The notes under the pieces were generated by a model. The model searched no databases and was not told the DNA's origin. It saw nothing but the letters and a program-made list of their open reading frames with translations. From a virus, in the IMG/VR virus record IMGVR_UViG_3300010399_000036, positions 17,119 through 81,118 of that record: a DNA stretch of 64,000 bases. The stretch is one strand, 5' to 3'. The translations under genes were made by a program, and so were the position numbers. Positions within the stretch are counted from its first letter, which is position 1; each line of letters opens with the position of its first letter. Shown one piece after another: positions 1 to 64,000 of the stretch.

Positions 1-2
1 AC

Positions 3-443
3 GTTCTGTACGTGCGCGCGTGGGACGCGGCGGGTAACGCAGGAGATTCAGCAAAGGTGAAGTTCACGGTGAAGAACGTTGCGCCTGCACCAACACCGAC
101 CCCTGAGCCAGTGCCAACACCCACGCCTACTCCCACTCCAACCCCAACTCCGACTCCAACACCTGTGCCGCCTGCTCCATGTGCAATGACGATCAATGCG
201 CCAACGATTCCAGCATGGGGCACGGGCAAGTTGGTGGTTACGCTTACTGGATTGACTGGGCCGGGAGTGGTGAAAGTTGTTTCCAACTCAGGCCAAATTA
301 CTGTTAGCCCTGCGTCTAAGTCAGTGAGCCCTGGTGCTACAAGCGTAATTGCAGAGTTTCAGTTGCAGGCAAAGAAGAAGTCAGGAAGCATTACTGTGAG
401 TGGACCATGTGGGGTGCAAACTGTGCCGGTGAATGTGCGGTGA
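3..443 (+). CDS. 3' end of a surface/fibre protein (Ig-like domain, Thr-Pro linker, C-terminal beta domain)
   Basis: The frame is open to the left edge, so the N-terminus is missing. The visible part starts with the end of an Ig/cadherin-like strand pattern (RAWDAAGNAGDS, then KVKFTVKN). A linker of about 30 residues follows, made almost only of Thr and Pro (TPTP repeats), and then a C-terminal beta-rich segment of about 85 residues with two Cys. Thr-Pro linkers separate domains in exported or virion surface proteins. It sits just upstream of the tail-fibre genes on the same strand, so a virion fibre or decoration role is inferred. No catalytic motif is visible. Confidence 0.6.
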   Translation, partial: VLYVRAWDAAGNAGDSAKVKFTVKNVAPAPTPTPEPVPTPTPTPTPTPTPTPTPVPPAPCAMTINAPTIPAWGTGKLVVTLTGLTGPGVVKVVSNSGQITVSPASKSVSPGATSVIAEFQLQAKKKSGSITVSGPCGVQTVPVNVR

Positions 444-520
444 GGACCGTTCGCAAATAAAGAAGACTTCTATGGCAGGATATTAGACAAGCATCGTGAA
501 CAGGGCAACGGAGGAAGGCT

Positions 521-796
521 ATGAAAATTGTTCCAAATCAAAGATTCATACATGACAAACAGGCATACGAACAGGGTCAGGAGTACGACGTGTCCGACGA
601 GTTAGGCCAATACTTCGATAATGTGGGATGGGTTGGTGACGATGAGGAAAAGGCGCACCGAAACCACAATATGAGGGCTGTTGACCTTGGGTTGCCGGTC
701 ACTGAGCCTGACGAAGCGGAAGTGGTGGTGTCGGAATTGGAAAAAGCCATCAGAAACATTAGATCGCGCAAAGAAACGGGAGTAAAGCTTGGCTAA
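521..796 (+). CDS. small phage protein of unknown function (91 aa)
   Basis: ATG preceded by a good ribosome site (GGAGGAAGG, about 6 bases away). The N-terminal pattern (basic start, VPNQRFIHD, then YDVSDELGQYFDNVGWV) resembles short structural-module proteins common in siphophages that carry a 'V.DELA.YF...GW' signature, but no function is established for them. The C-terminal half is acidic then basic and looks helical. It lies between fibre-type genes and is transcribed with them. Function unknown. Confidence 0.6.
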   Translation: MKIVPNQRFIHDKQAYEQGQEYDVSDELGQYFDNVGWVGDDEEKAHRNHNMRAVDLGLPVTEPDEAEVVVSELEKAIRNIRSRKETGVKLG

Positions 797-841
797 CATT
801 GTTCTGACTAATCGACGCTGGAATAATCGGGAGGTGTAATT

Positions 842-1210
842 TTGGCGAAAATCGTACATGATGATGTCTTAGATGGCGCGTGGGATGTGCTGGACCAAGC
901 GGACTTGATGACCGTTTGCGCCGGGCAGCCAACCACACGCACGGAGGCGGTGACGACTTTTAAGCTTGCAGACACCGCTATGACGCCAAACACGGACTAT
1001 ACCAAAGCAAACGGGACTACCTCGGGGCGTAAGGTGACAACGGCGGCAAAGAGCGCTGTACCTGTTGACACGTCAGGCACGGCTGATCACGTTGCTTGGG
1101 TTGACGCTACCCGGTTGCTCTATGTGACGACTTGTACTTCACAAGTACTCACGGCGGGAAATAACGTGAACATTCCGGCCGTCTCGATGGAAATAGCAGA
1201 TCCGACCTAA
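842..1210 (+). CDS. probable virion structural protein, unknown (122 aa)
   Basis: Starts at TTG (842) behind GGGAGGTG; no in-frame ATG fits the ribosome site. The protein is rich in Thr/Ala/Val with no charged clusters and ends in short beta-like segments (LLYVTTCTSQV, NVNIPAVSMEI), as in head or tail decoration proteins. A perfect hairpin terminator follows about 40 bases downstream. Function not recognised. Confidence 0.55.
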   Translation: MAKIVHDDVLDGAWDVLDQADLMTVCAGQPTTRTEAVTTFKLADTAMTPNTDYTKANGTTSGRKVTTAAKSAVPVDTSGTADHVAWVDATRLLYVTTCTSQVLTAGNNVNIPAVSMEIADPT

Positions 1211-1250
1211 AAAGCGGCTGCCGAGAGTGCGATAATCACAACCTCGAATT

Positions 1251-1280
1251 AAGGCTCGGCGCACAGTCGAGCCTTTTGTG
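1251..1280 (+). terminator. rho-independent terminator between fibre genes
   Basis: An 8-bp perfect stem (AAGGCTCG at 1251-1258 with CGAGCCTT at 1268-1275), a 9-base loop and a TTTTG tail. It lies between the 122-aa gene and the large fibre gene, whose ATG (1289) comes only 9 bases after the tail and has no clear Shine-Dalgarno sequence. Confidence 0.6.
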
Positions 1281-1288
1281 TACACATC

Positions 1289-4228
1289 ATGGCAGTCTCA
1301 TTTCGTGTTACAGGTACATGGGCAGAGCTAATCGCCGATGGCTCTGTTGCGATTCCCGCGACTCCACAAGCAGGCGATCGGATGTACCTGTTTGCGCGCT
1401 GGAAAGATTTCTCGATTACTGCGCAAGTTACCTCACCAGCAGGCTGGACTGAATTAGTAGAGTTTGCTGACGGCTCAACCAGTTCTGGCAATGGGACGGG
1501 CTCTGTGAAAGTTGCTTGTTGGTATCGAGACTGGCAATCCGGAGACACAGACCCGACCATCGACTTTTCTGCAAGCCCAACTACAGCAAGCGCCGTAATC
1601 ATGGTAATGGCGAAAGCTGCGTCTGATTCGTGGCTAACTCCTGTCGCCGTTACTGCGGCAATGACGAATTGGACCACCTCTTCACAAACTGTTTCAGCAA
1701 GTTCTACGGCTAACGTTCTTGGCGGCGGAGTCGTCATGGGGCTGATCGGCATCCGTGATGACACTGCGACGATGACGCGGCCCACTAACGGGATTGACGA
1801 TTCAGCCGGGGCTATTACATGGAATGGAAACTATGTCGAATCTCCTGCAACACATCACTCGACTACTACGGGTGATGATGGCGCGGCAGACCTCGGTTAT
1901 CGGTTGGTAAGCGCGGGAGCAACCGCAACCCTACGCATGACAGGAACGATCTCCGCGGCAGAAACAGGAGCAGCGTTGTGGGTAGTTCAGGGTGTGGAAG
2001 CGAATCTCACTGTTCAGAATTCCAGTCACGCACATGCCGCAGCCAATGTCTCACTGACTCAGGTTCATTCGCTTGTGGTTGCTAATGCTAGTCATGCGCA
2101 GGCTGTCGGCAACATAACTCTCACGCAGGTCCATGGCATTGTTGTGCAAAACGCTTCTCACGCACATACCGCAGGCAGTCCCACGTTGACAGAGGTTTCT
2201 AATCTGACAGTTCAAAACAGTAGTCATGCTCACTCTGTTGAATCACTCACGCTTACTCAAGTTCATGCCCTGACAGTAGCGAACGCGACACATTCACACA
2301 TAGCGCAAAGTCCGAATGCGCGTACATTCCAAATCACCTGGCTCGACCCCGGTGGTGATGCGGTACAAGCAACAGGGTACTTCAACAATGTGATTACCGG
2401 GGCGGTGAGCTACGACGCCACGCACCAAGTTGCTGGAGTTGGTTCGTGGAAGTTTGACTCCGACACTGGGGCAGCGGCTTATGTCGAAGTGCTGGGAGTG
2501 CTGGACGCTAACCGTCGCATTAGCTTCTACTGGCGCTATGACTCGGTGCCGGATCATACGGAGACGAAGACGGAGTTTGCGGACACTAGCACCGTACAGG
2601 ACTATTCGGGTGGTGGGTTTAGTCTCCCCGGCGGTAGTAATAGCTGGAATGTTGATAACGGGGTGTATCACACTGCAACCCCAGCGAAGAACTCCGGTCA
2701 GGGAAATATTTGTACGTTTGCTGCTCTTGATGGCGGTGTCCCACTCTCCGCCGTCATCGACTCGGTAAAGATCATCTATGAGCGCAAGTTCGATGTGAAC
2801 ACCTCTATCGGCATCTCGCGTGTAAAGACGCGCATTGATGGCGTGGAAGGCCCGAACTATGACAACACCGACATGCCGCTGGTGGATACAGTCGTCACCG
2901 TTGACATCACCGCTGAACGGGCGTGGACGCCGCCAGACTTTGCCGCTGACGTGTTTGAAGTGATCGCCGAAGCTCGCCGTGGTGACACTGACACCGCCCA
3001 CACACAAAGTTGGGACTACGTGAAAGTGGAGGTTGTGTATCACTTGCCAGTGGGAATCATCACAGCAAATGATGGTCTAAGCGGCGACGAAGGGTGGCGT
3101 ATTGCAGTCACTCCAAAGGGCGATGGCGTAGTGTTGAGACTTGTCGAAGGTGACTTTAACGCTGGACAGGGAGCGGGCTATGACGGAATTACTGAACTAC
3201 TTGCAAATACACCTTATAGAATCGGCATCGGCTATGTAGTCCACGGTGCTGATGACCTAGAAGTAAAGCTATACATCAACAGTGTTGAGGAACTCTCAAT
3301 TGAGGGGGCTGCTACTGCTAGTAGTGACGGCACTCAGTTAACAGCTCTCCGCTACGGCTGGCTCGGCAACCCCGGTGCCGACCACCTCACATGGTTCACC
3401 CACCTGTACGTTGACGACGGCGACGACCTCACTGACCCCGGCAACAAGCTGACCACGGCTAAACTTCCTGCCTCTGTCAACCAGAACAACTGGACCACGA
3501 CAGGTGGGACTGGCGCGGTGGATGAGCGCCCGCTGAGTGAGACGAACTACAAGCGGCACTCAACCGCCATTGGCACCGTGCGTCAGACCTACACGCTACA
3601 GGATGCCGCTACTGGGGATGTGGACATCAGTGGCGAGACGATTGTCGGCTACATGGCATGGGCATGGGTTGAGGCTGACATCGGAGCGGACAGCGGCTAC
3701 GTCTACTTAGTTGTTAACGGGGAGGACTATGGTAACGAACTTCTGGACAGTCAGTTTGACGAGGTAGTTTCACTGGTCCGTCGCGCTGTCACAACAACCG
3801 CGTATCCATCCGATGCCGACGGTATTGGGGCGGCCTTGATCGACGTGGAAGATTTCACTGTTGTCATCCTCTACGAATGCGGCATCGTCGTCTGCTACGA
3901 AGGCCCTGACACTGACGACCCGCTGTTCCCGTTGCAACTGCTTGCCTCATCGGCCAGCACCAGCGACGATATGGGTGGAACGCCCCCTGCTGAATACGAG
4001 TTGAAGAACACAGTGCTGCCAGCCGCTGGCGCGGTGATGACGACGACGATTAGTTCCCGGACCGCTGAAGGTGAGGTGCCGCAACAGCAGGCTATCATCG
4101 AGACGCAGGGCGGTGACGAGACAGGGATAGTTGTCATCAGTCCCGGCGTGGAGGTAAGCGTAGACATCGACGTATCCGGCACCAACACCAGTGTGGAGTT
4201 GCGACGAGTGGACCAGACGGTAATCTAG
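1289..4228 (+). CDS. large tail-fibre protein with histidine-rich repeats (979 aa)
   Basis: The N-terminal ~230 residues look like a beta-sandwich. Then come five 22-residue units (about residues 240-345) of the form L.V.NA.HAH.A.....LTQVH. A long beta-rich C-terminal part follows, made of several domains of the lectin/jelly-roll type. Repeated His-x-His motifs recall the metal-binding shaft of the T4 long tail fibre tip (gp37), where HxH residues from three chains hold iron; that comparison is inference. The next large gene (4522-7332) carries the same repeats, so the two are related. The start has no strong ribosome site and lies just after a terminator hairpin. Role: host-contacting fibre. 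Confidence 0.7.
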   Translation: MAVSFRVTGTWAELIADGSVAIPATPQAGDRMYLFARWKDFSITAQVTSPAGWTELVEFADGSTSSGNGTGSVKVACWYRDWQSGDTDPTIDFSASPTTASAVIMVMAKAASDSWLTPVAVTAAMTNWTTSSQTVSASSTANVLGGGVVMGLIGIRDDTATMTRPTNGIDDSAGAITWNGNYVESPATHHSTTTGDDGAADLGYRLVSAGATATLRMTGTISAAETGAALWVVQGVEANLTVQNSSHAHAAANVSLTQVHSLVVANASHAQAVGNITLTQVHGIVVQNASHAHTAGSPTLTEVSNLTVQNSSHAHSVESLTLTQVHALTVANATHSHIAQSPNARTFQITWLDPGGDAVQATGYFNNVITGAVSYDATHQVAGVGSWKFDSDTGAAAYVEVLGVLDANRRISFYWRYDSVPDHTETKTEFADTSTVQDYSGGGFSLPGGSNSWNVDNGVYHTATPAKNSGQGNICTFAALDGGVPLSAVIDSVKIIYERKFDVNTSIGISRVKTRIDGVEGPNYDNTDMPLVDTVVTVDITAERAWTPPDFAADVFEVIAEARRGDTDTAHTQSWDYVKVEVVYHLPVGIITANDGLSGDEGWRIAVTPKGDGVVLRLVEGDFNAGQGAGYDGITELLANTPYRIGIGYVVHGADDLEVKLYINSVEELSIEGAATASSDGTQLTALRYGWLGNPGADHLTWFTHLYVDDGDDLTDPGNKLTTAKLPASVNQNNWTTTGGTGAVDERPLSETNYKRHSTAIGTVRQTYTLQDAATGDVDISGETIVGYMAWAWVEADIGADSGYVYLVVNGEDYGNELLDSQFDEVVSLVRRAVTTTAYPSDADGIGAALIDVEDFTVVILYECGIVVCYEGPDTDDPLFPLQLLASSASTSDDMGGTPPAEYELKNTVLPAAGAVMTTTISSRTAEGEVPQQQAIIETQGGDETGIVVISPGVEVSVDIDVSGTNTSVELRRVDQTVI
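2006..2320 (+). repeat. five tandem 66-bp (22-aa) HxH repeats in fibre gene
   Basis: Five consecutive units in register at 66-base spacing, starting at 2006. Each has a hydrophobic L.V start, a HxH pair near position 8-10 (HAH, HAQ, HAH, HAH, HSH) and, in most units, LTQVH near the end. The DNA copies are diverged while the amino-acid pattern is kept, which points to selection on the protein. Confidence 0.85.
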
Positions 4229-4238
4229 GAGAGTAACG

Positions 4239-4514
4239 ATGAGTACTTGGGAACAACGCATGGGCGGTAAAGTGAAGCAGAGGAAGCGTCAACGCGATAG
4301 GGCAAAGCGGTATCGATACGCCTTTGGGCTAGCCCGAATCTACGAACTCGGACCACCACCCCTACCGCCTGAATGTCCACCTTGTTGCTGGGGTTATCAG
4401 TGGTATCAGAATCACTGGGTACTGTTTACCACCTGCGGCTACGACTGGACTGATGACTATTGCTCTCACGAGCATCACCGGAGTGACTTGCCGCCTTTAG
4501 CAATGACGGCTTAG
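4239..4514 (+). CDS. small Cys/His/Trp-rich basic protein (91 aa)
   Basis: ATG with TAGGAGAG upstream. The N-terminal 30 residues are strongly basic (KVKQRKRQRDRAKRYRY). The C-terminal half has CPPCCWGY, a lone Cys, and CSHEHHR, so metal binding is possible. Similar short proteins sit between fibre genes in other siphophages without a known role. It lies 10 bases from the preceding fibre gene and 7 from the next, clearly in the same operon. Confidence 0.6.
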   Translation: MSTWEQRMGGKVKQRKRQRDRAKRYRYAFGLARIYELGPPPLPPECPPCCWGYQWYQNHWVLFTTCGYDWTDDYCSHEHHRSDLPPLAMTA

Positions 4515-4521
4515 CACGAAT

Positions 4522-7332
4522 GTGGCAAACCCAACCGTCTTCAACGCCATAGCAACCAACCCCGGCGGTACGGGTTCCACTATCACTGTCACGCTCTCCA
4601 CCCACGCGGTCGGCGACCTGCTCATCATCTATGTCGCCAACACCGGCAACGTGCTGTGGACTGGCAACCCCACCGGCTGGTCCCGCATCGACCAGCGCAC
4701 TGTCGGCACCTCCACCAACGGCATCGTCGGCACCTGGCTGTGGCGTAAGGTGGTGTCAGGCGACACTCTGCCACTCACCAACCCACAGTGCACCCTCGGT
4801 GCCACCGTCACGCGCCTCGCTACTTGTCGCACCATTCGCGGCGCAGACCTCGAATCACCGTTCGTCACCCCCAACTACGGCCAGCGCGGCTTCAGCACCG
4901 GGACATCGAACCCTGCTCGTCCACCGACGGTGGTTACTTCAGCGCCAGAGATGCTCGCCCTGCACTGCTACGGCTCACGTGCAGCCACCAACGCGCCTGA
5001 CCCGTCTGGCTACACCGCAGACGCAGAGGCGATAGCCAGCGGAACATTAGTAATTAACGCCGCCAGTCAGGTAATCGCCGACCAGAACACCAGTCTCAGT
5101 AATCAGGATGCGTCACCCACCAGCGGCGCACGCTGGGCCTCAGGCATCATCTGCATTCCAAGCAAGGATTACCCCTACTCTCGTGCCGGGTCACAAGGCA
5201 GCCAGCTCAACGGCACCAGCGTGAACGTCACCTTGCCCACTGGAACCACCAGCAGCGATGTCAACGGCAATAAAGACTTGATTATCGCCACAGTCGAGGC
5301 AGTCGGTACAGCCCCGTCACCCAACAGCCCCGGCGACTGGACTGAAGTTGGCGGCGCGTGGTCAGGAACCACCTCCGGCGGTGCAACCACCATCCGCAAA
5401 TACTGGGCACTGTACGATGGCTCAATAGACGCTCGGTTCAACCGCACTGGGTCAGGGGAAATCAGCGCCTGCCTCACGACCTACTACAACTGCCATCAGA
5501 CTGCGCCGGTGGGATTGTCTGACGCCGATGCTCGCGCTTCATCAACCACTTCGACCTGGGACGCGGTATCACGGAGTTTTACGCACAGTCTTGTGCAAGC
5601 CACTTGTGTTGCCGATGCTGTCCCAACCTTCACTGCCCCTGCTGGATGGACCGAGCGCATGGATGGATTAGGCATTGCCTGCGCTGATCAAACCTTCAAC
5701 GCCACGGGTTCCACGGCGAGCGCGTCGTTCACGCTCTCGACTGCCAGTCCGACGCTGGTGGGTCTGGTGGAGATTAAGAGTCCAACCGGGGTTGGGTCGA
5801 TCGATCTGATAATACAGAACGCGGCGCACTCACACACGGCTGCTAATGCAGTGCTCACCCAAGTCCATGCTTTAGTAATCGCTAACGCTGCTCACAGTCA
5901 CTCAGCGGGGAATATCGCCTTAACTCAAGTTCACGAGCTCGCGGTTCAGAATAGTCTCCACTCGCACTCAGCAACCAGCCCAGTAGTCACACAAGTCCAC
6001 GCACTTACGGTTCAAGGCGGCCCACATGCTCACACCGCTGAAAGTCCAACACTGACTCAAATCCATGTGTTGAGCGTGGCGAGCGGTGTTCATTCGCACT
6101 CCAGTGAGAATGCGGTGCTGGTGCAGGCTCATCAATTGACAGTGAGTAGCGCGACTCACGATCACACCGCTGAGAGCATCGCGCTTACGCAGACTTACAA
6201 CTTAACTATCGCATCGGGAACTCATGCACACTCCAGCGAGAACGTAAGCATAGTCATTGTGTTGGGTGTAGACGCAGCGACTCACGGCCATCTTGCGCAG
6301 AATGTTGACCTAACGCAGGTCCACGAACTTGTCGTCGCAAACGGTGCCCATGCGCATATCGCCGAATCGCCTGCCTTAACACAAACCCACGCGATACAGG
6401 TTGACGATACAAGTCATGCCCATGTGGCAGATTCCACGACCCTGACCCAGGTTCATATCCTGACGGTTGCGGACGCGGTTAACGGTCACACGGCAGCCAG
6501 TTTAAGCCTTATCCAGGTCCACGAGCTCGCCGTCGCCGACAGTGCGCACAGTCACGCAGCCCAGTCGGTCGCGCTCGTTCAGGAACACGCGCTGCAACCT
6601 GCCGACGCGAGCCACGCGCAGACTGCGGACTCGCCAACACTCACACAGGTTCACGCCCTGTCAGTTGCCGATGCTACTCACGGACACTCTGCTGCGTCTC
6701 CATCTCTAACCCAGTCCCACGAACTGGTTGTCGCTTCGACTTTGCATGGACATAGCGCAGAGAATGCCGACGTGAATCAGGCTGCCGTTTTGGTTCTCCA
6801 GAATGCGACCCATGAGCATTCGGCTGAAACGGTAGGGTTAACACAGGCGCATCTGATCGCCATTGATGACGGAGCCCACGCCCACACAGCCGAACACCAG
6901 GTGCTCACTCAGATCCATAACCTTACGATACATAACAGTGCTCACGAGCATTTAACTTCGAGTGTTGTTCTTAGTGCTGCGACTGACCTGATAGTAAGCG
7001 ACGGTGCGCATAGTCATACGGCGGACGGTTTGTCGTTGACACAAACTCAGAACCTAAGCCTCCAATCAGCGGTACACTCACATTCGGCTGATGATCTTGC
7101 TATTTCTCAGGCCCATGGCTTAGCTATTGAGAGCGCAAGCCACGGTCACGTAGCACAAAACGTAGTTTTAGGTTTAGCAAACGCTCTTGTTATTTCCAAT
7201 TCAGTTCATGGACACACGACAAGTGGTGTCTTATTGGTGTGGCCGATACCGATCGATATGTACGTGATACCCGAGAGTTCGCAGTTCATGACGATACCGA
7301 CTTCAAGCCAGATTTTTCAGATTGATCGGTAG
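4522..7332 (+). CDS. tail-fibre protein with 22 HxH repeats (936 aa)
   Basis: GTG start. Residues 1-430 form two beta-sandwich-like domains (Gly/Thr/Ser rich, with TGWSRID and AGWTERMD segments). Residues about 429-910 are 22 tandem units of 22 residues, each with a HxH-type pair (HSH, HAH, HDH, HGH, HEH) and usually a second His in LTQVH. The C-terminus is short (PIPIDMYVIPESSQF...) and hydrophobic. The layout matches a head domain plus a long fibrous shaft. If trimeric, each repeat could bind one metal ion, as in the T4 gp37 needle; this is inference. Paralogue of the 1289-4228 protein. Confidence 0.7.
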   Translation: MANPTVFNAIATNPGGTGSTITVTLSTHAVGDLLIIYVANTGNVLWTGNPTGWSRIDQRTVGTSTNGIVGTWLWRKVVSGDTLPLTNPQCTLGATVTRLATCRTIRGADLESPFVTPNYGQRGFSTGTSNPARPPTVVTSAPEMLALHCYGSRAATNAPDPSGYTADAEAIASGTLVINAASQVIADQNTSLSNQDASPTSGARWASGIICIPSKDYPYSRAGSQGSQLNGTSVNVTLPTGTTSSDVNGNKDLIIATVEAVGTAPSPNSPGDWTEVGGAWSGTTSGGATTIRKYWALYDGSIDARFNRTGSGEISACLTTYYNCHQTAPVGLSDADARASSTTSTWDAVSRSFTHSLVQATCVADAVPTFTAPAGWTERMDGLGIACADQTFNATGSTASASFTLSTASPTLVGLVEIKSPTGVGSIDLIIQNAAHSHTAANAVLTQVHALVIANAAHSHSAGNIALTQVHELAVQNSLHSHSATSPVVTQVHALTVQGGPHAHTAESPTLTQIHVLSVASGVHSHSSENAVLVQAHQLTVSSATHDHTAESIALTQTYNLTIASGTHAHSSENVSIVIVLGVDAATHGHLAQNVDLTQVHELVVANGAHAHIAESPALTQTHAIQVDDTSHAHVADSTTLTQVHILTVADAVNGHTAASLSLIQVHELAVADSAHSHAAQSVALVQEHALQPADASHAQTADSPTLTQVHALSVADATHGHSAASPSLTQSHELVVASTLHGHSAENADVNQAAVLVLQNATHEHSAETVGLTQAHLIAIDDGAHAHTAEHQVLTQIHNLTIHNSAHEHLTSSVVLSAATDLIVSDGAHSHTADGLSLTQTQNLSLQSAVHSHSADDLAISQAHGLAIESASHGHVAQNVVLGLANALVISNSVHGHTTSGVLLVWPIPIDMYVIPESSQFMTIPTSSQIFQIDR
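5806..7250 (+). repeat. 22 tandem 66-bp (22-aa) HxH repeats
   Basis: The units run in phase at 66 bases except one of 60 bases (VDAATHGHLAQNVDLTQVHE lacks two residues). Consensus: L.V...A.H.H.AE...LTQ.H. HxH is kept in about 20 of 22 units (exceptions NGH and HAQ). DNA identity between units is low, so this is an old array and not a recent slippage product. Confidence 0.88.
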
Positions 7333-7338
7333 ATTTAT

Positions 7339-7626
7339 ATGGCAGAAGGAACGAGAGTTGATCCCTATATTAAAGACCCGGATTCAATACGGACTTTCGG
7401 CATAGATTGGGCGGCGTTTCTGGGTACGCTAACTTTCAACACTTCCCTATGGACGGTCACGACAGGGTCGGTGGCGATTGACTCAAACACAACCAATACA
7501 ACGTTTTCACTGGTGAAATTAAGTGGGGGCACGGTTGGTGAAAAGTGCGCACTACGAAATCGCGTAACCAGGTCAGACGGAGAGAGAGACGATCAAACCA
7601 TCTACGTGAAGATAAAGGAAAAGTGA
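7339..7626 (+). CDS. phage structural protein, beta-rich (95 aa)
   Basis: ATG start 6 bases after the fibre gene's stop. The segment KDPDSIRTFGIDWAAFLG...LWTVTTGSV fits a small beta-domain protein seen in many siphophage structural modules (pattern DPDA.L.Y..DW..WL....I....W). The end, RVTRSDGERDDQTIYVKIKEK, forms the closing strand. The exact virion position is unknown. Confidence 0.6.
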   Translation: MAEGTRVDPYIKDPDSIRTFGIDWAAFLGTLTFNTSLWTVTTGSVAIDSNTTNTTFSLVKLSGGTVGEKCALRNRVTRSDGERDDQTIYVKIKEK

Positions 7627-7630
7627 GCGA

Positions 7631-7783
7631 GTGAATTGGGCTGGTTTCATACTAGGTTTTACGATTGGGAGCCTGGCAACGCTCTTAGTGGTCCGTGTAG
7701 TCGTCTTGTGGAAAGCATATATGAAGATAATGCGCGACACGATACTAAATTTAAGGAAAGCAGTGAGCGACCTTGAGAGCTAG
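7631..7783 (+). CDS. small one-helix membrane protein (50 aa)
   Basis: GTG start behind AAGTGAGCGA. The N-terminal 26 residues form one transmembrane helix (WAGFILGFTIGSLATLLVV), followed by a basic cytoplasmic tail that looks helical. The stop lies 3 bases before the small terminase GTG. Size and position between fibre and terminase genes would suit a holin-like or accessory membrane peptide, but nothing specific is recognised. Confidence 0.5.
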   Translation: MNWAGFILGFTIGSLATLLVVRVVVLWKAYMKIMRDTILNLRKAVSDLES

Positions 7784-7786
7784 GAA

Positions 7787-8287
7787 GTGAAAAAGGCCAG
7801 CAAAAATGACAGGTCCGCACAGGCGGGAGACAGCAATAAGCGGACATCCCGCGTACAGCTTAAAAAGGCTGAAGAGTTTCTTGATGTGTTGCGTCAAACC
7901 GGGGGAAACGTAAGTCGGGCATGTGCTGCTATTTCGCTAACTCGCTCGCGGGCTTATGAATGGCGCACTGCTGACCCTCTATTTGCGGCCGCGTGGGACG
8001 AAGCGGTGGAGTTGGGAACGGACGAACTCGAAGAAGAGGCCAGGCGACGAGCATTTAGTGGCGTTGATGAGCCCGTATTCTATCAAGGTGAAGTTTGCGG
8101 CGAGGTTCGGAAATACTCAGACACGCTTCTAATCTTCTTGCTTAAGGGACGTCGGCCCGACAAGTACCGTGAGAGAGTTACGATAGATGTCAACCAACTT
8201 GACTCCGATATTGAGCGGGAACTGGCGCTCATTGCCGCCGGAAGCAAAGCAGATCCTTCTGGAGAAGCTGAAGAAGCGATCCACTAA
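7787..8287 (+). CDS. terS: terminase small subunit (166 aa)
   Basis: DNA-recognition subunit of the packaging motor. Residues about 25-60 form a helix-turn-helix typical of small terminases (GGNVSRACAAISLTRSRAYEWRTADPLFAAAWDEA). It is followed by the EEARRRAF region and a segment ending LLIFLLKGRRPDKYRER that is common to this family. GTG start. The end overlaps the large subunit start by about 100 bases in another frame. Confidence 0.85.
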   Translation: MKKASKNDRSAQAGDSNKRTSRVQLKKAEEFLDVLRQTGGNVSRACAAISLTRSRAYEWRTADPLFAAAWDEAVELGTDELEEEARRRAFSGVDEPVFYQGEVCGEVRKYSDTLLIFLLKGRRPDKYRERVTIDVNQLDSDIERELALIAAGSKADPSGEAEEAIH

Positions 8288-9605
8288 TTCCCTATCGCTC
8301 AGTGCTCCAGAGTTCCGTGGAGCAAACCTTGAAATACAGTCATACACCGGCACGGAGTACATGCTTGCCGGCCCTGCCGAAACCGGAAAGACGTGGGCAA
8401 CCTTATGGCGTCTTAATGGCCTGCTGAGCGCAACTCCCCACGCTTCCGGTGCTCTTGTTCGCAAGGTCGCCGCCGACATTAACCCCACGGTCCTCGTCAC
8501 ATACAAAAAACTCGTTGTGGCAAGCGCTAGCCGATCCATTCCATACGGAGGCGAGAAGCCGGAATGGTTCGACTACCCGAACGGGGCACGTCTTTACATT
8601 GGCGGCATGGACAGGCCCGGAAAAGTGCTATCTGGTGAGCGTGATTTTATATATGTCAATCAAGCGGAGGAGTTAACGCTTGACGATTGGGAAGTTCTAT
8701 CTACACGGTGTACAGGGCGAGGGGCCGTCACGTCTACACCAATGCTTTTCGGAGATTGTAACCCTGGTCCGGAGGATCACTGGATTTTAAAGCGTGTGCC
8801 GCTCAAGGTGTTCCATTCGAGGCACGAAGACAACCCGTCACTTTATGATAGTGAGGGTAATCTTACGGAGCAGGGCAAGCGCTCAATGAGCAAGCTCGAC
8901 GCGCTCACTGGGGTCCGCCGCAGTCGCCTTCGGTTAGGGCTGTGGGTCGGCGCGGAAGGACTGTTTTTTGAGGAATGGGACGAGGACTTGCACGTCTGCG
9001 AGCCGTTCAGTATTCCGGGTGACTGGCCCGTCTGGGGATCGTTGGATTACGGTTTTGCGCATCCCACGGCATTCGGTCTATTCACCGAAGATAATGACGG
9101 TCGTATCTACTTAATCGGTGAACACGTTAGATCTGGATGGTTGCCGCCAGCGCATTGTAAGGCGATCCGGCGCTTAGCCGAGCGTTGCGGTATTGAGTGG
9201 CGGAGAGTAAGACAGATCGTAGCTGGGCACGATTGCTTTCAGCAACGCGGAGACCGCGAGGCTAAAACAATTGCCGACCAATACGCAGAGGCGCGCGATC
9301 CCGACACGGGAGAGGCAATCGGCCTAAGACTCGAAAAGGCTACTATTGATCGGATAACCGGCGCACAAGAACTATTAAGCCGGTTAGGTAACGCGGCCGT
9401 CGGAATTGCGTCGCGGCTAAAACTGTTCTCAACTTGCACACGTACCAGAGCGGCGATACCCCGCATGGTAAAAGATCCGCGTGACCCTGAAGATATTCGG
9501 AAAGTAAACGCCGACGCTAACGGAGAAGGCGGCGACGATGAAATCGACATGTTGAGGTACGGCGTAATGGTCACGAAACCCAACGACCGCATCTTGTACG
9601 CCTAA
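8187..9605 (+). CDS. terL: terminase large subunit (472 aa)
   Basis: ATPase/nuclease of the DNA-packaging motor. Walker A is GPAETGKT (residues 62-69). The Walker B-like segment is FIYVNQAEE (154-162), with Asn-Gln where many ATPases have Asp-Glu, followed by E162. The C-terminal nuclease part has GSLDYGF with D287 and an acidic DDEIDMLRYG near the end. Length fits the family. The chosen ATG overlaps the small subunit by about 100 bases; the sequence before Walker A is needed for the fold, so this start is kept. Confidence 0.92.
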   Translation: MSTNLTPILSGNWRSLPPEAKQILLEKLKKRSTNSLSLSAPEFRGANLEIQSYTGTEYMLAGPAETGKTWATLWRLNGLLSATPHASGALVRKVAADINPTVLVTYKKLVVASASRSIPYGGEKPEWFDYPNGARLYIGGMDRPGKVLSGERDFIYVNQAEELTLDDWEVLSTRCTGRGAVTSTPMLFGDCNPGPEDHWILKRVPLKVFHSRHEDNPSLYDSEGNLTEQGKRSMSKLDALTGVRRSRLRLGLWVGAEGLFFEEWDEDLHVCEPFSIPGDWPVWGSLDYGFAHPTAFGLFTEDNDGRIYLIGEHVRSGWLPPAHCKAIRRLAERCGIEWRRVRQIVAGHDCFQQRGDREAKTIADQYAEARDPDTGEAIGLRLEKATIDRITGAQELLSRLGNAAVGIASRLKLFSTCTRTRAAIPRMVKDPRDPEDIRKVNADANGEGGDDEIDMLRYGVMVTKPNDRILYA

Positions 9606-9616
9606 AGTGTAGGATT

Positions 9617-9655
9617 CTAGTAGCGTAACCTCTACAGGTATCCTATAATCTCTAC
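9617..9655 (+). promoter_or_regulatory. promoter with -10 TATAAT six bases before the ATG
   Basis: A perfect TATAAT (9644-9649) lies only six bases upstream of the ATG at 9656, so the transcript would start at or near the start codon (leaderless). CTCTAC at 9630-9635 precedes a TATC and the -10 box, like the spacer of the 48-kb promoters. CTAGTAGCGTAA at 9617-9628 recurs upstream of the promoter at 10436. No good -35 box. Confidence 0.5.
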
Positions 9656-9913
9656 ATGCCAAAACGGGTTCCCGAAGAGGCGAAGCGAGTCGCGCTGAAC
9701 TGCCTGGTGCTTCCAGAGACAAAGCGGTTTCTTGCAGAACAGGAGTGTTCGCAGGGCGAGGCCGTAGATCGCGCCGTTGCCGCACTGCGAACGCTGCCCA
9801 AGCCCTTTGTTGATGGAATGCTTAATCAGGGGCGCGGAAATCAAGATCCGAAAGTGCCAATGTGGAGACAGATCAAGCCTCCGATACTAAAGCCGAGCGA
9901 GAAGAAGAGATGA
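9656..9913 (+). CDS. small basic protein, unknown (85 aa)
   Basis: ATG immediately downstream of a TATAAT box with no ribosome site, consistent with leaderless translation. Basic protein starting PKRVPEEAKRVALNCLVLPETKRFL and ending in a Pro/Lys-rich tail. The first 50 residues could be a ribbon-helix-helix or short helical DNA-binding fold (EEAKRVALNCLVLPETKRFLAEQ), but this is not certain. Its stop overlaps the next gene's ATG by 4 bases. Confidence 0.6.
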   Translation: MPKRVPEEAKRVALNCLVLPETKRFLAEQECSQGEAVDRAVAALRTLPKPFVDGMLNQGRGNQDPKVPMWRQIKPPILKPSEKKR

Positions 9914-10422
9914 AAACACAACACGATTATCCACGCGACGAGCAAATCAAGGGTCTAAAGGCGATCATTGCCTTTCTCGAAGCCAACCCCGAGTTTGATA
10001 TACCCGAAGGTATGGGCGAGTGCCTAGTGCGAACGCTACCGCGTCAGAATCGCGGCGAACTGAAGGACAAGCAGAGCATTGCTGAGTGGTTTCGGAAGCA
10101 AGTTGAAATCTTACAGCCAGACCAGATTTTCTCAGGAACGGACTTCGATGCCATTAAAGACTTTGGCGCTGGCACAAGGATCGTTGTCCATGTCAGCGCG
10201 TCTGCGGTTTGCGAGAAGACGGTGGAGACAAAAACAATCAATCAACCCGTGACTGTTGAGGAAGCCACATGGCACACTCCGGCGACATTGATCGAAATTG
10301 GGTTCGTTGCTGATCAAGAAGAGCTGCGCGAGCGAGAAGTCTCGTACAAACAGTTTATGTCTGGCACCGGGTATTCACCAATCCGACCACCGAAGTCGGA
10401 TAGACCAAATCCGGCAACCTAG
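9910..10422 (+). CDS. unknown protein in the head module (170 aa)
   Basis: Start set at 9910, where ATGA overlaps the previous stop and GAAGAAGAG precedes it; a longer in-frame start exists at 9862. The middle carries IVVHVSASAVCEKTVETKT...ATWHTPATL, which suggests a beta barrel or OB-like fold. Acidic N-terminus. Not recognised. It sits between terminase and portal genes. Confidence 0.6.
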   Translation: MKTQHDYPRDEQIKGLKAIIAFLEANPEFDIPEGMGECLVRTLPRQNRGELKDKQSIAEWFRKQVEILQPDQIFSGTDFDAIKDFGAGTRIVVHVSASAVCEKTVETKTINQPVTVEEATWHTPATLIEIGFVADQEELREREVSYKQFMSGTGYSPIRPPKSDRPNPAT

Positions 10423-10448
10423 TAGCGTAAGGGGTTATAATTCAGGGT
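10419..10448 (+). promoter_or_regulatory. second -10 box adjacent to a start codon, with shared upstream 12-mer
   Basis: TATAAT at 10436-10441, seven bases before ATG 10449. The same CTAGTAGCGTAA 12-mer as at 9617 lies at 10419-10430 but closer to the -10 (5 bases instead of 15), so it is not a -35 box. It may be a factor site or a duplicated segment. AGGG three bases before the ATG could serve as a weak ribosome site. Confidence 0.45.
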
Positions 10449-10619
10449 ATGGAAACTATAGGCGCACTGGTTGGGTTGTTGATAGTCGCATTTAACCTCG
10501 TAGATGCTCTGGTCTATCGACGGCGATTCTTGGGCGTGAGCATGCTACTCGCGGTCGGCTATCTATTAGCCAGTGCTGTTTATGGTGCTTGGTGGATTAA
10601 GAACCACCTTTGTTATTAG
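10449..10619 (+). CDS. two-helix membrane protein (56 aa)
   Basis: Small hydrophobic protein with two transmembrane segments (TIGALVGLLIVAFNLVDALV and VSMLLAVGYLLASAVYGAWW) separated by a basic turn, YRRRF. This topology resembles class II holins, but it lies between terminase and portal genes and has its own promoter, so the role is open. Confidence 0.6.
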   Translation: METIGALVGLLIVAFNLVDALVYRRRFLGVSMLLAVGYLLASAVYGAWWIKNHLCY

Positions 10620-10660
10620 CCTACAAACGTAAACCTCACAAATAATCTAAATTCTCTTGC

Positions 10661-12160
10661 GTGACTCTTCGCGAGAGACTCAAATCAACATCTAGCGACG
10701 GCTATCTTTATAACGGCGAGCAGCGCGATCTACCTGATGAAGTGGTCCGGCGCGCGAACGATCGATCGGCGGCACCGGGGTTTCTGACTCGCATTAAAGC
10801 AGCCATCACCGCGTTTAAGTCCCTGCCTTTCCCTCAATATACCGGGAATGTGCCATCCTGGAATTCATGGCCGCAGTGGAGTCCAACGTTCACACAGAAG
10901 AATCCTGATCCCTCAACATCGTCTCTCGTAATGGCCGGCGTTCGCTGGCTTGGAAATCGATTGCCGGAAGCGCCGTTAACAGTTCAGCAGCCACTCAAAG
11001 ATGACGATGAATCGGAATCGGTTCCGAATCACTCGCTATTAAAGTTATTCAAGCGCCCTAACCCTTTCATGTCCGCATCGACCCTATGGAAGGCTTTTGG
11101 TTTCTCATGGATTCTTAAGGGCGATGTCTACTTCATTAAGTTTAGAAACGATCTTAATCAGGTAGGCCAAATCTGGTATGAACCACACTGGAATGTCAAA
11201 CCCCGCTGGGTAAATGACAATCAAGGGTCATACATTCGTGGTGCGAATGATGATCCGAACACGTTCATAACCTACTACGAAGTGATGCGCGAAGGGCAAC
11301 CCGTGCGAGTTGAAGTGGAGGACGTAATCCATTTCCGCGACGGGATTGATCCGCGCAACACGCGATGCGGCCTTTCGGGGATCGCTACGATACTCCGCGA
11401 GATCTTGAGCGATAGCCAAGTTGTAGATTTCTCCAGTAAGTTGTTGGGCAATAGTGGCGTGCCTCCGTATGTCCTCTCGATTGACAACAAGATCGGGAAT
11501 CTGAAACAGGAAGACATCGCGGGGGTGAAGGCTTCACTGATTCAGCAAACCTCGGGGAGTAATTCAGGCAAGCCGCTTGTGGTTGCTTATGCCTCAGTCC
11601 ACAAGCTCGGGTTCACCCCAGAAGAATTGGATCTCAGAGTCTCGCGATACTTAGGTGAGGAACGATTCTGCGCCGTGACCGGCATTCCTGCCGTGTGTCT
11701 GGAGTTAGGGTCAGGAGCAGAGCACGCGATCTACAACAACGTGCAGCAAGCAGAGCAGCGAGCTGCAAAAGGTTATCTTGTACCTCTTTGGTGGCACATT
11801 GATGAAGAGTTAACGGTTCAACTTCTACGAGACTTTGACACTGATGAGTCACGGTTTGTCGAGCACGATCTTTCTGAGGTTGCTGCGCTTCAGGAAGATG
11901 AAACCGCCAAGCATGGTCGCGTAGTTTTGGATTTTCAAGGTGGATTGATTACCAGAGCGCAAGGGTTGGCACAATTAGATCTCCCGGCAGATACGAAGCC
12001 GGACAAGACGGGCCTTGACGATGTTTACTGCCTGAAGTCAGGATCGGCGTTCATTCCAGCGAACCTTCCAGCGAGCGTCCCTGCTCCTGCGCCGGAACCG
12101 GGACTTGATATGCCGTTAGATGATGTGCCAACGAACGGCGGAAAGGAATTGCCGGCGTGA
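10661..12160 (+). CDS. portal protein, HK97 family (499 aa)
   Basis: Forms the dodecameric ring at the capsid vertex through which DNA passes. The family pattern is clear: an N-terminal arm, VRWLGNRLPEAPLTVQQ, the NHSLLKLFKRPNPFMSASTLWKAF region, GDVYFIKFRN, the DVIHFRDGIDPRN segment and the stem/crown helices. It ends in a Pro-rich tail. GTG start at 10661 with no clear ribosome site. Its stop overlaps the next small gene (GTGA). Confidence 0.92.
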   Translation: MTLRERLKSTSSDGYLYNGEQRDLPDEVVRRANDRSAAPGFLTRIKAAITAFKSLPFPQYTGNVPSWNSWPQWSPTFTQKNPDPSTSSLVMAGVRWLGNRLPEAPLTVQQPLKDDDESESVPNHSLLKLFKRPNPFMSASTLWKAFGFSWILKGDVYFIKFRNDLNQVGQIWYEPHWNVKPRWVNDNQGSYIRGANDDPNTFITYYEVMREGQPVRVEVEDVIHFRDGIDPRNTRCGLSGIATILREILSDSQVVDFSSKLLGNSGVPPYVLSIDNKIGNLKQEDIAGVKASLIQQTSGSNSGKPLVVAYASVHKLGFTPEELDLRVSRYLGEERFCAVTGIPAVCLELGSGAEHAIYNNVQQAEQRAAKGYLVPLWWHIDEELTVQLLRDFDTDESRFVEHDLSEVAALQEDETAKHGRVVLDFQGGLITRAQGLAQLDLPADTKPDKTGLDDVYCLKSGSAFIPANLPASVPAPAPEPGLDMPLDDVPTNGGKELPA

Positions 12161-12324
12161 GACAGCTAACGGTATTTGATGAAGTTGAAATCATCATGCG
12201 CGAACGACAGTGGTTGCCTTGGTATGAACGGTACGGCCCAGATTTCCGCTCAATCATGTTTCACTACCCGATTGATCGTGCTCTTCCGCCGGATAGTAAC
12301 GAAGAACGCACTGAAACTAAATGA
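12157..12324 (+). CDS. small unknown protein coupled to portal (55 aa)
   Basis: GTG start overlaps the portal stop (GTGA) and its own stop overlaps the next ATG (ATGA), so it is translationally coupled on both sides. Sequence starts RQLTVFDEVEIIMRERQWLPWYE, amphipathic then aromatic. No motif recognised. Confidence 0.6.
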   Translation: MRQLTVFDEVEIIMRERQWLPWYERYGPDFRSIMFHYPIDRALPPDSNEERTETK

Positions 12325-12482
12325 GCACAACGTCTCAACAAGTAGAGCGTAAACCGCCCGCGCAACCTAAAGAAAAGGAGCGTGCTACAATCCCGCACGG
12401 ATCGAAAGACCAAGAGATTGAAAACCTCAAACGCCTGCTGGCAAATGTTAGCCAACGGCTTGATGCTTTGAAGACGCGGTGA
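12321..12482 (+). CDS. small coiled-coil protein (53 aa)
   Basis: ATGA overlap with the previous gene. The N-terminal half is Lys/Pro-rich and disordered; residues 28-53 form a heptad-like helix (DQEIENLKRLLANVSQRLDAL). It may be a scaffold-type or accessory head peptide. It is the last gene before a structured non-coding region. Confidence 0.55.
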   Translation: MSTTSQQVERKPPAQPKEKERATIPHGSKDQEIENLKRLLANVSQRLDALKTR

Positions 12483-12494
12483 GAAGATGGGATT

Positions 12495-12780
12495 GAAGCA
12501 AAGTGGACCTGCGCATTTCCAGCGCCATGTGGCTCAGGCGTTAGGATGGTTTCGCACGAGGGACTGAGCGACAAACAATGCCCTGAGCAGTGCGGTTAGC
12601 GGGTGCGACTCCCGCCCTACTTTGTTTATAAGTGAAGTCTTGAGAAGCGTGTGATTGCAAAGAGGCAGACATAGCCCGACTTGATGCCCGCAAGGGAACT
12701 GTACGGGGCAGGAGGTAATAAGCCGAAAGGGAATATCTCTACTGTAGGTTCGAGTCCTACCACGCAGATCAAGGTACAGT
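12495..12780 (+). ncRNA. two tandem tRNA-like multibranched RNAs (candidate non-coding RNA)
   Basis: There is no supported gene between 12,483 and 12,924, but two adjacent multi-hairpin folds are visible. Fold 1: GCAAAGTGG (12498-12506) pairs with CCTACTTTGT (12616-12625) and encloses GCGC/GCGC, GCTCAG/CTGAGC and, just before the closing strand, a T-arm-like hairpin GCGGG-TGCGACT-CCCGC (12599-12615). Fold 2: CTTGA..GCGTG (about 12639-12651) pairs with CACGC..TCAAG (12761-12773) and encloses TGCCC/GGGCA, GAGGTA/TATCTC and a canonical T-arm GTAGG-TTCGAGT-CCTAC (12744-12760). Both T-arm-like hairpins stack directly on the closing helix as in tRNA, but the bodies are too long and I could not place D or anticodon arms. 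It could be a degenerate tRNA pair or a novel phage RNA. Confidence 0.45.
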
Positions 12781-12839
12781 AAAGGTCTTTAGCAACTAGA
12801 TAGCGAGTTAAGCACGGCGCACAACAACGACCGTGACCT

Positions 12840-12880
12840 GCCCGCCCGATTCCTTAACCGGAGTCGGCGGGCTTTTTGTT
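12840..12880 (+). terminator. strong rho-independent terminator
   Basis: A 13-base GC-rich stem (12840-12853 with 12860-12872, one bulge and one G-U pair), a 6-base loop and TTTTTGTTT. It closes the structured RNA region and precedes the prohead protease gene. Confidence 0.75.
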
Positions 12881-12924
12881 TCTCAAAAACGTAAGTCTCG
12901 CAACCGTGATACAGAGATAAGCGC

Positions 12925-14340
12925 ATGACAGACACCCTCCTATGGTTTGGCGGCGAAGTCAAAGCCCTTGACGATAACGGCAAGGTGGGCGGCTACTTGG
13001 TTCGTTTCTCTGACTCGGATCACAAAGATCTCGTCGGCGACTACTTCACAAAAGACACTTACTACGGTCCAAGGTTCGGTGATGGGTCCGAGACTCTGTT
13101 CGAGCACGGCTTTCCGCTCTACGATGGCGCTGATCTACCGGATGCCGTTAAGTCGGCGTTTGAAGAGTTGGCCGATCACACCTTCGCTCCGATTAAGACC
13201 AAGAAAGACACGATCGGTATTTGGGCAGAAACGGTTCTTAACATGGCCGACGAATACGAAAAGGCTGTCTTTGGGATCGTCAAGAAGGGAAAGTTAGGCT
13301 GGAGTTCTGGGGCGCCCGGCCATAGAGTAAAGCGCCAGAATGATGGACGGATCACAAGTTGGCCCATTGCAGAAGGATCTCTCACCCCGCGTCCCGCTGA
13401 ACCGCTGAATCGCGCAATAGCATTTAAGTCGCTCGCGTCAGTCAAGTTCATTCCGATTGAGTGTGAGGACGTTACCGATACCACTCCCGCAAGCCCCTCG
13501 TTGTTGGCGATCAATCTCAACCAGCACATTGATGATCTGGCTGATGACGGATTGACCCGCGAGCACTTGATCGAGCGCATGGCAAAAGAAGCGGGCGTGA
13601 AGGTTGATGAGATCACTAACACACTCGAGGGGAAGACAACCCCTACCAAAGCGCGATTGAAGGCGTATTCCCGTGCTCTGAATATCTCTTACGATGTTTT
13701 GAAAGCTTCTGCTCGTCGTGATTACTCACAAACAGTCAAGGGAATGTATGAGGACGCGTTATCGGAACGTACCCCGTCACGTTGGGAAATGGAGTCAGCC
13801 TATTGCGACATCGTCACCAAGATGCTGGCGGCGGCATTAGCCGCGCGTATCGCCGGCATTGACTTTGACTGGGAAGCAAAAGTTAAGGAAGCAACCCGAG
13901 AGTACGCTGCGATGCTTGAGGATCACGCTTTGTCGCAGGGCCGCGCGTATCTCGACTCTGGTTCTGACGAACCTTTCTACCTAAAAGCAATTATCGATCT
14001 GCAAAACGATCTGCCGGTGTCCGGCAGTCTCGACCTAGACGATCACTCCCAATTGGTGGTGTCCGCCCTGCGGGAAGTAGCGAAGCGGTTTCGTAGCAAT
14101 CACGAAGCCCGCGTGAAATCTGGCCGCATTCTCTCTGAAAAGAATCGGCGACGAATCAGCGAAGGCCTCAAGGATATTCAATCAGTAGTTGAAGACCTTA
14201 CAGCCTTGCTCGATGAGTCTCAGCCGATGGCGACTGACACGGAGAAGCGCGCCGCGCAAACCACCTTCCTGCGTCTTCAAACACGCATTAAACCGTTAGG
14301 AGTGACTGATGGCAAAGAAACTGCAAGAGCTGGCAACTGA
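12925..14340 (+). CDS. prohead (capsid maturation) protease with an embedded XRE-like HTH domain (471 aa)
   Basis: Residues 1-160 match the caudoviral prohead serine protease type: candidate His in LFEHGFP (H61), Ser in GWSSGAPGH (S127/S128) and the WPIAEGSLTPRPAEP strand that follows the nucleophile in this family. Residues about 211-260 (TREHLIERMAKEAGVKVDEI, then KTTPTKARLKAYSRALNISY) read as a cro/XRE helix-turn-helix. The remainder (270-471) is mostly helical and could be the scaffold that is removed in maturation. It sits between portal and capsid as expected. Confidence 0.8.
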   Translation: MTDTLLWFGGEVKALDDNGKVGGYLVRFSDSDHKDLVGDYFTKDTYYGPRFGDGSETLFEHGFPLYDGADLPDAVKSAFEELADHTFAPIKTKKDTIGIWAETVLNMADEYEKAVFGIVKKGKLGWSSGAPGHRVKRQNDGRITSWPIAEGSLTPRPAEPLNRAIAFKSLASVKFIPIECEDVTDTTPASPSLLAINLNQHIDDLADDGLTREHLIERMAKEAGVKVDEITNTLEGKTTPTKARLKAYSRALNISYDVLKASARRDYSQTVKGMYEDALSERTPSRWEMESAYCDIVTKMLAAALAARIAGIDFDWEAKVKEATREYAAMLEDHALSQGRAYLDSGSDEPFYLKAIIDLQNDLPVSGSLDLDDHSQLVVSALREVAKRFRSNHEARVKSGRILSEKNRRRISEGLKDIQSVVEDLTALLDESQPMATDTEKRAAQTTFLRLQTRIKPLGVTDGKETARAGN

Positions 14341-15625
14341 AATTGCCACCAAGACCAACCAGGTAAACGAACTGTTTGATCTAGCTGACAAGAGAACAGG
14401 AGATCAGCAGGGCGTTAATACCAAAGAAGAGATCAAGCAGATAGTAGATCTGAATAAAGAACTCGAAGAACTCGAGGCTGCGGCGGCTGAGATCAAGACC
14501 GTTGAAGATATTCGCAGGGGCAACGGCGACCGTCTTACTAATCTTAACAATGTCAATCCGACGGTTCCGCATCCGAGGGGCGGTGATGGCGCACAACTGA
14601 AACCATTCAAATCGCTAGGCGAACTGATCGTCGGCGATGAGAACTTTAGCCAGTGGCTGAAACAGTGGGAGGGTGGCAGATTTCCGTCTGGCAAGTCGCA
14701 GATTCAATCGCCGCGCGTGGACATCGGGGCGTGTCTGCCTCCGCGTATGGAAGACGCATTGAAAACCCTCATAACCGGGGCGGGATCTACCAGTGCGGGA
14801 CCGTTGGTTTTCCCGGACTTCAAGCCTCTTCAGGATGTTTTCTACGCTCGCCCGTTGACCGTGAGAGACATTATCACGGTTGGCGAGACGGGCAGCGACA
14901 CGGTTGAATACGTGCGAATCACCGGTGTAACCAACGCCGCAGCCCCGACCGCGGAAGCGACCGCAACGACAGGCGCTTCGGGTGAAAAGCCCGAATCCGC
15001 GATGGCAATGGCGAGGATTACAGAATCCGTTAAAACCATCCCACATTGGATTCCTGCTACCAACCGCGCCTTGGCCGATGCTCCACAGCTCCGCACGATC
15101 ATCGATAACTTTCTTCGTTATGGTATTGAGGAAGAGTTGGAAGATCAAATTCTGACGGGCAACGCAGCCGGCGAGAACTTTGATGGCGTACTGCACGTCG
15201 CCGGAACTACCCCGCAAGCATTCGATACCAACATTTTCACTACCACTCGTAAGGGAAGAACCAAGGTTCGAACCGTGGGACGCGCTCGGCCGACAGCTTA
15301 CGTGATGAATCCACTTGATTGGGAGAAAGTGGATCTCGCACAGGACAACGAGGCTCGTTACTACTACGGCGGCCCGATGAATCCTGGTAATCCCAGGCTG
15401 TGGGGTCTTCCTGTAGTCGAGTCCGAGGGGATGACCGAGGGAACCTGCGTCGTTGCTGATTGGAAGTTGGCAATTCTTTGGGATCGGATGCAGACCGCGA
15501 TCTCGATGAGCAACTCGCACGCCGACTTTTTCATTCGCAACCTGATTGCCATTCTTGCTGAAATGCGTGCCGCGTTTGGCGTCATTCGCCCGGCCGCATT
15601 CGTTATTTGTGACTTGACCGCGTAA
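14309..15625 (+). CDS. major capsid protein, HK97 fold (438 aa)
   Basis: Residues 1-85 are a charged coiled coil (delta-domain-like scaffold). Then come the E-loop and P-domain region (GPLVFPDFKPLQDVFYARPLTVRDIITV) and the A-domain with PTAYVMNPLDWEKV and LWGLPVVESEGM, all typical of HK97-type capsids. ATG with TAGGAGTGAC upstream. It overlaps the protease by 32 bases. Confidence 0.93.
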   Translation: MAKKLQELATEIATKTNQVNELFDLADKRTGDQQGVNTKEEIKQIVDLNKELEELEAAAAEIKTVEDIRRGNGDRLTNLNNVNPTVPHPRGGDGAQLKPFKSLGELIVGDENFSQWLKQWEGGRFPSGKSQIQSPRVDIGACLPPRMEDALKTLITGAGSTSAGPLVFPDFKPLQDVFYARPLTVRDIITVGETGSDTVEYVRITGVTNAAAPTAEATATTGASGEKPESAMAMARITESVKTIPHWIPATNRALADAPQLRTIIDNFLRYGIEEELEDQILTGNAAGENFDGVLHVAGTTPQAFDTNIFTTTRKGRTKVRTVGRARPTAYVMNPLDWEKVDLAQDNEARYYYGGPMNPGNPRLWGLPVVESEGMTEGTCVVADWKLAILWDRMQTAISMSNSHADFFIRNLIAILAEMRAAFGVIRPAAFVICDLTA

Positions 15626-15634
15626 GGAGGTCCA

Positions 15635-16174
15635 ATGGCTTATCTTAATCCAAGGGCAGGGCTGGCTAGGGAGTCAGCCTATGGCCCACTAACAAATGCC
15701 GGAGCGCCGGGCGCGGGAACAGACGAGGTCCAGACCATAACGTTCGGCGGGACGCCTACCGGCGGGACATTCAAGTTAAAGTTTGGCCCATTTAAGACCG
15801 CGGCAATCTCATGGTCCGCAACCAACAACACGCTCAGAGATAATGTTGATGCGGCTTTGGAAGCGTTGCCAAACGTCGGGACCGGAAACGTCACGGTCGC
15901 GGTAGGAACCATGACCGCCGGGGTTGGAACATTAACTGTCACAGGTGCGGGAACACTAGCGAAGAAGGCGTTAGCTCTGATCACGGTTGCTAGCAACAAT
16001 CTTACGGGTACAGCGCCAACGATCGAGATCGAAGAAACGACTCCGGGCGTGAGCGCGACTCATCGCGGAGCTCCTAAAGGCGCAAAGCTGGTTGATACCG
16101 ACAACGGTGTTGACTACATCAACACCGGCACGGCAAGCGCGCCAACATGGACCAAGACAGGAACTCAGACGTAA
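15635..16174 (+). CDS. head fibre / capsid decoration protein (179 aa)
   Basis: A strong ribosome site (AAGGAGG) lies 9 bases after the capsid stop. Contains ITFGGTPTGGTFKLKF...LRDNVDAALEALPNVGTGNVTV, a small beta-domain that recurs in phage head and fibre proteins. The C-terminus ends GVDYINTGTASAPTWTKTG, a pattern often found at the tips of head fibres. Position after the capsid gene supports a decoration role. Confidence 0.65.
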   Translation: MAYLNPRAGLARESAYGPLTNAGAPGAGTDEVQTITFGGTPTGGTFKLKFGPFKTAAISWSATNNTLRDNVDAALEALPNVGTGNVTVAVGTMTAGVGTLTVTGAGTLAKKALALITVASNNLTGTAPTIEIEETTPGVSATHRGAPKGAKLVDTDNGVDYINTGTASAPTWTKTGTQT

Positions 16175-16575
16175 AGTGTCCGGTCTGCGGGGCTGCTCAC
16201 ACAGCTTGTGGTGGTCCCGCCAAATTGAGATACCCGCCTGTCGGGTGGGAAGGCGAGTGGATCGCTACAGAGGAACCAGTGCTAGTAACGTCCTTAAGGA
16301 GAACAAACGTGAGCGCAGGAGACTTTATTGCCGAAGAAGACATCTTCATCGACCGCGATGGCAAGGTTGTCGAAAAGAAGGACGCGCAAACGAAGCTGGC
16401 AAGTAAAGGTGCCCGCGTGTCCCCTGAAGATGTTGAGAAATATGGCCTTCGTTCTTCTGCCGCGGTATTGGAGACCAAGCCAAGTGAAGAGGCTGAAGCG
16501 GCGCCGCTCGTTAGAGACACACCACCACCCGCAGAGAAGAAACCCAGCGCAAAGAAGGGCAAAGAAACAGCGTGA
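16147..16575 (+). CDS. zinc-knuckle protein of head module (142 aa; alternative start 16310)
   Basis: From ATG 16147 the N-terminus carries CPVCGAAHTACGGP, a likely zinc knuckle seen in short genes after capsid genes of other siphophages. A strong ribosome site (TTAAGGAG) lies before an internal GTG at 16310 that would give an 88-aa acidic/Lys-rich product without the Cys motif; both may be made. The C-terminus is disordered (PSAKKGKE). Confidence 0.6.
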   Translation: MDQDRNSDVKCPVCGAAHTACGGPAKLRYPPVGWEGEWIATEEPVLVTSLRRTNVSAGDFIAEEDIFIDRDGKVVEKKDAQTKLASKGARVSPEDVEKYGLRSSAAVLETKPSEEAEAAPLVRDTPPPAEKKPSAKKGKETA

Positions 16576-17036
16576 GCGACGTAACTGACAGAGAAGCCGC
16601 CTTTGAAGAGTTGGTTCGATTGGCCCAACCGGATGCCCTGCCGAAGCTGTCAGAGGATGAACTTGAGGCGATTCTTGATCGCAACCAGCGGGCTCAGAGA
16701 TGGACCGCGATGACGGCATTAACAGTTGGCCAAACGCTAATGCCAACTGTTCGCATGGGTCGGGTCTTCCGAGTCACGCAGGAAGGAATTACCGGAAGCG
16801 CGGAGCCAACATGGCCTACCGGGAGCGAAGAAGCGGTTGTTGACGGGACCGCAATCCTCATTAATTCAGGAGTGGATTTTGAGAACGTTTATGACGTTAG
16901 AAGCGCAGCGGAAGACTGCTGGGCCTTGAAAGAGCGTAAGGCTGTCCAGCTTTCAGTGGCGGGCGAGAGCCTAGACCACGTGGCCCAACAATGCCGGGAG
17001 CAAAGAAAGTCTTTCGCGTCAGTGTTGATAGCATAG
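16572..17036 (+). CDS. head-tail connector/adaptor candidate (154 aa)
   Basis: GTGA overlap with the previous gene. N-terminal helices (REAAFEELVRLAQPDALPKL, EDELEAILDRNQRAQRW), then VRMGRVFRVTQEGITGSAEPTWP and a closing helical part. The helical shape and position directly after capsid/decoration genes fit a gp6-type adaptor. Assigned by context. Confidence 0.55.
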   Translation: MSDVTDREAAFEELVRLAQPDALPKLSEDELEAILDRNQRAQRWTAMTALTVGQTLMPTVRMGRVFRVTQEGITGSAEPTWPTGSEEAVVDGTAILINSGVDFENVYDVRSAAEDCWALKERKAVQLSVAGESLDHVAQQCREQRKSFASVLIA

Positions 17037-17048
17037 GAGACCGTGTTA

Positions 17049-17399
17049 ATGAGAAGCGAAGTTGGTCAGGCATATGACGAAGTACGAACAGCGGTGGCGG
17101 AAATCGCCACAGATATTCTTGCCGACAACTGCCGTCTCATCGTTGGTGAAACGCAATATCGAAACGTGCCGTGTCAGTTCGGAGGAGGCTCTGGAAACAT
17201 GGATGGAGCGCCTTATCGAATCAAGTTTGCATGGGGAAGTCCCGCAGTAATTGGCGCAACGGCGATAGTTGACGCAATACCAGGGCGCTCTCATCTTACG
17301 TTGCAGTTAGTCGAGCCAATTGATTCGTCTACGGGTATTTGGCAGGAGTGGCGTGCTACCTCTGGACCAGCTTTTGGAAGAGTAGATGTCGGGCTTTAA
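17049..17399 (+). CDS. head closure/stopper candidate (116 aa)
   Basis: ATG 17049 is about 9 bases from TAGGAGA; a GTG at 17043 is too close to it. Short helical start, then beta-rich sequence (RLIVGETQYRNVPCQFGG, AIVDAIPGRSHLTLQLVEP). The size and the place between the adaptor and tail-completion genes fit a head-closure protein. Function by context only. Confidence 0.5.
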   Translation: MRSEVGQAYDEVRTAVAEIATDILADNCRLIVGETQYRNVPCQFGGGSGNMDGAPYRIKFAWGSPAVIGATAIVDAIPGRSHLTLQLVEPIDSSTGIWQEWRATSGPAFGRVDVGL

Positions 17400-17859
17400 C
17401 GTCAAGGGTGAGAGAAGGCTCTTTGAAGCAATTGACCGACTCATTGAGGTCGTAAGCGATCAGCGAAAGCGGGGCTGGCAAAAGAACGTAGACGTCAGGC
17501 TCGACTTTCAGCGCCGCCACATGGATACGGAAGCGGCCGGCGGCTGGACACCTCTCAATGATGAGTATCGATTGCAAAAGGTTGAAGACGTTGGCGCGAT
17601 TCCGATCCTTCAGTACACGACGCACATGTATCGCTCTTTGACTGAGGAACGAGCGCCAGATTACGTCCGTGAAGAAAGTGCAGATAGTTTGAAAGTCGGC
17701 ACAAGTGATTTCAAGGCGCGACTGCACCATGAAGGGCGAGGACGGCTGCCGAGACGCGAAGTGATAGTAATAACCGACGCAGAAGGACGCCGGCACCTTG
17801 AGGTAATCGAAGAGAATTATGCAGGCATCGCGCGCAATCTTGGTTTCAGGGTGATTTGA
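17386..17859 (+). CDS. tail completion protein, Mu gpG / virion morphogenesis type (157 aa)
   Basis: The pattern W.PLNDEYRLQK..., LQYTTHMYRSL (family: L..TG.L..S), DFKARLHHEGRGRLPRREVIVITDAEGRRHLEV and a final helix matches the phage virion morphogenesis (tail completion) family, which links the tail terminator to the head. It overlaps the preceding gene and ends in TGATG with the next. Confidence 0.7.
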   Translation: MSGFNVKGERRLFEAIDRLIEVVSDQRKRGWQKNVDVRLDFQRRHMDTEAAGGWTPLNDEYRLQKVEDVGAIPILQYTTHMYRSLTEERAPDYVREESADSLKVGTSDFKARLHHEGRGRLPRREVIVITDAEGRRHLEVIEENYAGIARNLGFRVI

Positions 17860-18212
17860 TGAACGACGCTGTTAACAGATTCATTCATGAGATGGGCGCA
17901 ACCTACGCCGAAGAAGGCGACCGTGACGTATCTCCTATTCTGTTTAAGGCTGATGACGATCCTGCGGGAATGCTCTTTGAGCTGACGCTGCCGAAAGGTG
18001 AGCCACATCCTTACTGGCGCGTCCGTGAGCGCGAGATGACAGCGGCAGAAATTAACGGGCTGGCGCAGATGAAGACAGAGCAATCTCTAAGAGTTGAGCT
18101 CTTGTCGTTGAGCGCTGTTAAAAATGTGGGCTCGTTATTCAGCTTTAGGGGTTACGTTTACAACGCGCGGCTGCGCGATAGGTGGAATTTCAGCTTTGAC
18201 AGGGTGGCCTGA
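17859..18212 (+). CDS. unknown joining-region protein with a paralogue at 28.5 kb (117 aa)
   Basis: ATG 17859 within TGATG. The segment FELTLPKGEPHPYWRVREREMTAAE (residues 40-64) and the end FSFRGYVYNARLRDRWNFSFDRV are closely mirrored by the gene at 28546. No known domain. It is transcribed between tail completion and tail terminator genes. Confidence 0.65.
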   Translation: MNDAVNRFIHEMGATYAEEGDRDVSPILFKADDDPAGMLFELTLPKGEPHPYWRVREREMTAAEINGLAQMKTEQSLRVELLSLSAVKNVGSLFSFRGYVYNARLRDRWNFSFDRVA

Positions 18213-18745
18213 TGGCAGAGAACGGGCCTTGGGATTCAGAGATCACACAGCAGTTCATTGAGCCATTACTTGACAACTTAATAGCAGTCCTACAAGCGGG
18301 TGAAGCGGCGGTCCATACGGAAGTAAACGGTGGTGAGCCAATGCCCGCATATAAGCGCTGGCCCATTAGCCGCTGGGTACCGTTGGTGCTTCCGGGAGTT
18401 TCCCCGTATCCGTCCTGTAGCGTGATTCCGGGACGGACGCGAACACACAAGGACGAAGACGGTAAAAGCATCGATGAGGGACACGGAGTTGAAATTTTTA
18501 TTGAAGACGTGGGCGGGAATCCAGATGTTCTGGCCCGCTCAGTGATAAGGCGAGTGCGAGCAGCGCACATAATCATTGAACGCGCGCCGTTATCGGCCCT
18601 ATTCAATGGCTTTTCGAGGGACCTGAGTCAACTACCCTATTGGGATATTGATCACGATTACGCTCAGTTCATCATTGACAAGTCAATTTACAAGCAGAAC
18701 GGAAGTTTAATCATTACGTTCACCGGACTGATGGAGAAAACCTAA
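18212..18745 (+). CDS. tail terminator / minor tail candidate (177 aa)
   Basis: Starts at the stop of the previous gene and ends just before the next ATG. Mixed alpha/beta protein with VEIFIEDVGGNPDVLARSVIRRVRAA and a closing beta strand GSLIITFTGLM. Size and position upstream of the tail tube fit a tail terminator. Inferred from order. Confidence 0.55.
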   Translation: MAENGPWDSEITQQFIEPLLDNLIAVLQAGEAAVHTEVNGGEPMPAYKRWPISRWVPLVLPGVSPYPSCSVIPGRTRTHKDEDGKSIDEGHGVEIFIEDVGGNPDVLARSVIRRVRAAHIIIERAPLSALFNGFSRDLSQLPYWDIDHDYAQFIIDKSIYKQNGSLIITFTGLMEKT

Positions 18746-19183
18746 ATGGCTACAGAAGAAAAGGCGATCACAGCAGCAGGCATCACTGGCGCAAATCGCG
18801 CGGGTGAGGCCATGCTCAGGCGACACGGCGTTGATCCGGCGAAAGTGGGCGAGGAAGAGATCGAAAAACTTCGCAAGCTTGGAATTGACGCCGACACTTA
18901 CGAGCGCAAAGCCCTGACGTGGGCTGGGGCTATTCAGGAGTTTGGCAAACCGATTGGCCCACGTTTGTATAACGAGGTTCATGTCGCTGCCTTTGGCCCT
19001 GTTCCTCCCGGTAAGAATGACATCAACCTTATGTCCCTCGAAGACAAGTGGATGAGTCCGCGTAAGGATGACGAGACGGACGAGGACTTTGAGGCTCGAA
19101 AAAAGAAATTCAGCGCGCGCCGAAAGCGCGTTCATGATTTGATAGCTGCCGCAGAGCAAGAAGTCGCGAAGGGAGTCAAATAA
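18746..19183 (+). CDS. unknown charged helical protein (145 aa)
   Basis: ATG one base after the previous stop. Highly charged and mostly helical (EEEIEKLRKLGIDADTYERK; DDETDEDFEARKKKFSARRK). No motif recognised. It lies between tail terminator and tail tube genes and is probably made with them. Confidence 0.6.
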   Translation: MATEEKAITAAGITGANRAGEAMLRRHGVDPAKVGEEEIEKLRKLGIDADTYERKALTWAGAIQEFGKPIGPRLYNEVHVAAFGPVPPGKNDINLMSLEDKWMSPRKDDETDEDFEARKKKFSARRKRVHDLIAAAEQEVAKGVK

Positions 19184-19804
19184 ATGGCAGGACTAGCTGA
19201 CGGCTGGGCAACCAGCGAACTTCATCGAGGGTTCGGTCAACTGTGGATCAATCTCGCCACGCTGGCCACAGACGCGGTGTTAACGATTGATTTTGCGACT
19301 GGAAACCCGGACGCGACTGCCAACCCGAATGGCATAAGCGCGGGCTACACAAACGAGGGCTGGGAGTTTGCGACTTCGCCGACATTCGATGAGATTCGCG
19401 TTGACGAAGAGGAAGACCCGGTGTCTGACTTCATCACGGCCAATGAGACAACTATCACTGGTCAGATGCGGCAGATCTTAAATCTCTCACGTCTTCAAAA
19501 ATTCCTCCCCGGTTCGGTGTATACAGCGCCTACGGGTACGCCGACGCAGATCACAAAGCTTACGGGCGGTGGACTCGCAACCTTCTCTTACTATACAGCA
19601 GCGCTTATATGGCCCGACCCCAACGATCCAGATGTGTTCTGGGCTGTGACTTTGTATCGCGTCCTCAACCGTGGCGGTTTGACTTTTGGAGTAGGCCGCA
19701 CAAAGGACTCCGCTGCCGGCGTTACCTTGACGGGACGCGCTGTTTCAGGCCGTACCGCAGGCGATCGCGTATACGCAATTGTGCGCTACGAGGATCTAAG
19801 CTAA
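19184..19804 (+). CDS. major tail tube protein (206 aa)
   Basis: Tail tube subunit of a siphovirus by size, beta-rich sequence and place two genes before the frameshifted chaperones and tape measure. Acidic stretch FDEIRVDEEEDPVSDFITANETTITGQ followed by alternating strands (ATFSYYTAALIWPDP; FWAVTLYRVLNRGGLTFGVG). A hairpin with T-run follows its stop. Confidence 0.8.
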   Translation: MAGLADGWATSELHRGFGQLWINLATLATDAVLTIDFATGNPDATANPNGISAGYTNEGWEFATSPTFDEIRVDEEEDPVSDFITANETTITGQMRQILNLSRLQKFLPGSVYTAPTGTPTQITKLTGGGLATFSYYTAALIWPDPNDPDVFWAVTLYRVLNRGGLTFGVGRTKDSAAGVTLTGRAVSGRTAGDRVYAIVRYEDLS

Positions 19805-19825
19805 GCCCAACTACTTTTTAACAAC

Positions 19826-19884
19826 CCGTGCCGTCGGCGTCCTGAAAAGGATTAGCTTGGCGGCACTTCTTTTTAGGAGAGAGA
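19826..19884 (+). promoter_or_regulatory. hairpin leader (terminator-like) before tail chaperone, copy 1
   Basis: GTGCCGTC (19829-19836) pairs with GGCGGCAC about 22 bases later, followed by TTCTTTTT and the ribosome site AGGAGAG. The same arms and T-run occur at about 28,025. It can act as a partial terminator that sets the ratio of tube to downstream tail proteins; the shared sequence hints at a common factor or common origin. Confidence 0.65.
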
Positions 19885-19888
19885 AGAA

Positions 19889-20434
19889 ATGACAGAACAA
19901 TTGAAAGTGACCCCAATCGAAGAGATCGCAGAGAAGACAAAGGCGGTCGCTGAGGCAGAAGCTACAGATCCGGGCGAGTTGGTGGAACTTCCGAAGACTA
20001 AAATTGTGGTCCGTCTGAGACGCACGGACATCCAAGGCGATGCACTCACCGGCGGCTTGCCGCTGTCCTTAGTTGCCGCTGCGATGGGCGATCAATCTGA
20101 GACTGAGGAGATGACGCCCGAACTAATCAAAGAAGCAACGCGCGGCATGGTCTTCATGCGGCAGACGGTTGTTGAGAACTGTCTTGAGCCTCGCATTGGA
20201 TTCGACCTGGCCGGCCGTGTTTCGTTTCTTAACAACTCGGGGCACGCAATCGCTCGTGTCCACAAGGAAGACTTTCAGTTCATGTTCGCGTTCATCACGG
20301 GGCAGGAGGCTCGAGCCGCGCTGAATAAATTTCGTAACCGAAAAGAAAGACGAACTGCTGCTGCTGGCGCAAACAGCAAGAAGCGGCGGAGTTCGCACCA
20401 GTCTCCTCTTGAGCGAGTTATCGCCAAGCCTTAG
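19889..20434 (+). CDS. tail assembly chaperone, short (gpG-like) product (181 aa)
   Basis: Lies between tail tube and tape measure, the fixed place for the frameshifted chaperone pair. Strong ribosome site. Contains ELPKTKIVVRLRRTDIQGDALTGGLPLSL and a helical FMFAFITGQEARAALNKFRNRKERR segment. The extension frame is offset by +1 (or -2) and open from 20325, so a fused longer product is expected by frameshifting near 20340-20430; CGA-AAA-GAA-AGA at 20339 is a candidate slip site. Confidence 0.75.
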   Translation: MTEQLKVTPIEEIAEKTKAVAEAEATDPGELVELPKTKIVVRLRRTDIQGDALTGGLPLSLVAAAMGDQSETEEMTPELIKEATRGMVFMRQTVVENCLEPRIGFDLAGRVSFLNNSGHAIARVHKEDFQFMFAFITGQEARAALNKFRNRKERRTAAAGANSKKRRSSHQSPLERVIAKP

Positions 20435-20666
20435 TTCTAACCTAGTCAAGAACAAAGCGTTGGCGGTTGAGCTCGATCTGGCTTGTCAGTTCCTGCTGAA
20501 CCGTCACGACATGGAGATCGAAAAGATGCGCTTGTCTATATGGGGAGACCCTAAGAACGCTGAACCAGAAACCCAGAATGGCGGTAAGCCAGCGACGAAT
20601 CCGAAATTGGCCCATGCACAACAGCAAAAGCTGACCGCTAAAGAAATTATGAAGCGATATAAGTAA
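20409..20666 (+). CDS. tail assembly chaperone frameshift extension (gpT-like, 85 aa from TTG)
   Basis: Open in the +1 frame from 20325; a TTG at 20409 is the only likely independent start. The upstream in-frame residues KKDELLLLAQTARSGG continue the helical character of the short product, so this is probably made as the C-terminal part of a fusion. Ends next to the tape measure ATG (TAATG overlap). Confidence 0.65.
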   Translation: MSELSPSLSSNLVKNKALAVELDLACQFLLNRHDMEIEKMRLSIWGDPKNAEPETQNGGKPATNPKLAHAQQQKLTAKEIMKRYK

Positions 20667-23600
20667 TGGCTGATCCGCTTAGATTATTGTTCGAGCTTGA
20701 TGCCGAGGGAGAACCGGCTGTCAAAGAGTTCAAACGCGTCCGCGCAGCCTTTGCCTCGGAGATTGAAAGCTTTAGGAAACTCACCGCCTCGGCTGTGAAA
20801 ACAAGCGTCGAAGGACCAGGCCAAAAAACCAGACCTAACGAGGGCGCCGCGCAAGCGGCAATCGCTACCAGCAAAACGATTATCGATTCGCAACGCGAAG
20901 TTAATCGCCAAATCGAGGCGATGTGGGCCAATCGTGAGAAGGAACAAGCAGCGTCGTTAAAGCGACAGTCGGATCTATGGACCAAGCATGAAGCCGCAAA
21001 GCTCGCTACTACTCGCCAAGCAGAGAAGCAAAGCGAGGCAGTTGTAGCAGCGTCGCAGGCAGCAAAGGACAAGGCCGCGAAAGCGTCCGCCGATAACTTT
21101 CTCAGGATTCAGAAACAGATCAACGCAGATGTCGCGAAAGCTAACGCTCAGGTTGCTGCCGATCAGATCCGCGCAGCACTTACTGCCGCAAAGGGCACAG
21201 CCGACATCAGCGGCGTCGCATCGAAAGGAATTCGGGATCTCGCAGACAACGTCAACGTATTTATAGGCCAGCGCATTCCGTTATTCGGAGGCGCCTTTCT
21301 TCGCGTCACTGATAACCTCAGAAACTTCAACGTTCAAACCGGCAATGTAGAGGCATCGACACTAAGGTTAGGCAGGGCAATAAATACGCTCGCGGTTGGA
21401 AGCGGCAAAAGCGCCGATGAGATCAAAAAGTTTCTGTCTGGCTTCAAGGATCTTGGAACGCAAACAGAAAAGGATGCTGCGGCCATTGAGTTCTTCGGAG
21501 CCGCCACGGCTCAGAAACTGCTCCCCGCGCTCGGTACGGCTGAAGCAGAAATGGCTGGGCTGACAGCGGCAACCGCAGAGGCCGGCGCCGGGTTGGGTGG
21601 TCTCATTGCCGCCACGGGGCCAGTCGGCTTCGCGGTCGCGGCGGTTGCGTTCCAGGTAGCCACGCTTGTCGTCGGAATCAAACTGCTGTCCGACGTCGGT
21701 ATAGACATTACTAAGCGGTTTTTTGATCTGGCGAAGTCGGCGGCAGGATTTCGTGGCGAGATGGTTGACCTAAGTCAGCAATTAGGTATTTCAACCGAGA
21801 CACTCAGCGCATTCGAGATATTCGCAAAAACCACTGGCGGCAACATTGGCAGTATCACCGCGGCGTTGGGAATCTTTCAACGAAAATTGGAAGAGGCGCA
21901 AGATCCTACAACTAAAGCCGGCCAAACCTTCTCCGAGTTGTCAGTTGATATTGGAGATACCGAAACCGCACTAAGACAAACTCTCACCGCTCTTGAGGCG
22001 ATGCCAGAAGGGTTTCATCAGACCGCGACGGCGTTGGAGCTTTTTGGACGCGGAGGAAAGTCAATCCTTGCCGTTTTGAAAGAAATGGGCGGCAACCTCG
22101 ACGCCGCAATCGAGCGCTTCCGCAAGATGGGGTTGATCATCTCGAGAGAGGACGCAGAAGCAGCCGACAAATTTAATGATCAACTCACAATCTTGGAGCT
22201 GAAATTCCGGTCACTGTTGGGCCGCGACGTGATTCCCGCCGCCACCGAAGCCGTAGAAGAGTTCTCAAAATTCATTGATGAAAACCGCGAAGAGATCCGC
22301 CTACTCAATGAGATTCTCGGCACACTCGCGGGCGCTGTTGGTAGCTTATTCAAGGTGCTGCTGAACGAATTTCGATTCTTTCAGCCTGGCTTAGAATTCC
22401 ACATTGACCTGTGGCACAAACTCGCCGACGCCATGAAGGCCGTCGCTAATGTCACTCCTGTACTGCCAGCGCCTACAATTCCCGAAACATTTACCGGACT
22501 AACACCTACTCCTTTGCCGGGTACTTCAGACTTAGCCAAGGCAAAAGAAGAAGCGCGATTAATACGCGCAGAAATCGATGAAGCGGTCAGGTTTGCGAAC
22601 GAACAGGTTGACGCCATCGATCGCCAGTTAAAAGCCCGTGAAATAGCTCCCGCCGCAGCACTTGAGGCCGTTATAGCCACGGAGAAGGAAAAGACGCGCC
22701 TCGTAGTCGAGGGTTTAAGGAAACAAGCTGAAGCGCTCGATAAAGAGTTTGCGCTCGAGGCAGAGAAACGAGCAAAGCAGCTTCCTGTTGATGAAGAGGC
22801 CCAACGAAAGCGATTTGAGGGTGTGCAGGAGATCAATAACAAGATCCGCACGGCTGAAGATGCCTTTAGAAAACTGGAGGCAGATAAACGAACTGAGTTC
22901 CAGGCGCAAGAGTTACAACGTGAGCAAGCGCATCGCCGGGCGCAATTGGAAATCTTCAATAGCGCCCTAACTGATCAAATCGCCTCACTTAACCGATCAG
23001 CGCAGTTAGGTCGGATACCGAAGTTGGCGGCTGTTGATGCGACTATCGGAATTATCGAACAGCAATTCAAAGCGCGTCGGGAACTACTGGAACGCGAACA
23101 AAGAGAAGCTGGCGCAGATGTCCCGTTGCGCCAGCGCATTGCTGATCAACTGAAGGATCTGGAGCAGCAGAAAACTATCGTTCTAAGAGAACAGAGCAAT
23201 CGACGGGAAGACATTCTCCGGGAAGAGGCTCAAAACTCAATTGACATTCAATTGGCAACAGCAGACCGCATTTTGCGAATCGGGCAGATAGTTGACTCCT
23301 CACGCATAGCGTCGCTCAGGTTTTTCGCCGATCAGAGGATAAAATCTGAGGAGTCAGTGGCCCGCGCAATTCTTAAGATCCAACTTGATGCACTTGAGCG
23401 AGAGGACGACGCAATAAGAGCGCGACTCACAGCGGCCACAACTGTTACTGACCCGCAGCAAAGAGCGAAGACAGAGGCCGATCTTAATAACCAGTTAAAG
23501 ATCAGTCAGGCTGAGCGAGAAGCGATTCAAAACGAAGGTAATCGCAGGATCGATGAGGCGAGACAAAAAGATCTTTCGAATGTTCGCAAGTATGCAGATG

Positions 23601-24853
23601 AACTGAAACGGATCGGAGAGCAAATAGCGGGCATAGAGCGGGATATTGCTGAAGAAGTCATCGAGTTGATGCGGCTGCACTTCGCACGCGGCAAAGACAT
23701 CATCCGAGCACAGCGCGATCTCGAGCTAGCTGATGAAGCCGCGCGACATCAAAGAGTTACTGACTCGATTAAGGCCCAACAATCAGAAGTAGATGAACAG
23801 ATTCGGATTCTTGAGCAGCATCTGAAGGCTTTACGGATTGGAACTGACATAGAAATTGCTGAATTCGAAAGGCTAAAAGCAGCGCTCGAATCGCTGAAAC
23901 AAAAACGAGCACAGTTGAACGCGCAACAAGAGGCTGAAGATAAAAAAACCAAAACTAAGACTGAGGTAATAACAACTGGCGCCGATGCTGACTTGGAACG
24001 TGAAGATCCCTCGAGTGGACGTAGTTTGTTCGGCGATGTATTTGCCAGCACCGTAAAGGATACCGGCTCTACCTTGGCCGGCTTTTCTGCTATGGCTGGC
24101 AGTATTTTTGACAACCTTAGCAAGCAAGCGGGTAACTTCGGAACGATACTCACAAGTGTCTTCTCTCAGTTAGGTGATGCTGTAGGAACAGTCGTTGAGA
24201 ATTTCGTTAAGTTTGGAACAGCTGGAATTAGTTTTAAAAAGTTTGCCGTCGAAGTGATAGCGTCCGTTGCCAAGATGGCGCTTGTCAAATCATTTTTTGA
24301 AATTGCAGAAGCCGCTGCTATGTATGCGCTCTTTTGGTTTACTGGCAACCCAAAATTTGCTAAGTCAGCCACTGAGCATTTAATAGCGGCGGCGGCGTAC
24401 GCGCTAGTCGGTGGTGCCGCCGCTGGGATTGGAAGAGTTGCCGCCGGCCGATCTTTCCGCGATAACCAAGGAACGGCCGCTGCGGCGGTGAGTGGCGGCC
24501 AAGCGGACCCTCGCAATAGAGAGTTTCAGAATACAGGAGCAGTGGTCGAGTCTTCAAGCTCTGCGGTGCGTGAAGGATCGAGCGGCGGAATCCTCGGGCG
24601 TGTCTTCGAGGAAATAAACCAAGTTCGGCGGGAGGTGGCGGAGCGAGATGGTCAGAGAGAACGCATACTCGTCGCCGCCTTGGAGCGCAATACGCAAACC
24701 TTCTCGCAGTTCGGAGTAGAGGGTCACGGCGTTGTCGTTAAAAAGGGCGCAGGCGAAGCGTCGGCAGAAATTGCGGGCGCGGTTGTGACGCATTCAAATT
24801 CGAGCGGAGACTTCAACGAGACATTGCAAAGGAACCTGGGATTTGCTCGTTAG
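20666..24853 (+). CDS. tape measure protein (1395 aa)
   Basis: Longest gene of the window and placed right after the chaperones. It is Ala/Lys/Glu-rich and helical, with long coiled coils (residues about 640-1090), a hydrophobic Gly/Ala-rich segment near 310-350 (LIAATGPVGFAVAAVAFQVATLVVG) and another near 1180-1260 (FAVEVIASVAKMALVKSFFEI...). It sets tail length and is ejected into the cell envelope on infection. No peptidase motif was noted. Confidence 0.93.
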   Translation: MADPLRLLFELDAEGEPAVKEFKRVRAAFASEIESFRKLTASAVKTSVEGPGQKTRPNEGAAQAAIATSKTIIDSQREVNRQIEAMWANREKEQAASLKRQSDLWTKHEAAKLATTRQAEKQSEAVVAASQAAKDKAAKASADNFLRIQKQINADVAKANAQVAADQIRAALTAAKGTADISGVASKGIRDLADNVNVFIGQRIPLFGGAFLRVTDNLRNFNVQTGNVEASTLRLGRAINTLAVGSGKSADEIKKFLSGFKDLGTQTEKDAAAIEFFGAATAQKLLPALGTAEAEMAGLTAATAEAGAGLGGLIAATGPVGFAVAAVAFQVATLVVGIKLLSDVGIDITKRFFDLAKSAAGFRGEMVDLSQQLGISTETLSAFEIFAKTTGGNIGSITAALGIFQRKLEEAQDPTTKAGQTFSELSVDIGDTETALRQTLTALEAMPEGFHQTATALELFGRGGKSILAVLKEMGGNLDAAIERFRKMGLIISREDAEAADKFNDQLTILELKFRSLLGRDVIPAATEAVEEFSKFIDENREEIRLLNEILGTLAGAVGSLFKVLLNEFRFFQPGLEFHIDLWHKLADAMKAVANVTPVLPAPTIPETFTGLTPTPLPGTSDLAKAKEEARLIRAEIDEAVRFANEQVDAIDRQLKAREIAPAAALEAVIATEKEKTRLVVEGLRKQAEALDKEFALEAEKRAKQLPVDEEAQRKRFEGVQEINNKIRTAEDAFRKLEADKRTEFQAQELQREQAHRRAQLEIFNSALTDQIASLNRSAQLGRIPKLAAVDATIGIIEQQFKARRELLEREQREAGADVPLRQRIADQLKDLEQQKTIVLREQSNRREDILREEAQNSIDIQLATADRILRIGQIVDSSRIASLRFFADQRIKSEESVARAILKIQLDALEREDDAIRARLTAATTVTDPQQRAKTEADLNNQLKISQAEREAIQNEGNRRIDEARQKDLSNVRKYADELKRIGEQIAGIERDIAEEVIELMRLHFARGKDIIRAQRDLELADEAARHQRVTDSIKAQQSEVDEQIRILEQHLKALRIGTDIEIAEFERLKAALESLKQKRAQLNAQQEAEDKKTKTKTEVITTGADADLEREDPSSGRSLFGDVFASTVKDTGSTLAGFSAMAGSIFDNLSKQAGNFGTILTSVFSQLGDAVGTVVENFVKFGTAGISFKKFAVEVIASVAKMALVKSFFEIAEAAAMYALFWFTGNPKFAKSATEHLIAAAAYALVGGAAAGIGRVAAGRSFRDNQGTAAAAVSGGQADPRNREFQNTGAVVESSSSAVREGSSGGILGRVFEEINQVRREVAERDGQRERILVAALERNTQTFSQFGVEGHGVVVKKGAGEASAEIAGAVVTHSNSSGDFNETLQRNLGFAR

Positions 24854-25071
24854 GGCTTCTCCCGCTTGAAATAAAAGCCGGTGAGATTGCTCGTACTGGC
24901 TTCCGGAGATGCGCCGACTAGCTCCCAACCTTCCGCGCCGAGTTGATTTAACTTTTTCTCGCTCGCGTTGTACTCAATCTTATATTCCCACTTCTGAATC
25001 GAACGGACTTGAAAGCCCGTACTGACTACAGAAACGAGCAGTAACGCGGCGATTAGGATTTTCTTTTTCAT
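24850..25071 (-). CDS. exported DUF4177-like protein (73 aa)
   Basis: A signal peptide (KKKILIAALLLVSVVSTGFQ) is followed by a compact domain WEYKIEYN...LNQLGAEGWELVGAS...YFKRE, which has the DUF4177 signature. Exported, no cysteine for lipidation. It is transcribed opposite to the tail genes and overlaps the tape measure stop by 4 bases. It forms a leftward group with the next two genes; an accessory (moron-type) role is inferred. Confidence 0.7.
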   Translation of the reverse strand: MKKKILIAALLLVSVVSTGFQVRSIQKWEYKIEYNASEKKLNQLGAEGWELVGASPEASTSNLTGFYFKREKP

Positions 25072-25074
25072 AAT

Positions 25075-25518
25075 CTAATTCCCCACTCGATTAAGATCGC
25101 AATCTTTAAGAAGCACGTTTCCAAACTTTCCATCACACCGACAGGTAATGACAACCGATCGTCCTTTTTGCAGACTCGACAAATATGATTCCGCCGAGTT
25201 GTCGAAATAACACTGGACGTGTGTTATTCCGAACTCCTGGCCACTGTCTAAGGTGACATACATCGTATCGAGAATATCTTTGCCAATAGATTCGACAATT
25301 CCTGAGACTTGGACCATCTTACCTTTATATTTACGATCAGCCGCAATTTCATTGGCCTCATACTCAGCAACTAACATTGGCGCACTTATGGGAATCGCAG
25401 ATTCGTTTGTGGGAGTTGGTGGCTTAACGGATCTGCCTCCGCCACAACAGAACAAAGCTAAGGTGAGCCAAAGCCCAATAACCATGAAGAGAGAGATGAT
25501 CGATGAAGACATGATCAA
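25075..25518 (-). CDS. membrane-anchored OB-fold (tRNA_anti-like) protein (147 aa)
   Basis: N-terminal hydrophobic anchor ending LALFCCGGG (possible lipid site at the first Cys), then a Pro-rich linker. The domain VAEYEANEIAADRKYKGKMVQVSGIV...VQCYF...LQKGRSVVITCRCDGKFGNVLLKDCDL fits the tRNA_anti-like OB-fold family of exported proteins. The family's role in phages is not established; superinfection exclusion is one possibility. In operon with its neighbours. Confidence 0.7.
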   Translation of the reverse strand: MIMSSSIISLFMVIGLWLTLALFCCGGGRSVKPPTPTNESAIPISAPMLVAEYEANEIAADRKYKGKMVQVSGIVESIGKDILDTMYVTLDSGQEFGITHVQCYFDNSAESYLSSLQKGRSVVITCRCDGKFGNVLLKDCDLNRVGN

Positions 25519-25724
25519 ACTGGTGGGATAGACGGCACTTGAACGCCGCTTGTTAAAAACAGAAATGCAAAGATAGCGGCAATAATAAACCCCGAGGCAA
25601 GAGATATTACGCCAACGATAATCGCGGAGGAGCGGGCTTCGGGGTTGGAATGGGCTATTTGAAAGATCTCGATACCTTTAAAGGCGAGATAAACGCAAAG
25701 CAAAAGTCCGATGAGAGGAATCAT
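25515..25724 (-). CDS. two-helix membrane protein (69 aa)
   Basis: Two hydrophobic helices (IPLIGLLLCVYLAFKGIEIF and AIIVGVISLASGFIIAAIFAFLFL) joined by a polar loop. Its stop overlaps the next gene's start by 4 bases (ATGA), so the three leftward genes are one operon. Unknown function; probable inner-membrane partner of the exported proteins. Confidence 0.65.
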   Translation of the reverse strand: MIPLIGLLLCVYLAFKGIEIFQIAHSNPEARSSAIIVGVISLASGFIIAAIFAFLFLTSGVQVPSIPPV

Positions 25725-25772
25725 GGCATCTTATTTGGAGGCAATGAACGTGCCGTGCAAGGTACTAAGGAA

Positions 25773-25993
25773 ATGTCATCGATTCTGAAATATAAAGACT
25801 GGATGACTGTGCGCTGGCGAGCAGTTGAGGCAAAATGAAGCGGCCACCCGAAAGAGTAGCCGTCCACATTGCGCGTGATTGTTTGCCGAATGCGACCGCC
25901 CCTCGGCAGCTATACAGGGTGTTCGGATTTGATCTTTCTGACCTTAATCTCCTTCACTTGGCATCACCTCCTTTCCGTTTGGCGCAGCCTTAA
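25773..25993 (+). other. possible pair of tiny overlapping ORFs (21 and 52 codons), weak
   Basis: Between two leftward genes, the + strand has ATG 25773 with an AAGGAA site (21 aa, MSSILKYKDWMTV...) and ATG 25835 overlapping its stop (52 aa, MKRPPERVAVHIARDCLPNA...). The coupling looks real, but the second overlaps the 3' end of the opposite gene and neither has a recognisable domain. Confidence 0.25.
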
Positions 25994-26267
25994 ACCCGAA
26001 AGCCTCACACACGGCCTCCATCTTTGTCTCGAAGTCATGATCCCGACCCTCTCGGCGCGTTGACCAACGATAGCGAAAAAGAGGATGCGCTTCCACCCTC
26101 TCGACTAATCGGCGTTTGTAAAGATCCAACATGATCAGACGAATGGTAGTTGGCGCGACACCTGACACCATTTCGTACAAATCGGGGTTTGTTACCCAAC
26201 GTCCATTTGTTCCCTTTACAGCAAGATAGACCTTCGCATGATGCACAGAAATCTCTTTACCTGTCAT
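25944..26267 (-). CDS. winged-helix DNA-binding protein (107 aa)
   Basis: ATG preceded by GAGGTGATAT. HHAKVYLAVKGTNGRWVTNPDLYEMVSGVAPTTIRLIMLDLYKRRLVERVEAHPLFRYRWS is a classic winged-helix layout (three helices, recognition helix at TTIRLIMLDL, wing at HPLFRYR). Likely a local regulator of the leftward accessory genes downstream of it. Confidence 0.7.
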   Translation of the reverse strand: MTGKEISVHHAKVYLAVKGTNGRWVTNPDLYEMVSGVAPTTIRLIMLDLYKRRLVERVEAHPLFRYRWSTRREGRDHDFETKMEAVCEAFGFKAAPNGKEVMPSEGD

Positions 26268-26640
26268 ATATCACCTCGATAGCTTAACGTATCTCATCGT
26301 GTCACTGATGGGAGGACGCTCTCCCTTCTCGAAATGCTGGTTTCAAGTGGTTAAGCCTTGGGATACGCTTACTGACCGGCTTTGCTGCTGGATTGCTCCA
26401 GTTCGAGAATTAGGACCAGGACGCGGCGTCTATCAGACAGATCCACTACTGTCTCGTTGCCTGGGAAAGACCTCATAAAGAGTAGAAAGCCGTTTGACGC
26501 ACTTGCAGCTTGCCGCACACACGAAGCCTTTGATTTTAAGATTGCGGGAGTTCTAAGGCTGGAGAAACCCATAAGAAAAATTGCGGCGCAGCCGATGTTG
26601 TGAATTGGGAAGCTGTGGAACGGTAGGTTCATCACTTCTC
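26268..26640. other. unresolved stretch with mutually exclusive ORFs on both strands
   Basis: The minus strand has an 88-aa frame (26369-26635, ATG-ATG start, ending LSDRRRVLVLILELEQSSSKAG); the plus strand has a 73-aa frame from TTG 26382. Both read plausibly and neither has a good ribosome site or known domain. I could not decide which, if either, is real. Confidence 0.3.
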
Positions 26641-26671
26641 AACTCGCTTCGAACAAAACTAGATTACATAA

Positions 26672-26702
26672 AAAGCCGCATTTATTTTTTGCGGCGTGGT
26701 AC
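26672..26702 (-). terminator. bidirectional-looking hairpin, best as leftward terminator
   Basis: GCCGCA and TGCGGC flank a 9-base A/T loop. Read on the minus strand the stem is followed by TTTTTATG, fitting an end for transcripts from the leftward gene at 26964-27275. Read on the plus strand there is no T-run after the stem. Confidence 0.55.
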
Positions 26703-26703
26703 A

Positions 26704-26952
26704 ATGCGTTCAATCGCTTCGCTAGCTGCTAGTCAACTCGATTCGAACGCACGGCGCCCCGGCAAGTTTGGAGAAACCCACCGGGGCGTTGGTGTCTTGG
26801 CTGTCTCACCGATTCATTACCAGATCATCAAGAGCGAGCCGAAGCTCGCCAAAAAATTGAGCGATCGCGTTCTCGAGATCGGCGCCGGCTTTAAGCCGTT
26901 TGTACAGACGCACCTTGCAATCCCGGATCGCGTCTCCGATTCGGTTGTGTAA
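26704..26952 (+). CDS. small unknown protein (82 aa)
   Basis: ATG 26704, with TGG-TACAAT (extended -10-like) just before it. Sequence SNARRPGKFGETHRGVGVLAVSP then KLAKKLSDRVLEIGAGFKPF, basic with a Gly-rich centre. No domain recognised. It converges on the leftward gene that follows. Confidence 0.45.
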   Translation: MRSIASLAASQLDSNARRPGKFGETHRGVGVLAVSPIHYQIIKSEPKLAKKLSDRVLEIGAGFKPFVQTHLAIPDRVSDSVV

Positions 26953-26963
26953 GTGAGGCTCGC

Positions 26964-27275
26964 TCATGCGGACCTCCGTTTCTGGACGCGGCCGGGATTG
27001 ATCTCGTTTAGATAATCCTCAAGTGCTGTCTCGAAGCGTGGCGAGTGCGCGAAGGCGAGTTTTTGAACAGTCCATGTAGCGCCATCGCGATCAACGCGGT
27101 CAATGTTTTCGTTCGTGAGAATGTCGACCAAAAACATAAGACTTCTTACAGTCTCATCGTTGTATTGCCCGAGAATCTCACTAACACAATCTTTGATTGT
27201 TTGATCCATTTCTCGCCAAGTCTGCTGGTCACTAGCGAGTCTGAGTGTGGTTGGTTTAGAATTAACAGAAGGCAT
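26964..27275 (-). CDS. unknown acidic helical protein (103 aa)
   Basis: ATG with AAAGGAGATAAGCG upstream. TWREMDQTIKDCVSEILGQYNDETVRSLMFLVDILTNENID is helical; the C-terminus is basic. It is read from a TTGACA-N18-TATGAT promoter at 27368-27397 and divergent from the XRE gene. Possibly the partner or repressor target of that switch. No known domain. Confidence 0.6.
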   Translation of the reverse strand: MPSVNSKPTTLRLASDQQTWREMDQTIKDCVSEILGQYNDETVRSLMFLVDILTNENIDRVDRDGATWTVQKLAFAHSPRFETALEDYLNEINPGRVQKRRSA

Positions 27276-27367
27276 CGCTTATCTCCTTTAACCGGGACTA
27301 AGTTGATGTTTAAGGCTCGTCCGATGGCGGAACCCATTTGGCGAGCCGCTTCTTCGTAATAGAATAA

Positions 27368-27397
27368 ATCATAAGCGTAGGACTTACGATTTGTCAA
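27368..27397 (-). promoter_or_regulatory. sigma70-type promoter, leftward (TTGACA-18-TATGAT)
   Basis: On the minus strand the -35 is a perfect TTGACA (27392-27397) and the -10 is TATGAT (27368-27373), with an 18-base spacer. The transcript would start near 27361 and give an ~85-base leader to the gene at 27275, so the longer overlapping ORF starting at 27397 is unlikely to be made. Confidence 0.75.
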
Positions 27398-27410
27398 GCC
27401 CTTCCGTGTT

Positions 27411-27434
27411 GGTTATAAACCTTGATTATAAGCC
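27411..27434. promoter_or_regulatory. operator-like direct repeats between divergent genes
   Basis: Two copies of TTATAA(A/G)CC 13 bases apart, the first inside the palindrome GGTTATAAACC. They lie between the leftward promoter and the XRE gene and overlap a possible rightward -10 box (TATAAG). Good candidates for the binding sites of the adjacent XRE protein. Confidence 0.45.
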
Positions 27435-27456
27435 TGAGGGTTAGTACTATTCGCGG

Positions 27457-27741
27457 TTGGTGAGAGGCAAAGTTAAAGCGTTAAAGGAGCGTCGAGAGGC
27501 ACTGGGCCTCGCTCAGCCGGAGATGGCTGAACGGCTTGGCGTTCATCCAATGACGTTATCAAAGTGGGAGCGTGGTGTCTTATCAGTCCCTCCGTACGTA
27601 CTTCTTGCCGTAGAAGCTCTTGAATATCGGCAAGCTAATGGAATAGATGCGCGGCCCGAACACATGCCCAAGCCAGGGCGACCCAAGAAGGTTGCGACGA
27701 AGAAGAAAAGTAACCGGAGGTTGCGGCATGACGTTTCATGA
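27457..27741 (+). CDS. XRE-family DNA-binding protein (94 aa)
   Basis: TTG/GTG start (27457 or 27460). Residues 6-50 (VKALKERREALGLAQPEMAERLGVHPMTLSKWERGVLSVP) are a textbook cro/C1-type helix-turn-helix with the LxxWExG motif. A basic tail GRPKKVATKKKSNRRLR follows. Likely regulates the divergent gene and itself. It overlaps the next gene by 14 bases. Confidence 0.8.
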   Translation: MVRGKVKALKERREALGLAQPEMAERLGVHPMTLSKWERGVLSVPPYVLLAVEALEYRQANGIDARPEHMPKPGRPKKVATKKKSNRRLRHDVS

Positions 27742-27985
27742 AGCCGTGCTATGGTGCGCCAAGCATTCAGCCGTCATCAGGTTTACTTGGAATGAAAGTG
27801 GATCGTATGGGAAATTCACGCTTACACTGCCGAGCGGCGAGTGTTGGAGCGGCACCTACCACCCAAATAGCTTTGATTCCATGTTTCCATACCAAGTCGA
27901 ATGTTTTGTCGCCTATCTCGCAAAGGGAAGCTCCCTGGAAGTCTCGCTAAAATACATCGATCGCGCCCGCCGATTAGAAATGTAA
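27728..27985 (+). CDS. unknown small protein downstream of XRE gene (85 aa)
   Basis: ATG 27728 with CGGAGG upstream. Mixed alpha/beta: FHEAVLWCAKHSAVIRFTWNESGSYGKFTLTLPSGECWSGTYHP, then a C-terminal helix SSLEVSLKYIDRARRL. Translationally linked to the XRE gene. No domain recognised. Confidence 0.6.
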   Translation: MTFHEAVLWCAKHSAVIRFTWNESGSYGKFTLTLPSGECWSGTYHPNSFDSMFPYQVECFVAYLAKGSSLEVSLKYIDRARRLEM

Positions 27986-27993
27986 CTCAAGCG

Positions 27994-28078
27994 GGTTTGC
28001 TATAATCCGCTCCGTTCGAACAACAGGTGCCGTCGGCGAGTCTCACAAAAGACTTTTGCTGGCGGCATTTTTTCTTTT
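27994..28078 (+). promoter_or_regulatory. extended -10 promoter plus hairpin leader, copy 2
   Basis: TTGC-TATAAT (-10 at about 27998-28003, extended TGn) is followed 20-odd bases later by a hairpin with arms TGCCGTCGGC and GCTGGCGGCA (inner AGTCT/AGACT), a T-run (TTTTTTCTTTTT) and AGAGAAC. The outer arms and T-run match the element at 19826. A promoter that runs straight into a terminator-like hairpin suggests attenuation of the following tail genes. Confidence 0.6.
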
Positions 28079-28091
28079 TAGAGAACAACTA

Positions 28092-28541
28092 ATGTCCTTA
28101 CCTACTGATGACTTCGAGACCCTGCTTTATAGAGGTCACTTCCACGTAACAGAAGAACTTGATTACTCCGAAGCGATTCTGTCGGCAGGATACGGCGGCG
28201 GTTATCGTGTGGATGAGATCGTGTTTCCTGCTCTGCGCGCTTGTGCGCTGTCATATCCCACACTACACAAGGACGCACTGATCGAAGTGGCTGAGGATGT
28301 CTTTGTCTCGCGCCACGATTATCTATGGGACTTCTACAAGGGGCGTAAAGACGCGGGCAATCAACCATTCCTAATGAAATCAGTTAAAGATGCTAAGTGG
28401 TTTTTATGGGTCTTCGCGGACAACAAACTCAGCTATCAGCTTTTGGATCTGTACATGGCGAGTTCGGGAGTGAAACTGCAACAGGTAAACGTAAAAGGCG
28501 TAACCGCTGATAACGCAGATGGAAGCTTTGATGAGGAGTAA
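28092..28541 (+). CDS. unknown tail-module protein (149 aa)
   Basis: ATG 28092 after the hairpin leader. Starts LPTDDFETLLYRGHFHVTEELDYSEAIL, with YRVDEIVFPALRACALSYPTLHKDALIEV in the middle; mixed helical, acidic C-terminus. It is followed after 4 bases by the paralogue of the 17.86-kb gene. Not recognised; the place between tape measure and tail tip suggests a minor tail or tail assembly protein. Confidence 0.6.
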   Translation: MSLPTDDFETLLYRGHFHVTEELDYSEAILSAGYGGGYRVDEIVFPALRACALSYPTLHKDALIEVAEDVFVSRHDYLWDFYKGRKDAGNQPFLMKSVKDAKWFLWVFADNKLSYQLLDLYMASSGVKLQQVNVKGVTADNADGSFDEE

Positions 28542-28545
28542 AACA

Positions 28546-28939
28546 ATGGAGCCAATAACGAATGAAACAGTCAAAACGCTAATTGAAGAATCTGGCGAGA
28601 TGTGGGAAGCGGTGCGAGATAGGGTAAATTCGCCCGTGTTGCTACAAGTTCCTAATCAGTGGGCAGGTTCTGTCTATGAGCTATCACTTCCTGACAGAGA
28701 AAAGCATCCTTTCTGGCGCGTATCAGAGCGGGATTTGACGCCCGAAGAGGATGCGTCTTTGAGAGCATTCTTAAACCACGGCCCTTACATGGGAGATCTT
28801 ACCTCAACGGATAGCGGTTCTTATTTTGCGTGTGCGTGCTTACGTATTTAACGGCAGAAGAGAAGGCGGTTGGGACATCAGCGTTGATAGGGTGAATATA
28901 GAAATCATCAATTCCGAGCCGCTTAGTTCAGCGTCATAG
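28546..28939 (+). pseudogene. paralogue of the 17.86-kb joining protein, with an apparent +1 frameshift
   Basis: ATG 28546 (GAGGAG upstream) gives 101 aa ending at 28851. Residues 44-68 (YELSLPDREKHPFWRVSERDLTPEE) match residues 40-64 of the 17859 gene. After GSYF the similarity continues only if one base is skipped near 28828-28831: VRAYVFNGRREGGWDISVDRV then aligns with FRGYVYNARLRDRWNFSFDRV and runs to a stop at 28939. It may be recoding, a recent mutation or a sequence error. Confidence 0.65.
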
Positions 28940-29237
28940 CGGGGTAAATGATTTCGTCTTGACTTGTTAGGCTGCGAATAACGAAATCCTTAGAGCACTG
29001 TGGACACGTCGCAGGGGATAGACCCCGTGAAAAGAAATAGTCAAACCATCCGCAAGTGCATCGACAGACTACGATGGAGATGTCTTCTACGATTACGCCA
29101 TCAGGACTCAGGCATTTGGGACATCCAACTTCGGTACTGACCTTATCGCCAATGCGAGGTACTCCGTTGACAAGGATCGGATCGGAAAGTGAATAGATCG
29201 TATCGCACGAGTCGCAGCAAATTTGAGGGGTGTTCAT
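28923..29237 (-). CDS. zinc-ribbon protein (104 aa)
   Basis: Four Cys pairs: CCDSC, CPKC, CRCTC and CPQC, spaced as in two zinc ribbons, with short beta strands between them. Leftward inside the rightward tail module, overlapping the end of the frameshifted gene by 17 bases. Probably a small accessory protein; partner unknown. Confidence 0.6.
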   Translation of the reverse strand: MNTPQICCDSCDTIYSLSDPILVNGVPRIGDKVSTEVGCPKCLSPDGVIVEDISIVVCRCTCGWFDYFFSRGLSPATCPQCSKDFVIRSLTSQDEIIYPAMTLN

Positions 29238-29241
29238 AGAG

Positions 29242-29439
29242 TTAATTCTTGTTTATTGGAGGGGAAATGAACGGTCCGTACGTCAAAGGCAAGTCAGGTG
29301 GTCCAATAGCAGCGTTGAGCCACGTTCTCAGGGCGTTCATTGATTCTTCGTCAATCTCTGCGTTGATTGGAATACCGCAAGCGCGTCGTATGGTCGGATC
29401 ATTTAGCCAGTTGCGGAGAACTTCTACTAGATCAGCCAT
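29242..29439 (-). CDS. small unknown protein, leaderless (65 aa)
   Basis: ATG 29439 lies six bases after a TGC-TATAAT box on the minus strand, with no ribosome site, so translation is probably leaderless. VEVLRNWLNDPTIRRACGIPINAEIDEESMNALRTWLNAAI is helical and acidic; Pro-rich end. In operon with the zinc-ribbon gene (2 bases apart). Confidence 0.5.
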   Translation of the reverse strand: MADLVEVLRNWLNDPTIRRACGIPINAEIDEESMNALRTWLNAAIGPPDLPLTYGPFISPPINKN

Positions 29440-29445
29440 AGAACA

Positions 29446-29454
29446 ATTATAGCA
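29446..29454 (-). promoter_or_regulatory. extended -10 promoter, leftward, leaderless
   Basis: On the minus strand TGC-TATAAT (29454 down to 29446) is an extended -10; no -35 is evident. The ATG follows six bases later. Confidence 0.55.
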
Positions 29455-29455
29455 G

Positions 29456-32400
29456 ATGCCAACCTATCCCGGTGACATTCAAGACAAGCTAGATGCCTTA
29501 CAGGCACTAACTGGTAAAGACCGGAAACCTGCGGAGCTCTGCGCGATATACTGGCCTTCCCCGACTGGCACGAAAGTCTATTCATCTGCGATGTACACAG
29601 AACTCCCTTTCTGGCCTGACCTCGCAGCCGCGATCGAAACGTACTTTGGCGATCCAATTCCGATTACACTCACACTCATACCAGACGGAACCCCCTTCAT
29701 TGACCTACCCCGCGCCGCATCTATCTCCGACGATTCAATAAACCTTACCTTCTCAGACTTTGACGACCAGTTCTCCGATCTCCTCATGGCCTACGGTGAA
29801 GGGTTGAGAGCCGAAGTCTTCTGTTATTGGCCCGCCGTAGACCTTCTGCTTTCGATGTGGCGCGGGATGCTCCATCAGCCCAAGGAAATGAACCGGGATC
29901 AGGTCAAGATTACGGCTACATCGGGCTGGAGAGCGCCTCAGATGCTCGTTCCAAAGCGCCCCTTTGCCACGTCCTGCCCTTTCATCTTTGGCGCGTTCTA
30001 CGCCACGCAGGCAGCAATAGACCAGGCTAAAGGATGTCCCTACAACGCTCATTTGACCGAACTGGAGCGCGGTGGTGCCCCGCTGATCGGCGTTCCCGGG
30101 TTCACTGACTGCCCGCGCCGGGTAAAAGCAGACTGCTCCGAACGCCTCACGGAGCCTGATACCGCAACCCCAACTGAAAAGTTTTGGCCTGGCTTTGAGA
30201 CGCGCGCCGATCCGATCCCTAACAACCAGACCAAAGGACCAAACCTATTAGCGAAGGCAATCGGAAACGAATCCGCTCTATCAGATCCTATTCGCGTTAT
30301 CTTCGGCGAACGCTATGTAAAAGCGCTTTACCTGCTCGCTTTCCGCAATGAACTCGACACGAACCATCCCGAAGACGGCTTTGGGGCGGCACTGTTTGCC
30401 GGGTCAGAAGGTCCAAATCAGGCCATCTGGGAGTTTCGGATCAACGATCAAATCGTCGGCACAGAACACTTTCAACTGCGACTTGGGGAGTTAGGGCAGG
30501 AGCCGACAGACTGGTCTCCTGATGTCAATAGTTACTCTGGAACGGCAGTCGGTTACGGGCGCATTCAGGGAGACTTTACGAATGCTACTGCGTCTGACTA
30601 CTCGGGTTCGTGGCGCACGTTGGGGCTGAATGATGTACGAGTCTTTTCAGATCCGAATACGTACATCCAAGGCTACACGACTAATCGCGTGTGGTGCCTC
30701 TTGCACGTCTTAGCACATCTGCGTTGGGGCTACGGTCAAGACTATCCACGATTCAACATTCAAAGCTTTATTGATGCCGCTCAGTGGTGCGATGAATTCG
30801 TTACCTTGACGGATTCAAACGGCAACACATTCTCAGGTGTACGATCCACATTTAATGCCGAAGTAACAGCTCGAGCCATTCAGCAACAAGTAAAAGATAT
30901 TTGCACTGCCGGCCGTTTAGGTATTCCATTCGAGTTCGAAGGCAAAGATGTTGTTGTGCCGCTGAAAGCAGAAGACCTTGACGATCCCACTATCCCAAAT
31001 TTCACCGACGAAGGTGCGAACCGAAATATCGTTTACGATGGCGCCAAGTCATCTCTCTCATGGTCCGTGATCAGCGACGAGGAGATGACAAACCAATGGA
31101 CCGTGAACTTCGATGATGCATCTAATGCAGGAGTCGACACACAGTTCATCTTCGGGGATCAGGCCCAACAGTTAAGAGCCGGCAGGGCGTGGGGCGATCG
31201 TAGCAAGCGCGTTGTTAACAAAAGTCAGGCCGGCTATGGAATCAACTCCGCACAAGAGGCAGCGCGATTCGGCAATTCCCTTCTCTATCTTGGGCCACTC
31301 GATTCTGGCGGAATACTCAACCCCTTTTCAGTGAAGTTCACAACCTGGTACTCAGAAGCATTCAACGTTCAGAACTACAAACTAATCCGAGTGACCAACG
31401 CGAAGCTGCAAAGTCGAATGAGCGCTTACTTCGCCGCTCGAGGTTTGGAGCCTTATCCCGATGCGGACTTCACCTATTTTCGCGTAATGAAGTACACCCG
31501 CAAAGGCGACTTGAAAGTCGAGATCGAAGCGCAGCAATACGCAACGCTGGACATTGTTCAATCTGAGCCTCCCGTTGAAGTGACTGGTTATATCTATCTC
31601 GGAAACTTCTCCCCACCTTGGGTCACTCGCCTCGCTAAAGACTTCTCATCTCTTGAAACCATCGAGTTCACAAACGATGAAGATAACTTTGGCGCAATGG
31701 CGAGCGATGATGACTACGTTTACATCGTCTCCGGGCATCCATCCGACATTACCCGATTCAGTAAAGCCGCTTGGGGCACATTTGACTCTATGCAAGTAGG
31801 CTCCCATGCCGAAGAAACCACAGACCCGAATCCTAATCATGGTGAGTCGGCATTAGTTGTTGATGACAATTACATATTTGTCGGATTCAATTGCGTTGGT
31901 TCAAGCCACTCGACAGTGCGCATTCACCGTGTACATAAGAGCGACTTTTCAACCAATGACGTACTTGAGATCCCCGGCATCAGCGATGGATGCTTTTCGA
32001 TCGCACAAGACGATACTCACATTTACGCACTTACTGCGGGCAATTTTAGTCCAGCTACTACTGACAAGGTTTGGAAAATCAACAAATCAACTTTCGCTAT
32101 CGAAGGCTCTGCAATTGACCTGGGAGGACGGAATACAGCCGTCAACGCCCAAGCGTTGTGTGCAGATGAAACGACGGTTTATTTATCGTTTGGCTTTAAC
32201 CTCATCAAGATCGATACAGCAGCATGGACCAGCACATCTACTGCAATAGGAATCTTCTGTCGCTGCCTTATTTCTGATGGAGCATTCTTGTGGGCAGGAA
32301 GATCCACAACTCACTACATAACGAAGTTCAATAAGAGCGATTTATCTGTAATAGCGAATATAGATTTAACTGGGGCCGCGGTAAACCGCTTAGGCCAAGA

Positions 32401-32923
32401 TGATGGCTTTGTTTACGCTCTACAATCGGAAAGCACTCCAGAGCCAGAAGTAACCAAAATAGACAAAACGGATCTCTCGATTACGGACTGGCGGGAAGAG
32501 GTTAATCCAGATGATCCGCTTATCTATTCAATGTTCGTGGATGGCGGATCGCTCAGCCTTGATACCTTCTCGGCGCCGCGCGACCTAACCGCTGTTGTAA
32601 ACGCGGTAACAGGCGTGGTCCACTTCCACTGGTCTCCGCCATTAAGGCATCCCGAGCTCGTCACTGGCTACACACTCTATGAATCAGATGGAGTGACAGT
32701 CGCCATGCCCACCGCGCTTGTTTACGACTTTGAACTAACGCTGGCGCCGGGAACTTATACTTACCGATTGAATGCTACTGATGGCGTAACTGTATCAGCG
32801 TTTGTTTCAGTAACTTTCACTGTTGATGCACCACCGATCACTGGCGCGGACCTGTTTGTGATTGATGATTTAACCCTTGAAAACGTCTTTGATGACCTGA
32901 CCATTGAGCAGGTAACGGTATAA
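29456..32923 (+). CDS. tail-tip / receptor-contact protein with beta-propeller-like and FN3-like ends (1155 aa)
   Basis: Large protein after the tape measure region. The first ~700 residues look like a tail hub/TipJ-like module. They include Trp-rich segments, WRGMLHQPKEMNRDQVKI, CPFIFGAFYA, GCPYNAHLTELERGGAP and YFRVMKYTRKGDLKVEIEAQQYATLD, the last typical of the end of a hub domain. Residues about 720-1040 repeat a pattern ...ddyVYi.sG....i.rf.Ks.f that suggests a beta-propeller. Residues 1042-1130 (SAPRDLTAVVNAVTGVVHFHW...) are FN3-like. Likely contacts the host surface. Confidence 0.7.
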   Translation: MPTYPGDIQDKLDALQALTGKDRKPAELCAIYWPSPTGTKVYSSAMYTELPFWPDLAAAIETYFGDPIPITLTLIPDGTPFIDLPRAASISDDSINLTFSDFDDQFSDLLMAYGEGLRAEVFCYWPAVDLLLSMWRGMLHQPKEMNRDQVKITATSGWRAPQMLVPKRPFATSCPFIFGAFYATQAAIDQAKGCPYNAHLTELERGGAPLIGVPGFTDCPRRVKADCSERLTEPDTATPTEKFWPGFETRADPIPNNQTKGPNLLAKAIGNESALSDPIRVIFGERYVKALYLLAFRNELDTNHPEDGFGAALFAGSEGPNQAIWEFRINDQIVGTEHFQLRLGELGQEPTDWSPDVNSYSGTAVGYGRIQGDFTNATASDYSGSWRTLGLNDVRVFSDPNTYIQGYTTNRVWCLLHVLAHLRWGYGQDYPRFNIQSFIDAAQWCDEFVTLTDSNGNTFSGVRSTFNAEVTARAIQQQVKDICTAGRLGIPFEFEGKDVVVPLKAEDLDDPTIPNFTDEGANRNIVYDGAKSSLSWSVISDEEMTNQWTVNFDDASNAGVDTQFIFGDQAQQLRAGRAWGDRSKRVVNKSQAGYGINSAQEAARFGNSLLYLGPLDSGGILNPFSVKFTTWYSEAFNVQNYKLIRVTNAKLQSRMSAYFAARGLEPYPDADFTYFRVMKYTRKGDLKVEIEAQQYATLDIVQSEPPVEVTGYIYLGNFSPPWVTRLAKDFSSLETIEFTNDEDNFGAMASDDDYVYIVSGHPSDITRFSKAAWGTFDSMQVGSHAEETTDPNPNHGESALVVDDNYIFVGFNCVGSSHSTVRIHRVHKSDFSTNDVLEIPGISDGCFSIAQDDTHIYALTAGNFSPATTDKVWKINKSTFAIEGSAIDLGGRNTAVNAQALCADETTVYLSFGFNLIKIDTAAWTSTSTAIGIFCRCLISDGAFLWAGRSTTHYITKFNKSDLSVIANIDLTGAAVNRLGQDDGFVYALQSESTPEPEVTKIDKTDLSITDWREEVNPDDPLIYSMFVDGGSLSLDTFSAPRDLTAVVNAVTGVVHFHWSPPLRHPELVTGYTLYESDGVTVAMPTALVYDFELTLAPGTYTYRLNATDGVTVSAFVSVTFTVDAPPITGADLFVIDDLTLENVFDDLTIEQVTV

Positions 32924-32927
32924 GCCT

Positions 32928-33653
32928 ATGTCACAACTACACTCATTACTAACAGCCAACCACAGGCCATACGCGGGCGTGTACGCGGACTCTACGGAGC
33001 GGCTCGCGGCGACTGGCTTCGTGCGGGCACTCGGAGGCGGCACGGTTCCTTTCGCAACGGAGGATCTATACAAGAAAGTCCTCCAACTTAACGACGCCTC
33101 AGAATGGATACTTACCGCAATTACGCCAACCTGGGTTCAGGTGTCTGGGGCAGGCTCACTCGCCAACGACAGCATCACAAACGCTAAGATGGCAAACATG
33201 GCAAACGCCACCGTCAAAGGGCGCACGACTGCGGGCACGGGAGACCCTGAAGACCTCACGATGGCCCAACTCTATGCGTTAGTGAAGGGCCAAATTCCCG
33301 TGGCTGTTTCTGTGGCTGCGTCAGATGAATCGACCGCTCTTACCACAGGAACCGCGAAGCTCACGTTTCACATGCCTTATGCCATGACGCTCACGGAAGT
33401 CATAGGCGAGTTGGTAACTCCACAGACTTCCGGGTCTATTTTCACAATCGATGTTAATGAGGCAGGGACAACAATTCTTTCAACAAAAGTCACAATCGAT
33501 AATGGAGAGGAAACAAGTCTGGGCGGTGCCACGCCTCCAGTAATCAGCGATCCGAATCTCGCAAAGGGAGCGAAGATAACTGTGGACATTGATCAGATCG
33601 GAGACGGAACGGCGAAAGGGTTGAAGGTCCATTTGGTAGGTACACTTGCATGA
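32928..33653 (+). CDS. tail fibre / tip-associated protein (241 aa)
   Basis: Contains SLANDSITNAKMANMANATVKGR, the collar-type repeat found in tail fibres, after an N-terminal domain ending WILTAITPTWVQVSG. The C-terminal 110 residues are a beta-sandwich (KLTFHMPYAMTLTEVIGEL...TVDIDQIGDGTAKGLKVHLVGT), a common phage receptor-binding fold. Overlaps the next gene by 4 bases (ATGA). Confidence 0.65.
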   Translation: MSQLHSLLTANHRPYAGVYADSTERLAATGFVRALGGGTVPFATEDLYKKVLQLNDASEWILTAITPTWVQVSGAGSLANDSITNAKMANMANATVKGRTTAGTGDPEDLTMAQLYALVKGQIPVAVSVAASDESTALTTGTAKLTFHMPYAMTLTEVIGELVTPQTSGSIFTIDVNEAGTTILSTKVTIDNGEETSLGGATPPVISDPNLAKGAKITVDIDQIGDGTAKGLKVHLVGTLA

Positions 33654-34351
33654 GCTTCTTGATTAATCCTTATGTGTTTGCGGCAGCAGGCGGAGCCGTA
33701 CTGCCAACGGATGATCTAATCCTACGCCTGGAAGCTGACTCGCTTTCACAATCAGATAACACCGATGCAGATCCGTGGACTGACATCTCACCATCAGCAA
33801 ATCACGCGCTGAAAGGTTCAGGTAGCAATGCTAAGTATCGATCCTCCGTTGATGGCTTACCCGCAATTGAACTGGACGGTACGGATGACTATTTCGATCT
33901 AACATCCAGCATCACCGATGGTCTGTGGACCTTCTTCGCGGTTTATAAACCAACTGGAACGGGAATACGCAGCTTCTTTGGAGGTTCTGTTACCGCTGCC
34001 GCTCAAATGAGAATCGACAGCACCCCGAATGTGAGTTTCGTGAAATCAGGCGTGTCAATCATCGACTCCACTAGTACACCGATCGCTAACAACGCATGGA
34101 ATATTCTTGTTGTTAGTCGCTCCACATCGGTTGCGGGAGTCTTTTACACTAATGGCGTGGTCAACAACGGATTCGCGGCTCAGCCTGCGATGAACGCAAT
34201 CACGCGTATTGGCTCGTCGTTTCAAGGCGCAATCAATAGTGAGTTCTGGAAAACCTATTTCCGTGCTATAGGGTTCTATAGTGTTTTTAAGGATGCTACC
34301 GAGTGCGCGGCAGTAACAAACGCTCTGAATGCAAAGTATGGGGTGTTTTAA
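33650..34351 (+). CDS. LamG/concanavalin-like receptor-binding protein (233 aa)
   Basis: After a short tail-joining start (SFLINPYVFAAAGG), residues 20-230 follow the LamG pattern: LILRLEADSLSQSDN, W.DISPSANHALK, LPAIELDGTDDYFDL, LWTFFAVYKPTG and NNAWNILVVSRS. This fold binds carbohydrates and is common at phage tail ends. It is the last gene of the rightward structural block. Confidence 0.75.
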   Translation: MSFLINPYVFAAAGGAVLPTDDLILRLEADSLSQSDNTDADPWTDISPSANHALKGSGSNAKYRSSVDGLPAIELDGTDDYFDLTSSITDGLWTFFAVYKPTGTGIRSFFGGSVTAAAQMRIDSTPNVSFVKSGVSIIDSTSTPIANNAWNILVVSRSTSVAGVFYTNGVVNNGFAAQPAMNAITRIGSSFQGAINSEFWKTYFRAIGFYSVFKDATECAAVTNALNAKYGVF

Positions 34352-34498
34352 GGCGTAACTAATGTATACTGCGCCACTGCTGTGCTCACCTTGATTAAGC
34401 CCATGCAACCAATCCTGTGGGTAGAGAGACACAGAAGAAGCGTAGTGAGCAGTGGAAGTAGCTTCGGGTTGGGCGGCGGGGTTGTTGGTCGTCGTCAT
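34055..34498 (-). CDS. possible last gene of leftward operon (148 aa), overlaps LamG gene
   Basis: ATG 34498 overlaps the stop of the 39-aa membrane peptide (ATGA), which supports the start. The first 49 residues (TTTNNPAAQPEATSTAHYAS...) lie in otherwise empty DNA; the remaining ~100 residues are antisense to the LamG gene and look like shadow translation. Either a short real N-terminus has lost its stop, or the ORF is chance. Confidence 0.25.
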   Translation of the reverse strand: MTTTNNPAAQPEATSTAHYASSVSLYPQDWLHGLNQGEHSSGAVYISYALKHPILCIQSVCYCRALGSILKNTIEPYSTEIGFPELTIDCALKRRANTRDCVHRRLSRESVVDHAISVKDSRNRCGATNNKNIPCVVSDRCTSGVDD

Positions 34499-34614
34499 CG
34501 CAGTAATCCTCTGTAGATACCAATCAGCCAGGACACATGAGCCAGTAAGCCGCCAGCCAGCACGCCGATAATGAACCATGCGAACCGTGCCTGATTGCAA
34601 TCATGCCCGCTCAT
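34495..34614 (-). CDS. one-helix membrane peptide (39 aa)
   Basis: CGGAGACAACG precedes ATG. A short polar N-terminus (SGHDCNQARF) is followed by one transmembrane helix (AWFIIGVLAGGLLAHVSWLIGIY) and a basic end. It could be a small holin-like peptide; no other lysis gene was recognised nearby. Near the end of the leftward operon. Confidence 0.55.
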   Translation of the reverse strand: MSGHDCNQARFAWFIIGVLAGGLLAHVSWLIGIYRGLLR

Positions 34615-34637
34615 CGTTGTCTCCGTCGTTCAGTCGT

Positions 34638-35039
34638 TCACACGGTGTCCTTCACTAGAAAGTACATGAAAACAGGACCGCCTCTTATATTGTTAGAGTC
34701 GGCAGAGCCGGAAAACGGGTCATGCAGCACGTTTGCTTGCATCCCTTGGTACGCCATAACAACCGCATGATTCCAGCCGAGTCCGGTATCGCACGACGCT
34801 ATAAACGGCACGCCATCAGGAAACCAGACTTTACTCGCATAAGCGTCCGCCTGAATCATTAGCAGGACCATGCCGTGACTCTTGCGGAGCCATACGTTTA
34901 GCGGATAGAACCAATCATCGCCCTCTATGTCGTGGATGTTTGGTACTTGATCAATCTCGACTTCGAGTAACGATGCAAGACACGCGGCAAAACAGTCACC
35001 GCGCGACGTGTTAAGAACTTTCTGCCTGATCGGTTTCAT
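34638..35039 (-). CDS. papain/C39-like cysteine peptidase-fold protein (133 aa)
   Basis: GDCFAACLASLLEVEIDQVPN gives a candidate nucleophile Cys at the start of a helix. GWN-HAVVMAY gives the His and NVLHDPFS the Asp, in the usual order for papain-like folds. Phages often carry this type of small protein near accessory genes; the substrate is unknown and it may be inactive. Last well-supported gene of the leftward block. Confidence 0.65.
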   Translation of the reverse strand: MKPIRQKVLNTSRGDCFAACLASLLEVEIDQVPNIHDIEGDDWFYPLNVWLRKSHGMVLLMIQADAYASKVWFPDGVPFIASCDTGLGWNHAVVMAYQGMQANVLHDPFSGSADSNNIRGGPVFMYFLVKDTV

Positions 35040-35087
35040 TTAGATTCAAAAGACTGTCCACCAATGATAGCGGTGTCTGTCTGCGGC

Positions 35088-35483
35088 TCAGCCATCCCCC
35101 TCACCTCCGTCCGGTTGCTGCGTGGTCCGCTGCTCGCTAGCCGCAGCATTCCACGCTACTCGTAGAATTCCGACTGCGCGCGGCAGTGCCTCAAGTGCTT
35201 CATCCATTTGAATGCTGTAAACTTGGAGTTCCACCCATCTATCGTGAACCTCTCCGGTTACAGTGAACTGCACTGAACGGAACCGATGATCGCCACTGGT
35301 GACGTCCCAAGGAATGAACGCAACGTGTGGAGGTTTTTCATTGCTCGTGCAATCAGGAAACCCATCGAAAACCTTCCACGCCCACCAGCTAACACCTGTA
35401 CGCTTCCATTCGTAGCCGTGTGTTTCAATGTGCCAGCCGTCTACCTTCAGCGTTTCGCGCAAACTGTCTGGCGTTATGCTCAT
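35088..35483 (-). CDS. unknown protein (131 aa)
   Basis: Begins SITPDSLRETLKVDGWHIETHGYEWKRTGVSWWAWKVF; Trp-rich beta segments, then QFTVTGEVHDRWVELQVYSIQMDEALEALPRAVGILRVAWNAA (helix). Acidic Gly-rich tail. ATGA overlap with the upstream gene. No domain recognised. Confidence 0.6.
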   Translation of the reverse strand: MSITPDSLRETLKVDGWHIETHGYEWKRTGVSWWAWKVFDGFPDCTSNEKPPHVAFIPWDVTSGDHRFRSVQFTVTGEVHDRWVELQVYSIQMDEALEALPRAVGILRVAWNAAASEQRTTQQPDGGEGDG

Positions 35484-35782
35484 CGTTTCGTCTCCACGTC
35501 CACACCTTCAGCGATGAAGAGACGCATAACTGCTTGTCGAATCTCTGATTTCACGGCCCATCCCTTACGGTGTGACACGTCTCCTCGACTGTTATGTCGG
35601 ACGGTTGTTGGCTCATCAATCGCAGCCAGCACCTTCTGCGCAAGGTCGCGCTTGGCGGCGATAATTGGATCCGTCTCGTTGCGGTCATAGCAAATATAGT
35701 CCAGTGTCACGCCTTCAGGCAGTCGATACGGCCCACACTGCGGACCGTTGAAATAGCTACCCCGTTTCTGTGTCTCGTCCAT
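35480..35782 (-). CDS. unknown protein (100 aa)
   Basis: Polar, with NGPQCGPYRLPEGVTLDYICYDRNETDPIIAAKRDLAQKVLAAI. The C-terminal helix (EIRQAVMRLFIAEGVDVETK) carries the ATGA junction with the next gene. GAGAGGGAGGGG upstream is a strong ribosome site. Confidence 0.6.
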   Translation of the reverse strand: MDETQKRGSYFNGPQCGPYRLPEGVTLDYICYDRNETDPIIAAKRDLAQKVLAAIDEPTTVRHNSRGDVSHRKGWAVKSEIRQAVMRLFIAEGVDVETKR

Positions 35783-35806
35783 CCCCTCCCTCTCCTTTCA
35801 CTACTA

Positions 35807-35941
35807 TCAGCCTTTCTTGCGATTACGTTTACGTCCATGTCGCTCCTCGGGAGGGGTCAGTCTCCACCACACCCACCCGACGCCGACGACCCAAACCGCC
35901 ATTAGGCAAACCAGTACCAGTATCTCTCGGTAGGGAATCAT
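35807..35941 (-). CDS. one-helix membrane peptide (44 aa)
   Basis: Starts by ATGA overlap with the upstream peptide gene. Trp/Val-rich transmembrane helix (EILVLVCLMAVWVVGVGWVWW) then a strongly basic tail (RHGRKRNRKKG). A short N-in, positively charged tail of this kind resembles small holins or antiholins; unproven. Confidence 0.55.
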   Translation of the reverse strand: MIPYREILVLVCLMAVWVVGVGWVWWRLTPPEERHGRKRNRKKG

Positions 35942-36057
35942 TTTCGATTCTCCCGTTTAAGGTCACGGGTGCAGTACATAATCCCCGCAGCCACCTCGAT
36001 CGTAAACGCCGTAACCACAACGGTGGCGAACAACGTTAAGAATCGCAGAAGGTTCAT
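35938..36057 (-). CDS. one-helix membrane peptide (39 aa)
   Basis: ATGA overlap with the 573-aa gene upstream. Helix LLRFLTLFATVVVTAFTIEVAAGIM followed by YCTRDLKREN. It may pair with the 44-aa peptide encoded just downstream (two adjacent coupled membrane peptides). Confidence 0.55.
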   Translation of the reverse strand: MNLLRFLTLFATVVVTAFTIEVAAGIMYCTRDLKRENRK

Positions 36058-37775
36058 TTAATCCTTCCTTCTTCACCTTTCACCAACCCTTCCAACTTCT
36101 CCAGCACTTCATCTCTACTGATATAAGGAACTCCATCAAAAGGAAGTACTGAAGCGGCGTTTACGATGTCTACGCAGGATTGGATGGCGGTGGAGTTGGC
36201 TTGCACCGCCCCTGATTCAGCAACGATCTCTATATCGTTGAGTATGTTTTCAAGTACGCCTAAAACACCATCAAGCCGGAGAGCGTCGCGATCAAAACCC
36301 GCCTTTTCTGCGCTCTCTTTCTCAGTTCGGGCAATCGTTATACGTTCTGTGATGTCCTTTTTCGCGGCTTCGACGCACTCCGCGATGGCGTCGGCACGGG
36401 CAGTGGTGAGTTCGGCGCGGAGCTGCGAGACAAGTAGATCCACGCAGTTCCGTCCGGCGTTTTCTGCCACGAGCTGCTGCAAGTCAATACCGCATTCTGT
36501 AGCCCATTTGAAGCACGGCAGAATATAGTTGCGTTCATATTCTTGCCACTTCTTCACGGCATGGGTCAACTCACGTTGAAGTCGGTCTGACCGGCTCGCG
36601 TCGGCAGGGGCGGCGCAATGTTTGGCGATAATCGCAGAGACGAGTTTTACAAGATCGTGGAATTCATCCGGCGCTGTGCCATAAACACGCTGCACAACTT
36701 CCGTCGCCGCCGCTTCTACTGCTACTTGCGTGGCCTCAGATCTAAGCGAGTGCTCAGCGCAACGAATGACTATCCCGCCGTCAATATCCATCTCCCATGT
36801 TGTGCCGACGTTCCCACATTTATCGCACGGGAGATCTGCTCCCTGTTTGTGGAAGATGACCGTTCGCGGATCTAGCTGCATCTCCGCAGTGGCGGGACCG
36901 TCAACTAATTCCCCACGCAACATCTTGGCGTAAAGCGTTCCCAGTTCCTCTCGAAGTCTTTGGTTTTCATCGCACAGTAGTTCGTTGTCTTCTTCGGTGG
37001 CTGGTAGCGTAGGCTCAGTGGGTGGGAAGTGGCGGGAAAGAATTTCGACAACTCTTGCTCTCTCCTTTTTCGAGTCGTCACAGCCCCAACAGCTGTCGCG
37101 ACTACAATCCTTGATGAAGCACGTTCGCGATAAACAATCGGGAACAATCTCCTGAGCCGCACTCGTTGCCCCTTCACCGGGAGCGATAGTGCTCGGCTTG
37201 TCTGCGTCTGGTCCAACGTTTACGCCTGTACCGCACCATGTGCAAAAATGCTTTGTTCCTTCTTGCTTCCATTTGTGGCCGTGAACTAAACAATCAAGCC
37301 CCGGCGATCCATCCTGTGCAGTTCCTCCTGCCGTTGCTGCGGTGGAAGCAGGTAACAACTTGCACGGATGTTCATTGCAGGCCAGGCAAAACGCATCGGG
37401 ATTAGCGGCGTGTAATCCCCCTTCGGCTGCTGCTGCGGGTGGAGTGGTGGGTAGGTGGTCTTCGCACAAGTCACACTTCTCACATTCATTAACTTCCCGC
37501 AGTGCCGCTTCGTAGCCCATTAGGACAGATACGCTCGCACTCGTGTCTCGCTGCCCTCCAGTGCTTGCGCCAGTGGTTGCATCTAATCGCATGTTCATTA
37601 GGTCGCCAATTTCTTCGCCTTGTTTCTCTCTGTTCACGATTGGCTTAACCGTCCGCTGGGCCTTTTCCAGCAAGAGGCAGATGTTCTCTGCTTTTACTTG
37701 GGCTAGTTCGACTTCAACTTCATCGAGTCGTGATGACCTCTGACGCAACCATTCAAACGTCTCAGCTTGGTCCAT
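36054..37775 (-). CDS. large Cys-rich coiled-coil protein, unknown (573 aa)
   Basis: By far the largest gene of the leftward block. Residues 15-45 and about 245-290 and 455-520 are coiled-coil-like. Scattered zinc-type pairs include CEKCDLCEDH, FCLACNEHPC, FCTWCGTG, CFIKDCSRDSCWGC and PCDKCGN...IRCAEH. The linkers are Ala/Thr/Pro-rich, so it looks like several zinc modules strung together. No known family recognised. May bind nucleic acid or host protein. Confidence 0.6.
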   Translation of the reverse strand: MDQAETFEWLRQRSSRLDEVEVELAQVKAENICLLLEKAQRTVKPIVNREKQGEEIGDLMNMRLDATTGASTGGQRDTSASVSVLMGYEAALREVNECEKCDLCEDHLPTTPPAAAAEGGLHAANPDAFCLACNEHPCKLLPASTAATAGGTAQDGSPGLDCLVHGHKWKQEGTKHFCTWCGTGVNVGPDADKPSTIAPGEGATSAAQEIVPDCLSRTCFIKDCSRDSCWGCDDSKKERARVVEILSRHFPPTEPTLPATEEDNELLCDENQRLREELGTLYAKMLRGELVDGPATAEMQLDPRTVIFHKQGADLPCDKCGNVGTTWEMDIDGGIVIRCAEHSLRSEATQVAVEAAATEVVQRVYGTAPDEFHDLVKLVSAIIAKHCAAPADASRSDRLQRELTHAVKKWQEYERNYILPCFKWATECGIDLQQLVAENAGRNCVDLLVSQLRAELTTARADAIAECVEAAKKDITERITIARTEKESAEKAGFDRDALRLDGVLGVLENILNDIEIVAESGAVQANSTAIQSCVDIVNAASVLPFDGVPYISRDEVLEKLEGLVKGEEGRIK

Positions 37776-37777
37776 AC

Positions 37778-38374
37778 CTACTTCCTTTCAAGTTCTTGGA
37801 TTAGGGCTGACAGCGCCCCGTCGTAGCCATCTGCGTTCCAAAGCGAACTCCGCCTCAGTGCTTTCAGCCGCTCGACATACTCCCCGCACCGCTCACTCAC
37901 CACTGCCTGCTGGAGCAGTGACGCAAAGGTATCTTTAGCCTCTTCATGGTTCTGATAACCTTCGTAGCAGCGTTCAAGGTGGCTTACCGCATGGACCACC
38001 AGGATTGTCTCCCCACAGTTGATGCAGTTAGTTGACAGAGTTCGGCTCTCTGTCAGTTGCTGCTCGCTTACCACGGGTGGCTGGTGGACCAGAGCGGCGC
38101 GGATGTATTCGATCATGTCTCGCTCATTTCGCTCAAGATGATAAACGCCGCCCATGACATCGCTCGCGTAACGAGATCGAATATACAGCCGCTCGGGAAT
38201 ATCATTAGGGATGACAGCGGGTGGGCCTTTACGTAACAAATCAGCCCGCACGTATTCGGTGGTCCCGATGGCGTCTCCCGTATCGTTCCAAAAGGACCGG
38301 TCCCTACCATCTGAATCGATCCAGATCCGCTCCGGTGCCACTCTCCGCCCCACTGGTTGATTGTCGTTAGTCAT
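37778..38374 (-). CDS. unknown protein with central CxxC (198 aa)
   Basis: Start at ATG 38374, which overlaps the upstream stop and has GAGGAAAAG before it; an in-frame longer start exists at 38398. RVAPERIWIDSDGRD and TTEYVRADLL resemble Ea22-type early phage proteins. NCINCGETILVVHAVSHLERC is a zinc-type motif. The C-terminal helix ends ALSALIQELERK. Confidence 0.6.
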   Translation of the reverse strand: MTNDNQPVGRRVAPERIWIDSDGRDRSFWNDTGDAIGTTEYVRADLLRKGPPAVIPNDIPERLYIRSRYASDVMGGVYHLERNERDMIEYIRAALVHQPPVVSEQQLTESRTLSTNCINCGETILVVHAVSHLERCYEGYQNHEEAKDTFASLLQQAVVSERCGEYVERLKALRRSSLWNADGYDGALSALIQELERK

Positions 38375-38571
38375 GGTCGTTGCTTTTCCTCTTCCCACTC
38401 CGCAACCTCTTGCTCTGTCGCCACACGAAACGCTCCGTTGCCATACTCAATTATATGTTGCTGACAGGTAACACACTGGAAGATGTCGCCTACAGCAATA
38501 CCGCGCAGTCGCTCAGCCGCTCTCATGCAGCAAATGTAAAGGCCGGGTCTGTCTGGTTGATTGTTGCTCAC
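38371..38571 (-). CDS. small CxxC protein (66 aa)
   Basis: GTG start with GTGA overlap; ATGA overlap at its end. YICCMRAAERLRGIAVGDIFQCVTCQQHIIEYGNGAFRVAT fits a single zinc ribbon (two Cys pairs). Acidic helical C-terminus. Confidence 0.6.
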   Translation of the reverse strand: MSNNQPDRPGLYICCMRAAERLRGIAVGDIFQCVTCQQHIIEYGNGAFRVATEQEVAEWEEEKQRP

Positions 38572-38732
38572 TGGTCGTTGCCTTCCCGTTCCTCACGAAT
38601 CGCCTGTTGAACATCCTCACGGCGATAAACCTTTCCACAGCACGGACAGCGCAGCGAATCTCCCATGTCGATAACTTCGTAATCCGCTAGTACGTCAATA
38701 CCGCAACACTGCTGCTCACCCTTTTCACCCAT
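38568..38732 (-). CDS. small zinc-ribbon protein (54 aa)
   Basis: ATG 38732. QQCCGIDVLADYEVIDMGD...LRCPCCGKVYRRED gives two Cys pairs at the ribbon spacing. Coupled to the next gene by GTGA. Confidence 0.55.
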   Translation of the reverse strand: MGEKGEQQCCGIDVLADYEVIDMGDSLRCPCCGKVYRREDVQQAIREEREGNDQ

Positions 38733-38738
38733 CACCCT

Positions 38739-38990
38739 TCACCGCCTTTCCAGCTTCGCGCTCGCTGCCCACTTGCGCACTTGGGCCATGCAATCGTCAA
38801 GTGATCTAAAACTCCTGAACTTCGGTTCTGACTCCAAGTAGCCAACCTTGATTGTCGTGACTGAGTTCACTTCTGGCCCATCTTGGCAGTCGGCAGGATA
38901 GAAAGAGTCCTCGCGACGAATCGTAATGGCCTTACCGGGAAACGCTTGTCGTAGTTCGGTTAGCGCGGATTTAATCTCACTGTTACTCAT
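38739..38990 (-). CDS. unknown protein (83 aa)
   Basis: SEIKSALTELRQAFPGKAITIRREDSF (helix-strand), then EVNSVTTIKVGYLESEPKF and a C-terminal helix. No motif. Overlaps the upstream gene by 8 bases. Confidence 0.55.
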   Translation of the reverse strand: MSNSEIKSALTELRQAFPGKAITIRREDSFYPADCQDGPEVNSVTTIKVGYLESEPKFRSFRSLDDCMAQVRKWAASAKLERR

Positions 38991-39165
38991 AATCGCACAT
39001 TATTTCGGCGCTCATACCGACTATGTTTTCCAAGCACGGCGGACAGTACCGCTTGCCACAGCAGTTACCATCTGAGCAGTTGAACGTAATCCAACATCTC
39101 TCACTACGGAGACAACTGTCAGTCTTCGTTGATAGTTCACAGACATGTTTATGTGTCCCACTCAT
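38983..39165 (-). CDS. Cys-rich zinc protein (60 aa)
   Basis: ATG 39165 with GGAGGAGTAGGGG before it (an upstream in-frame ATG at 39231 lacks a site). CELSTKTDSCLRSERCW...CSDGNCCGKRYCPPCLEN carries eight Cys and is likely metal-bound. Confidence 0.6.
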   Translation of the reverse strand: MSGTHKHVCELSTKTDSCLRSERCWITFNCSDGNCCGKRYCPPCLENIVGMSAEIMCDYE

Positions 39166-39208
39166 TCCCCTACTCCTCCCGTTTCTTGCCGGTGTGCTGG
39201 CCCAAGGT

Positions 39209-39439
39209 CTATTCTGGCCCCATCGCCTCATACATCGCCGCTCTATAACGCGCCTCCTGTTCTTCTTTGCTTATCAGGTTAACTGGCCCACACAGCACAG
39301 GAATTGGGCAGTTAGGCGAGCAGGTATAGCCATCGCAGTTCGGATGATGTTCTGAGCGCGTATGCCCGTCTGGTGGTACGTCAATCTCAACTATCTGATC
39401 ACAGTGTTGACATTTACCTTTCGCCATGATGTTCGTCAC
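39209..39439 (-). CDS. small zinc protein (76 aa)
   Basis: GTG 39439 or ATG 39427 (MAKGKCQHC). KCQHCDQIVEIDVP...HHPNCDGYTCSPNCPIPVLC has two to three Cys/His clusters; helical end. The start is uncertain because the AAGGA site is too close to the GTG and rather far from the ATG. Confidence 0.5.
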   Translation of the reverse strand: MTNIMAKGKCQHCDQIVEIDVPPDGHTRSEHHPNCDGYTCSPNCPIPVLCGPVNLISKEEQEARYRAAMYEAMGPE

Positions 39440-39779
39440 ATTCCTTCAGCGCGGATTCAAAGTCGTGGTTCACGTCTACCACGTGCTGTTTCAACTCAGC
39501 AATCTCCCGCCCCTGTTGTTCAACGAGCGCGATAAGCGTGTCGATGTCGTCAGGCGCGTTGGTAATGAAGTCGATATTTGCGGCGGCTTGCTCTACGCTG
39601 ATTCCGCGTCCTTTTGCTGCCTCTAGTGGCTGCGCGTACGCACGACACACTGCTACGTGCTTGTCATTGACTGCCCCGGCAACGTCGGAACCGTTGAACT
39701 GAGTCCACGGTAGACCCGTCACTTTTGAGCGCCGCTCTTTAATCACCTTCATTCGTTCTGCAAGGTCGTGGTTGATCAT
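39414..39779 (-). CDS. Ead/Ea22-like early protein (121 aa)
   Basis: LPWTQFNGSDVAGAVNDKHVAVCRAYA...ANIDFITNAPDDIDTLIALVEQQGREIAELKQHV matches the habit of Ead/Ea22-like proteins (a short beta part, then FI.NAP.DI..L and a coiled coil). These early phage proteins have no defined function. ATGA overlap upstream. Confidence 0.6.
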   Translation of the reverse strand: MINHDLAERMKVIKERRSKVTGLPWTQFNGSDVAGAVNDKHVAVCRAYAQPLEAAKGRGISVEQAAANIDFITNAPDDIDTLIALVEQQGREIAELKQHVVDVNHDFESALKECDEHHGER

Positions 39780-40018
39780 GGTTGCAGCCTTTCGTAGAGT
39801 GCGCGGGCGCGTTGACAGCGTTCGCCGTGGTTAACATCGTCACAACTACCACCGAACACCCCGAAACATAACCCTTTGGAGCCCGAGAGCACCTCACAGC
39901 CGAATGACTCCAGCACTTCACGGACTTCTGCAAGCGCGTTGTCAACTACGTCTGGTACGTCTTCGTCACCGTCCAACCCAACCAGCCTTGCGATATGCTC
40001 TGCTATTTCACTTGCCAT
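39776..40018 (-). CDS. unknown acidic protein (80 aa)
   Basis: Helical N-terminus (EIAEHIARLVGLDGDEDVPDVVDNALAEVREVLESFG), then a Cys-containing segment (GSCDDVNHGERC) and final helix. Shares a stop/start overlap with each neighbour. Confidence 0.55.
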   Translation of the reverse strand: MASEIAEHIARLVGLDGDEDVPDVVDNALAEVREVLESFGCEVLSGSKGLCFGVFGGSCDDVNHGERCQRARALYERLQP

Positions 40019-40233
40019 CAGTTACCTTCCTCTTCCTGCGTCTCAAGACTCCGCTGCACTTCTCGTACAGACTTAAACAACTCAGGCGCGAATCCCTTGC
40101 GACTCCCGTTTGGAAAGTAAGCAAACCCGCCTTCCGTGATCTTAATCGCGCCAACTACCTTGCCATCAAGCTTAACTTTTACTTGCCACGATCCGCGCCG
40201 ACCTTTTACGTGTTCGTATTCAATCATCGTCAC
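40018..40233 (-). CDS. unknown basic protein (71 aa)
   Basis: IEYEHVKGRRGSWQVKVKLDGKVVGAIKITEGGFAYFPNG is a short beta sheet pattern like host-nuclease inhibitor or MepB-type small phage proteins, but no match is certain. Ends in an acidic helix. Confidence 0.55.
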   Translation of the reverse strand: MTMIEYEHVKGRRGSWQVKVKLDGKVVGAIKITEGGFAYFPNGSRKGFAPELFKSVREVQRSLETQEEEGN

Positions 40234-40580
40234 TCCTCTTCCTGCGCTGCGGAGTCGCGGCGAATGGCGGCTGCAATTTCCGTGCAGGCTCTCCGATGAA
40301 TGGTTGAGCCGATTCTCCGTCGGTATTCAGTATCCGCGATCTTCGCCGCCCGCTCCCGTTCCTCAGCCCGCACTTCCTCTTCCCGCTGGCGGAGCGCGTC
40401 AAGTAGAATGTCGCGCACCGGCAATCGACTGTAGCCGCCAAGATAGCGAGCATTGGTAACTTGCGCTGCCCCGTTGTGATGTTCCTGAATTAGAAGCAAG
40501 CGATCTGCCTTTTGCTTAGCACTGCCTGTAAACAACTGGTCCAAGATTGTGTTAACTGTTTCGTCAATCGTGCTGTTCAT
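40230..40580 (-). CDS. unknown helical protein (116 aa)
   Basis: VNTILDQLFTGSAKQKADRLLLIQEHH at the start and a Glu/Arg coiled coil (LRQREEEVRAEERERAAKIADTEYRRR) in the middle. ATGA couplings on both sides. Not recognised. Confidence 0.55.
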   Translation of the reverse strand: MNSTIDETVNTILDQLFTGSAKQKADRLLLIQEHHNGAAQVTNARYLGGYSRLPVRDILLDALRQREEEVRAEERERAAKIADTEYRRRIGSTIHRRACTEIAAAIRRDSAAQEEE

Positions 40581-40921
40581 TTGCTTTCTCCCAGTGCTGC
40601 TAGTGCGCGGCGCTTAATCTCCTGTCCGTGCGGCGAATCATCTAACTGCCAGTCGAAGCCCTGGATAAGTTGCAGCGCTTCTCTCAGCGCATCTCTTTCC
40701 GCTTCCAGTGCGCGAACCGTGTCGAAGGAATCTACGGCGGCTGAGATGGCGACCGTCAACCTCTTCACTTCGGGAAAATACGTGTCGTCTTCGTCGCAGT
40801 AGTGATTAGCGATCCGTTCTGCCGATTCACAGATAGCTTCATGTGCTTTATCCGAACGCCACGACGGCTCCAGTTCCCGCCTCTCTGTTGCTGCTGTGTC
40901 AGGTTTAGATTGGGTGGTCAT
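40577..40921 (-). CDS. unknown helical protein (114 aa)
   Basis: Disordered start, then HEAICESAERIANHYCDEDD, a helix VRALEAERDALREALQLIQGF and an EIKRRALAALGESK end typical of early phage proteins. Coupled by ATGA to both neighbours. Confidence 0.55.
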   Translation of the reverse strand: MTTQSKPDTAATERRELEPSWRSDKAHEAICESAERIANHYCDEDDTYFPEVKRLTVAISAAVDSFDTVRALEAERDALREALQLIQGFDWQLDDSPHGQEIKRRALAALGESK

Positions 40922-41139
40922 AACTTGATGTCTCCGCGCTTTACTTCTTCACGAATAAGATTCGCCCCACTCACCGCTGATTCCACCGGACGCGGCCAGT
41001 CTCTAACGTCTTCTCTGGCCCATTTAATTGCCTGCTCGACCTCCCACGCAACGCGCTTTGTTAGGTTGTCAGTGTCAGGAGAGTTAATAAGCCTTCGGAG
41101 TGCCCGTAATTCCTTTTTAACTGTTGATTCAGCTTTCAT
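40918..41139 (-). CDS. unknown basic helical protein (73 aa)
   Basis: VKKELRALRRLINSPDTDNLTKRVAWEVEQAIKWAREDVRDWPRP is fully helical and amphipathic. ATG preceded by AGAGGGGAAAGG. No motif. Confidence 0.55.
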   Translation of the reverse strand: MKAESTVKKELRALRRLINSPDTDNLTKRVAWEVEQAIKWAREDVRDWPRPVESAVSGANLIREEVKRGDIKL

Positions 41140-41164
41140 CCTTTCCCCTCTGCTTCAGTGTGGA

Positions 41165-41368
41165 TCATTTGGCCGCGCCGTCTTTTAATCCCTGCGCATA
41201 GGCATTTCGCAGCTCGTCAGCAACCCATGACCAATCACGAATGAAACTATTATCCTCCGGTTCGCCGCCATCCCAGTGATCGCGCTCACCTGAATCGTCA
41301 ACAATCACGAGACGATTGCGATAGTTGTAATCGTTTTCGATTGGTTCAACTTTAACGCTGTAGCTCAT
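41165..41368 (-). CDS. unknown acidic protein (67 aa)
   Basis: SYSVKVEPIENDYNYRNRLVIVDDSGERDHWDGGEPEDNSF, then a helix ending in AYAQGLKDGAAK. A good ribosome site (GAGGAGAAGCAGG) precedes the ATG. Confidence 0.55.
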   Translation of the reverse strand: MSYSVKVEPIENDYNYRNRLVIVDDSGERDHWDGGEPEDNSFIRDWSWVADELRNAYAQGLKDGAAK

Positions 41369-41404
41369 CCTGCTTCTCCTCTGGTAGCAATAGCAGCGTC
41401 TGCG

Positions 41405-41719
41405 TCACGCTGCTTTCTTGAACGGATCGGGAACGTAAAGCCTGTCGGTCCAGTCCATCTTCTTGAAGTTGGCGCGACAAGTCTTGCAGTTGTGCCCGAT
41501 GACCACGCGTTGCTCTGCGATGGCATCACTGCCCATCAACTTGTCGGCTACCTGATCGCCACAACGTCCGCAGTACACGTAACCAAAACACATGGTTGCG
41601 ATACGACTATGACCGATAAGGGCGCAGACGATCTTGTTTCGCTGCTCTTTATCCTGTGGCTTCGCCGCCCGCACTTGGGCCAACAATGCAGACCGCGTTA
41701 TCTTCACTTCGTCAGCCAT
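41405..41719 (-). CDS. zinc-ribbon protein (104 aa)
   Basis: Helical N-terminus, then CFGYVYCGRCGDQV and NCKTCRANF form a likely four-Cys ribbon. HSRIATMCFGYVYCGRC is similar in style to phage proteins that mimic or bind ribosome/transcription parts, but no assignment is possible. Confidence 0.6.
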   Translation of the reverse strand: MADEVKITRSALLAQVRAAKPQDKEQRNKIVCALIGHSRIATMCFGYVYCGRCGDQVADKLMGSDAIAEQRVVIGHNCKTCRANFKKMDWTDRLYVPDPFKKAA

Positions 41720-41740
41720 TGCCTTATGCCGCCGCCTTTC

Positions 41741-41980
41741 TCAACACCAATGTTTCTTTAACGGCGCTTCGTCTTGAATTGCTATTCCATCTTTGAACGT
41801 ACAGCCATACAACACGTAAGCGCGATCACCCCACATCCGATATGCCTCACGCTTCGCCTTGCCGTCGCTTGGCGCATCAAAGGTTTCGTAAACTGCGGCG
41901 TCGTCTGTGTCGCCATTGGCAGCACGTGGATCAAAGACAATGTAGACTCGCTTGCCGTCAGGTTCTTTCGATCTCTTCAT
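41741..41980 (-). CDS. unknown protein (79 aa)
   Basis: KRVYIVFDPRAANGDTDDAAVYETFDAPSDGKAKREAYRMWGDRAYVLYGCTFKDG reads as an alternating strand-helix small domain. ATGA overlap with the HNH-like gene upstream. Confidence 0.55.
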   Translation of the reverse strand: MKRSKEPDGKRVYIVFDPRAANGDTDDAAVYETFDAPSDGKAKREAYRMWGDRAYVLYGCTFKDGIAIQDEAPLKKHWC

Positions 41981-42342
41981 GCCGCTTCTCTTTCCTCTGG
42001 TAGTATCGGACCACCGGCCCGCCTGATCGCTTTTAATACCGCTTTCTCCATCTGATCGTGCGACATCTTTTCATCTAGAATTGTATGAACCGTCAGACAG
42101 GCCCAAGCGACCATATAAATGTCATTGCCGTGCATCAGTCTTCGCTTCTTCGAATGTGCGGGCGTTCGTGACTTGTCACAGTCATGCGGTATAAATCCAA
42201 ACTCGCATTTCTTTCTGCCGGCCGCTTCCATGCGTGGTCTTAACCAGGCCCATACATCACGCCATTGCTTTGTGCGTGGGCCAACCTTGTTCATTGGCTT
42301 GCGGCCTACTTTGAAGGTGCTGTTGTGGCGGTATTCGTTCAT
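41977..42342 (-). CDS. HNH-like endonuclease or recombination accessory protein (121 aa)
   Basis: Start at ATG 42342 (MNEYRHNS). WAWLRPRMEAAGRKKCEFGFIPHDC, then RTPAHSKKRR and YMVAWACLTVHTILDEKMS give the C..C / AHSKKRR / A..C...H.ILD order seen in phage HNH proteins that help recombination. One Cys of the usual second CxxC is replaced by Val-His. A longer in-frame start at 42447 overlaps the upstream gene. Confidence 0.65.
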   Translation of the reverse strand: MNEYRHNSTFKVGRKPMNKVGPRTKQWRDVWAWLRPRMEAAGRKKCEFGFIPHDCDKSRTPAHSKKRRLMHGNDIYMVAWACLTVHTILDEKMSHDQMEKAVLKAIRRAGGPILPEEREAA

Positions 42343-42343
42343 G

Positions 42344-42781
42344 TTACTTCTGCACAAATCCGTCGCAGTTCTCCAGCCACACCGGATCGAAGTTCCAAGG
42401 CCAGTTGAACCAACCGCGTCGTATCCCCGTAGGGTTGCCGCGCACATTCAACTTCTCAGCCTTCTGGCTGATCATCGGCGGGACGCGCCCGACAGACGCG
42501 AATGTCGCCATTATGTTGCCGAACGGATCATCATTCGCGCCGACGACCGGATGCGCACAGAAACTATGAGCACTGCCCGGCACTTCACGCCGAAACTTGC
42601 AGCCGTAGCAGTTTGGTTTCTTCGTTTCCCCTGCTCCGCTTATTGGTGTTTCAACTTCTGTCTCTGGTTTCATGCCGTCTAAAGGCGATCCTCCTTTTGT
42701 GTTAAGTGGCCGTCTCTCCGGCCCGTCACGCCTAACATGTTTACCCGTTGGCTCAGCGGCGTTCCCGATACCGCGAGTCAA
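42344..42781 (-). CDS. unknown Cys/Trp phage protein (145 aa; start uncertain)
   Basis: CYGCKFRREVPGSAHSFCAHP followed by GIRRGWFNWPWNFDPVWLENCDGF is a pattern found in uncharacterised phage proteins (four Cys, probable metal site). TTG 42781 couples to the upstream stop (TTGA). ATG 42673 is possible, but AAGGAGG lies 17 bases away. Confidence 0.6.
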   Translation of the reverse strand: MTRGIGNAAEPTGKHVRRDGPERRPLNTKGGSPLDGMKPETEVETPISGAGETKKPNCYGCKFRREVPGSAHSFCAHPVVGANDDPFGNIMATFASVGRVPPMISQKAEKLNVRGNPTGIRRGWFNWPWNFDPVWLENCDGFVQK

Positions 42782-42972
42782 TAATGCGCCGAAATCAAAG
42801 CGACCATCTCACGCGCCTTCGTCTCAGAGTTTTCCTGCCCGATGATTGAATCCTTCGGATCAAGAATTCCTTTGCATTGAACGTAAGTGATAAACCCGCG
42901 ATGGTCTGCCACTATGTAATAAGTCTTCCGCTTGGCGTCTTTGTCTTTTCCGCAAAGTGTGCATATGTTCAT
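42778..42972 (-). CDS. small CxxC protein (64 aa)
   Basis: ICTLCGKDKDAKRKTYYIVADHRGFITYVQC: one Cys pair plus a third Cys, small beta sheet, then helix (ETKAREMVALISAHY). No family known. Confidence 0.55.
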   Translation of the reverse strand: MNICTLCGKDKDAKRKTYYIVADHRGFITYVQCKGILDPKDSIIGQENSETKAREMVALISAHY

Positions 42973-43017
42973 GGTTTCAATCCTCCACTATCTAATGTGA
43001 TAACAGAGGCCGTTTGT

Positions 43018-43224
43018 TCACTCTGATTCGAGCGGCGTATAACAGTCAGGTGGCAATCCGGCGCACTTACACTTACTTGCCTGATTACACGCGCCATCGC
43101 ATCCGTGATAGCCCTCATGGTGCCCGCAGGGGCACATCTTTGGCCCGTTCTTGTAGGCCCAGGTCGGACAGTATGGGGAACTATCAGTTGGTCCGGGATT
43201 GCTGTCGCTAACAGGTCCGGGCAT
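43018..43224 (-). CDS. Cys/His-rich small protein (68 aa)
   Basis: ATG 43224 with CTGGAGG upstream. MCPCGHHEGYHGCDGACNQASKCKCAGL is a cluster common in small phage proteins (C.CGH...H...G.C...C.C). The alternative frame in the same DNA (42969-43229) lacks structure and is rejected. Confidence 0.6.
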   Translation of the reverse strand: MPGPVSDSNPGPTDSSPYCPTWAYKNGPKMCPCGHHEGYHGCDGACNQASKCKCAGLPPDCYTPLESE

Positions 43225-43225
43225 C

Positions 43226-43411
43226 TCAATACCTCCAGTACTTTTGAAATGAAGCGTCAATAATTTTCCAGTCCACCTTTTTGCTGCCCTTCCGCATCAC
43301 CTTGAGAAAATCCGCAGCGGCATCAACCGAAGCGAACGACATGGACTCGTTAACTCTAATACCCCTCAGCACGCCGCTTATGAACTGTTTTGTGAAATAA
43401 AGTGTGGTCAT
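43226..43411 (-). CDS. unknown small protein (61 aa)
   Basis: TTLYFTKQFISGVLRGIRVNESMSFASVDAAADFLKVMRKGSKKVDWKIIDASF: strand-strand-helix layout. ATG with AGGAGGGCAAG upstream. No function known. Confidence 0.55.
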   Translation of the reverse strand: MTTLYFTKQFISGVLRGIRVNESMSFASVDAAADFLKVMRKGSKKVDWKIIDASFQKYWRY

Positions 43412-43453
43412 CTTGCCCTCCTGCTGCTTAGTGTGATTCAGGAAGCGATTTGT

Positions 43454-43687
43454 TCACTTGCTTTCCAGAACGATTCGTGTTCGCGCCCTCTCTTCGTATT
43501 CCAGCGTCTTCCCGCTTTCAAGCCAGTCTGCTGCTGCTCTTAAATCAGCGATCGCAATGTCTTTAGTTGAAAAGCAGATCAGGTACTCCGATTCGAATCC
43601 AGTTAACCCGATCTCTACTTCACGGAAATGCTGGTCAGTGATAGCGGCTGAGATTTCGTTAAAGGCTGTGTTACTAAGAATCGCCAT
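43454..43687 (-). CDS. unknown small protein (77 aa)
   Basis: AFNEISAAITDQHFREVEIGLTGFESEYLICFSTKDIAIADLRAAADWLESG: alpha/beta with AADWLE helix. Overlaps the upstream gene by 14 bases. Confidence 0.55.
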   Translation of the reverse strand: MAILSNTAFNEISAAITDQHFREVEIGLTGFESEYLICFSTKDIAIADLRAAADWLESGKTLEYEERARTRIVLESK

Positions 43688-44051
43688 GAAGCCTCCCCGC
43701 TGATATTTCTTCGTCGGCCGTGATTACGTCTGGCCATTCGCGATGATCGTCGCCAGTTATCTTTTCCAGTTCTTGATCGACCAGCTCCTGGATCTCGTCA
43801 TAACTGCGACAGCGAATGTATAGGTGCCACGTCCACCAGAGACGGTTACGCACGGTGCTCCACACGTCTGAAATTAGTTGACGCAAAACGTAGCGGAGAA
43901 TGCCGCCGTAACCGCCCAACGCTCGAAACATCACTGAGAAGCACATGTAAGTGACGAGGAAGGGCGGCATGATGTCGGCGTGCTCAAAACAATCCCGAGC
44001 AGCCTTACAGCGCTCCTTGTACAGCGTTTCATCCGGTGGTTTAATCAACAT
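43674..44051 (-). CDS. unknown protein (125 aa)
   Basis: ADIMPPFLVTYMCFSVMFRALGGYGGILRYVLRQLISDVWSTV is moderately hydrophobic; RNRLWWTWHLYIRCRSYDEIQELVDQELEKI is helical. It may associate with membrane but has no clear transmembrane helix. Unknown. Confidence 0.5.
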   Translation of the reverse strand: MLIKPPDETLYKERCKAARDCFEHADIMPPFLVTYMCFSVMFRALGGYGGILRYVLRQLISDVWSTVRNRLWWTWHLYIRCRSYDEIQELVDQELEKITGDDHREWPDVITADEEISAGRLHGDS

Positions 44052-44101
44052 CCCATTGCTATCAATTCCCTCCTACTACTAAGGGCGCAGAAAGTGATCG
44101 A

Positions 44102-44290
44102 TTACCGCCATACCTCTGAGACATTTTCTGCGTCCTGTTCCATCTCACTCGGCGCCAGCTTGCTAATGTTCTCTTCTGTATCCGTAATTGTTCCTGCCGT
44201 TGCCGCTTCGGGACATTGAAAGCGCCCTTGTGCGCAAGGCTCCGTTAGGCACTTATCGCAAACTGTTACTATCTTTTGTGATGGAAACAT
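44102..44290 (-). CDS. small Cys-rich protein (62 aa)
   Basis: VTVCDKCLTEPCAQGRFQCPE gives four Cys near the N-terminus; the rest is acidic and disordered. GGAGAAATCAA before ATG. Confidence 0.5.
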   Translation of the reverse strand: MFPSQKIVTVCDKCLTEPCAQGRFQCPEAATAGTITDTEENISKLAPSEMEQDAENVSEVWR

Positions 44291-44300
44291 TTGATTTCTC

Positions 44301-44753
44301 CTACTCCAGCACCTTGCCTGTTTCGATTATTCTGTCGAGATAAGCAACCGCAATGCGGGCCTGTTCCTTAAGTTGTGTGATTTCAGGCAGAGTCTTGGAA
44401 GCGGACCAGTCTGAGGCATAAGGTTCGGGCCACGCTCTTACGTCGGTTTCTGCGCCATCGTCCCAATCGGGATTACCCGAAAACAAAATGTCCGCCTCGT
44501 CAACGGTTAGGTTGAGCGCCTCGGCTGCAAGAAAAGGAATGTCGAGGTTTGATATATACCGCTGCCGCTGGAGGGTCAGCAGCGGCACCCGATCCGACAG
44601 AACGCAGGCCCAACCCGCGATACAGGCGGCAGTCCCACACGGCGCTTCTTCTTCGCGTCGCCCGTAGGTTTCCTGATCGTACGCTTCCGGGGTGGCCGCG
44701 ATCTTCTCCCGAATCTTCTTGAACAATTCGATATTCAATCTTTCTTTGCTCAT
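44301..44753 (-). CDS. unknown phage protein with PCGTAACIAGWA motif (150 aa)
   Basis: The segment APCGTAACIAGWACVLS recurs in uncharacterised phage and plasmid proteins. It is followed by AAEALNLTVDEADILF and a region with WP..Y.SDWSA. Ends in a helix. ATGA overlap with its upstream neighbour. No role established. Confidence 0.6.
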   Translation of the reverse strand: MSKERLNIELFKKIREKIAATPEAYDQETYGRREEEAPCGTAACIAGWACVLSDRVPLLTLQRQRYISNLDIPFLAAEALNLTVDEADILFSGNPDWDDGAETDVRAWPEPYASDWSASKTLPEITQLKEQARIAVAYLDRIIETGKVLE

Positions 44754-45175
44754 GCCGCTGATTCCTCTCTATCAATTTCACATTCAACTAAACTGCGAAT
44801 TCCAGGATGCTCTGCTCTGAATTGAACCGCTGAATGGTGATTGCATTGACACCAGAGATAGTTGCAATCTTCGCAGCCTCCGTTTGTGCATTCATCGGAG
44901 ATCGCGCTACCTACTGGAATGCAATCGACTACCTGAAACTCCCTTTCGTCATACGGCCAGCCTCTTGATGGAACATTACTAAGCGCAAGAGATACCGCTT
45001 CATCTCTTGATGGAGCACAAAGTTTGAATTCGTGACGTATGCGCTTAGATCCGAATATCCCAAGATTCTGCTTGAGCGTTACCTTGATGCTGAATTCAAA
45101 CCAGGGAGCTTGGCGGATTCGAGTGTCTGAGTGATCGAACTTGGCGTACGGTAACTTTGTTTCTTGATTGATCAT
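44750..45175 (-). CDS. unknown protein with Cys cluster (141 aa)
   Basis: An N-terminal beta domain (WFEFSIKVTLKQNLGIFGSKRIRHEFKLCAPSRDEAVSLAL) then CTNGGCEDCNYLWCQCNHH, a probable zinc cluster, and an acidic end. TGATG-type overlap with the upstream small ORF. Confidence 0.55.
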   Translation of the reverse strand: MINQETKLPYAKFDHSDTRIRQAPWFEFSIKVTLKQNLGIFGSKRIRHEFKLCAPSRDEAVSLALSNVPSRGWPYDEREFQVVDCIPVGSAISDECTNGGCEDCNYLWCQCNHHSAVQFRAEHPGIRSLVECEIDREESAA

Positions 45176-45267
45176 GACTTACCTCTAATAGCCGACGCGG
45201 ATTCTGTGTGTAGCTTGGTGATCTGCTTTGCGAATTCATCTCCCGCCGTGGCCTCGTACTTCAACAC
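45172..45267 (-). CDS. possible tiny gene (31 aa)
   Basis: GTG directly after the upstream stop; its own stop overlaps the next ATG (ATGA). LKYEATAGDEFAKQITKLHTESASAIRGK is helical. Kept only because both junctions fit the operon's coupling pattern. Confidence 0.35.
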   Translation of the reverse strand: MLKYEATAGDEFAKQITKLHTESASAIRGKS

Positions 45268-45417
45268 CTAACTCCCCGGGCAACCCGGTTTGCGAAAGAA
45301 TAAATACGCTTCCCAGTCGCCGATGCGATAGTGAGACAACAGCCCACGAACCTCATTCATCAAGCCATTGAGATCGTGATCGAACATTGCCATTGCTTGC
45401 TCTTTGCTGACCGTCAT
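45268..45417 (-). CDS. unknown small protein (49 aa)
   Basis: ATG 45417 with GGAAGGG upstream. TVSKEQAMAMFDHDLNGLMNEVRGLLSHYRIGDWEAYLFFRKPG is helical with aromatic end. No motif. Confidence 0.5.
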   Translation of the reverse strand: MTVSKEQAMAMFDHDLNGLMNEVRGLLSHYRIGDWEAYLFFRKPGCPGS

Positions 45418-45444
45418 CACTCATTCCCTTCCTGTGGTGAAAAA

Positions 45445-45858
45445 CTAAATGTCAGTTCGCCCTACGTCCTCCAGAGCGGCCTTGCATTCCGCTTTGAGAT
45501 CAAACAGGTCCCGGTCAGCGGGTATCTTGGCTTGACGTAGCGCCGCGAAGACGCAAACCGGACAACCATCTGCTTGCTTGCGCAGCACTGGCATAGCTTC
45601 CGTGAGCGCCGTGTACAGTGGCGACGGCTTGCCGTGCCACATCTCATCATTTGTGCGCGTGTCTGGCATGTTCGGATCGGGCAATAACGCTATCAACCGC
45701 TCAAGTGGCGTGTGGCGCGTTTCCAAGACCTCGCACATGCGACAGACGCGTCCGGGGTTATTCGTGCAGTGCTCCTCATGCTCCCTCATTGCCGCAGCGT
45801 GACAATTCGCCTTCTTGCAGAAATCGCAGTAGTAGCGCCAGACCCTCCGCTTTCTCAT
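45445..45858 (-). CDS. C2H2-type zinc-finger phage protein (137 aa)
   Basis: WRYYCDFCKKANCHAAAMREHEEHC...RVCRMC combines a C2H2-like finger (C..C...H...H/C) with a second Cys pair; DGCPVCVFAALRQA adds another. This YYCDFCKK...C..MR.HE..C pattern occurs in phage proteins of unknown role. Coupled upstream by ATGA. Confidence 0.65.
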   Translation of the reverse strand: MRKRRVWRYYCDFCKKANCHAAAMREHEEHCTNNPGRVCRMCEVLETRHTPLERLIALLPDPNMPDTRTNDEMWHGKPSPLYTALTEAMPVLRKQADGCPVCVFAALRQAKIPADRDLFDLKAECKAALEDVGRTDI

Positions 45859-46007
45859 TGCTTTTCCGCTTTTCGATTACGCCTTATTTGTTGCCTGCAT
45901 GCGTGCGATTCATCGCGTCTAATCCACGCAAAGCAATCAGCACATTGGACTTTCGTTTCCGGGACTTTCTCTTCTTCGCTCATTGTTTTGTTGTGTGCGG
46001 CACTCAT
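45855..46007 (-). CDS. small zinc-type protein (50 aa)
   Basis: ATG 46007 overlaps the upstream stop (ATGA). VQCADCFAWIRRDESHACRQQIRRN carries CxxC...H..C, a one-metal knuckle; basic tail. Stop overlaps the next ATG. Confidence 0.55.
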   Translation of the reverse strand: MSAAHNKTMSEEEKVPETKVQCADCFAWIRRDESHACRQQIRRNRKAEKQ

Positions 46008-46204
46008 AACGGCATGTCTCTTTCGTTGATTCGCTCAATCAGCCGTAGCAGACCCGAGCAGACGTCGAGTACATCATCGAAAGTTCCGAAGTCACGTGCG
46101 GCGGCAATCTCCAACTCCAGCATAGCTATTGAACCAGCAATGCTCTCCGCGTCGTTCGGCGGGACAACGCTAACGCCACCGTCATCAATTGGTTCGTATC
46201 GCAT
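46004..46204 (-). CDS. unknown acidic protein (66 aa)
   Basis: Short polar start then a long helix (AESIAGSIAMLELEIAAARDFGTFDDVLDVCSGLLRLIERIN). No motif. Confidence 0.55.
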   Translation of the reverse strand: MRYEPIDDGGVSVVPPNDAESIAGSIAMLELEIAAARDFGTFDDVLDVCSGLLRLIERINERDMPL

Positions 46205-46207
46205 CGT

Positions 46208-46519
46208 TCAGATCCTCTCTGCATCGGGCGCTTCAAAGAATCCGTACACACATCGCGCAGCCGTGCGCTGAACGCCGCCCTCGGTGTAGATCGTCCACCA
46301 CTGAGGATCGCCGGTGTCGTGGATTGCTCGTGCGGACGACTTGCCGCGCTTACGAGTTCCCGTGCGTTCCGATTGCGCCAACGCATTGATCGCGTCATAA
46401 ACTTCTTGATACGGCTTGCCAGTGGCGATAGCGATAGATCGCACCACGCAATCGCCTGCCTGGCCCTTGTAACCAGCGGCGGCACGTCCGCCATCGTCTC
46501 TTTGGAATTCCATTTTCAT
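46208..46519 (-). CDS. DCVVR-motif phage protein, possibly cysteine-peptidase fold (103 aa)
   Basis: GYKGQAGDCVVRSIAIATGKPYQEVYDAIN matches a widespread short phage protein that carries a Cys at the start of a helix as in papain-like folds. The expected His/Asp are not evident in this short version, so activity is doubtful. ATGA overlap with the upstream membrane peptide. Confidence 0.6.
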   Translation of the reverse strand: MKMEFQRDDGGRAAAGYKGQAGDCVVRSIAIATGKPYQEVYDAINALAQSERTGTRKRGKSSARAIHDTGDPQWWTIYTEGGVQRTAARCVYGFFEAPDAERI

Positions 46520-46659
46520 ATCTTCACCGCCTGTACCACGCTAATCTTGTCAGCCGTCTTAGAAAACGACTCCGCAATAACTGGAATAATCGCGTTCTTG
46601 AACACCATCAGCACCACGATCAAGATCAAAGCTATAGCTATTAGTTCAAAACGTTTCAT
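46516..46659 (-). CDS. one-helix membrane peptide (47 aa)
   Basis: ATG 46659 within ATGA overlap. ELIAIALILIVVLMVFKNAIIPVIAESF is a transmembrane helix, followed by a polar amphipathic tail. Third tiny membrane protein of this operon. Confidence 0.55.
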   Translation of the reverse strand: MKRFELIAIALILIVVLMVFKNAIIPVIAESFSKTADKISVVQAVKI

Positions 46660-46895
46660 GAGTCTTTATTCTCCGTGTCGGGATTCGCCTTCGCTCCGCA
46701 GAACGGGCAGAAGGTGACAACGATTGTCGGCGGCTTCTTTCCGCGAATCTTCTTATCGGAATCTTTCCAGTGTGTACCGATGCTCAAAGTCACTGCCGTC
46801 AAGCTGAGGTTCTCGCCAAGCAGGAAGGATGTATCAAGCGCGAAGTTCTGCTCCGCAAGCTTCTCATCGATGCGTGTTATGCAATCGCAGTTCAT
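46656..46895 (-). CDS. small zinc-type protein (79 aa)
   Basis: NCDCITRIDEKL at the start and FCPFCGAKANP at the end make two Cys pairs that may bind one zinc across a beta domain. ATGA coupling to the next gene. Confidence 0.6.
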   Translation of the reverse strand: MNCDCITRIDEKLAEQNFALDTSFLLGENLSLTAVTLSIGTHWKDSDKKIRGKKPPTIVVTFCPFCGAKANPDTENKDS

Positions 46896-47236
46896 TGCCG
46901 TACTCCATTGCCTTCCAGCTTTATCAACTCCCTAAGCACGGCCGGCTTGATGAATCGCCCCTTGCCATCGCAGTAACGACAGTCCCGTTCGATCTGCGGA
47001 AAAACGCCATGCTCGTTCGGCTCTGCGAAGTAGCCGTTTTCCTTAACCTTCCCGGTCCCGCCACACTTGCGGCACTCGGCGGAAGGCGAATGAGGATCGT
47101 CAATAGGTAGTCCGCTAATCTTCCCACGCGCAGCGCCGTGCATCTTGCCGCCGCATCTACATTTGCATGTCGGATGTTTAGCGTTCTCACATTCCGAAGC
47201 CGCTGATGCTGATAGCGCTCTTTGTCGTGTTGCCAT
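46892..47236 (-). CDS. DnaJ-type Cys-rich protein (114 aa)
   Basis: ATG 47236 with TAAGGAAT upstream (an in-frame start at 47314 overlaps the previous gene). HPTCKCRCGGKMHG, ECRKCGGTGKV and DCRYCDGKGRF: the last two are CxxCxGxG zinc repeats as in the DnaJ cysteine-rich domain, without a J-domain. Might bind unfolded protein or nucleic acid. Confidence 0.65.
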   Translation of the reverse strand: MATRQRALSASAASECENAKHPTCKCRCGGKMHGAARGKISGLPIDDPHSPSAECRKCGGTGKVKENGYFAEPNEHGVFPQIERDCRYCDGKGRFIKPAVLRELIKLEGNGVRQ

Positions 47237-47241
47237 ATTCC

Positions 47242-47592
47242 TTACGCAGCCTTTCTTAGTTGCTTGCTGGTTCTCACGCCGAGGCGCGACAGCACACTCC
47301 AGACATGGGCGCACATATGTGACTCTTTTGGTTTGCCGGTTGCTAAAATATATTCAGCATTGGCCTGGCACGGTCGGCCTGTGTACCAGTCGCGGCAGTC
47401 CGCTGTCTCATTCATCAGGTCAATCGTTACGCGCCTCTTGGTTTTATCTTTGTGGTTGAACTTCGATCCAAATGGCGTCACGCGATAGGCAAACTTCCAA
47501 CCGAGACCCTTAACCTTTCGAATCCACATTGACGCAGCTCGCGCTTGGATCAACTCGCTTGGTGTCTCTGTGATTAAAGTTAAGCTGAGCAT
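47242..47592 (-). CDS. unknown protein with SWIM-like C-terminus (116 aa)
   Basis: GWKFAYRVTPFGSKFNHKDKTKRRVTIDL...TADCRDWYTGRPCQANAEYILAT...ESHMCAHVWSVLSRL. The order C..W..G..C...AH/CAHVW resembles a reduced SWIM-type zinc motif (CxC...CxH). This is inference; no helicase partner on this strand. Confidence 0.5.
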   Translation of the reverse strand: MLSLTLITETPSELIQARAASMWIRKVKGLGWKFAYRVTPFGSKFNHKDKTKRRVTIDLMNETADCRDWYTGRPCQANAEYILATGKPKESHMCAHVWSVLSRLGVRTSKQLRKAA

Positions 47593-47607
47593 CTTTTTCC
47601 CCTGGCA

Positions 47608-47764
47608 TTAATAGCGAGCGAAACCGTCTTCAATAGCATCAAGGAATCGCTCGTCTTGTGCGGCTTGCTGTTCTTTTTGTAGCTCGCGATTGCATTCCGA
47701 CTTATTACAGACCCAAAGCCGAGCGTTGCCGACATAATCCCAATCGCTTAAATGATGTCGTCAT
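47608..47764 (-). pseudogene. small gene apparently shifted by one base after its start (about 50 aa)
   Basis: A strong ribosome site (GGAGGG) precedes ATG 47764, but that frame ends after 19 codons. The overlapping frame has no start codon yet reads convincingly: DWDYVGNARLWVCNKSECNRELQKEQQAAQ... to a stop at 47608. Joining MTTSFK to DWDYV needs one skipped base (about 47746). Recoding, decay or sequence error cannot be told apart. Confidence 0.5.
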
Positions 47765-47779
47765 GGATCGCTCCCTCCA

Positions 47780-48031
47780 TCAATCACAATTCAACGTCGC
47801 CAACCGACTCGCATATTCATTAGGACTCGCGCCCTGAACGGCGGCGGCTTTGCACGAATCGCAAACCCGTCCAGCATTAAGAAACGCATTCAGCGCCTTG
47901 TGCCCCGTAAACCAAACGCCCGCATTGCAACGCGAACAGCGGGAACCTAAAGCGTTCTTGCGTCGGCGATCTTCTTTAGTGCGGAGCACCCGCATCAACG
48001 GCGTGGTATCGAGTTTCAGTTTGTTTGCCAT
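47780..48031 (-). CDS. first gene of leftward operon, zinc-ribbon (83 aa)
   Basis: ATG 48031 with GAGGGAGACGAAG before it. A basic helical N-terminus (TPLMRVLRTKEDRRRKNALG) then CSRCNAGVWFTG...RVCDSCKAAA, a four-Cys ribbon. About 50 bases downstream of a strong promoter, so made early and at high level. Confidence 0.6.
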   Translation of the reverse strand: MANKLKLDTTPLMRVLRTKEDRRRKNALGSRCSRCNAGVWFTGHKALNAFLNAGRVCDSCKAAAVQGASPNEYASRLATLNCD

Positions 48032-48079
48032 CTTCGTCTCCCTCGCCTCTACCAATGATTAACTCTCTCAACAAAATGA

Positions 48080-48108
48080 ATTATAGACACGCGTAGAGAA
48101 ATTGTCAA
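48080..48108 (-). promoter_or_regulatory. consensus promoter of the leftward early operon
   Basis: On the minus strand TTGACA (48103-48108), a 17-base spacer and TATAAT (48080-48085): a perfect sigma70-type promoter. The spacer contains CTCTAC-N3-TGTC directly before the -10, which is repeated in the divergent rightward promoter. Confidence 0.88.
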
Positions 48109-48171
48109 CCGTTATTTTGCCTTTTCTTGCTGTAATCGCAACTTGTGAGAAATAAGCGGGTTACAGTAAGT

Positions 48172-48208
48172 TGTTGACTTTCTCTACCGCTGTCTATAAA
48201 ATCCAGTT
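48172..48208 (+). promoter_or_regulatory. divergent rightward promoter with shared operator-like spacer
   Basis: TTGACT (48174-48179), a short 15-base spacer and TATAAA (48195-48200). Block TTTCTCTAC-N3-TGTCTATAA is common to this and the leftward promoter, so one protein could bind both. The ATG lies 8 bases after the -10 (leaderless). Confidence 0.65.
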
Positions 48209-48487
48209 ATGAACAGCGACGAGATGACGGTGCCCGAAGCGGCTGAACTGAAGGGTTGCCATCGTACCTGGATCAATTATTTGATCAGAGAAGGGCGGCT
48301 AAAGGCTAGGCGTGTAGGTCCAGTCTACTTAATACGTTTGAAGGATTTAGAGGCGTGCAAAGTCCGCCATCGGGAAAAGCCTGATAGCAACGGACACACA
48401 AAAACCTTGCCGCAACGGCGGACTCACGGTAAAAAGGTTCGCGCGAAAACTACCGCAAAGTTATCAGCATCAAGGCAAGGTCGATAA
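48209..48487 (+). CDS. excisionase-like / MerR-type HTH protein (92 aa)
   Basis: MTVPEAAELKGCHRTWINYLIREGRLKARRVGPVYLIRLKDLEA is a helix-turn-helix of the HTH_17/excisionase type (helix-turn-helix plus a wing at VYLIRL). The basic tail is Lys/Arg-rich. Leaderless start next to a divergent promoter pair, so it is a good candidate for the protein that binds the shared operator. No integrase was found in the window. Confidence 0.75.
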   Translation: MNSDEMTVPEAAELKGCHRTWINYLIREGRLKARRVGPVYLIRLKDLEACKVRHREKPDSNGHTKTLPQRRTHGKKVRAKTTAKLSASRQGR

Positions 48488-48632
48488 CGATGATCGGGAT
48501 TTCGATTGTCGGGGCCGTGCAATTTTCAGTGCAGGGTGGCGGATCTTGTTTACCGGGAAACGGAATGTCGCCAGCACGGGCAGGGGCTGACAGAGAAACG
48601 GCCAGCAGGGAGAGCGCGAGCAGTCTTTTCAT
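48450..48632 (-). CDS. small secreted/exported peptide precursor (60 aa)
   Basis: A clean signal peptide (MKRLLALSLLAVSLSAPARA, cleavage expected after ARA) is followed by GDIPFPGKQDPPPC, TENC and a hydrophobic C-terminal stretch (IPIIVIDLALMLITL). GGAGTG precedes the ATG. It is divergent from a TPR-Fis regulator with only 66 bases between them. This layout (pre-peptide plus TPR receptor) resembles RRNPP-type communication pairs, but this is inference and the C-terminal hydrophobic part could keep it in the membrane. Confidence 0.65.
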   Translation of the reverse strand: MKRLLALSLLAVSLSAPARAGDIPFPGKQDPPPCTENCTAPTIEIPIIVIDLALMLITLR

Positions 48633-48669
48633 GATTACACTCCGGGTTGTAAATAGTTGAAGCGCGCGA

Positions 48670-48678
48670 AGTATAGCA
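48670..48678. promoter_or_regulatory. overlapping divergent -10 boxes between peptide and TPR regulator
   Basis: Minus strand: TGC-TATACT, an extended -10 (TATACT at 48670-48675) for the peptide gene. Plus strand: TATAGC at 48673-48678, about 20 bases before the ATG at 48699. The two boxes overlap, so the two promoters should compete. Confidence 0.45.
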
Positions 48679-48698
48679 CTTTAGCAGCAAGCTGCACT

Positions 48699-49577
48699 AT
48701 GAAGCTTCAGGAATACACAAGGGTCGATCAGGCGCGGTCTTTGTACTTCGACGGACGCCATGACGAAGCGCTGATAGAGGCTGAGGTGTTGTGTCTGTCT
48801 CCCGAGCCCCTAGAAAGGCTTTCGGGTTTACTTCTTAAAGCCTGCATTCAGGCAGAGCGTAATGAGTTTTCAGAATCCCTTGATACGCTTAAGATCGCCG
48901 GGCCGCTAATTGACGCTGCGCCGGCCAGGTCGAAGGCAGCGTTCCACGGACAGCGGGCATTTAACCGCGTTAAGATTGGGCGGAAGAATCCGGCGCTTGT
49001 CGATTACGAGGCGGCGCGATTTTGGGCGTCAGAAGCAAATGACGAGCTGAGTCAGGTCTCGATTAGCAATAACCTGGCGAAAGTTTACAGCGACGTTGGT
49101 CGGTACGAAAACGCCATCAGTGAATCGGATCGGGCTATTCAACTTGCGCGGAAATTGAACGAGCGTATTTACCTGGGGCGCTGTTATGATCAAAGGGCGC
49201 AGATCTTAAACGATCACAAGCTATACGTTGAGGCGGTTAGGTGGAGTGAGAAAGCCCTCGCTCTTTTAGGCGCACATCCAGCCTCGGCAGAAGCTCGACT
49301 CACACATGGTAGGGCTCTAATCGGTGTTGGCGAATCGTATCTGGATAGTCCCGATCCTGTTGAGGACTTCCGTGTCCGTCGCGAGATTGTTAATTCGATT
49401 CACGTCTCTCTTAGCCCTGAGCTAATCAATCTGGCGCTTGAACGTTGCGAGGGCAACATTAAACGCACCGCGCAGTTTCTGCGTGTTAAGCACCAATCCT
49501 TGCAGGGTTCAATAAATCGTTTTGAATTACGACCTCATCAAAAGCGGCACGTCAAACGCTCAATCATCGCAAAATAA
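48699..49577 (+). CDS. TPR-repeat regulator with C-terminal Fis-type HTH (292 aa)
   Basis: Residues 1-215 are tetratricopeptide-type helical hairpins (ARSLYFDGRHDEALIEAEVL; NNLAKVYSDVGRYENAISESDRAIQLA; QRAQILNDHKLYVEAVRWSEKALALL). Residues about 240-272 (SPELINLALERCEGNIKRTAQFLRVKHQSLQGSI) match a Fis/HTH_8 DNA-binding helix pair. TPR domains of this kind sense peptides or partners. A TTG at 48657 in frame is possible, but ATG 48699 fits the promoter better. Confidence 0.75.
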   Translation: MKLQEYTRVDQARSLYFDGRHDEALIEAEVLCLSPEPLERLSGLLLKACIQAERNEFSESLDTLKIAGPLIDAAPARSKAAFHGQRAFNRVKIGRKNPALVDYEAARFWASEANDELSQVSISNNLAKVYSDVGRYENAISESDRAIQLARKLNERIYLGRCYDQRAQILNDHKLYVEAVRWSEKALALLGAHPASAEARLTHGRALIGVGESYLDSPDPVEDFRVRREIVNSIHVSLSPELINLALERCEGNIKRTAQFLRVKHQSLQGSINRFELRPHQKRHVKRSIIAK

Positions 49578-49714
49578 ATCCTGAACTTGTGTTGAAATCC
49601 TTGTACGCAGCGAAAACTTTTATGTTATTCTGCGCGGACCCGTAAACATGGGGTTTACCTCCCACACTCATCGCTCATAATTTCTCGCGCTGTCGGAAAG
49701 GAAACGCCCTCTGC
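49578..49714 (+). promoter_or_regulatory. intergenic region with extended -10 and small inverted repeat
   Basis: TTGTAC and TGT-TATTCT (extended -10, about 49625-49632) form a weak promoter; GTAAAC-ATGGG-GTTTAC (49642-49658) is a 6-bp inverted repeat just downstream, possibly an operator. No gene seen here. Confidence 0.35.
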
Positions 49715-49933
49715 ATGACCTCAACTCGCGCCGTCCAATTAGCTGAACAGATCCTAGAAAATCAAATGGAAAAGGCGGAACCATTGGTGAGGTTGTTGTA
49801 CGCCTTCAAAATCGCACGGGGCGATCCCGAAGCGGAGGTAATGATGGATGCGGTCATTCAATACTGCTACAACAAAACCGAGCACTGCTATGAAGGAATA
49901 GAAGCGTTCGTTTCCGGTTCAATCGCGGCTTAG
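49715..49933 (+). CDS. small unknown acidic protein (72 aa)
   Basis: ATG with GGAAAGGAAA about 14 bases upstream. AVQLAEQILENQMEKAEPLVRLLYAFKIARGDPEAEVMMDAVIQYCYNKTEH is helical. Converges with the XRE repressor gene, overlapping it by 15 bases. Not recognised. Confidence 0.55.
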   Translation: MTSTRAVQLAEQILENQMEKAEPLVRLLYAFKIARGDPEAEVMMDAVIQYCYNKTEHCYEGIEAFVSGSIAA

Positions 49934-50308
49934 GCTGCGTCGAACCTCGCGCTCGAGCATCTGAACATAACGCTTAAACACCCTCTGCTCGCCAAGCGGC
50001 AAGTCTTTGGCCATCTCCCACACATTTGCCCACTCGCTCTTCAGAAAGCCTGTGTTTTCTACGGCTGTTTGGCCCAACGCATTAGCAATTACTTCATCCA
50101 GCGGACGCATGAGTCCCCAAGCCAGATCGCGCAAAGTAAGAATGCCCGGATTTGGCGTTTTGCCTTGCACGATCATCTGCACGGTCGATCGCGCTATGTC
50201 GCCTCCCCGACGCTTGGAATTCTTATGCACATCCAGAGCCGTGAGATTGTTTTCCCGCATTACGCGCAAAACGTAATCACGGAGTGACTCTGCTACTGAA
50301 TTAACCAT
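49919..50308 (-). CDS. XRE-type repressor candidate, CI-like (129 aa)
   Basis: SVAESLRDYVLRVMRENNLTALDVHKNSKRRGGDIARSTVQMIVQGKTPNPGILTLRDLAWGLMRPLDEV is a long-linker cro/C1 helix-turn-helix. The C-terminal part (WEMAKDLPLGEQRVFKRYVQMLEREV) is helical. ATG 50308 is used because an extended -10 (TATAGT) lies 32 bases upstream; an in-frame ATG at 50425 would overlap the opposite promoter. Likely maintains repression of the divergent gene. Confidence 0.7.
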   Translation of the reverse strand: MVNSVAESLRDYVLRVMRENNLTALDVHKNSKRRGGDIARSTVQMIVQGKTPNPGILTLRDLAWGLMRPLDEVIANALGQTAVENTGFLKSEWANVWEMAKDLPLGEQRVFKRYVQMLEREVRRSLSRD

Positions 50309-50314
50309 CTCTAA

Positions 50315-50345
50315 GTCGGAGGTTTCCGACGTAGGGCGGACTATA
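50315..50345 (-). promoter_or_regulatory. repressor promoter and palindromic operator candidate
   Basis: Minus strand TGC-TATAGT (50340-50345), then GTCGGA-AACC-TCCGAC (50315-50330), a perfect 6-bp inverted repeat placed at the expected transcript start. It may be the autoregulatory operator or a 5' stem-loop. Confidence 0.5.
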
Positions 50346-50391
50346 GCAAAGCCGTCTGACGGGATTGCGTCTTTCTGTGCCGAAAAAACAG

Positions 50392-50421
50392 TTGACACGG
50401 AATTTCGAATGTGCATAATCA
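50392..50421 (+). promoter_or_regulatory. rightward switch promoter (TTGACA-18-TAATCA), leaderless
   Basis: TTGACA at 50392-50397, an 18-base spacer and TAATCA at 50416-50421. The GTG of the Cro-like gene begins 7 bases after the -10, without a ribosome site. Confidence 0.6.
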
Positions 50422-50427
50422 GCATCC

Positions 50428-50661
50428 GTGAAGAGACAAAATCACAGCAGACGAAGACGCGATCCCGTCTTTTATAATTTCGAACTGCTTAGAGAGCGCC
50501 TTAAAGACGCGGGGTTTAACAGCCCTTATGCGTTAGCCAAACATTTAGATCTCAACGAAGAAACAACCTACAAAGTGTTCAATGGCAAGGGAACCTACAA
50601 ACACGTTCGTCCGATTGCGGACTTCTTTAAGGTCAACTGGGTCGAGCTCCACGATGTTTAA
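50428..50661 (+). CDS. Cro-like XRE protein (77 aa)
   Basis: FNSPYALAKHLDLNEETTYKVFNGKGTYKHVRPIADFFKVNWVELHD (residues 29-76) is a helix-turn-helix of the cro/C1 type with a basic N-terminus. Divergent from the 129-aa repressor, so the pair forms a lysis/lysogeny-type switch. Leaderless GTG start. Confidence 0.75.
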   Translation: MKRQNHSRRRRDPVFYNFELLRERLKDAGFNSPYALAKHLDLNEETTYKVFNGKGTYKHVRPIADFFKVNWVELHDV

Positions 50662-50791
50662 CCTCTCCGACCAGATTCATCGTGCGCTCCTGACACGTGC
50701 GAGAGTGCGCGGTGATGAGGCCGGGACGAGTGGGAGCGTCCCGGCCAGCCCGTTAACGCGAGGCCGAACTTATACCGCAAGCGGGGGATAA
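50654..50791 (+). CDS. possible small protein overlapping a strong hairpin (45 aa)
   Basis: ATG overlaps the stop of the Cro-like gene. NLSDQIHRALLTRARVRGDEAG is helical, the rest Gly/Ser/Thr/Arg-rich. The frame runs through a 10-bp perfect hairpin (50719-50746), so the region may work as RNA instead. Confidence 0.35.
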   Translation: MFNLSDQIHRALLTRARVRGDEAGTSGSVPASPLTRGRTYTASGG

Positions 50792-50925
50792 AGGCAATAG
50801 CAGCCAACTGCATAAAACGCGATGACGGTTCTTTGTAACAGGCGCTGACGCGAGATCGGACGAAGAGAGCGGAGAGCTTCTCCGGGGGTGGCGTTCAAAA
50901 AAGGAGAGCCTCTTTCCAGAAGGGG
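50719..50925 (+). ncRNA. gene-poor stretch with strong hairpins, possible structured RNA
   Basis: GGCCGGGACG/CGTCCCGGCC (50719-50728 with 50737-50746, 8-base loop) is a perfect 10-bp stem. Downstream, GGAGA-GCT-TCTCC and CTTTCC-AGAAG-GGGAAAG form two more. There is no supported gene at 50792-50932. It may be a leader or small RNA of the early rightward operon. Confidence 0.35.
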
Positions 50926-50932
50926 AAAGTAG

Positions 50933-51145
50933 ATGCCTTTATTTCACGTTCAAGATTCAGACAGGCCGCTCTTTGTTGTCGCAAAAGATTGGCACGACGC
51001 ATATGAGCAATGGCGCGAGCAAATCATACATGAGAATGATGGCGACGTGTCTGATCCGCAAGGGATTCAGCACATCTGCGACAACGACGAACTCTTGATT
51101 TACGGAGTCTTGCATGGTTCAAGCAGCAATGAGCAGGAGACCTAA
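50933..51145 (+). CDS. unknown acidic protein (70 aa)
   Basis: ATG with AAGGGGAAAG upstream. PLFVVAKDWHDAYEQWREQIIHENDGDVSDPQGIQHICDNDELLI is an alpha/beta phage-type small domain. No motif. Confidence 0.6.
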   Translation: MPLFHVQDSDRPLFVVAKDWHDAYEQWREQIIHENDGDVSDPQGIQHICDNDELLIYGVLHGSSSNEQET

Positions 51146-51147
51146 TC

Positions 51148-51393
51148 ATGCCCGATCTAGTTTGCACAGAATGTCCGCACGTCTTTACTGAGGCTGAATT
51201 AGCCGCAGAGAACAAATCAGTGTGGGGCCATTCGTGCCACGCAAACGTAACGGATAGATTTGGGCCAGTGCCAACAGTCTGCGAGTCGCACAGGAAACCG
51301 CTCGAAGAGGAAACCGAACAAGAGAAACACTTAAGAAGGCGTCGCGCCTTCATGCCTGACTATGACAAAGCGCTGGAGGAGTGGCTCTCTTGA
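51148..51393 (+). CDS. Cys/His small protein (81 aa)
   Basis: VCTECPHVFTEAELAAENKSVWGHSCHANV...TVCESHRKP: Cys pairs with His suggest one zinc site; the rest is a charged helix. TGATG junction with the next gene. Confidence 0.6.
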   Translation: MPDLVCTECPHVFTEAELAAENKSVWGHSCHANVTDRFGPVPTVCESHRKPLEEETEQEKHLRRRRAFMPDYDKALEEWLS

Positions 51394-51608
51394 TGTCAGA
51401 TCCTAACACTCAATGGCGAGTAAACAGATCCGGTATGGAGAACTGCTGCTATAGAGCGCTCCAAGTAGAAATGTATCGGAGAAAGAATCAGAGCGAAGAA
51501 CTAATGGTGATGGGCCACACGATCAGGTGTCCAAACTGCAATGCAGAATTAATCTGTGACAACGGAGTTAGTGGAAGGCTGAGATGGAGGTGGAATGGCG
51601 CTAAGTGA
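51393..51608 (+). CDS. zinc-ribbon protein (71 aa)
   Basis: ATG 51393 overlapping the upstream stop. RSGMENCCYRALQVEMYRR, then IRCPNCNAELICDNGVSGRLRW with two Cys pairs, a typical ribbon. Confidence 0.55.
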   Translation: MSDPNTQWRVNRSGMENCCYRALQVEMYRRKNQSEELMVMGHTIRCPNCNAELICDNGVSGRLRWRWNGAK

Positions 51609-51635
51609 GCGGCAACCAGTAGAAAGTCTTTGATT

Positions 51636-52109
51636 ATGCCTCGCACTGTTCCAAACATTATTCACTATGCCTTGCTCAATCAGCACGGCGAAGCAGGGGC
51701 GTTTTGCTGCGATCCTCCGCGTGTCTTAGACCGCGACGACAACGAGCACTGGATTCTCTCCAAGTGGCTGTACGACGAAGTCACATGCGGTCCCTGTCGC
51801 GCCAAGCTCGGGCTACCCGAGGAGCCTTCACGCGGGAGTCTGTTGCGCGACAACCTAGAAATCAGGCTGAACATCGCTTTTCAATTTGTAGACGCGAACT
51901 ACTGGAATCGCAATGTTCGCAAGTCTGGCGAGCAAAAGTTAAATCCCGATCCGGATGGCTGGTTGGCATCGCAATTCCTACGACTCACCAATGAGTTTGA
52001 AGAAATGATGAAGCCGTTTGTGCAGATGATGGAAAAACACGAAGGTCAATTCGGCTGGCCTGAAATCGTAAACGATTCACCTTTACCTGATCCACCGGAA
52101 AGACCCTGA
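51636..52109 (+). CDS. unknown protein with CCD..CGPC motifs (157 aa)
   Basis: ATG 51636 (an in-frame TTG at 51630 is also possible). FCCDPPRVLDRDDNEHWILSKWLYDEVTCGPCRAKLGLP holds two Cys pairs; the second half is helical (ASQFLRLTNEFEEMMKPFVQMMEKHE). Unknown. Confidence 0.55.
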   Translation: MPRTVPNIIHYALLNQHGEAGAFCCDPPRVLDRDDNEHWILSKWLYDEVTCGPCRAKLGLPEEPSRGSLLRDNLEIRLNIAFQFVDANYWNRNVRKSGEQKLNPDPDGWLASQFLRLTNEFEEMMKPFVQMMEKHEGQFGWPEIVNDSPLPDPPERP

Positions 52110-52124
52110 AAGGAGAAAGCAATC

Positions 52125-52391
52125 ATGGGCGTAGTTCTTGGCGACGATCAACCCACTAGCACGCGGACCGTCGCAACAGATACGGCGGCTTCATATTTGT
52201 ATGTGGCCCAAAAAGCCGCAGAACGCGGAGACGTTAGAGACGCTTTGTATCACATTGATCGCGCGACCGAGCTGCTACTTAGACCAGAAGTTGGCTTAGA
52301 AGCGCCGGGGATAGTTAGGGGCGAGCACATGAATTACTCGCTACTTGGAAAAGTCTTGGCAGCTAAAGCCGAACGGGCAGCAAGAGGTTAG
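52125..52391 (+). CDS. unknown helical protein (88 aa)
   Basis: Strong ribosome site AAAGGAGAAAG. AASYLYVAQKAAERGDVRDALYHIDRATELLLRPE resembles a single TPR-like helical hairpin. No family assigned. Confidence 0.6.
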   Translation: MGVVLGDDQPTSTRTVATDTAASYLYVAQKAAERGDVRDALYHIDRATELLLRPEVGLEAPGIVRGEHMNYSLLGKVLAAKAERAARG

Positions 52392-52434
52392 AACTCGGTG
52401 TTTCCATCTACGCAGATTGTGAAGTGAGGGCGTC

Positions 52435-52563
52435 ATGCTAGATTCAGAAGATGTCGCCACGGTCTTGAGTTGTTTAGGTTGCGTTGGCGTGATCCTGTTA
52501 AAGCTCGCCCTCATTGTTGGGGTCGTATGGATCGTTCTTCATTTCGCGTTCAAGTATTGGTAA
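52435..52563 (+). CDS. one-helix membrane peptide (42 aa)
   Basis: GTGAGGG precedes the ATG. The protein starts LDSEDVATVLSCLGC and then has one transmembrane helix (VGVILLKLALIVGVVWIVLHF). A small membrane protein of unknown role in the early rightward operon. Confidence 0.5.
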   Translation: MLDSEDVATVLSCLGCVGVILLKLALIVGVVWIVLHFAFKYW

Positions 52564-52582
52564 TTCAAAACGGAGGCTATGT

Positions 52583-52936
52583 ATGCCTAGAAGCACGTTA
52601 ACGGAGACGGTCGATCGATTAAATTCACTTGTCAATCAAATCCTTGGGTTGAACGAAGAAGAGCGTGGTTACGTGCTGGATCAGATACTACCCGAACCAG
52701 AAGAGCAGCCTAAGCAGAAGAAGACACGGAAGAAGAGAGCCGCGTCGGCGACTAACCAACGTCGCGGAATGCCGACGCCGCGCGAAGGCAATGGAAACTG
52801 TGTTGCGCTGGTCAATGACACGCCCTGCGACGAACCGCAATCAAGCCCTATCCACGATCCTAAAGGAGGCTATGCGGGCTATCACGAGTTTCAACCAGGG
52901 AAGAAAGAAAAGGTATCTGCCGCATCGGGTGACTAA
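52583..52936 (+). CDS. unknown protein with helical N-terminus and Cys pair (117 aa)
   Basis: ATG 52583 behind CGGAGG. LTETVDRLNSLVNQILGLNEEERGYVLDQIL is helical, followed by a Lys/Arg-rich linker and NGNCVALVNDTPCDEPQSSP. Not recognised. Confidence 0.55.
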   Translation: MPRSTLTETVDRLNSLVNQILGLNEEERGYVLDQILPEPEEQPKQKKTRKKRAASATNQRRGMPTPREGNGNCVALVNDTPCDEPQSSPIHDPKGGYAGYHEFQPGKKEKVSAASGD

Positions 52937-52938
52937 GA

Positions 52939-53187
52939 ATGAGCGAAGTTCATAGATGCTTAATTCTGGATACTGAGACCTCGGGGCTCGAAGATGATGC
53001 GCCCGTGATTGAGGTCGGCGCGATTCTGTATTCCGTCGACAATCAGTGCTCACTCCAAGAATTGTCTACCCTTTTGCCAGCACCCGAAAATGGCGCCGAG
53101 CAAATCAACCGAATAAAGAGTGCGGCACTAAATGAGATCGGCCTAATCGGTTCGAGTTCAATAGAGTGGAGTTGTTGTTTGCTATGA
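52939..53187 (+). CDS. DnaQ-like 3'-5' exonuclease, N-terminal half (82 aa)
   Basis: CLILDTETSGLEDDAPVIEVGAILYS holds the ExoI motif with D11 and E13 of the DEDD exonuclease family. INRIKSAALNEIG corresponds to the start of the ExoII region. The frame then ends in a non-family sequence (SSSIEWSCCLL), and the rest continues in another frame from about 53136. Two-piece protein or frameshift (-1). Confidence 0.65.
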   Translation: MSEVHRCLILDTETSGLEDDAPVIEVGAILYSVDNQCSLQELSTLLPAPENGAEQINRIKSAALNEIGLIGSSSIEWSCCLL

Positions 53188-53639
53188 GCAAGTCAGCCGA
53201 TGTGTTCGTGGCCCACAACGCGGAGTTTGACAGCAAGCGGATCTTTGGGCAACCGGACTTTTTACCACTCGCCTCTCTCCCCTGGCTCTGCACGATGTCA
53301 GACTTCAAGTGGCCGCTTGCCACACGCGAACAGGGTTCTTTAATCAACATCGCGTTAGACCACGGAATCGGCGTCGCGAGTGCGCACCGGGCGTTAACAG
53401 ACTGTCGACTTATTGCGGCGCTCTTTGACCGCATGGCTGACTTGCACTCCATGTTTCAGGTTGCCATGCGGCCGAAGGGATTTTTTCAGGCAATTGTGCC
53501 TTTCGAACGGAAAGACGAAGCGAAGGCGGCGGGCTTTAAGTGGAACGGCGCCGACAAAACGTGGACGCGCCAGATGGCAATCGAAGATGCGTCTCAATTG
53601 AAATTTCCCGTTAGACAACTTCAAACATTGGAAAGGTAG
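53166..53639 (+). CDS. DnaQ-like 3'-5' exonuclease, C-terminal half (157 aa)
   Basis: GTG 53166 is the only possible independent start; the frame is open from 53136. DVFVAHNAEFDSKR carries ExoII (D22) and SAHRALTDCRLIAALFD carries ExoIIIe (H74, D79), so the catalytic set is complete only with the upstream piece. The C-terminal segment FFQAIVPFERKDEAKAAGFKWNGADKTWTRQM is a DUF5710-like substrate-binding add-on (inference). Confidence 0.65.
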   Translation: MELLFAMSKSADVFVAHNAEFDSKRIFGQPDFLPLASLPWLCTMSDFKWPLATREQGSLINIALDHGIGVASAHRALTDCRLIAALFDRMADLHSMFQVAMRPKGFFQAIVPFERKDEAKAAGFKWNGADKTWTRQMAIEDASQLKFPVRQLQTLER

Positions 53640-53653
53640 AGAAATACACAACC

Positions 53654-54787
53654 ATGACATTAAGGATTACACGAGCAACCGACCCAATTACCGTGGAGCG
53701 ATTGGTGCAGTGTATCTACGCCCCTCCGGGGATAGGTAAGACATCGATCGCTTTCACTTCACATAAACCTCTTTTGCTTGACTTCGATGGCGGTGTTCAT
53801 CGTGCGGTATTCAGGCTCGATACTGTCAAAGTCGAAACCTGGGATGACGTTGCGGAGATAAGCGATGACGATCTGCGTCAATACCGAACCTTGATATTTG
53901 ATACAGCCGGTCGCGCTCTGGATGTTCTTTCAACTGACATCATCAAAAAGAACCCAAAGATGGGCCGATCAGGCGGTGCGTTGACTCTACAAGGCTTTGG
54001 CGAACTCAAGGCGCGGTTTATCGCGTTCACACGGATGATCCGATCTTTTGGTCTTGACATAGTATTACTGGCCCACAGTGACGAGCAGAAGAACGGAGAT
54101 GATCTAATCGAACGGATCGATGTTCAGGGCGGATCGAAGAATGAGATTTACAAGGTCGCCGACATGATGGGCCGCCTGTACATTCGGAACGGTAAACGAT
54201 ACCTAAACTTTAATCCCTCTGAAACAGCTTACGGTAAGAACCCCGGACGACTCGGTGAGGTTGAAATCCCTGATCTCCAAAGGGTGGATAACCGCGGTTT
54301 TCTTGGCGAGTTGTCGGACAGGGTTAAGGCCGAGCTGAACAAGTTAACAGCGGAGCAGCAAGAAACCGCAACCGTTCTCGCCGAGTGGCAAATTAAATTC
54401 GATTCGGCCAACACGCCCGATGAATACAACGGGTTTATTCCTGAATTTGGGCAACTACCTGAGGCCGTCAAGCTGAACGTTGGCCGTCTATGGCTCAAGA
54501 TCGGAAAGGGCAAGGGATGGGAGCAGGACAAGGAAACAAAACAGTTCCGGGGCGAACCCGTCGAACCATTCACCCCTATATCGGTTAACGGGAAAGACGG
54601 GATGACCAAGAAGCAGCAGAAGGAGATTGAAGAACTTGCCGAAGAGTTGGAACTTGAAGACGTAGACGCGGAGGCCTCAAAGGTCTTCAGCATGGATCTA
54701 AAAGTTAAGAATCTATCGAAAGAGGGCGCCGAGCGCCTGATCGTAGACCTCAAGACAAAAGCCGATAGCGTGGGGGCGCGATTCTAA
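53654..54787 (+). CDS. RecA-fold ATPase, AAA_24/Sak4-like (377 aa)
   Basis: Walker A is APPGIGKT (residues 23-30); the Walker B-like LIFDTAGR is near 80; a DIVLLAHSDEQ strand carries the sensor region. This fits phage AAA_24 ATPases related to Sak4, which act in single-strand annealing recombination. The C-terminal 150 residues are charged and may contact partner proteins. Followed directly by a RecB-like nuclease gene. Confidence 0.75.
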   Translation: MTLRITRATDPITVERLVQCIYAPPGIGKTSIAFTSHKPLLLDFDGGVHRAVFRLDTVKVETWDDVAEISDDDLRQYRTLIFDTAGRALDVLSTDIIKKNPKMGRSGGALTLQGFGELKARFIAFTRMIRSFGLDIVLLAHSDEQKNGDDLIERIDVQGGSKNEIYKVADMMGRLYIRNGKRYLNFNPSETAYGKNPGRLGEVEIPDLQRVDNRGFLGELSDRVKAELNKLTAEQQETATVLAEWQIKFDSANTPDEYNGFIPEFGQLPEAVKLNVGRLWLKIGKGKGWEQDKETKQFRGEPVEPFTPISVNGKDGMTKKQQKEIEELAEELELEDVDAEASKVFSMDLKVKNLSKEGAERLIVDLKTKADSVGARF

Positions 54788-55399
54788 ATGCGGCTGAGCG
54801 TTTCCGACCTCCAGTGCTGGCAGCGTTATCGCAAGAATCAAGAGGTAACGCTTGAAGACTGTCTTAGACAGCTTCGCCGTGAAGAGCTGCCGAGTCCGGC
54901 TTTATTGGCCGGCAGAAAACTTCACAAGGCACTGGAGTCGGCACAGTACGATCAGGATGATGTAAGTCCTTTCGGTCAATCAGTCCTTAAGTACAAAGAC
55001 TACGTGTTCATTTTTCAATGTGACGTTGAAATCTCAATTCCGCAGGTGCGTGAGCTCAAAGGGGAAATGCTCGTTGAGACTAGCACTGGTCCTGTAACGC
55101 TAGTTGGTGTCGTGGATTCTGTCGACGTGTCGGTTTCTGATTACAAGTTAACCGGCCACTTCGATTCTGAGCGACTGATCGCTTCTTATCAGTGGCGTTG
55201 CTACCTGCAAATGTTTCAGCGACATCGGTTTGATTACAAAGTATTCGTTGGCGAAGAAATCAAACCAAAAGAGTGGGCCATTAAGGATTATCACGAACTC
55301 TCTGTGTATGGCTATCCAGGTATGGAGCAGGATATTCAACGAGAAGTCGGAGAGTGCGCGAGATTTATGCGTGAGCATGTATGGCCCAAGGCGGCGTGA
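54788..55399 (+). CDS. PD-(D/E)XK (RecB/Cas4-like) nuclease (203 aa)
   Basis: LLAGRKLHKALESAQ (H46), LVGVVDSVDVSVSDYKLTG (D110 and DYK 118-120) and IASYQWRCYLQMF (Q/Y helix) follow the RecB-family order. No Fe-S cysteine cluster is seen. ATG starts right after the ATPase stop. Exonuclease partner for recombination or replication. Confidence 0.75.
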   Translation: MRLSVSDLQCWQRYRKNQEVTLEDCLRQLRREELPSPALLAGRKLHKALESAQYDQDDVSPFGQSVLKYKDYVFIFQCDVEISIPQVRELKGEMLVETSTGPVTLVGVVDSVDVSVSDYKLTGHFDSERLIASYQWRCYLQMFQRHRFDYKVFVGEEIKPKEWAIKDYHELSVYGYPGMEQDIQREVGECARFMREHVWPKAA

Positions 55400-55625
55400 C
55401 GATCTTTGCGCGGATCAGGGTTTTTCGCTGGATCAAACCAGCAAAGGGTACTTAGGTATCCTCTGGCCAAAAACTTCAGGTTCGCGCAAAACTAAAGATT
55501 CCTTTGGCGACTCCATGATCTTAGTGCTGGTCCACCGGAAAGCCACGGCCGCCATATGTTGCGTCAGGCTTGACTTTGGCGGTAGGAGAGAAACCGCCAC
55601 TTCTGGAAACGAGAGACTGCAATGA
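55378..55625 (+). CDS. possible protein overlapping the nuclease end (82 aa)
   Basis: From ATG 55378: YGPRRRDDLCADQGFSLDQTSKGYLGILWPKTSGSRKTKDSF...LVHRKATAAICCVRLDFGG. The middle reads like a small beta domain. There is no ribosome site and it overlaps the previous gene by 22 bases; a competing ATG (55381, other frame) ends after 24 codons. Doubtful. Confidence 0.35.
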
Positions 55626-55777
55626 TCTGCACAGAATGTAAAGACGTGATTCCTTTTTACGAAGAGGATCACAACCCGTTTGACGAGAACGACGCCAACA
55701 TAACGGCCATACTCGGATCGGTTGACTGTTTTGAACGCTATCTGCAACGACAATCGCAGAACAGTTATTTGAATTGA
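55622..55777 (+). CDS. small acidic protein with CxxC (51 aa)
   Basis: ATG 55622. ICTECKDVIPFYEEDHNPFDENDANITAILGSVDCFERYL: a Cys pair plus one Cys, acidic. Last gene before the long gene-free stretch. Confidence 0.5.
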   Translation: MICTECKDVIPFYEEDHNPFDENDANITAILGSVDCFERYLQRQSQNSYLN

Positions 55778-55794
55778 GTTTCCACAAAGGGCTG

Positions 55795-57165
55795 AGTAGC
55801 GCGCGGAGACTGAGGCCGAAACGCGTGAAGCCCAAAACACTTGCTGAGCGATGAACGTGATCGATACTGCTGAGCCTCAGACAGACGGCAAGTGCTTCGA
55901 GAGTATAGAGACTCGACGGCCTGAATAGTTACAAGATCGGGACTGTTGGAACCGTGAGGGCTAACGCAGGGTAATCGGCATTACGAAGTGGCCGAGGAAA
56001 CGGGACGCCTAACCCGTCAAAACCTCAACGTCGGGGAAGTCGGAGCACCGACACGGAAAGACGTGACTTACGCCGGATGGAGAGAATCCGGCACTGGTAT
56101 TTGAAGTTCGGTGAACCCTGATGCGGGGCGCCGCAAGGAAGGCTCAAGGGCTGGAGCGGGTCGTACTCGGCAGGGATTCAGGGGCTGGATTCCTTAGTCC
56201 GGAGTTTTCGGCCCCTGTCTAAATCTTTGAAAAGTTTGCGCGGCTGATTAGAGGCATCTGGAAACCACGCGGTTGTGGGACATGGCCGTAAGAGCGTCGC
56301 TAAAAAGGTGGGTTAAGCGCTACGCTCCCTCAAAACCAGATGACCGATTGTTTCGTGGGTTGATACATGGTCCATCGGCCTGTTAGCCGCGCAAAAGAAA
56401 TCTTGAGTCGCCCGTGTTGATTTGTTGAGATGGCCTCAACCAGCACGGACGTTAGACCACCAGCGCCTAGCACTAAGACGCTGATAATCCTGTAAGGGTT
56501 TTGTGCTTACCGATAAGGGGCGTGGTTCGGGGTGATCGGACAGAAGCGTAGGCGTTGTCCGGCGACTCAGGGTTCTTTGAAGATTCTCCGTTTCGTGCTT
56601 GTGCTGGCCGAGTAGTAGTCGCGAGAGCTCGTCGTACCGAATGAAACGAAGTCGGCGCTAGACGGGAAGATGTTACGAACCAAGCGCAAGGGGGCACACG
56701 GCGACGGTTCCGCTCTGCGACGCGTTAACGCTCGATGAGCCGCTAAATAGCGCAGAGACTCTTGCGGCGAGACGGAGAAGTTTTATGGGCGGCGATTTGA
56801 ACACACAAGCCGAACGTCAGAAATGTTCTTCTGAAAAGTGGTCGGAAGTGGGTCCAACCTCGTAGCAACAAGGTCGCCGCCCGCCCAAGTTAGCGGCGCA
56901 TTGATTCGCGTTTGCTGTTGTAAATCCAGAAGGGAGCAGTAAACGCGATCATAAAGAGAGAAGCTGGCGAATTTCTTTTCTTGCGGGGGGTTGTGAGCGG
57001 AGGAGTTCGCTGGCTCTCTTGAAAACACCTAACCGAACCAGGGGAAATCAAAATCAAGGGGAAAAAAGTGCATCGTGGGATCTCAATTAGTGTGCTCAAA
57101 AATAAACTTTCACTTCATGCTTTCATGTTCTCAGTTCTTAAAAACGCTCGTTGGCGACCGAGCAA
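55795..57165 (+). ncRNA. large ornate non-coding RNA candidate (about 1.1-1.35 kb)
   Basis: No convincing gene on either strand over about 1.5 kb, in a genome otherwise packed with genes. Many perfect stems are visible: ACGGG/CCCGT (56000-56017); ACGTC/GACGT enclosing GTCGG-AGCA-CCGAC (56028-56064); GCCGGAT-N7-ATCCGGC (56072-56092); CAGGGGC/GCCCCTG (56179-56217); CCAC/GTGG (56265-56278); GAGCGT..CGCT/AGCG..ACGCTC (56292-56327); CCGTG..GTTGAG/CTCAAC..CACGG (56412-56448); CGGACA/TGTCCG (56537-56561); and GGGCGGCGA/TCGCCGCCC (56787-56882) around TCAGAA/TTCTGA. GCAA tetraloops (CC-GCAA-GG near 56130; GC-GCAA-GG near 56686) point to the + strand. Size, phage context and structure recall GOLLD, ROOL or OLE RNAs, but I cannot match any consensus. 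Structure thins out after about 57,000. Confidence 0.65.
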
Positions 57166-57167
57166 TA

Positions 57168-57281
57168 GAATCAAGTGTCGAGCCTCTTTTGTGTAGAGGC
57201 GCCTTCTGGACATGTCGTTACTTGATTCCGGCGTGAACACCAGGTCGCCAGGCGTCTCTACAAAGAAGAGGCTTTTCTCTT
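57168..57281 (+). promoter_or_regulatory. switch-like leader with two exclusive hairpins before the DUF1376 gene
   Basis: Option A: GAATCAAG (57168-57175) pairs with CTTGATTC (57221-57228), enclosing CCTCT/AGAGG. Option B: 57181-57203 pairs over 23 bases with 57251-57273, followed by TTTTCTCTTTT. B uses the CCTCT arm and encloses CTTGATTC, so the two folds exclude each other. B looks like a terminator and also hides AGAGG, the only ribosome site before TTG 57282. Confidence 0.6.
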
Positions 57282-57629
57282 TTGAAGGAAAAATTACCCG
57301 CTGTTCTTTGGTACGCGAGCGATTGGCTGGGCAGTAACACGCGAGCGCGAATGACCTACCAGCAAAGGGACGTTTATCTCACGCTTTTATTTCGCTCCTG
57401 GTACGAAGAACCTGCGGGCACCTTACCAAACATTCCTGAAGAGTTAGCAATGATGGGCGGTATCGACCTTGAAACATGGGAACGAATCAACGGTCCAATT
57501 ATAGCGAAGTTTCAGAGCGACGGGAATGGCCGTATCTTCAATCCTCGCATGTTGAAAGAGGCGCGGAAGGCTCGCGGCAGACGGGTTGCCGGGGCGACTG
57601 GCGGCAAGCAAAAGGCTAGCAAACAGTGA
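57282..57629 (+). CDS. DUF1376 (YdaU-like) protein (115 aa)
   Basis: PAVLWYASDWLGSNTRARMTYQQRDVYLTLLFRSWYEEPAGTLPN is the DUF1376 signature, found in phage and prophage replication regions. TTG start is required to keep the family's N-terminus. The end GGKQKASKQ is encoded by the first iteron copies. The function of the family is not defined; a replication accessory role is inferred. Confidence 0.75.
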   Translation: MKEKLPAVLWYASDWLGSNTRARMTYQQRDVYLTLLFRSWYEEPAGTLPNIPEELAMMGGIDLETWERINGPIIAKFQSDGNGRIFNPRMLKEARKARGRRVAGATGGKQKASKQ

Positions 57630-57681
57630 AGCAAAACTCTAGCAAAAGTGTTAGCAAAATCGTAGCAAACCGCTTAGCAAA
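57607..57681 (+). repeat. iteron array: seven AGCAAA repeats at 11/12-base spacing
   Basis: AGCAAA starts at 57607, 57618, 57630, 57641, 57653, 57664 and 57676, i.e. spacing 11, 12, 11, 12, 11, 12 (about one helical turn). Most copies read TAGCAAAA. The first two are inside the DUF1376 reading frame. An inverted copy (TTTTGCTA, 57690-57697) follows. Such phased iterons are typical of initiator binding sites; the genes that follow encode ParB-like, helicase and primase proteins. Confidence 0.8.
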
Positions 57682-57706
57682 ACTCCGACTTTTGCTAGCC
57701 GTTTTT
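57675..57706 (+). terminator. terminator-like hairpin at the end of the iteron array
   Basis: TAGCAAAA (57675-57682) pairs with TTTTGCTA (57690-57697), loop CTCCGAC, then GCCG and TTTTTT. It may end transcripts from the DUF1376 gene or be the last, inverted iteron of an origin. Confidence 0.5.
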
Positions 57707-57762
57707 TCGCTTCACTTAGCTTTGGTTTGGATTAGTTTAAAGATCTCCAAGGGAAATTCTTA

Positions 57763-58668
57763 ATGGGTATTACTTCATACAAAGATCACCCCTTGTCTGA
57801 GCTTCTCCCTTTGATGGAAGACGATCAGATTGAGGATCTAGCAACGGATATTCGACAAAACGGATTACGAGCCCCAATAACTCTCTACGAAAATAAGATC
57901 CTCGATGGGCGCAATCGTTATCGCGCGTGCAAAATCGCGAACGTTGAGCCTAAGGTCCGCCACTTCACCGCTGGCGATGCGGTTGCGTTTATTGTTTCCG
58001 CCAACGTCTTTCGGCGCCACTTGACCTCAAGCCAGCGGGCAATAGTCGCCGCGAAACTCGCCAATCTTTCAAACGGGCAGCACAAAACAAGCTCGGCAAT
58101 ATTGCCGAGCTCAAAACCCATCACACAGATAGAGGCGGCGAAAGAATTAAAAGTTAGCGAAAGATCCGTCAGGACCGCCAGGGAGGTGCTACGCGACGCG
58201 CCGACGAAAGAGGTAGAAGCAATTGAGCGCGGAGAAAAAACAATAGCAACGGTGGCGAGAGAAACCAAAGCCAAGACAACTAAACCACGGGTCGAGGTTG
58301 AGCAGGAAAAGCATCTCGACAAGACCGGCTACGTTATTCCCGACTCAATCCTCGAAGACTGGCAAACCGCTGAATCCTTTCGATCAACGCTCTCCGAGCT
58401 GCAACGAATCAAGCTCCTGGTTGAGAAGGCAATTGATAATCGCGAATTGATCTATCGGGAGGTAGGGCAGGACACAGTTGCGGATCTTAAGAACGCATGG
58501 ACTGCCTTGAAACAGGTATTGCCCTATGCGGTCTGTCCGACGTGTCAGGGCCGTACCCGTTCAAAGTGTTCCGTTTGTAAGCAACGAGGGTTTGTTAGCG
58601 AGTTTGGATACACACACTGGTTTGCAAAAGAAGTTATTGAGTTGAGGGAAAAGGCGATTAAGAGATGA
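57763..58668 (+). CDS. ParB-like nuclease-domain protein with HTH and zinc ribbon (301 aa)
   Basis: Residues 8-95 are a ParB N-terminal type domain (IEDLATDIRQNGLRAPITLYENKILDGRNRYRACKIANVEP). Residues 105-150 form the HTH (ITQIEAAKELKVSERSVRTAREVL). The C-terminal CPTCQGRTRSKCSVCKQRG is a zinc ribbon. ParB-like proteins bind DNA repeats and control partition, replication or transcription. The adjacent iteron array upstream makes it the best candidate to bind those repeats (inference). ATGA overlap with the helicase gene. Confidence 0.75.
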   Translation: MGITSYKDHPLSELLPLMEDDQIEDLATDIRQNGLRAPITLYENKILDGRNRYRACKIANVEPKVRHFTAGDAVAFIVSANVFRRHLTSSQRAIVAAKLANLSNGQHKTSSAILPSSKPITQIEAAKELKVSERSVRTAREVLRDAPTKEVEAIERGEKTIATVARETKAKTTKPRVEVEQEKHLDKTGYVIPDSILEDWQTAESFRSTLSELQRIKLLVEKAIDNRELIYREVGQDTVADLKNAWTALKQVLPYAVCPTCQGRTRSKCSVCKQRGFVSEFGYTHWFAKEVIELREKAIKR

Positions 58669-60320
58669 GCACGCTTCGCGATTATCAGCAAGAGGCGGTG
58701 ACAGCCGTTTTCTCGGAATGGCAGGAGCGAAATAGCACTTTAGTTGTGTGCCCAACCGGAACAGGTAAAACGCAAATCTTTTGTGACGTGATCCGAAAAA
58801 TGCAACCAAAACGTGCGATGGTTCTAGCCCACCGGGGAGAACTAATTACACAGGCGGTTAATCGGCTGGCTAATGATTTTAGTATACGCGCCGACATAGA
58901 AATGGCCGATTTCACAGCCGACGAGTTTTATCACAATCGAGCTCCTGTAGTTGTATCAACAATTCAAACTCAATGCGCCGGGAATGGCGGTCACGGACGA
59001 ATGAAGATTTTCGATCCGCAAGACTTTGGGTTAGTAATTTGCGACGAGGCCCACCATTACACAAGCCCTTCATTTCGGAGAGTGCTCGACTACTACAAAC
59101 AGAATCCTGAATTGAAAATCCTCGGAGTAACCGCAACCCCTGATCGCGCAGACGAGCAAGCCCTGGGCCAAGTCTTCGAGAGCGTTGCTTATGACTATGA
59201 AATTCTCGACGCAATACACGATGGCTGGCTTGTTCCGGTAGATCAGAAGATGGTCCATATCGAGGGACTGGACTTTTCCCAAATCCGAACTACGGCAGGC
59301 GATCTGAACGGAGCCGATCTGGCGGCTGTTATGGAGGCCGAAAAGAATCTACAGGGGATCGCGGCGGCGTCTATCGACATTATCGGGGAAGACAAACGAA
59401 CCCTTGTTTTCACCGTCACCGTAAAGCAGGCAGAGATGCTTGCGGAGATCTTTAACCGCCATCGCCCGGGCATGGCGGATTGGATCTGTGGTAAGACGCC
59501 AAAACCCGAGCGTCATCGAATCTTTAAAGACTTCGATACGGGACGGATTCAGGTGTTAGTGAACGTCGGTGTTGCGACGGAAGGGTATGACAATCCAAGG
59601 GTTGAAGTAATTGTCCAGGGTAGACCAACAAAATCCCGCTGTCTCTACGCGCAGATTATCGGCCGCTCATTACGCCCATTGAAAGGAGTTGTTGACGGAA
59701 TCGATGAGGCAGAAGGACGGAAAGAAGCTATTGCTCTCAGTGCCAAACCATCAGCCTTAGTGCTGGACTTCGTAGGCAACGCAGGCAGACACAAATTAAT
59801 GACGACCGCCGACATTCTCGGGGGCAAAGTCAGCGAGCAGGCCATTGCGCGAGCCACTGAAGAGGCAAAGAAATCTGGCAAAGCAATCCGTATGGACCAG
59901 GCGCTTGACGAGGCCGAGCGAGACATTCAGCGGGAAATTGAAGAACGCAGAAGGCGAGAAGCCGCTCGTAAGGCCCATCTAGTCGCGACCGCCCGGTTCA
60001 GCACAAAGACGATCAGCCCGTTCGATGTATTCGAGCTGAAGCCAGCGAAAGAGCGCGGGTGGGATTCTGGAAAACACCTTTCTGAGAAGCAAAGAGCTTG
60101 TCTCATTAAACAGGGAATAGATCCTAGCAAGGTCGGCTACGCACAGGGAAAACAATTGTTAGGGGAGATTTTCAAGCGATGGTCCAATGATCGATGCAGC
60201 TTCAAACAGGCAAAGATCTTGAAGACCAGGGGCTACTCGATAGATGTGTCGAGAGATGAGGCGAAGAAGATTATTGATGAGATAGCGCTGAAAGAGCGCT
60301 GGTCAAGGAGATACGCATGA
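58665..60320 (+). CDS. SF2 DEAD/DEAH-box helicase (551 aa)
   Basis: Motif I TGTGKT (31-36), motif II DEAH (127-130), motif III TATP (157-160), motif VI QIIGRSLRP (330-338), with LRDYQQEAV as the Q-like start. This layout fits the RecG/SSL2-like phage replicative helicases. The C-terminal 170 residues are charged and helical. ATGA overlaps both neighbours, forming a replication operon with ParB-like and primase genes. Confidence 0.88.
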   Translation: MSTLRDYQQEAVTAVFSEWQERNSTLVVCPTGTGKTQIFCDVIRKMQPKRAMVLAHRGELITQAVNRLANDFSIRADIEMADFTADEFYHNRAPVVVSTIQTQCAGNGGHGRMKIFDPQDFGLVICDEAHHYTSPSFRRVLDYYKQNPELKILGVTATPDRADEQALGQVFESVAYDYEILDAIHDGWLVPVDQKMVHIEGLDFSQIRTTAGDLNGADLAAVMEAEKNLQGIAAASIDIIGEDKRTLVFTVTVKQAEMLAEIFNRHRPGMADWICGKTPKPERHRIFKDFDTGRIQVLVNVGVATEGYDNPRVEVIVQGRPTKSRCLYAQIIGRSLRPLKGVVDGIDEAEGRKEAIALSAKPSALVLDFVGNAGRHKLMTTADILGGKVSEQAIARATEEAKKSGKAIRMDQALDEAERDIQREIEERRRREAARKAHLVATARFSTKTISPFDVFELKPAKERGWDSGKHLSEKQRACLIKQGIDPSKVGYAQGKQLLGEIFKRWSNDRCSFKQAKILKTRGYSIDVSRDEAKKIIDEIALKERWSRRYA

Positions 60321-61126
60321 GCGACCGCTGGTATCGAGTCAACAAGAAACGCCCTTGTGCGATCTGCCGCCGCCCTGATTGGTGTACCTATACAGAAAAC
60401 GCCGCGTGTTGTATGCGCGTTAAGTCTGAGAAAGAACTACGAAACGGGGGATGGCTGCACCGAACATCAGAACCACTACCGAGAGTCGCTCCGATAAGAA
60501 AGGCTATTGATGTACCGGCTTTGGACGCTGATCGGTTGTGGCGCCGATGGTTTGAACTAACCGACACCAAGGCGCTTGACGAGTTTGGAATGTCGTTAGG
60601 TGTTGACACTGACTGCTTAAAAGCAATTGGCTGCGCGTGGTCTAGTTTCAGCGCTTGGGCGTTTCCCATGTCGGATGCAAACGGAAAAGTAATTGGCATC
60701 AGACTCAGGAATAACGCTGGCGACAAATGGGCTGTCAGGGGTTCAAAGTCAGGGCTATTTATTCCTGCGGATTATTCGCACATGCAAGATGGGGTTTGTT
60801 ACTTGGTGGAAGGGCCAACAGACTTAGCGGCGGCAATGACAATCGGATTAAAAGCAATCGGTAGAGCTGCCTGCTTGGGCCAAGAGCCGATGATCCTTGA
60901 TTACGTGAGACGAAACAGAGTCGAGCGGCTAGTTATCGTAACGGACAACGACGATCCGGGATTACGAGGAGCGGAAAAACTGCAATCAATGCTGCCGATT
61001 CTTAGTTGCGTGTGGGTTCCACCAACAAAGGACATCAGAGAGTTTGTGAATCTTGGAGGGCGATACGCGGCAATGCAGGCATGTTTAAAGGATTTAGTTT
61101 GGACCAGGGCGAGGAGAGCGGCATGA
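60317..61126 (+). CDS. primase-like protein with zinc motif and TOPRIM domain (269 aa)
   Basis: N-terminal CAICRRPDWCTYTENAACC (C14, C17, C23, C31/32) is a zinc-binding motif. The TOPRIM domain has EGPTD (165-169) and TDNDDPG (209-215), the metal-binding acidic residues. No helicase domain is attached; the SF2 helicase gene upstream supplies that function. Starts by ATGA overlap. Confidence 0.8.
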   Translation: MSDRWYRVNKKRPCAICRRPDWCTYTENAACCMRVKSEKELRNGGWLHRTSEPLPRVAPIRKAIDVPALDADRLWRRWFELTDTKALDEFGMSLGVDTDCLKAIGCAWSSFSAWAFPMSDANGKVIGIRLRNNAGDKWAVRGSKSGLFIPADYSHMQDGVCYLVEGPTDLAAAMTIGLKAIGRAACLGQEPMILDYVRRNRVERLVIVTDNDDPGLRGAEKLQSMLPILSCVWVPPTKDIREFVNLGGRYAAMQACLKDLVWTRARRAA

Positions 61127-61269
61127 GCACTAAACCAGTACCACAGACAGAAGGGCAATCTAATCCGTGGGCCAAGTATGAACAACGTAAAGCAGAACTG
61201 CCAGAAGATCTGTCGGCGGAAGAATATCAAACTGAATGTAAGCGTATAGGGCAAGACAACTGTTACTAA
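61123..61269 (+). CDS. small unknown protein (48 aa)
   Basis: ATG 61123 in ATGA overlap with the primase. QSNPWAKYEQRKAELPEDLSAEEYQTECKRI resembles short phage proteins of the form NPW..YE.RK..LP..L...EYE..C. No role known. A separate HTH reading frame follows in another frame. Confidence 0.55.
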   Translation: MSTKPVPQTEGQSNPWAKYEQRKAELPEDLSAEEYQTECKRIGQDNCY

Positions 61270-61400
61270 CTTTTGAGGATTCATCTGATGCTGCTCGGGT
61301 AGTAGGGCTCCCGCAAATGACAGTTTGGAGAATTAGAAACGGAGCGGTGAAGAAGATCAGGAAGGTCACGGAACAGAAGATTTTGAAGTACGCCGTCTAA
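61242..61400 (+). pseudogene. start-less HTH reading frame (about 52 codons)
   Basis: The frame is open from 61242 to a stop at 61400 and reads LLLTFEDSSDAARVVGLPQMTVWRIRNGAVKKIRKVTEQKIL, a convincing XRE-type helix-turn-helix. The only ATG (61316) would remove the first helices. It joins in phase to the preceding 48-aa gene by a -1 shift near 61260. Either a fusion made by frameshifting, a non-standard start (CTG 61260), or an error. Confidence 0.45.
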
Positions 61401-61404
61401 TCCT

Positions 61405-62631
61405 ATGAGTGCTGTAGTTGAACAATCTGAGGCCTCAACCGTTCCATTGAAAGCGCCGTTTCCGTGGTTTGGTGGGAAGTCTCGCGTTGCTGGTTTGGTA
61501 TGGCAGAGGTTCGGAAATGTCCCCAACTACGTTGAACCGTTCGCCGGGTCTCTTGCCGTGCTACTTGGGCGAGAATCTGCGCCTCGAGTGGAAACCGTTA
61601 ACGATATTGATTGCTGGATAGCAAACTTTTGGCGAGCACTGCAATCCGATCCCGAGGGTGTGGCCACATACGCAGACTGGCCCGTCAACGAAGCGGACCT
61701 ACACGCACGGCATTTGTGGCTTGTGAATCAGATCGAATTCCGCGAACGAATGAAAACCGATCCTGATTTCTTCGACGTCAAGATCGCGGGCTGGTGGTGT
61801 TGGGGTATTTGTCAATGGATTGGATCGGGCTGGTGTGCGCAACCGGGATGGCGCGGCCGCACGAATGCGGGGAGAGCAGCTCGAGGGATCCTTTCGGACA
61901 CACCAACAAGAAAGCGGCCGCTACTCGGCGGCCATTCTGGTTTTCACGGGGTTCACAACACAAGCGTATTTGAGGCGAGGCTTCACCGCAAAATGCCTGA
62001 CATGAAAAGTGACAGAGGGCTTATCTCGAGCGTAAACGCAAAGAGGCCTCGCCTTGGACGCGGACAAGGGCGCGGCGTCTCGAGACAGATACCACAGCTA
62101 AAAGGGCATGTCAGCAATCCGGGCAGCGGCGTTCATCAGGTCCTCCCAAACGAGGGATTGCTTGATTGGCTTTCAGCTCTTGCCGAAAGACTGCGGCGCG
62201 TTCGTGTTTGCTGTGGCGACTGGTCTCGAGTGCTTGGCCCGAGCGTAACGCACAAGATCGCTCTGACTGGAGTATTCCTTGATCCACCTTATGACATGCG
62301 CGTCGTTAGCGACAAAGCAGAGACAGGCAGGGACGGCGCCGCACCAAGCGATAAGCTTTACGAAAATCACGACAACGAAATCTCCGCAGCCGTGCGGAAT
62401 TGGGCCATAGAGAACGGGGATAATCCACTGCTCAGAATCGCCGTGTGTGGTTACGAAGGCGAGCATGAATTTCCGTCGACGTGGCAAAAGGTAGCGTGGA
62501 AAGCAAACGGCGGATTCGGCAATCAAAACCGCAACACGAACGGAGCAATTAATGCCACTCGAGAGCGGATCTGGTTTAGCCCACATTGTCTGCGCACTCA
62601 AACACTTTTCGACGGGACAGAGTTCGCATGA
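61405..62631 (+). CDS. D12-class DNA adenine N6-methyltransferase (408 aa)
   Basis: PFPWFGGKSR (18-27) and VEPFAGSLAVLL (43-54) form the AdoMet site and FLDPPYD (291-297) the catalytic motif IV. The order is that of the Dam/D12 group. An insert of about 130 residues between them carries a basic Gly/Arg-rich stretch. It may protect phage DNA from host nucleases. Starts 5 bases after the HTH frame. Confidence 0.85.
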   Translation: MSAVVEQSEASTVPLKAPFPWFGGKSRVAGLVWQRFGNVPNYVEPFAGSLAVLLGRESAPRVETVNDIDCWIANFWRALQSDPEGVATYADWPVNEADLHARHLWLVNQIEFRERMKTDPDFFDVKIAGWWCWGICQWIGSGWCAQPGWRGRTNAGRAARGILSDTPTRKRPLLGGHSGFHGVHNTSVFEARLHRKMPDMKSDRGLISSVNAKRPRLGRGQGRGVSRQIPQLKGHVSNPGSGVHQVLPNEGLLDWLSALAERLRRVRVCCGDWSRVLGPSVTHKIALTGVFLDPPYDMRVVSDKAETGRDGAAPSDKLYENHDNEISAAVRNWAIENGDNPLLRIAVCGYEGEHEFPSTWQKVAWKANGGFGNQNRNTNGAINATRERIWFSPHCLRTQTLFDGTEFA

Positions 62632-62792
62632 ACACACCAGATCTACATCTCGACTCCTACTCTAAAAGAAGAGAGATCAGAGAAGAGCTTCAACGGAAGG
62701 ACGCTCAGGGGGAGAGTTTAGATCCGGCAGTTAAGTGCCGCTGTGATCTCTGCGGAAAATGTTCATTATCGCAAGCGCGAACAACAAGGTAA
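62628..62792 (+). CDS. small Cys-rich protein (54 aa)
   Basis: ATG 62628 in ATGA overlap with the methyltransferase. A charged helical start (SKRREIREELQRKDAQ) then CRCDLCGKCSLS, a compact Cys cluster. Unknown. Confidence 0.55.
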   Translation: MNTPDLHLDSYSKRREIREELQRKDAQGESLDPAVKCRCDLCGKCSLSQARTTR

Positions 62793-62824
62793 CGATCAGG
62801 GAAATGGAGTGAGGTACAAAAGCG

Positions 62825-63052
62825 ATGGTGAATGAAGAGAATTTTGAGGATCGGCTGAGAGACGCAGAGAGCATCCTGGGATACGTCCGCGACACACACA
62901 AACTTGTATTCAGAATTTATAACCTCGTGCAATCAAATCAAGATTGTTTCCACGCTACGCCGGGCTCGGACAAGTTAGAACTTGCGGTTCTAAAACTAGA
63001 AACCATGGTCGATCAATGGAGGCATGAGAATCCTGAAAGCGAAGTGAGATAG
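62825..63052 (+). CDS. unknown helical protein (75 aa)
   Basis: GGAGTGAGG upstream. EENFEDRLRDAESILGYVRDTHKLVFRIYNLV and KLELAVLKLETMVDQWRHE are helical. No motif recognised. Confidence 0.55.
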   Translation: MVNEENFEDRLRDAESILGYVRDTHKLVFRIYNLVQSNQDCFHATPGSDKLELAVLKLETMVDQWRHENPESEVR

Positions 63053-63055
63053 AGA

Positions 63056-64000
63056 ATGGGAACCGGAATTCAATGGACTGATGAAGTGTGGAATTGCGTG
63101 CGCGGCTGTTCGCGCGTGTCTGCCGGATGCGGCGATTCGACTGGCGGCGGATGCTATGCAGAGCGCCAAGCGTATCGATTCAGCGGGCCGGGAATGCCAT
63201 ACGAGGGCTTGGTGAGAATGACATCAAAAGGCCCACGATGGACCGGCAAGGTTGTTCTTGTCGAAGAAAAGCTTAACGATCCGCTGCATTGGAAAAAGCC
63301 GCGCCGCATCTTCGTCAACTCGATGTCGGATCTGTTCCACGAGTCACTTAGCTTCGGTCAAATCTTCCGCGTGTTGATGGTTATGCAGCAGTGCCCGCAG
63401 CATGAGTTCCAAGTGCTCACAAAACGACCCGCTCGTATGAAAGAATTCTTCGAGTGGTTAACTATCTGGGGCATTCCAACCGCGTTGGCAATGGGCTTTT
63501 CTGAGTATTACGAGTGGCCGTATCCAAACGTCTGGCTCGGCATCAGTTGCGAAGATCAAAACTCATTTGACGAACGCTGGCCGTACCTCCGCGACACTCC
63601 CACATGGACACGCTGGCTCAGCCTGGAACCGCTATTAGGACCAATCAACGCGCGTTCGGCTCTAATTGAAGATCACTACTACTGCGACGTGAGTGTTGAC
63701 CCTGATGATCCAACACCAGCGCATCGCTGTTCGCCGCCTGCTAATTGGGTTGTCGTTGGCGGTGAGAGCGGCCCAAACGCAAGACCGATGCATCCTGATT
63801 GGGCGCGTTCACTTCGGGATCAGTGTGTAAGTGCGGGCGTTCCGTTCTTCTTCAAACAATGGGGAGAGTGGGCGCCTGTGATTCGAAACGGAGTGACGTA
63901 CTCGGAAGGGGCCGGTACACACGGCGCGTACTTTGAGGACGGTAAATGGGTGACATTCAGACGCGGTGCCGCGCACGGAGAAGTATTCAGGCTTGGCAAG
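63056..64000 (+). CDS. Gp37/Gp68-family (DUF5131) protein, 3' end cut off
   Basis: The frame is open from ATG 63056 to the right edge (315 codons). IQWTDEVWNCVRGCSRVSAGC...GCYAER, WTGKVVLVEEKLNDPLHWKKPRRIFVNSMSDLFHE, FQVLTKRPARMKEF, VWLGISCEDQNSFDERWPYLRDTP, LSLEPLLGPI, VVVGGESGPNARPMHPDWARSLRDQC and FFFKQWGEW are all typical of the Gp37/Gp68 family. The Cys pattern near the start suggests a metal/radical-SAM-like centre (inference). Biochemical role not established. Confidence 0.85.
   Translation, partial: MGTGIQWTDEVWNCVRGCSRVSAGCGDSTGGGCYAERQAYRFSGPGMPYEGLVRMTSKGPRWTGKVVLVEEKLNDPLHWKKPRRIFVNSMSDLFHESLSFGQIFRVLMVMQQCPQHEFQVLTKRPARMKEFFEWLTIWGIPTALAMGFSEYYEWPYPNVWLGISCEDQNSFDERWPYLRDTPTWTRWLSLEPLLGPINARSALIEDHYYCDVSVDPDDPTPAHRCSPPANWVVVGGESGPNARPMHPDWARSLRDQCVSAGVPFFFKQWGEWAPVIRNGVTYSEGAGTHGAYFEDGKWVTFRRGAAHGEVFRLGK

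Follow-up and report, generated by a model that had tools for sequence, protein, structure and literature searches.

A gene-free stretch of about 1.3 kb between replication genes of a phage as a candidate large, modular structured RNA

Why would a phage keep 1.9 kb of DNA, containing one plausible small gene (51 aa, 55622-55777), between the stop codon of a RecB-like gene and a DUF1376 gene? The window, as the whole stretch of DNA analysed is called here, comprises 64,000 nt, bases 17119-81118 of the 81,118-base linear IMG/VR virus record IMGVR_UViG_3300010399_000036, and the gap is the largest ORF-free gap of this 81-kb record (1,441 b with no ORF reaching 90 aa). It lies within a replication module that runs from a Sak4-like gene (53654-54787) over the RecB-like gene (54788-55399) and the gap to the DUF1376/primosome-like gene (57282-57629), past which follow a ParB-like gene, a helicase and a primase-like gene. 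A close cultured phage was not found, the window helicase being at most 34% identical to phage records, and phages of the same gene order, numbered with an L below, were collected by protein searches with the neighbouring genes. The gap and its borders contain the following features.

54788-55399, + strand: RecB-like protein gene (PHROG 34697), the upstream neighbour, syntenic in L003, L131, L132 and L134
55405-55490, + strand: multibranched hairpin directly 3' of the RecB-like stop codon, with like architecture in L131, L132 and L134 as judged by eye (SW not significant)
55622-55777, + strand: possible 51-aa gene, coding-like score +7, for which no relatives were found
55772-57090, + strand: candidate giant structured RNA, no coding signal, MFE z -5.74
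57176-57281, + strand: long hairpin followed by a U tract, reaching up to the DUF1376 start codon; terminator or attenuator
57282-57629, + strand: DUF1376/primosome-like gene, probable replication initiator, adjoined by the upstream hairpin

Some further observations concern the window more generally. The orphan 51-aa ORF has a CxxC motif, and the fold at the start of the RecB-like coding region (54800-54999) is unusually stable on either strand (z -6.3 and -5.5). Two hairpins at 55578-55601 and 56072-56095 have different stems (GCGGT/ACCGC and CCGGAT/ATCCGG), similar GGAGAGAA loops and an identical CACT tail. Far upstream, at positions 1289-7332, a repeat of the LTQVHxLxVxNAxHxHxAxS type recurs many times in two large proteins.

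The original prediction, that the gap is free of genes and filled by a large non-coding RNA, held in its first part. Between 55772 and 57090 there is no ORF longer than 81 aa, codon-usage scores in the gene-free region are mostly negative in all six frames, and the maximum over the six frames averages -2.9 bits per 150 nt, compared to +10.6 for the phage's own genes. The same segment folds on the + strand with a minimum free energy of -512.3 kcal/mol (z -5.74), a value as low as which was reached by none of 60 dinucleotide shuffles. The minus strand has a z of -3.6, six coding controls of the same phage range from -3.0 to +1.0, and further gaps poor in ORFs, taken from this phage and its relatives, from about -3.2 to +2.5; large gaps in G001 and elsewhere have neither similarity to the element nor comparable excess folding. 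The excess sits in the total energy, in domain D3 (z -5.9) and in 56900-57030 (z -7.3), and 200-nt windows inside the element are mostly unremarkable. Taken together, a non-coding, structured nature of 55772-57090 is well supported.

How is this structure organised? The earlier reading had listed perfect stems of 5-9 bp, which by themselves are expected by chance, and a 9-bp helix (56787-56795/56874-56882), which is indeed perfect and is accompanied by longer stems, a perfect one of 11 bp (56235-56245/56385-56395) and one of 12 bp (56584-56595/56768-56779). In the minimum-energy fold the two ends of the gap pair with each other (55772-55785/57075-57088, 12 of 14 nt) and enclose a row of domains, D2, D3, D4, D5 and two terminal hairpins, as listed here.

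55772-55785, + strand: 5' arm of the closing helix, pairs with 57075-57088, probabilities mostly >0.9
56219-56234, + strand: linker CUAAAUCUUUGAAAAG preceding D2, common to L132 and, as UCUUUGACGAG, to L003
56235-56395, + strand: domain D2, closing helix UUUGCGCGGCU/AGCCGCGCAAA, retained in L003 and L132 with compensatory changes
56399-56574, + strand: domain D3, z -5.85, closing helix probability near 1
56584-56779, + strand: domain D4, whose closing helix H4 is swapped pair by pair in L003
56594-56692, + strand: conserved core CGUGCUNGUGCUGGCCGA...GCRCUAGA...ACCAARCGYAARG, common to L003
56787-56882, + strand: domain D5, the 9-bp long-range helix of the original prediction
56900-57030, + strand: two strong terminal hairpins, D6 and D7, z -7.3 on the + and -1.7 on the - strand
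57075-57088, + strand: 3' arm of the closing helix, partner of 55772-55785

The closing helices of the ends, D2, D3, D4 and D5 have pair probabilities that are mostly at least 0.9. In total, 167 pairs have high confidence (p>0.9), a count that lies within the shuffled range of 122 +/- 45 and is exceeded by one coding control (221). A linker motif of the CUUUGAARR type stands at 56225, 56575 and 57018 and occurs 24 times in the whole 81-kb record, both strands counted. A 15-nt inverted repeat (55807-55821/56206-56220) was considered as closing helix of a domain D1 and rejected at a pair probability of about 0. A search for promoter-like sites found none.

Is there a relative in which this structure can be compared? 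Usable relatives are very few among the 2.9 million viral contigs searched, and one of them is L003, in which the gap between the RecB-like and the DUF1376 gene contains an SSB gene and then 300 gene-free nucleotides (5131-5430). This piece, the new observation here of a gene-free RNA in the same slot, is collinear with window 56480-56800 in a MAFFT alignment. Among 816 tiles from four phages this match to the element ranks first, and it appears on the + strand only (77 versus 42 for the other strand); it is the sole outlier of 42 gap and strand comparisons (SW z 5.9), and the similarity exceeds that of all shuffles (0 of 300-500). The common sequence includes CGTGCTNGTGCTGGCCGA, GCRCTAGA and ACCAARCGYAARG, and several indels have lengths not divisible by three, which fits a non-coding sequence. 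Wider searches added little: among 40 related viral records BLAST gave short matches worth following in L003 alone, a covariance model of the core matched window and L003 alone, a DNA pattern of the core, run over viral contigs, hit L003/L004 only, with the remaining matches by chance, a protein scan of genome contigs and a DNA pattern gave no real match, and nucleotide searches of cultured phages and plasmids gave no match.

Helix H4, which closes D4, can be compared between the two phages. It is formed by TTCTCCGTTTCG/CGAGACGGAGAA in the window and by TTGCAGTCCG/CGGGCTGCAA in L003, with full pairing in both (12/12 and 10/10 bp). The register is the same: in both phages the 5' strand ends in CG directly before TGCTKGTGCTGGCCGA, and the 3' strand, preceded by GCGG, starts with CGRG. 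Of the ten pairs compared, starting at the inner end, five are the same in both phages and five have both partners exchanged; these double changes were read off the helix pair lists, with conserved flanks on both sides. By chance, an H4 partner that pairs completely would turn up within the permitted range with a probability of about 0.5% in L003 and 0.14% in the window. The domain order differs, a D4-like domain preceding a D2-like one in L003 whereas in the window D2 comes before D4.

The second module shared between phages consists of UCUUUGANNAG and, within 4 nt, a helix starting with UUUGCG, and is present in the window, L003 and L132. The linker UCUUUGANNAG occurs 203 times in 7.4 Mb, and the few others that are followed by a helix have unrelated stems; a scan with the 16-mer linker returned, among the matches listed, L132 alone of the loci examined, the rest being chance matches. 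Between window and L132 the D2 helix differs by two double changes (G-C to A-U and C-G to G-C), bringing the compensatory pairs to seven in two helices, five in H4 and two in D2. The whole window/L003 sequence alignment, however, has an alifold z of +0.43 and no covariation signal.

L132 and L131 carry RNAs of 340-430 nt directly after the RecB-like gene, which can be aligned to each other with an alifold z of -4.57 and 19 compensatory pairs, compared to about 0 in coding controls. The 26-nt module is the sole link between L132 and the window element, and L131 is connected through L132 alone; beyond this module neither of the two has significant similarity to the element. In L134 the slot is filled by a multibranched hairpin of 90 nt, and further relatives (L258 and beyond) have genes there instead, which points to a structured RNA in one phage subgroup, one that varies greatly in size and content. 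The slot RNAs measure about 90, 300, 340, 430 and 1,300 nt, a range of more than tenfold. L132 also has a second gene-free stretch of 387 nt (2506-2892) that is not significantly structured by energy (z -1.2).

We conclude that 55772-57090 is a real, fast-evolving and modular structured RNA, expanded to about 1.3 kb and probably representing a new family. For the large non-coding RNA originally proposed, the missing coding signal, the excess folding energy, the strand-specific homologue in L003 and the seven compensatory pairs speak in favour, whereas most helices are without comparative support and covariation is confined to two of them. That the 1.3 kb form one single giant RNA is likely, most of the length resting on one sequence. 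The best explanation, to which we assign a probability of roughly one half, is a multidomain non-coding RNA of about 1.3 kb, an expanded version of the modular slot RNA, that acts on its own in the manner of GOLLD and ROOL. We infer that the element would be transcribed on the + strand within the phage replication operon, and that its boundaries lie near those given above. Its ends would pair, with domains in series between them joined by short CUUUGAARR-type linkers, and among the modular RNAs of about 90 nt to 1.3 kb that follow the RecB-like gene in this phage group it would be the expanded form. We consider it most likely that processing, or an end at the hairpin before DUF1376, would set the RNA free, and that it may then act on its own during infection, as a stable RNA like GOLLD and ROOL.

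In the main rival reading the element would act in cis, as a 5' leader or attenuator of great length: the RNA together with the 57176-57281 hairpin would set transcription of the DUF1376 gene, as in plasmid copy-number control. This hairpin, with its stem and U tract, looks terminator-like, a terminator or an attenuator, and it ends exactly at the DUF1376 start of the window. Counterparts lie at or near the DUF1376 start in L002 (2018-2122), L003 (5702-5800) and L006 (5902-6003), with stem sequences that are wholly different and yet paired. The gene itself is primosome-like and carries at its 3' end seven AGCAAA[AC] iterons with 11-12-bp spacing (57607-57682), shorter arrays being found at the same place in L002 (2469-2520), L003 (6326-6355) and L006 (6326-6378). 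Judging from the repeats, a replication origin inside the initiator gene is likely; lambda O is an initiator gene with such an internal origin. All this would suit a regulatory leader. However, L002 and L006 keep hairpin, initiator and iterons without the large RNA, suggesting that the RNA is not needed for control of DUF1376, and L131, L132 and L134 carry a slot RNA with no DUF1376 gene in the sequence examined. For both reasons a free GOLLD-like RNA is the leading mechanism, and we consider the leader unlikely, at about half the weight of the free RNA. The hairpin pair that had been read as a possible terminator of the RNA is real and conserved, but belongs equally to the DUF1376 leader, since relatives without the large RNA retain it. 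L002 additionally encodes a tRNA-Ser with the unusual anticodon ACT (379-453), the anticodon-arm sequence of which recurs inverted about 60 nt downstream (491-512).

Somewhat less probable still is that the gap holds a string of intergenic hairpins unrelated to one another, along with the remains of gene leaders, serving mRNA stability, processing or termination, the linkers being relics of ribosome-binding sites. Such an origin of the linkers is possible, as they resemble leaders such as AAUCUUGAAAGGUAAAUC-AUG in L132, and the strong differences in size and domain order among relatives as well as a pair confidence not above that of shuffles would fit. On inspection, though, none of the three linkers of the element is followed by a start codon, and a loose array would explain neither the pairing of the two ends with each other nor the pairing and register of H4 and D2 retained across phages, nor the global energy z of -5.74. 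A missed protein gene or an assembly chimera, conceivable for a single metagenomic contig with few relatives, is very improbable given the mostly negative codon scores in all six frames, a flanking gene order that agrees with L003, whose gap has a homologous non-coding piece, and the good reading of the phage's other genes under the standard code.

What would a stand-alone RNA of this kind mean? Very few RNAs of such size are known outside rRNA, and the functions of the giant RNAs of phages, GOLLD and ROOL, are still open. A bolder version of the preferred reading, which we put forward tentatively, is a new family of giant phage RNAs exceeding GOLLD in length, which would have grown in a fixed slot as domains were added to a small ancestor and would work as a free, perhaps self-assembling machine in infection. 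If the slot RNAs were confirmed as one family, they would offer a view of how giant RNAs grow by domain addition and of their essential core, and the 300-nt form of L003 would lend itself to structural study.

How does the element compare to known systems? Attenuator or terminator leaders of replication initiator genes usually span a few hundred nucleotides at most; the likeness lies in the long hairpin and U tract that immediately precede an iteron-bearing, primosome-like gene, the difference in the presence of this hairpin in relatives without the large RNA. Membership in a known family had been suggested as one outcome, but Rfam covariance models gave no match to the element even at E up to 10, including GOLLD, ROOL, OLE, HEARO and group I or group II introns, indicating that it is none of these, and scans of the RNAs of four relatives gave no match either. 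OLE, at about 600 nt (PMC12054373), is like the element a large, structured and non-coding RNA; unlike the element, OLE resides in Bacillota chromosomes, not in phages, and its model is among those without a match. ROOL is a large ornate RNA of phages and prophages with complex secondary structure and unknown function (PMC12286853), and the element, likewise phage-encoded and large with a complex predicted secondary structure, differs by the missing Rfam match, the missing tRNA island and another context. GOLLD RNAs are phage-encoded and non-coding, many members exceed 800 nt, and they consist of one conserved and one variable part; they often lie near tRNA islands, sometimes with a tRNA inside, rise during phage lysis and form a 14-mer cage (PMC12286853). 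The element, known here as a genomic segment alone, resembles them in being phage-encoded, non-coding and longer than 800 nt, but it has no Rfam match and is not near tRNAs (none was found in the 64-kb window), and with its length of about 1.3 kb it sits between replication genes and has relatives that vary in size more than tenfold.
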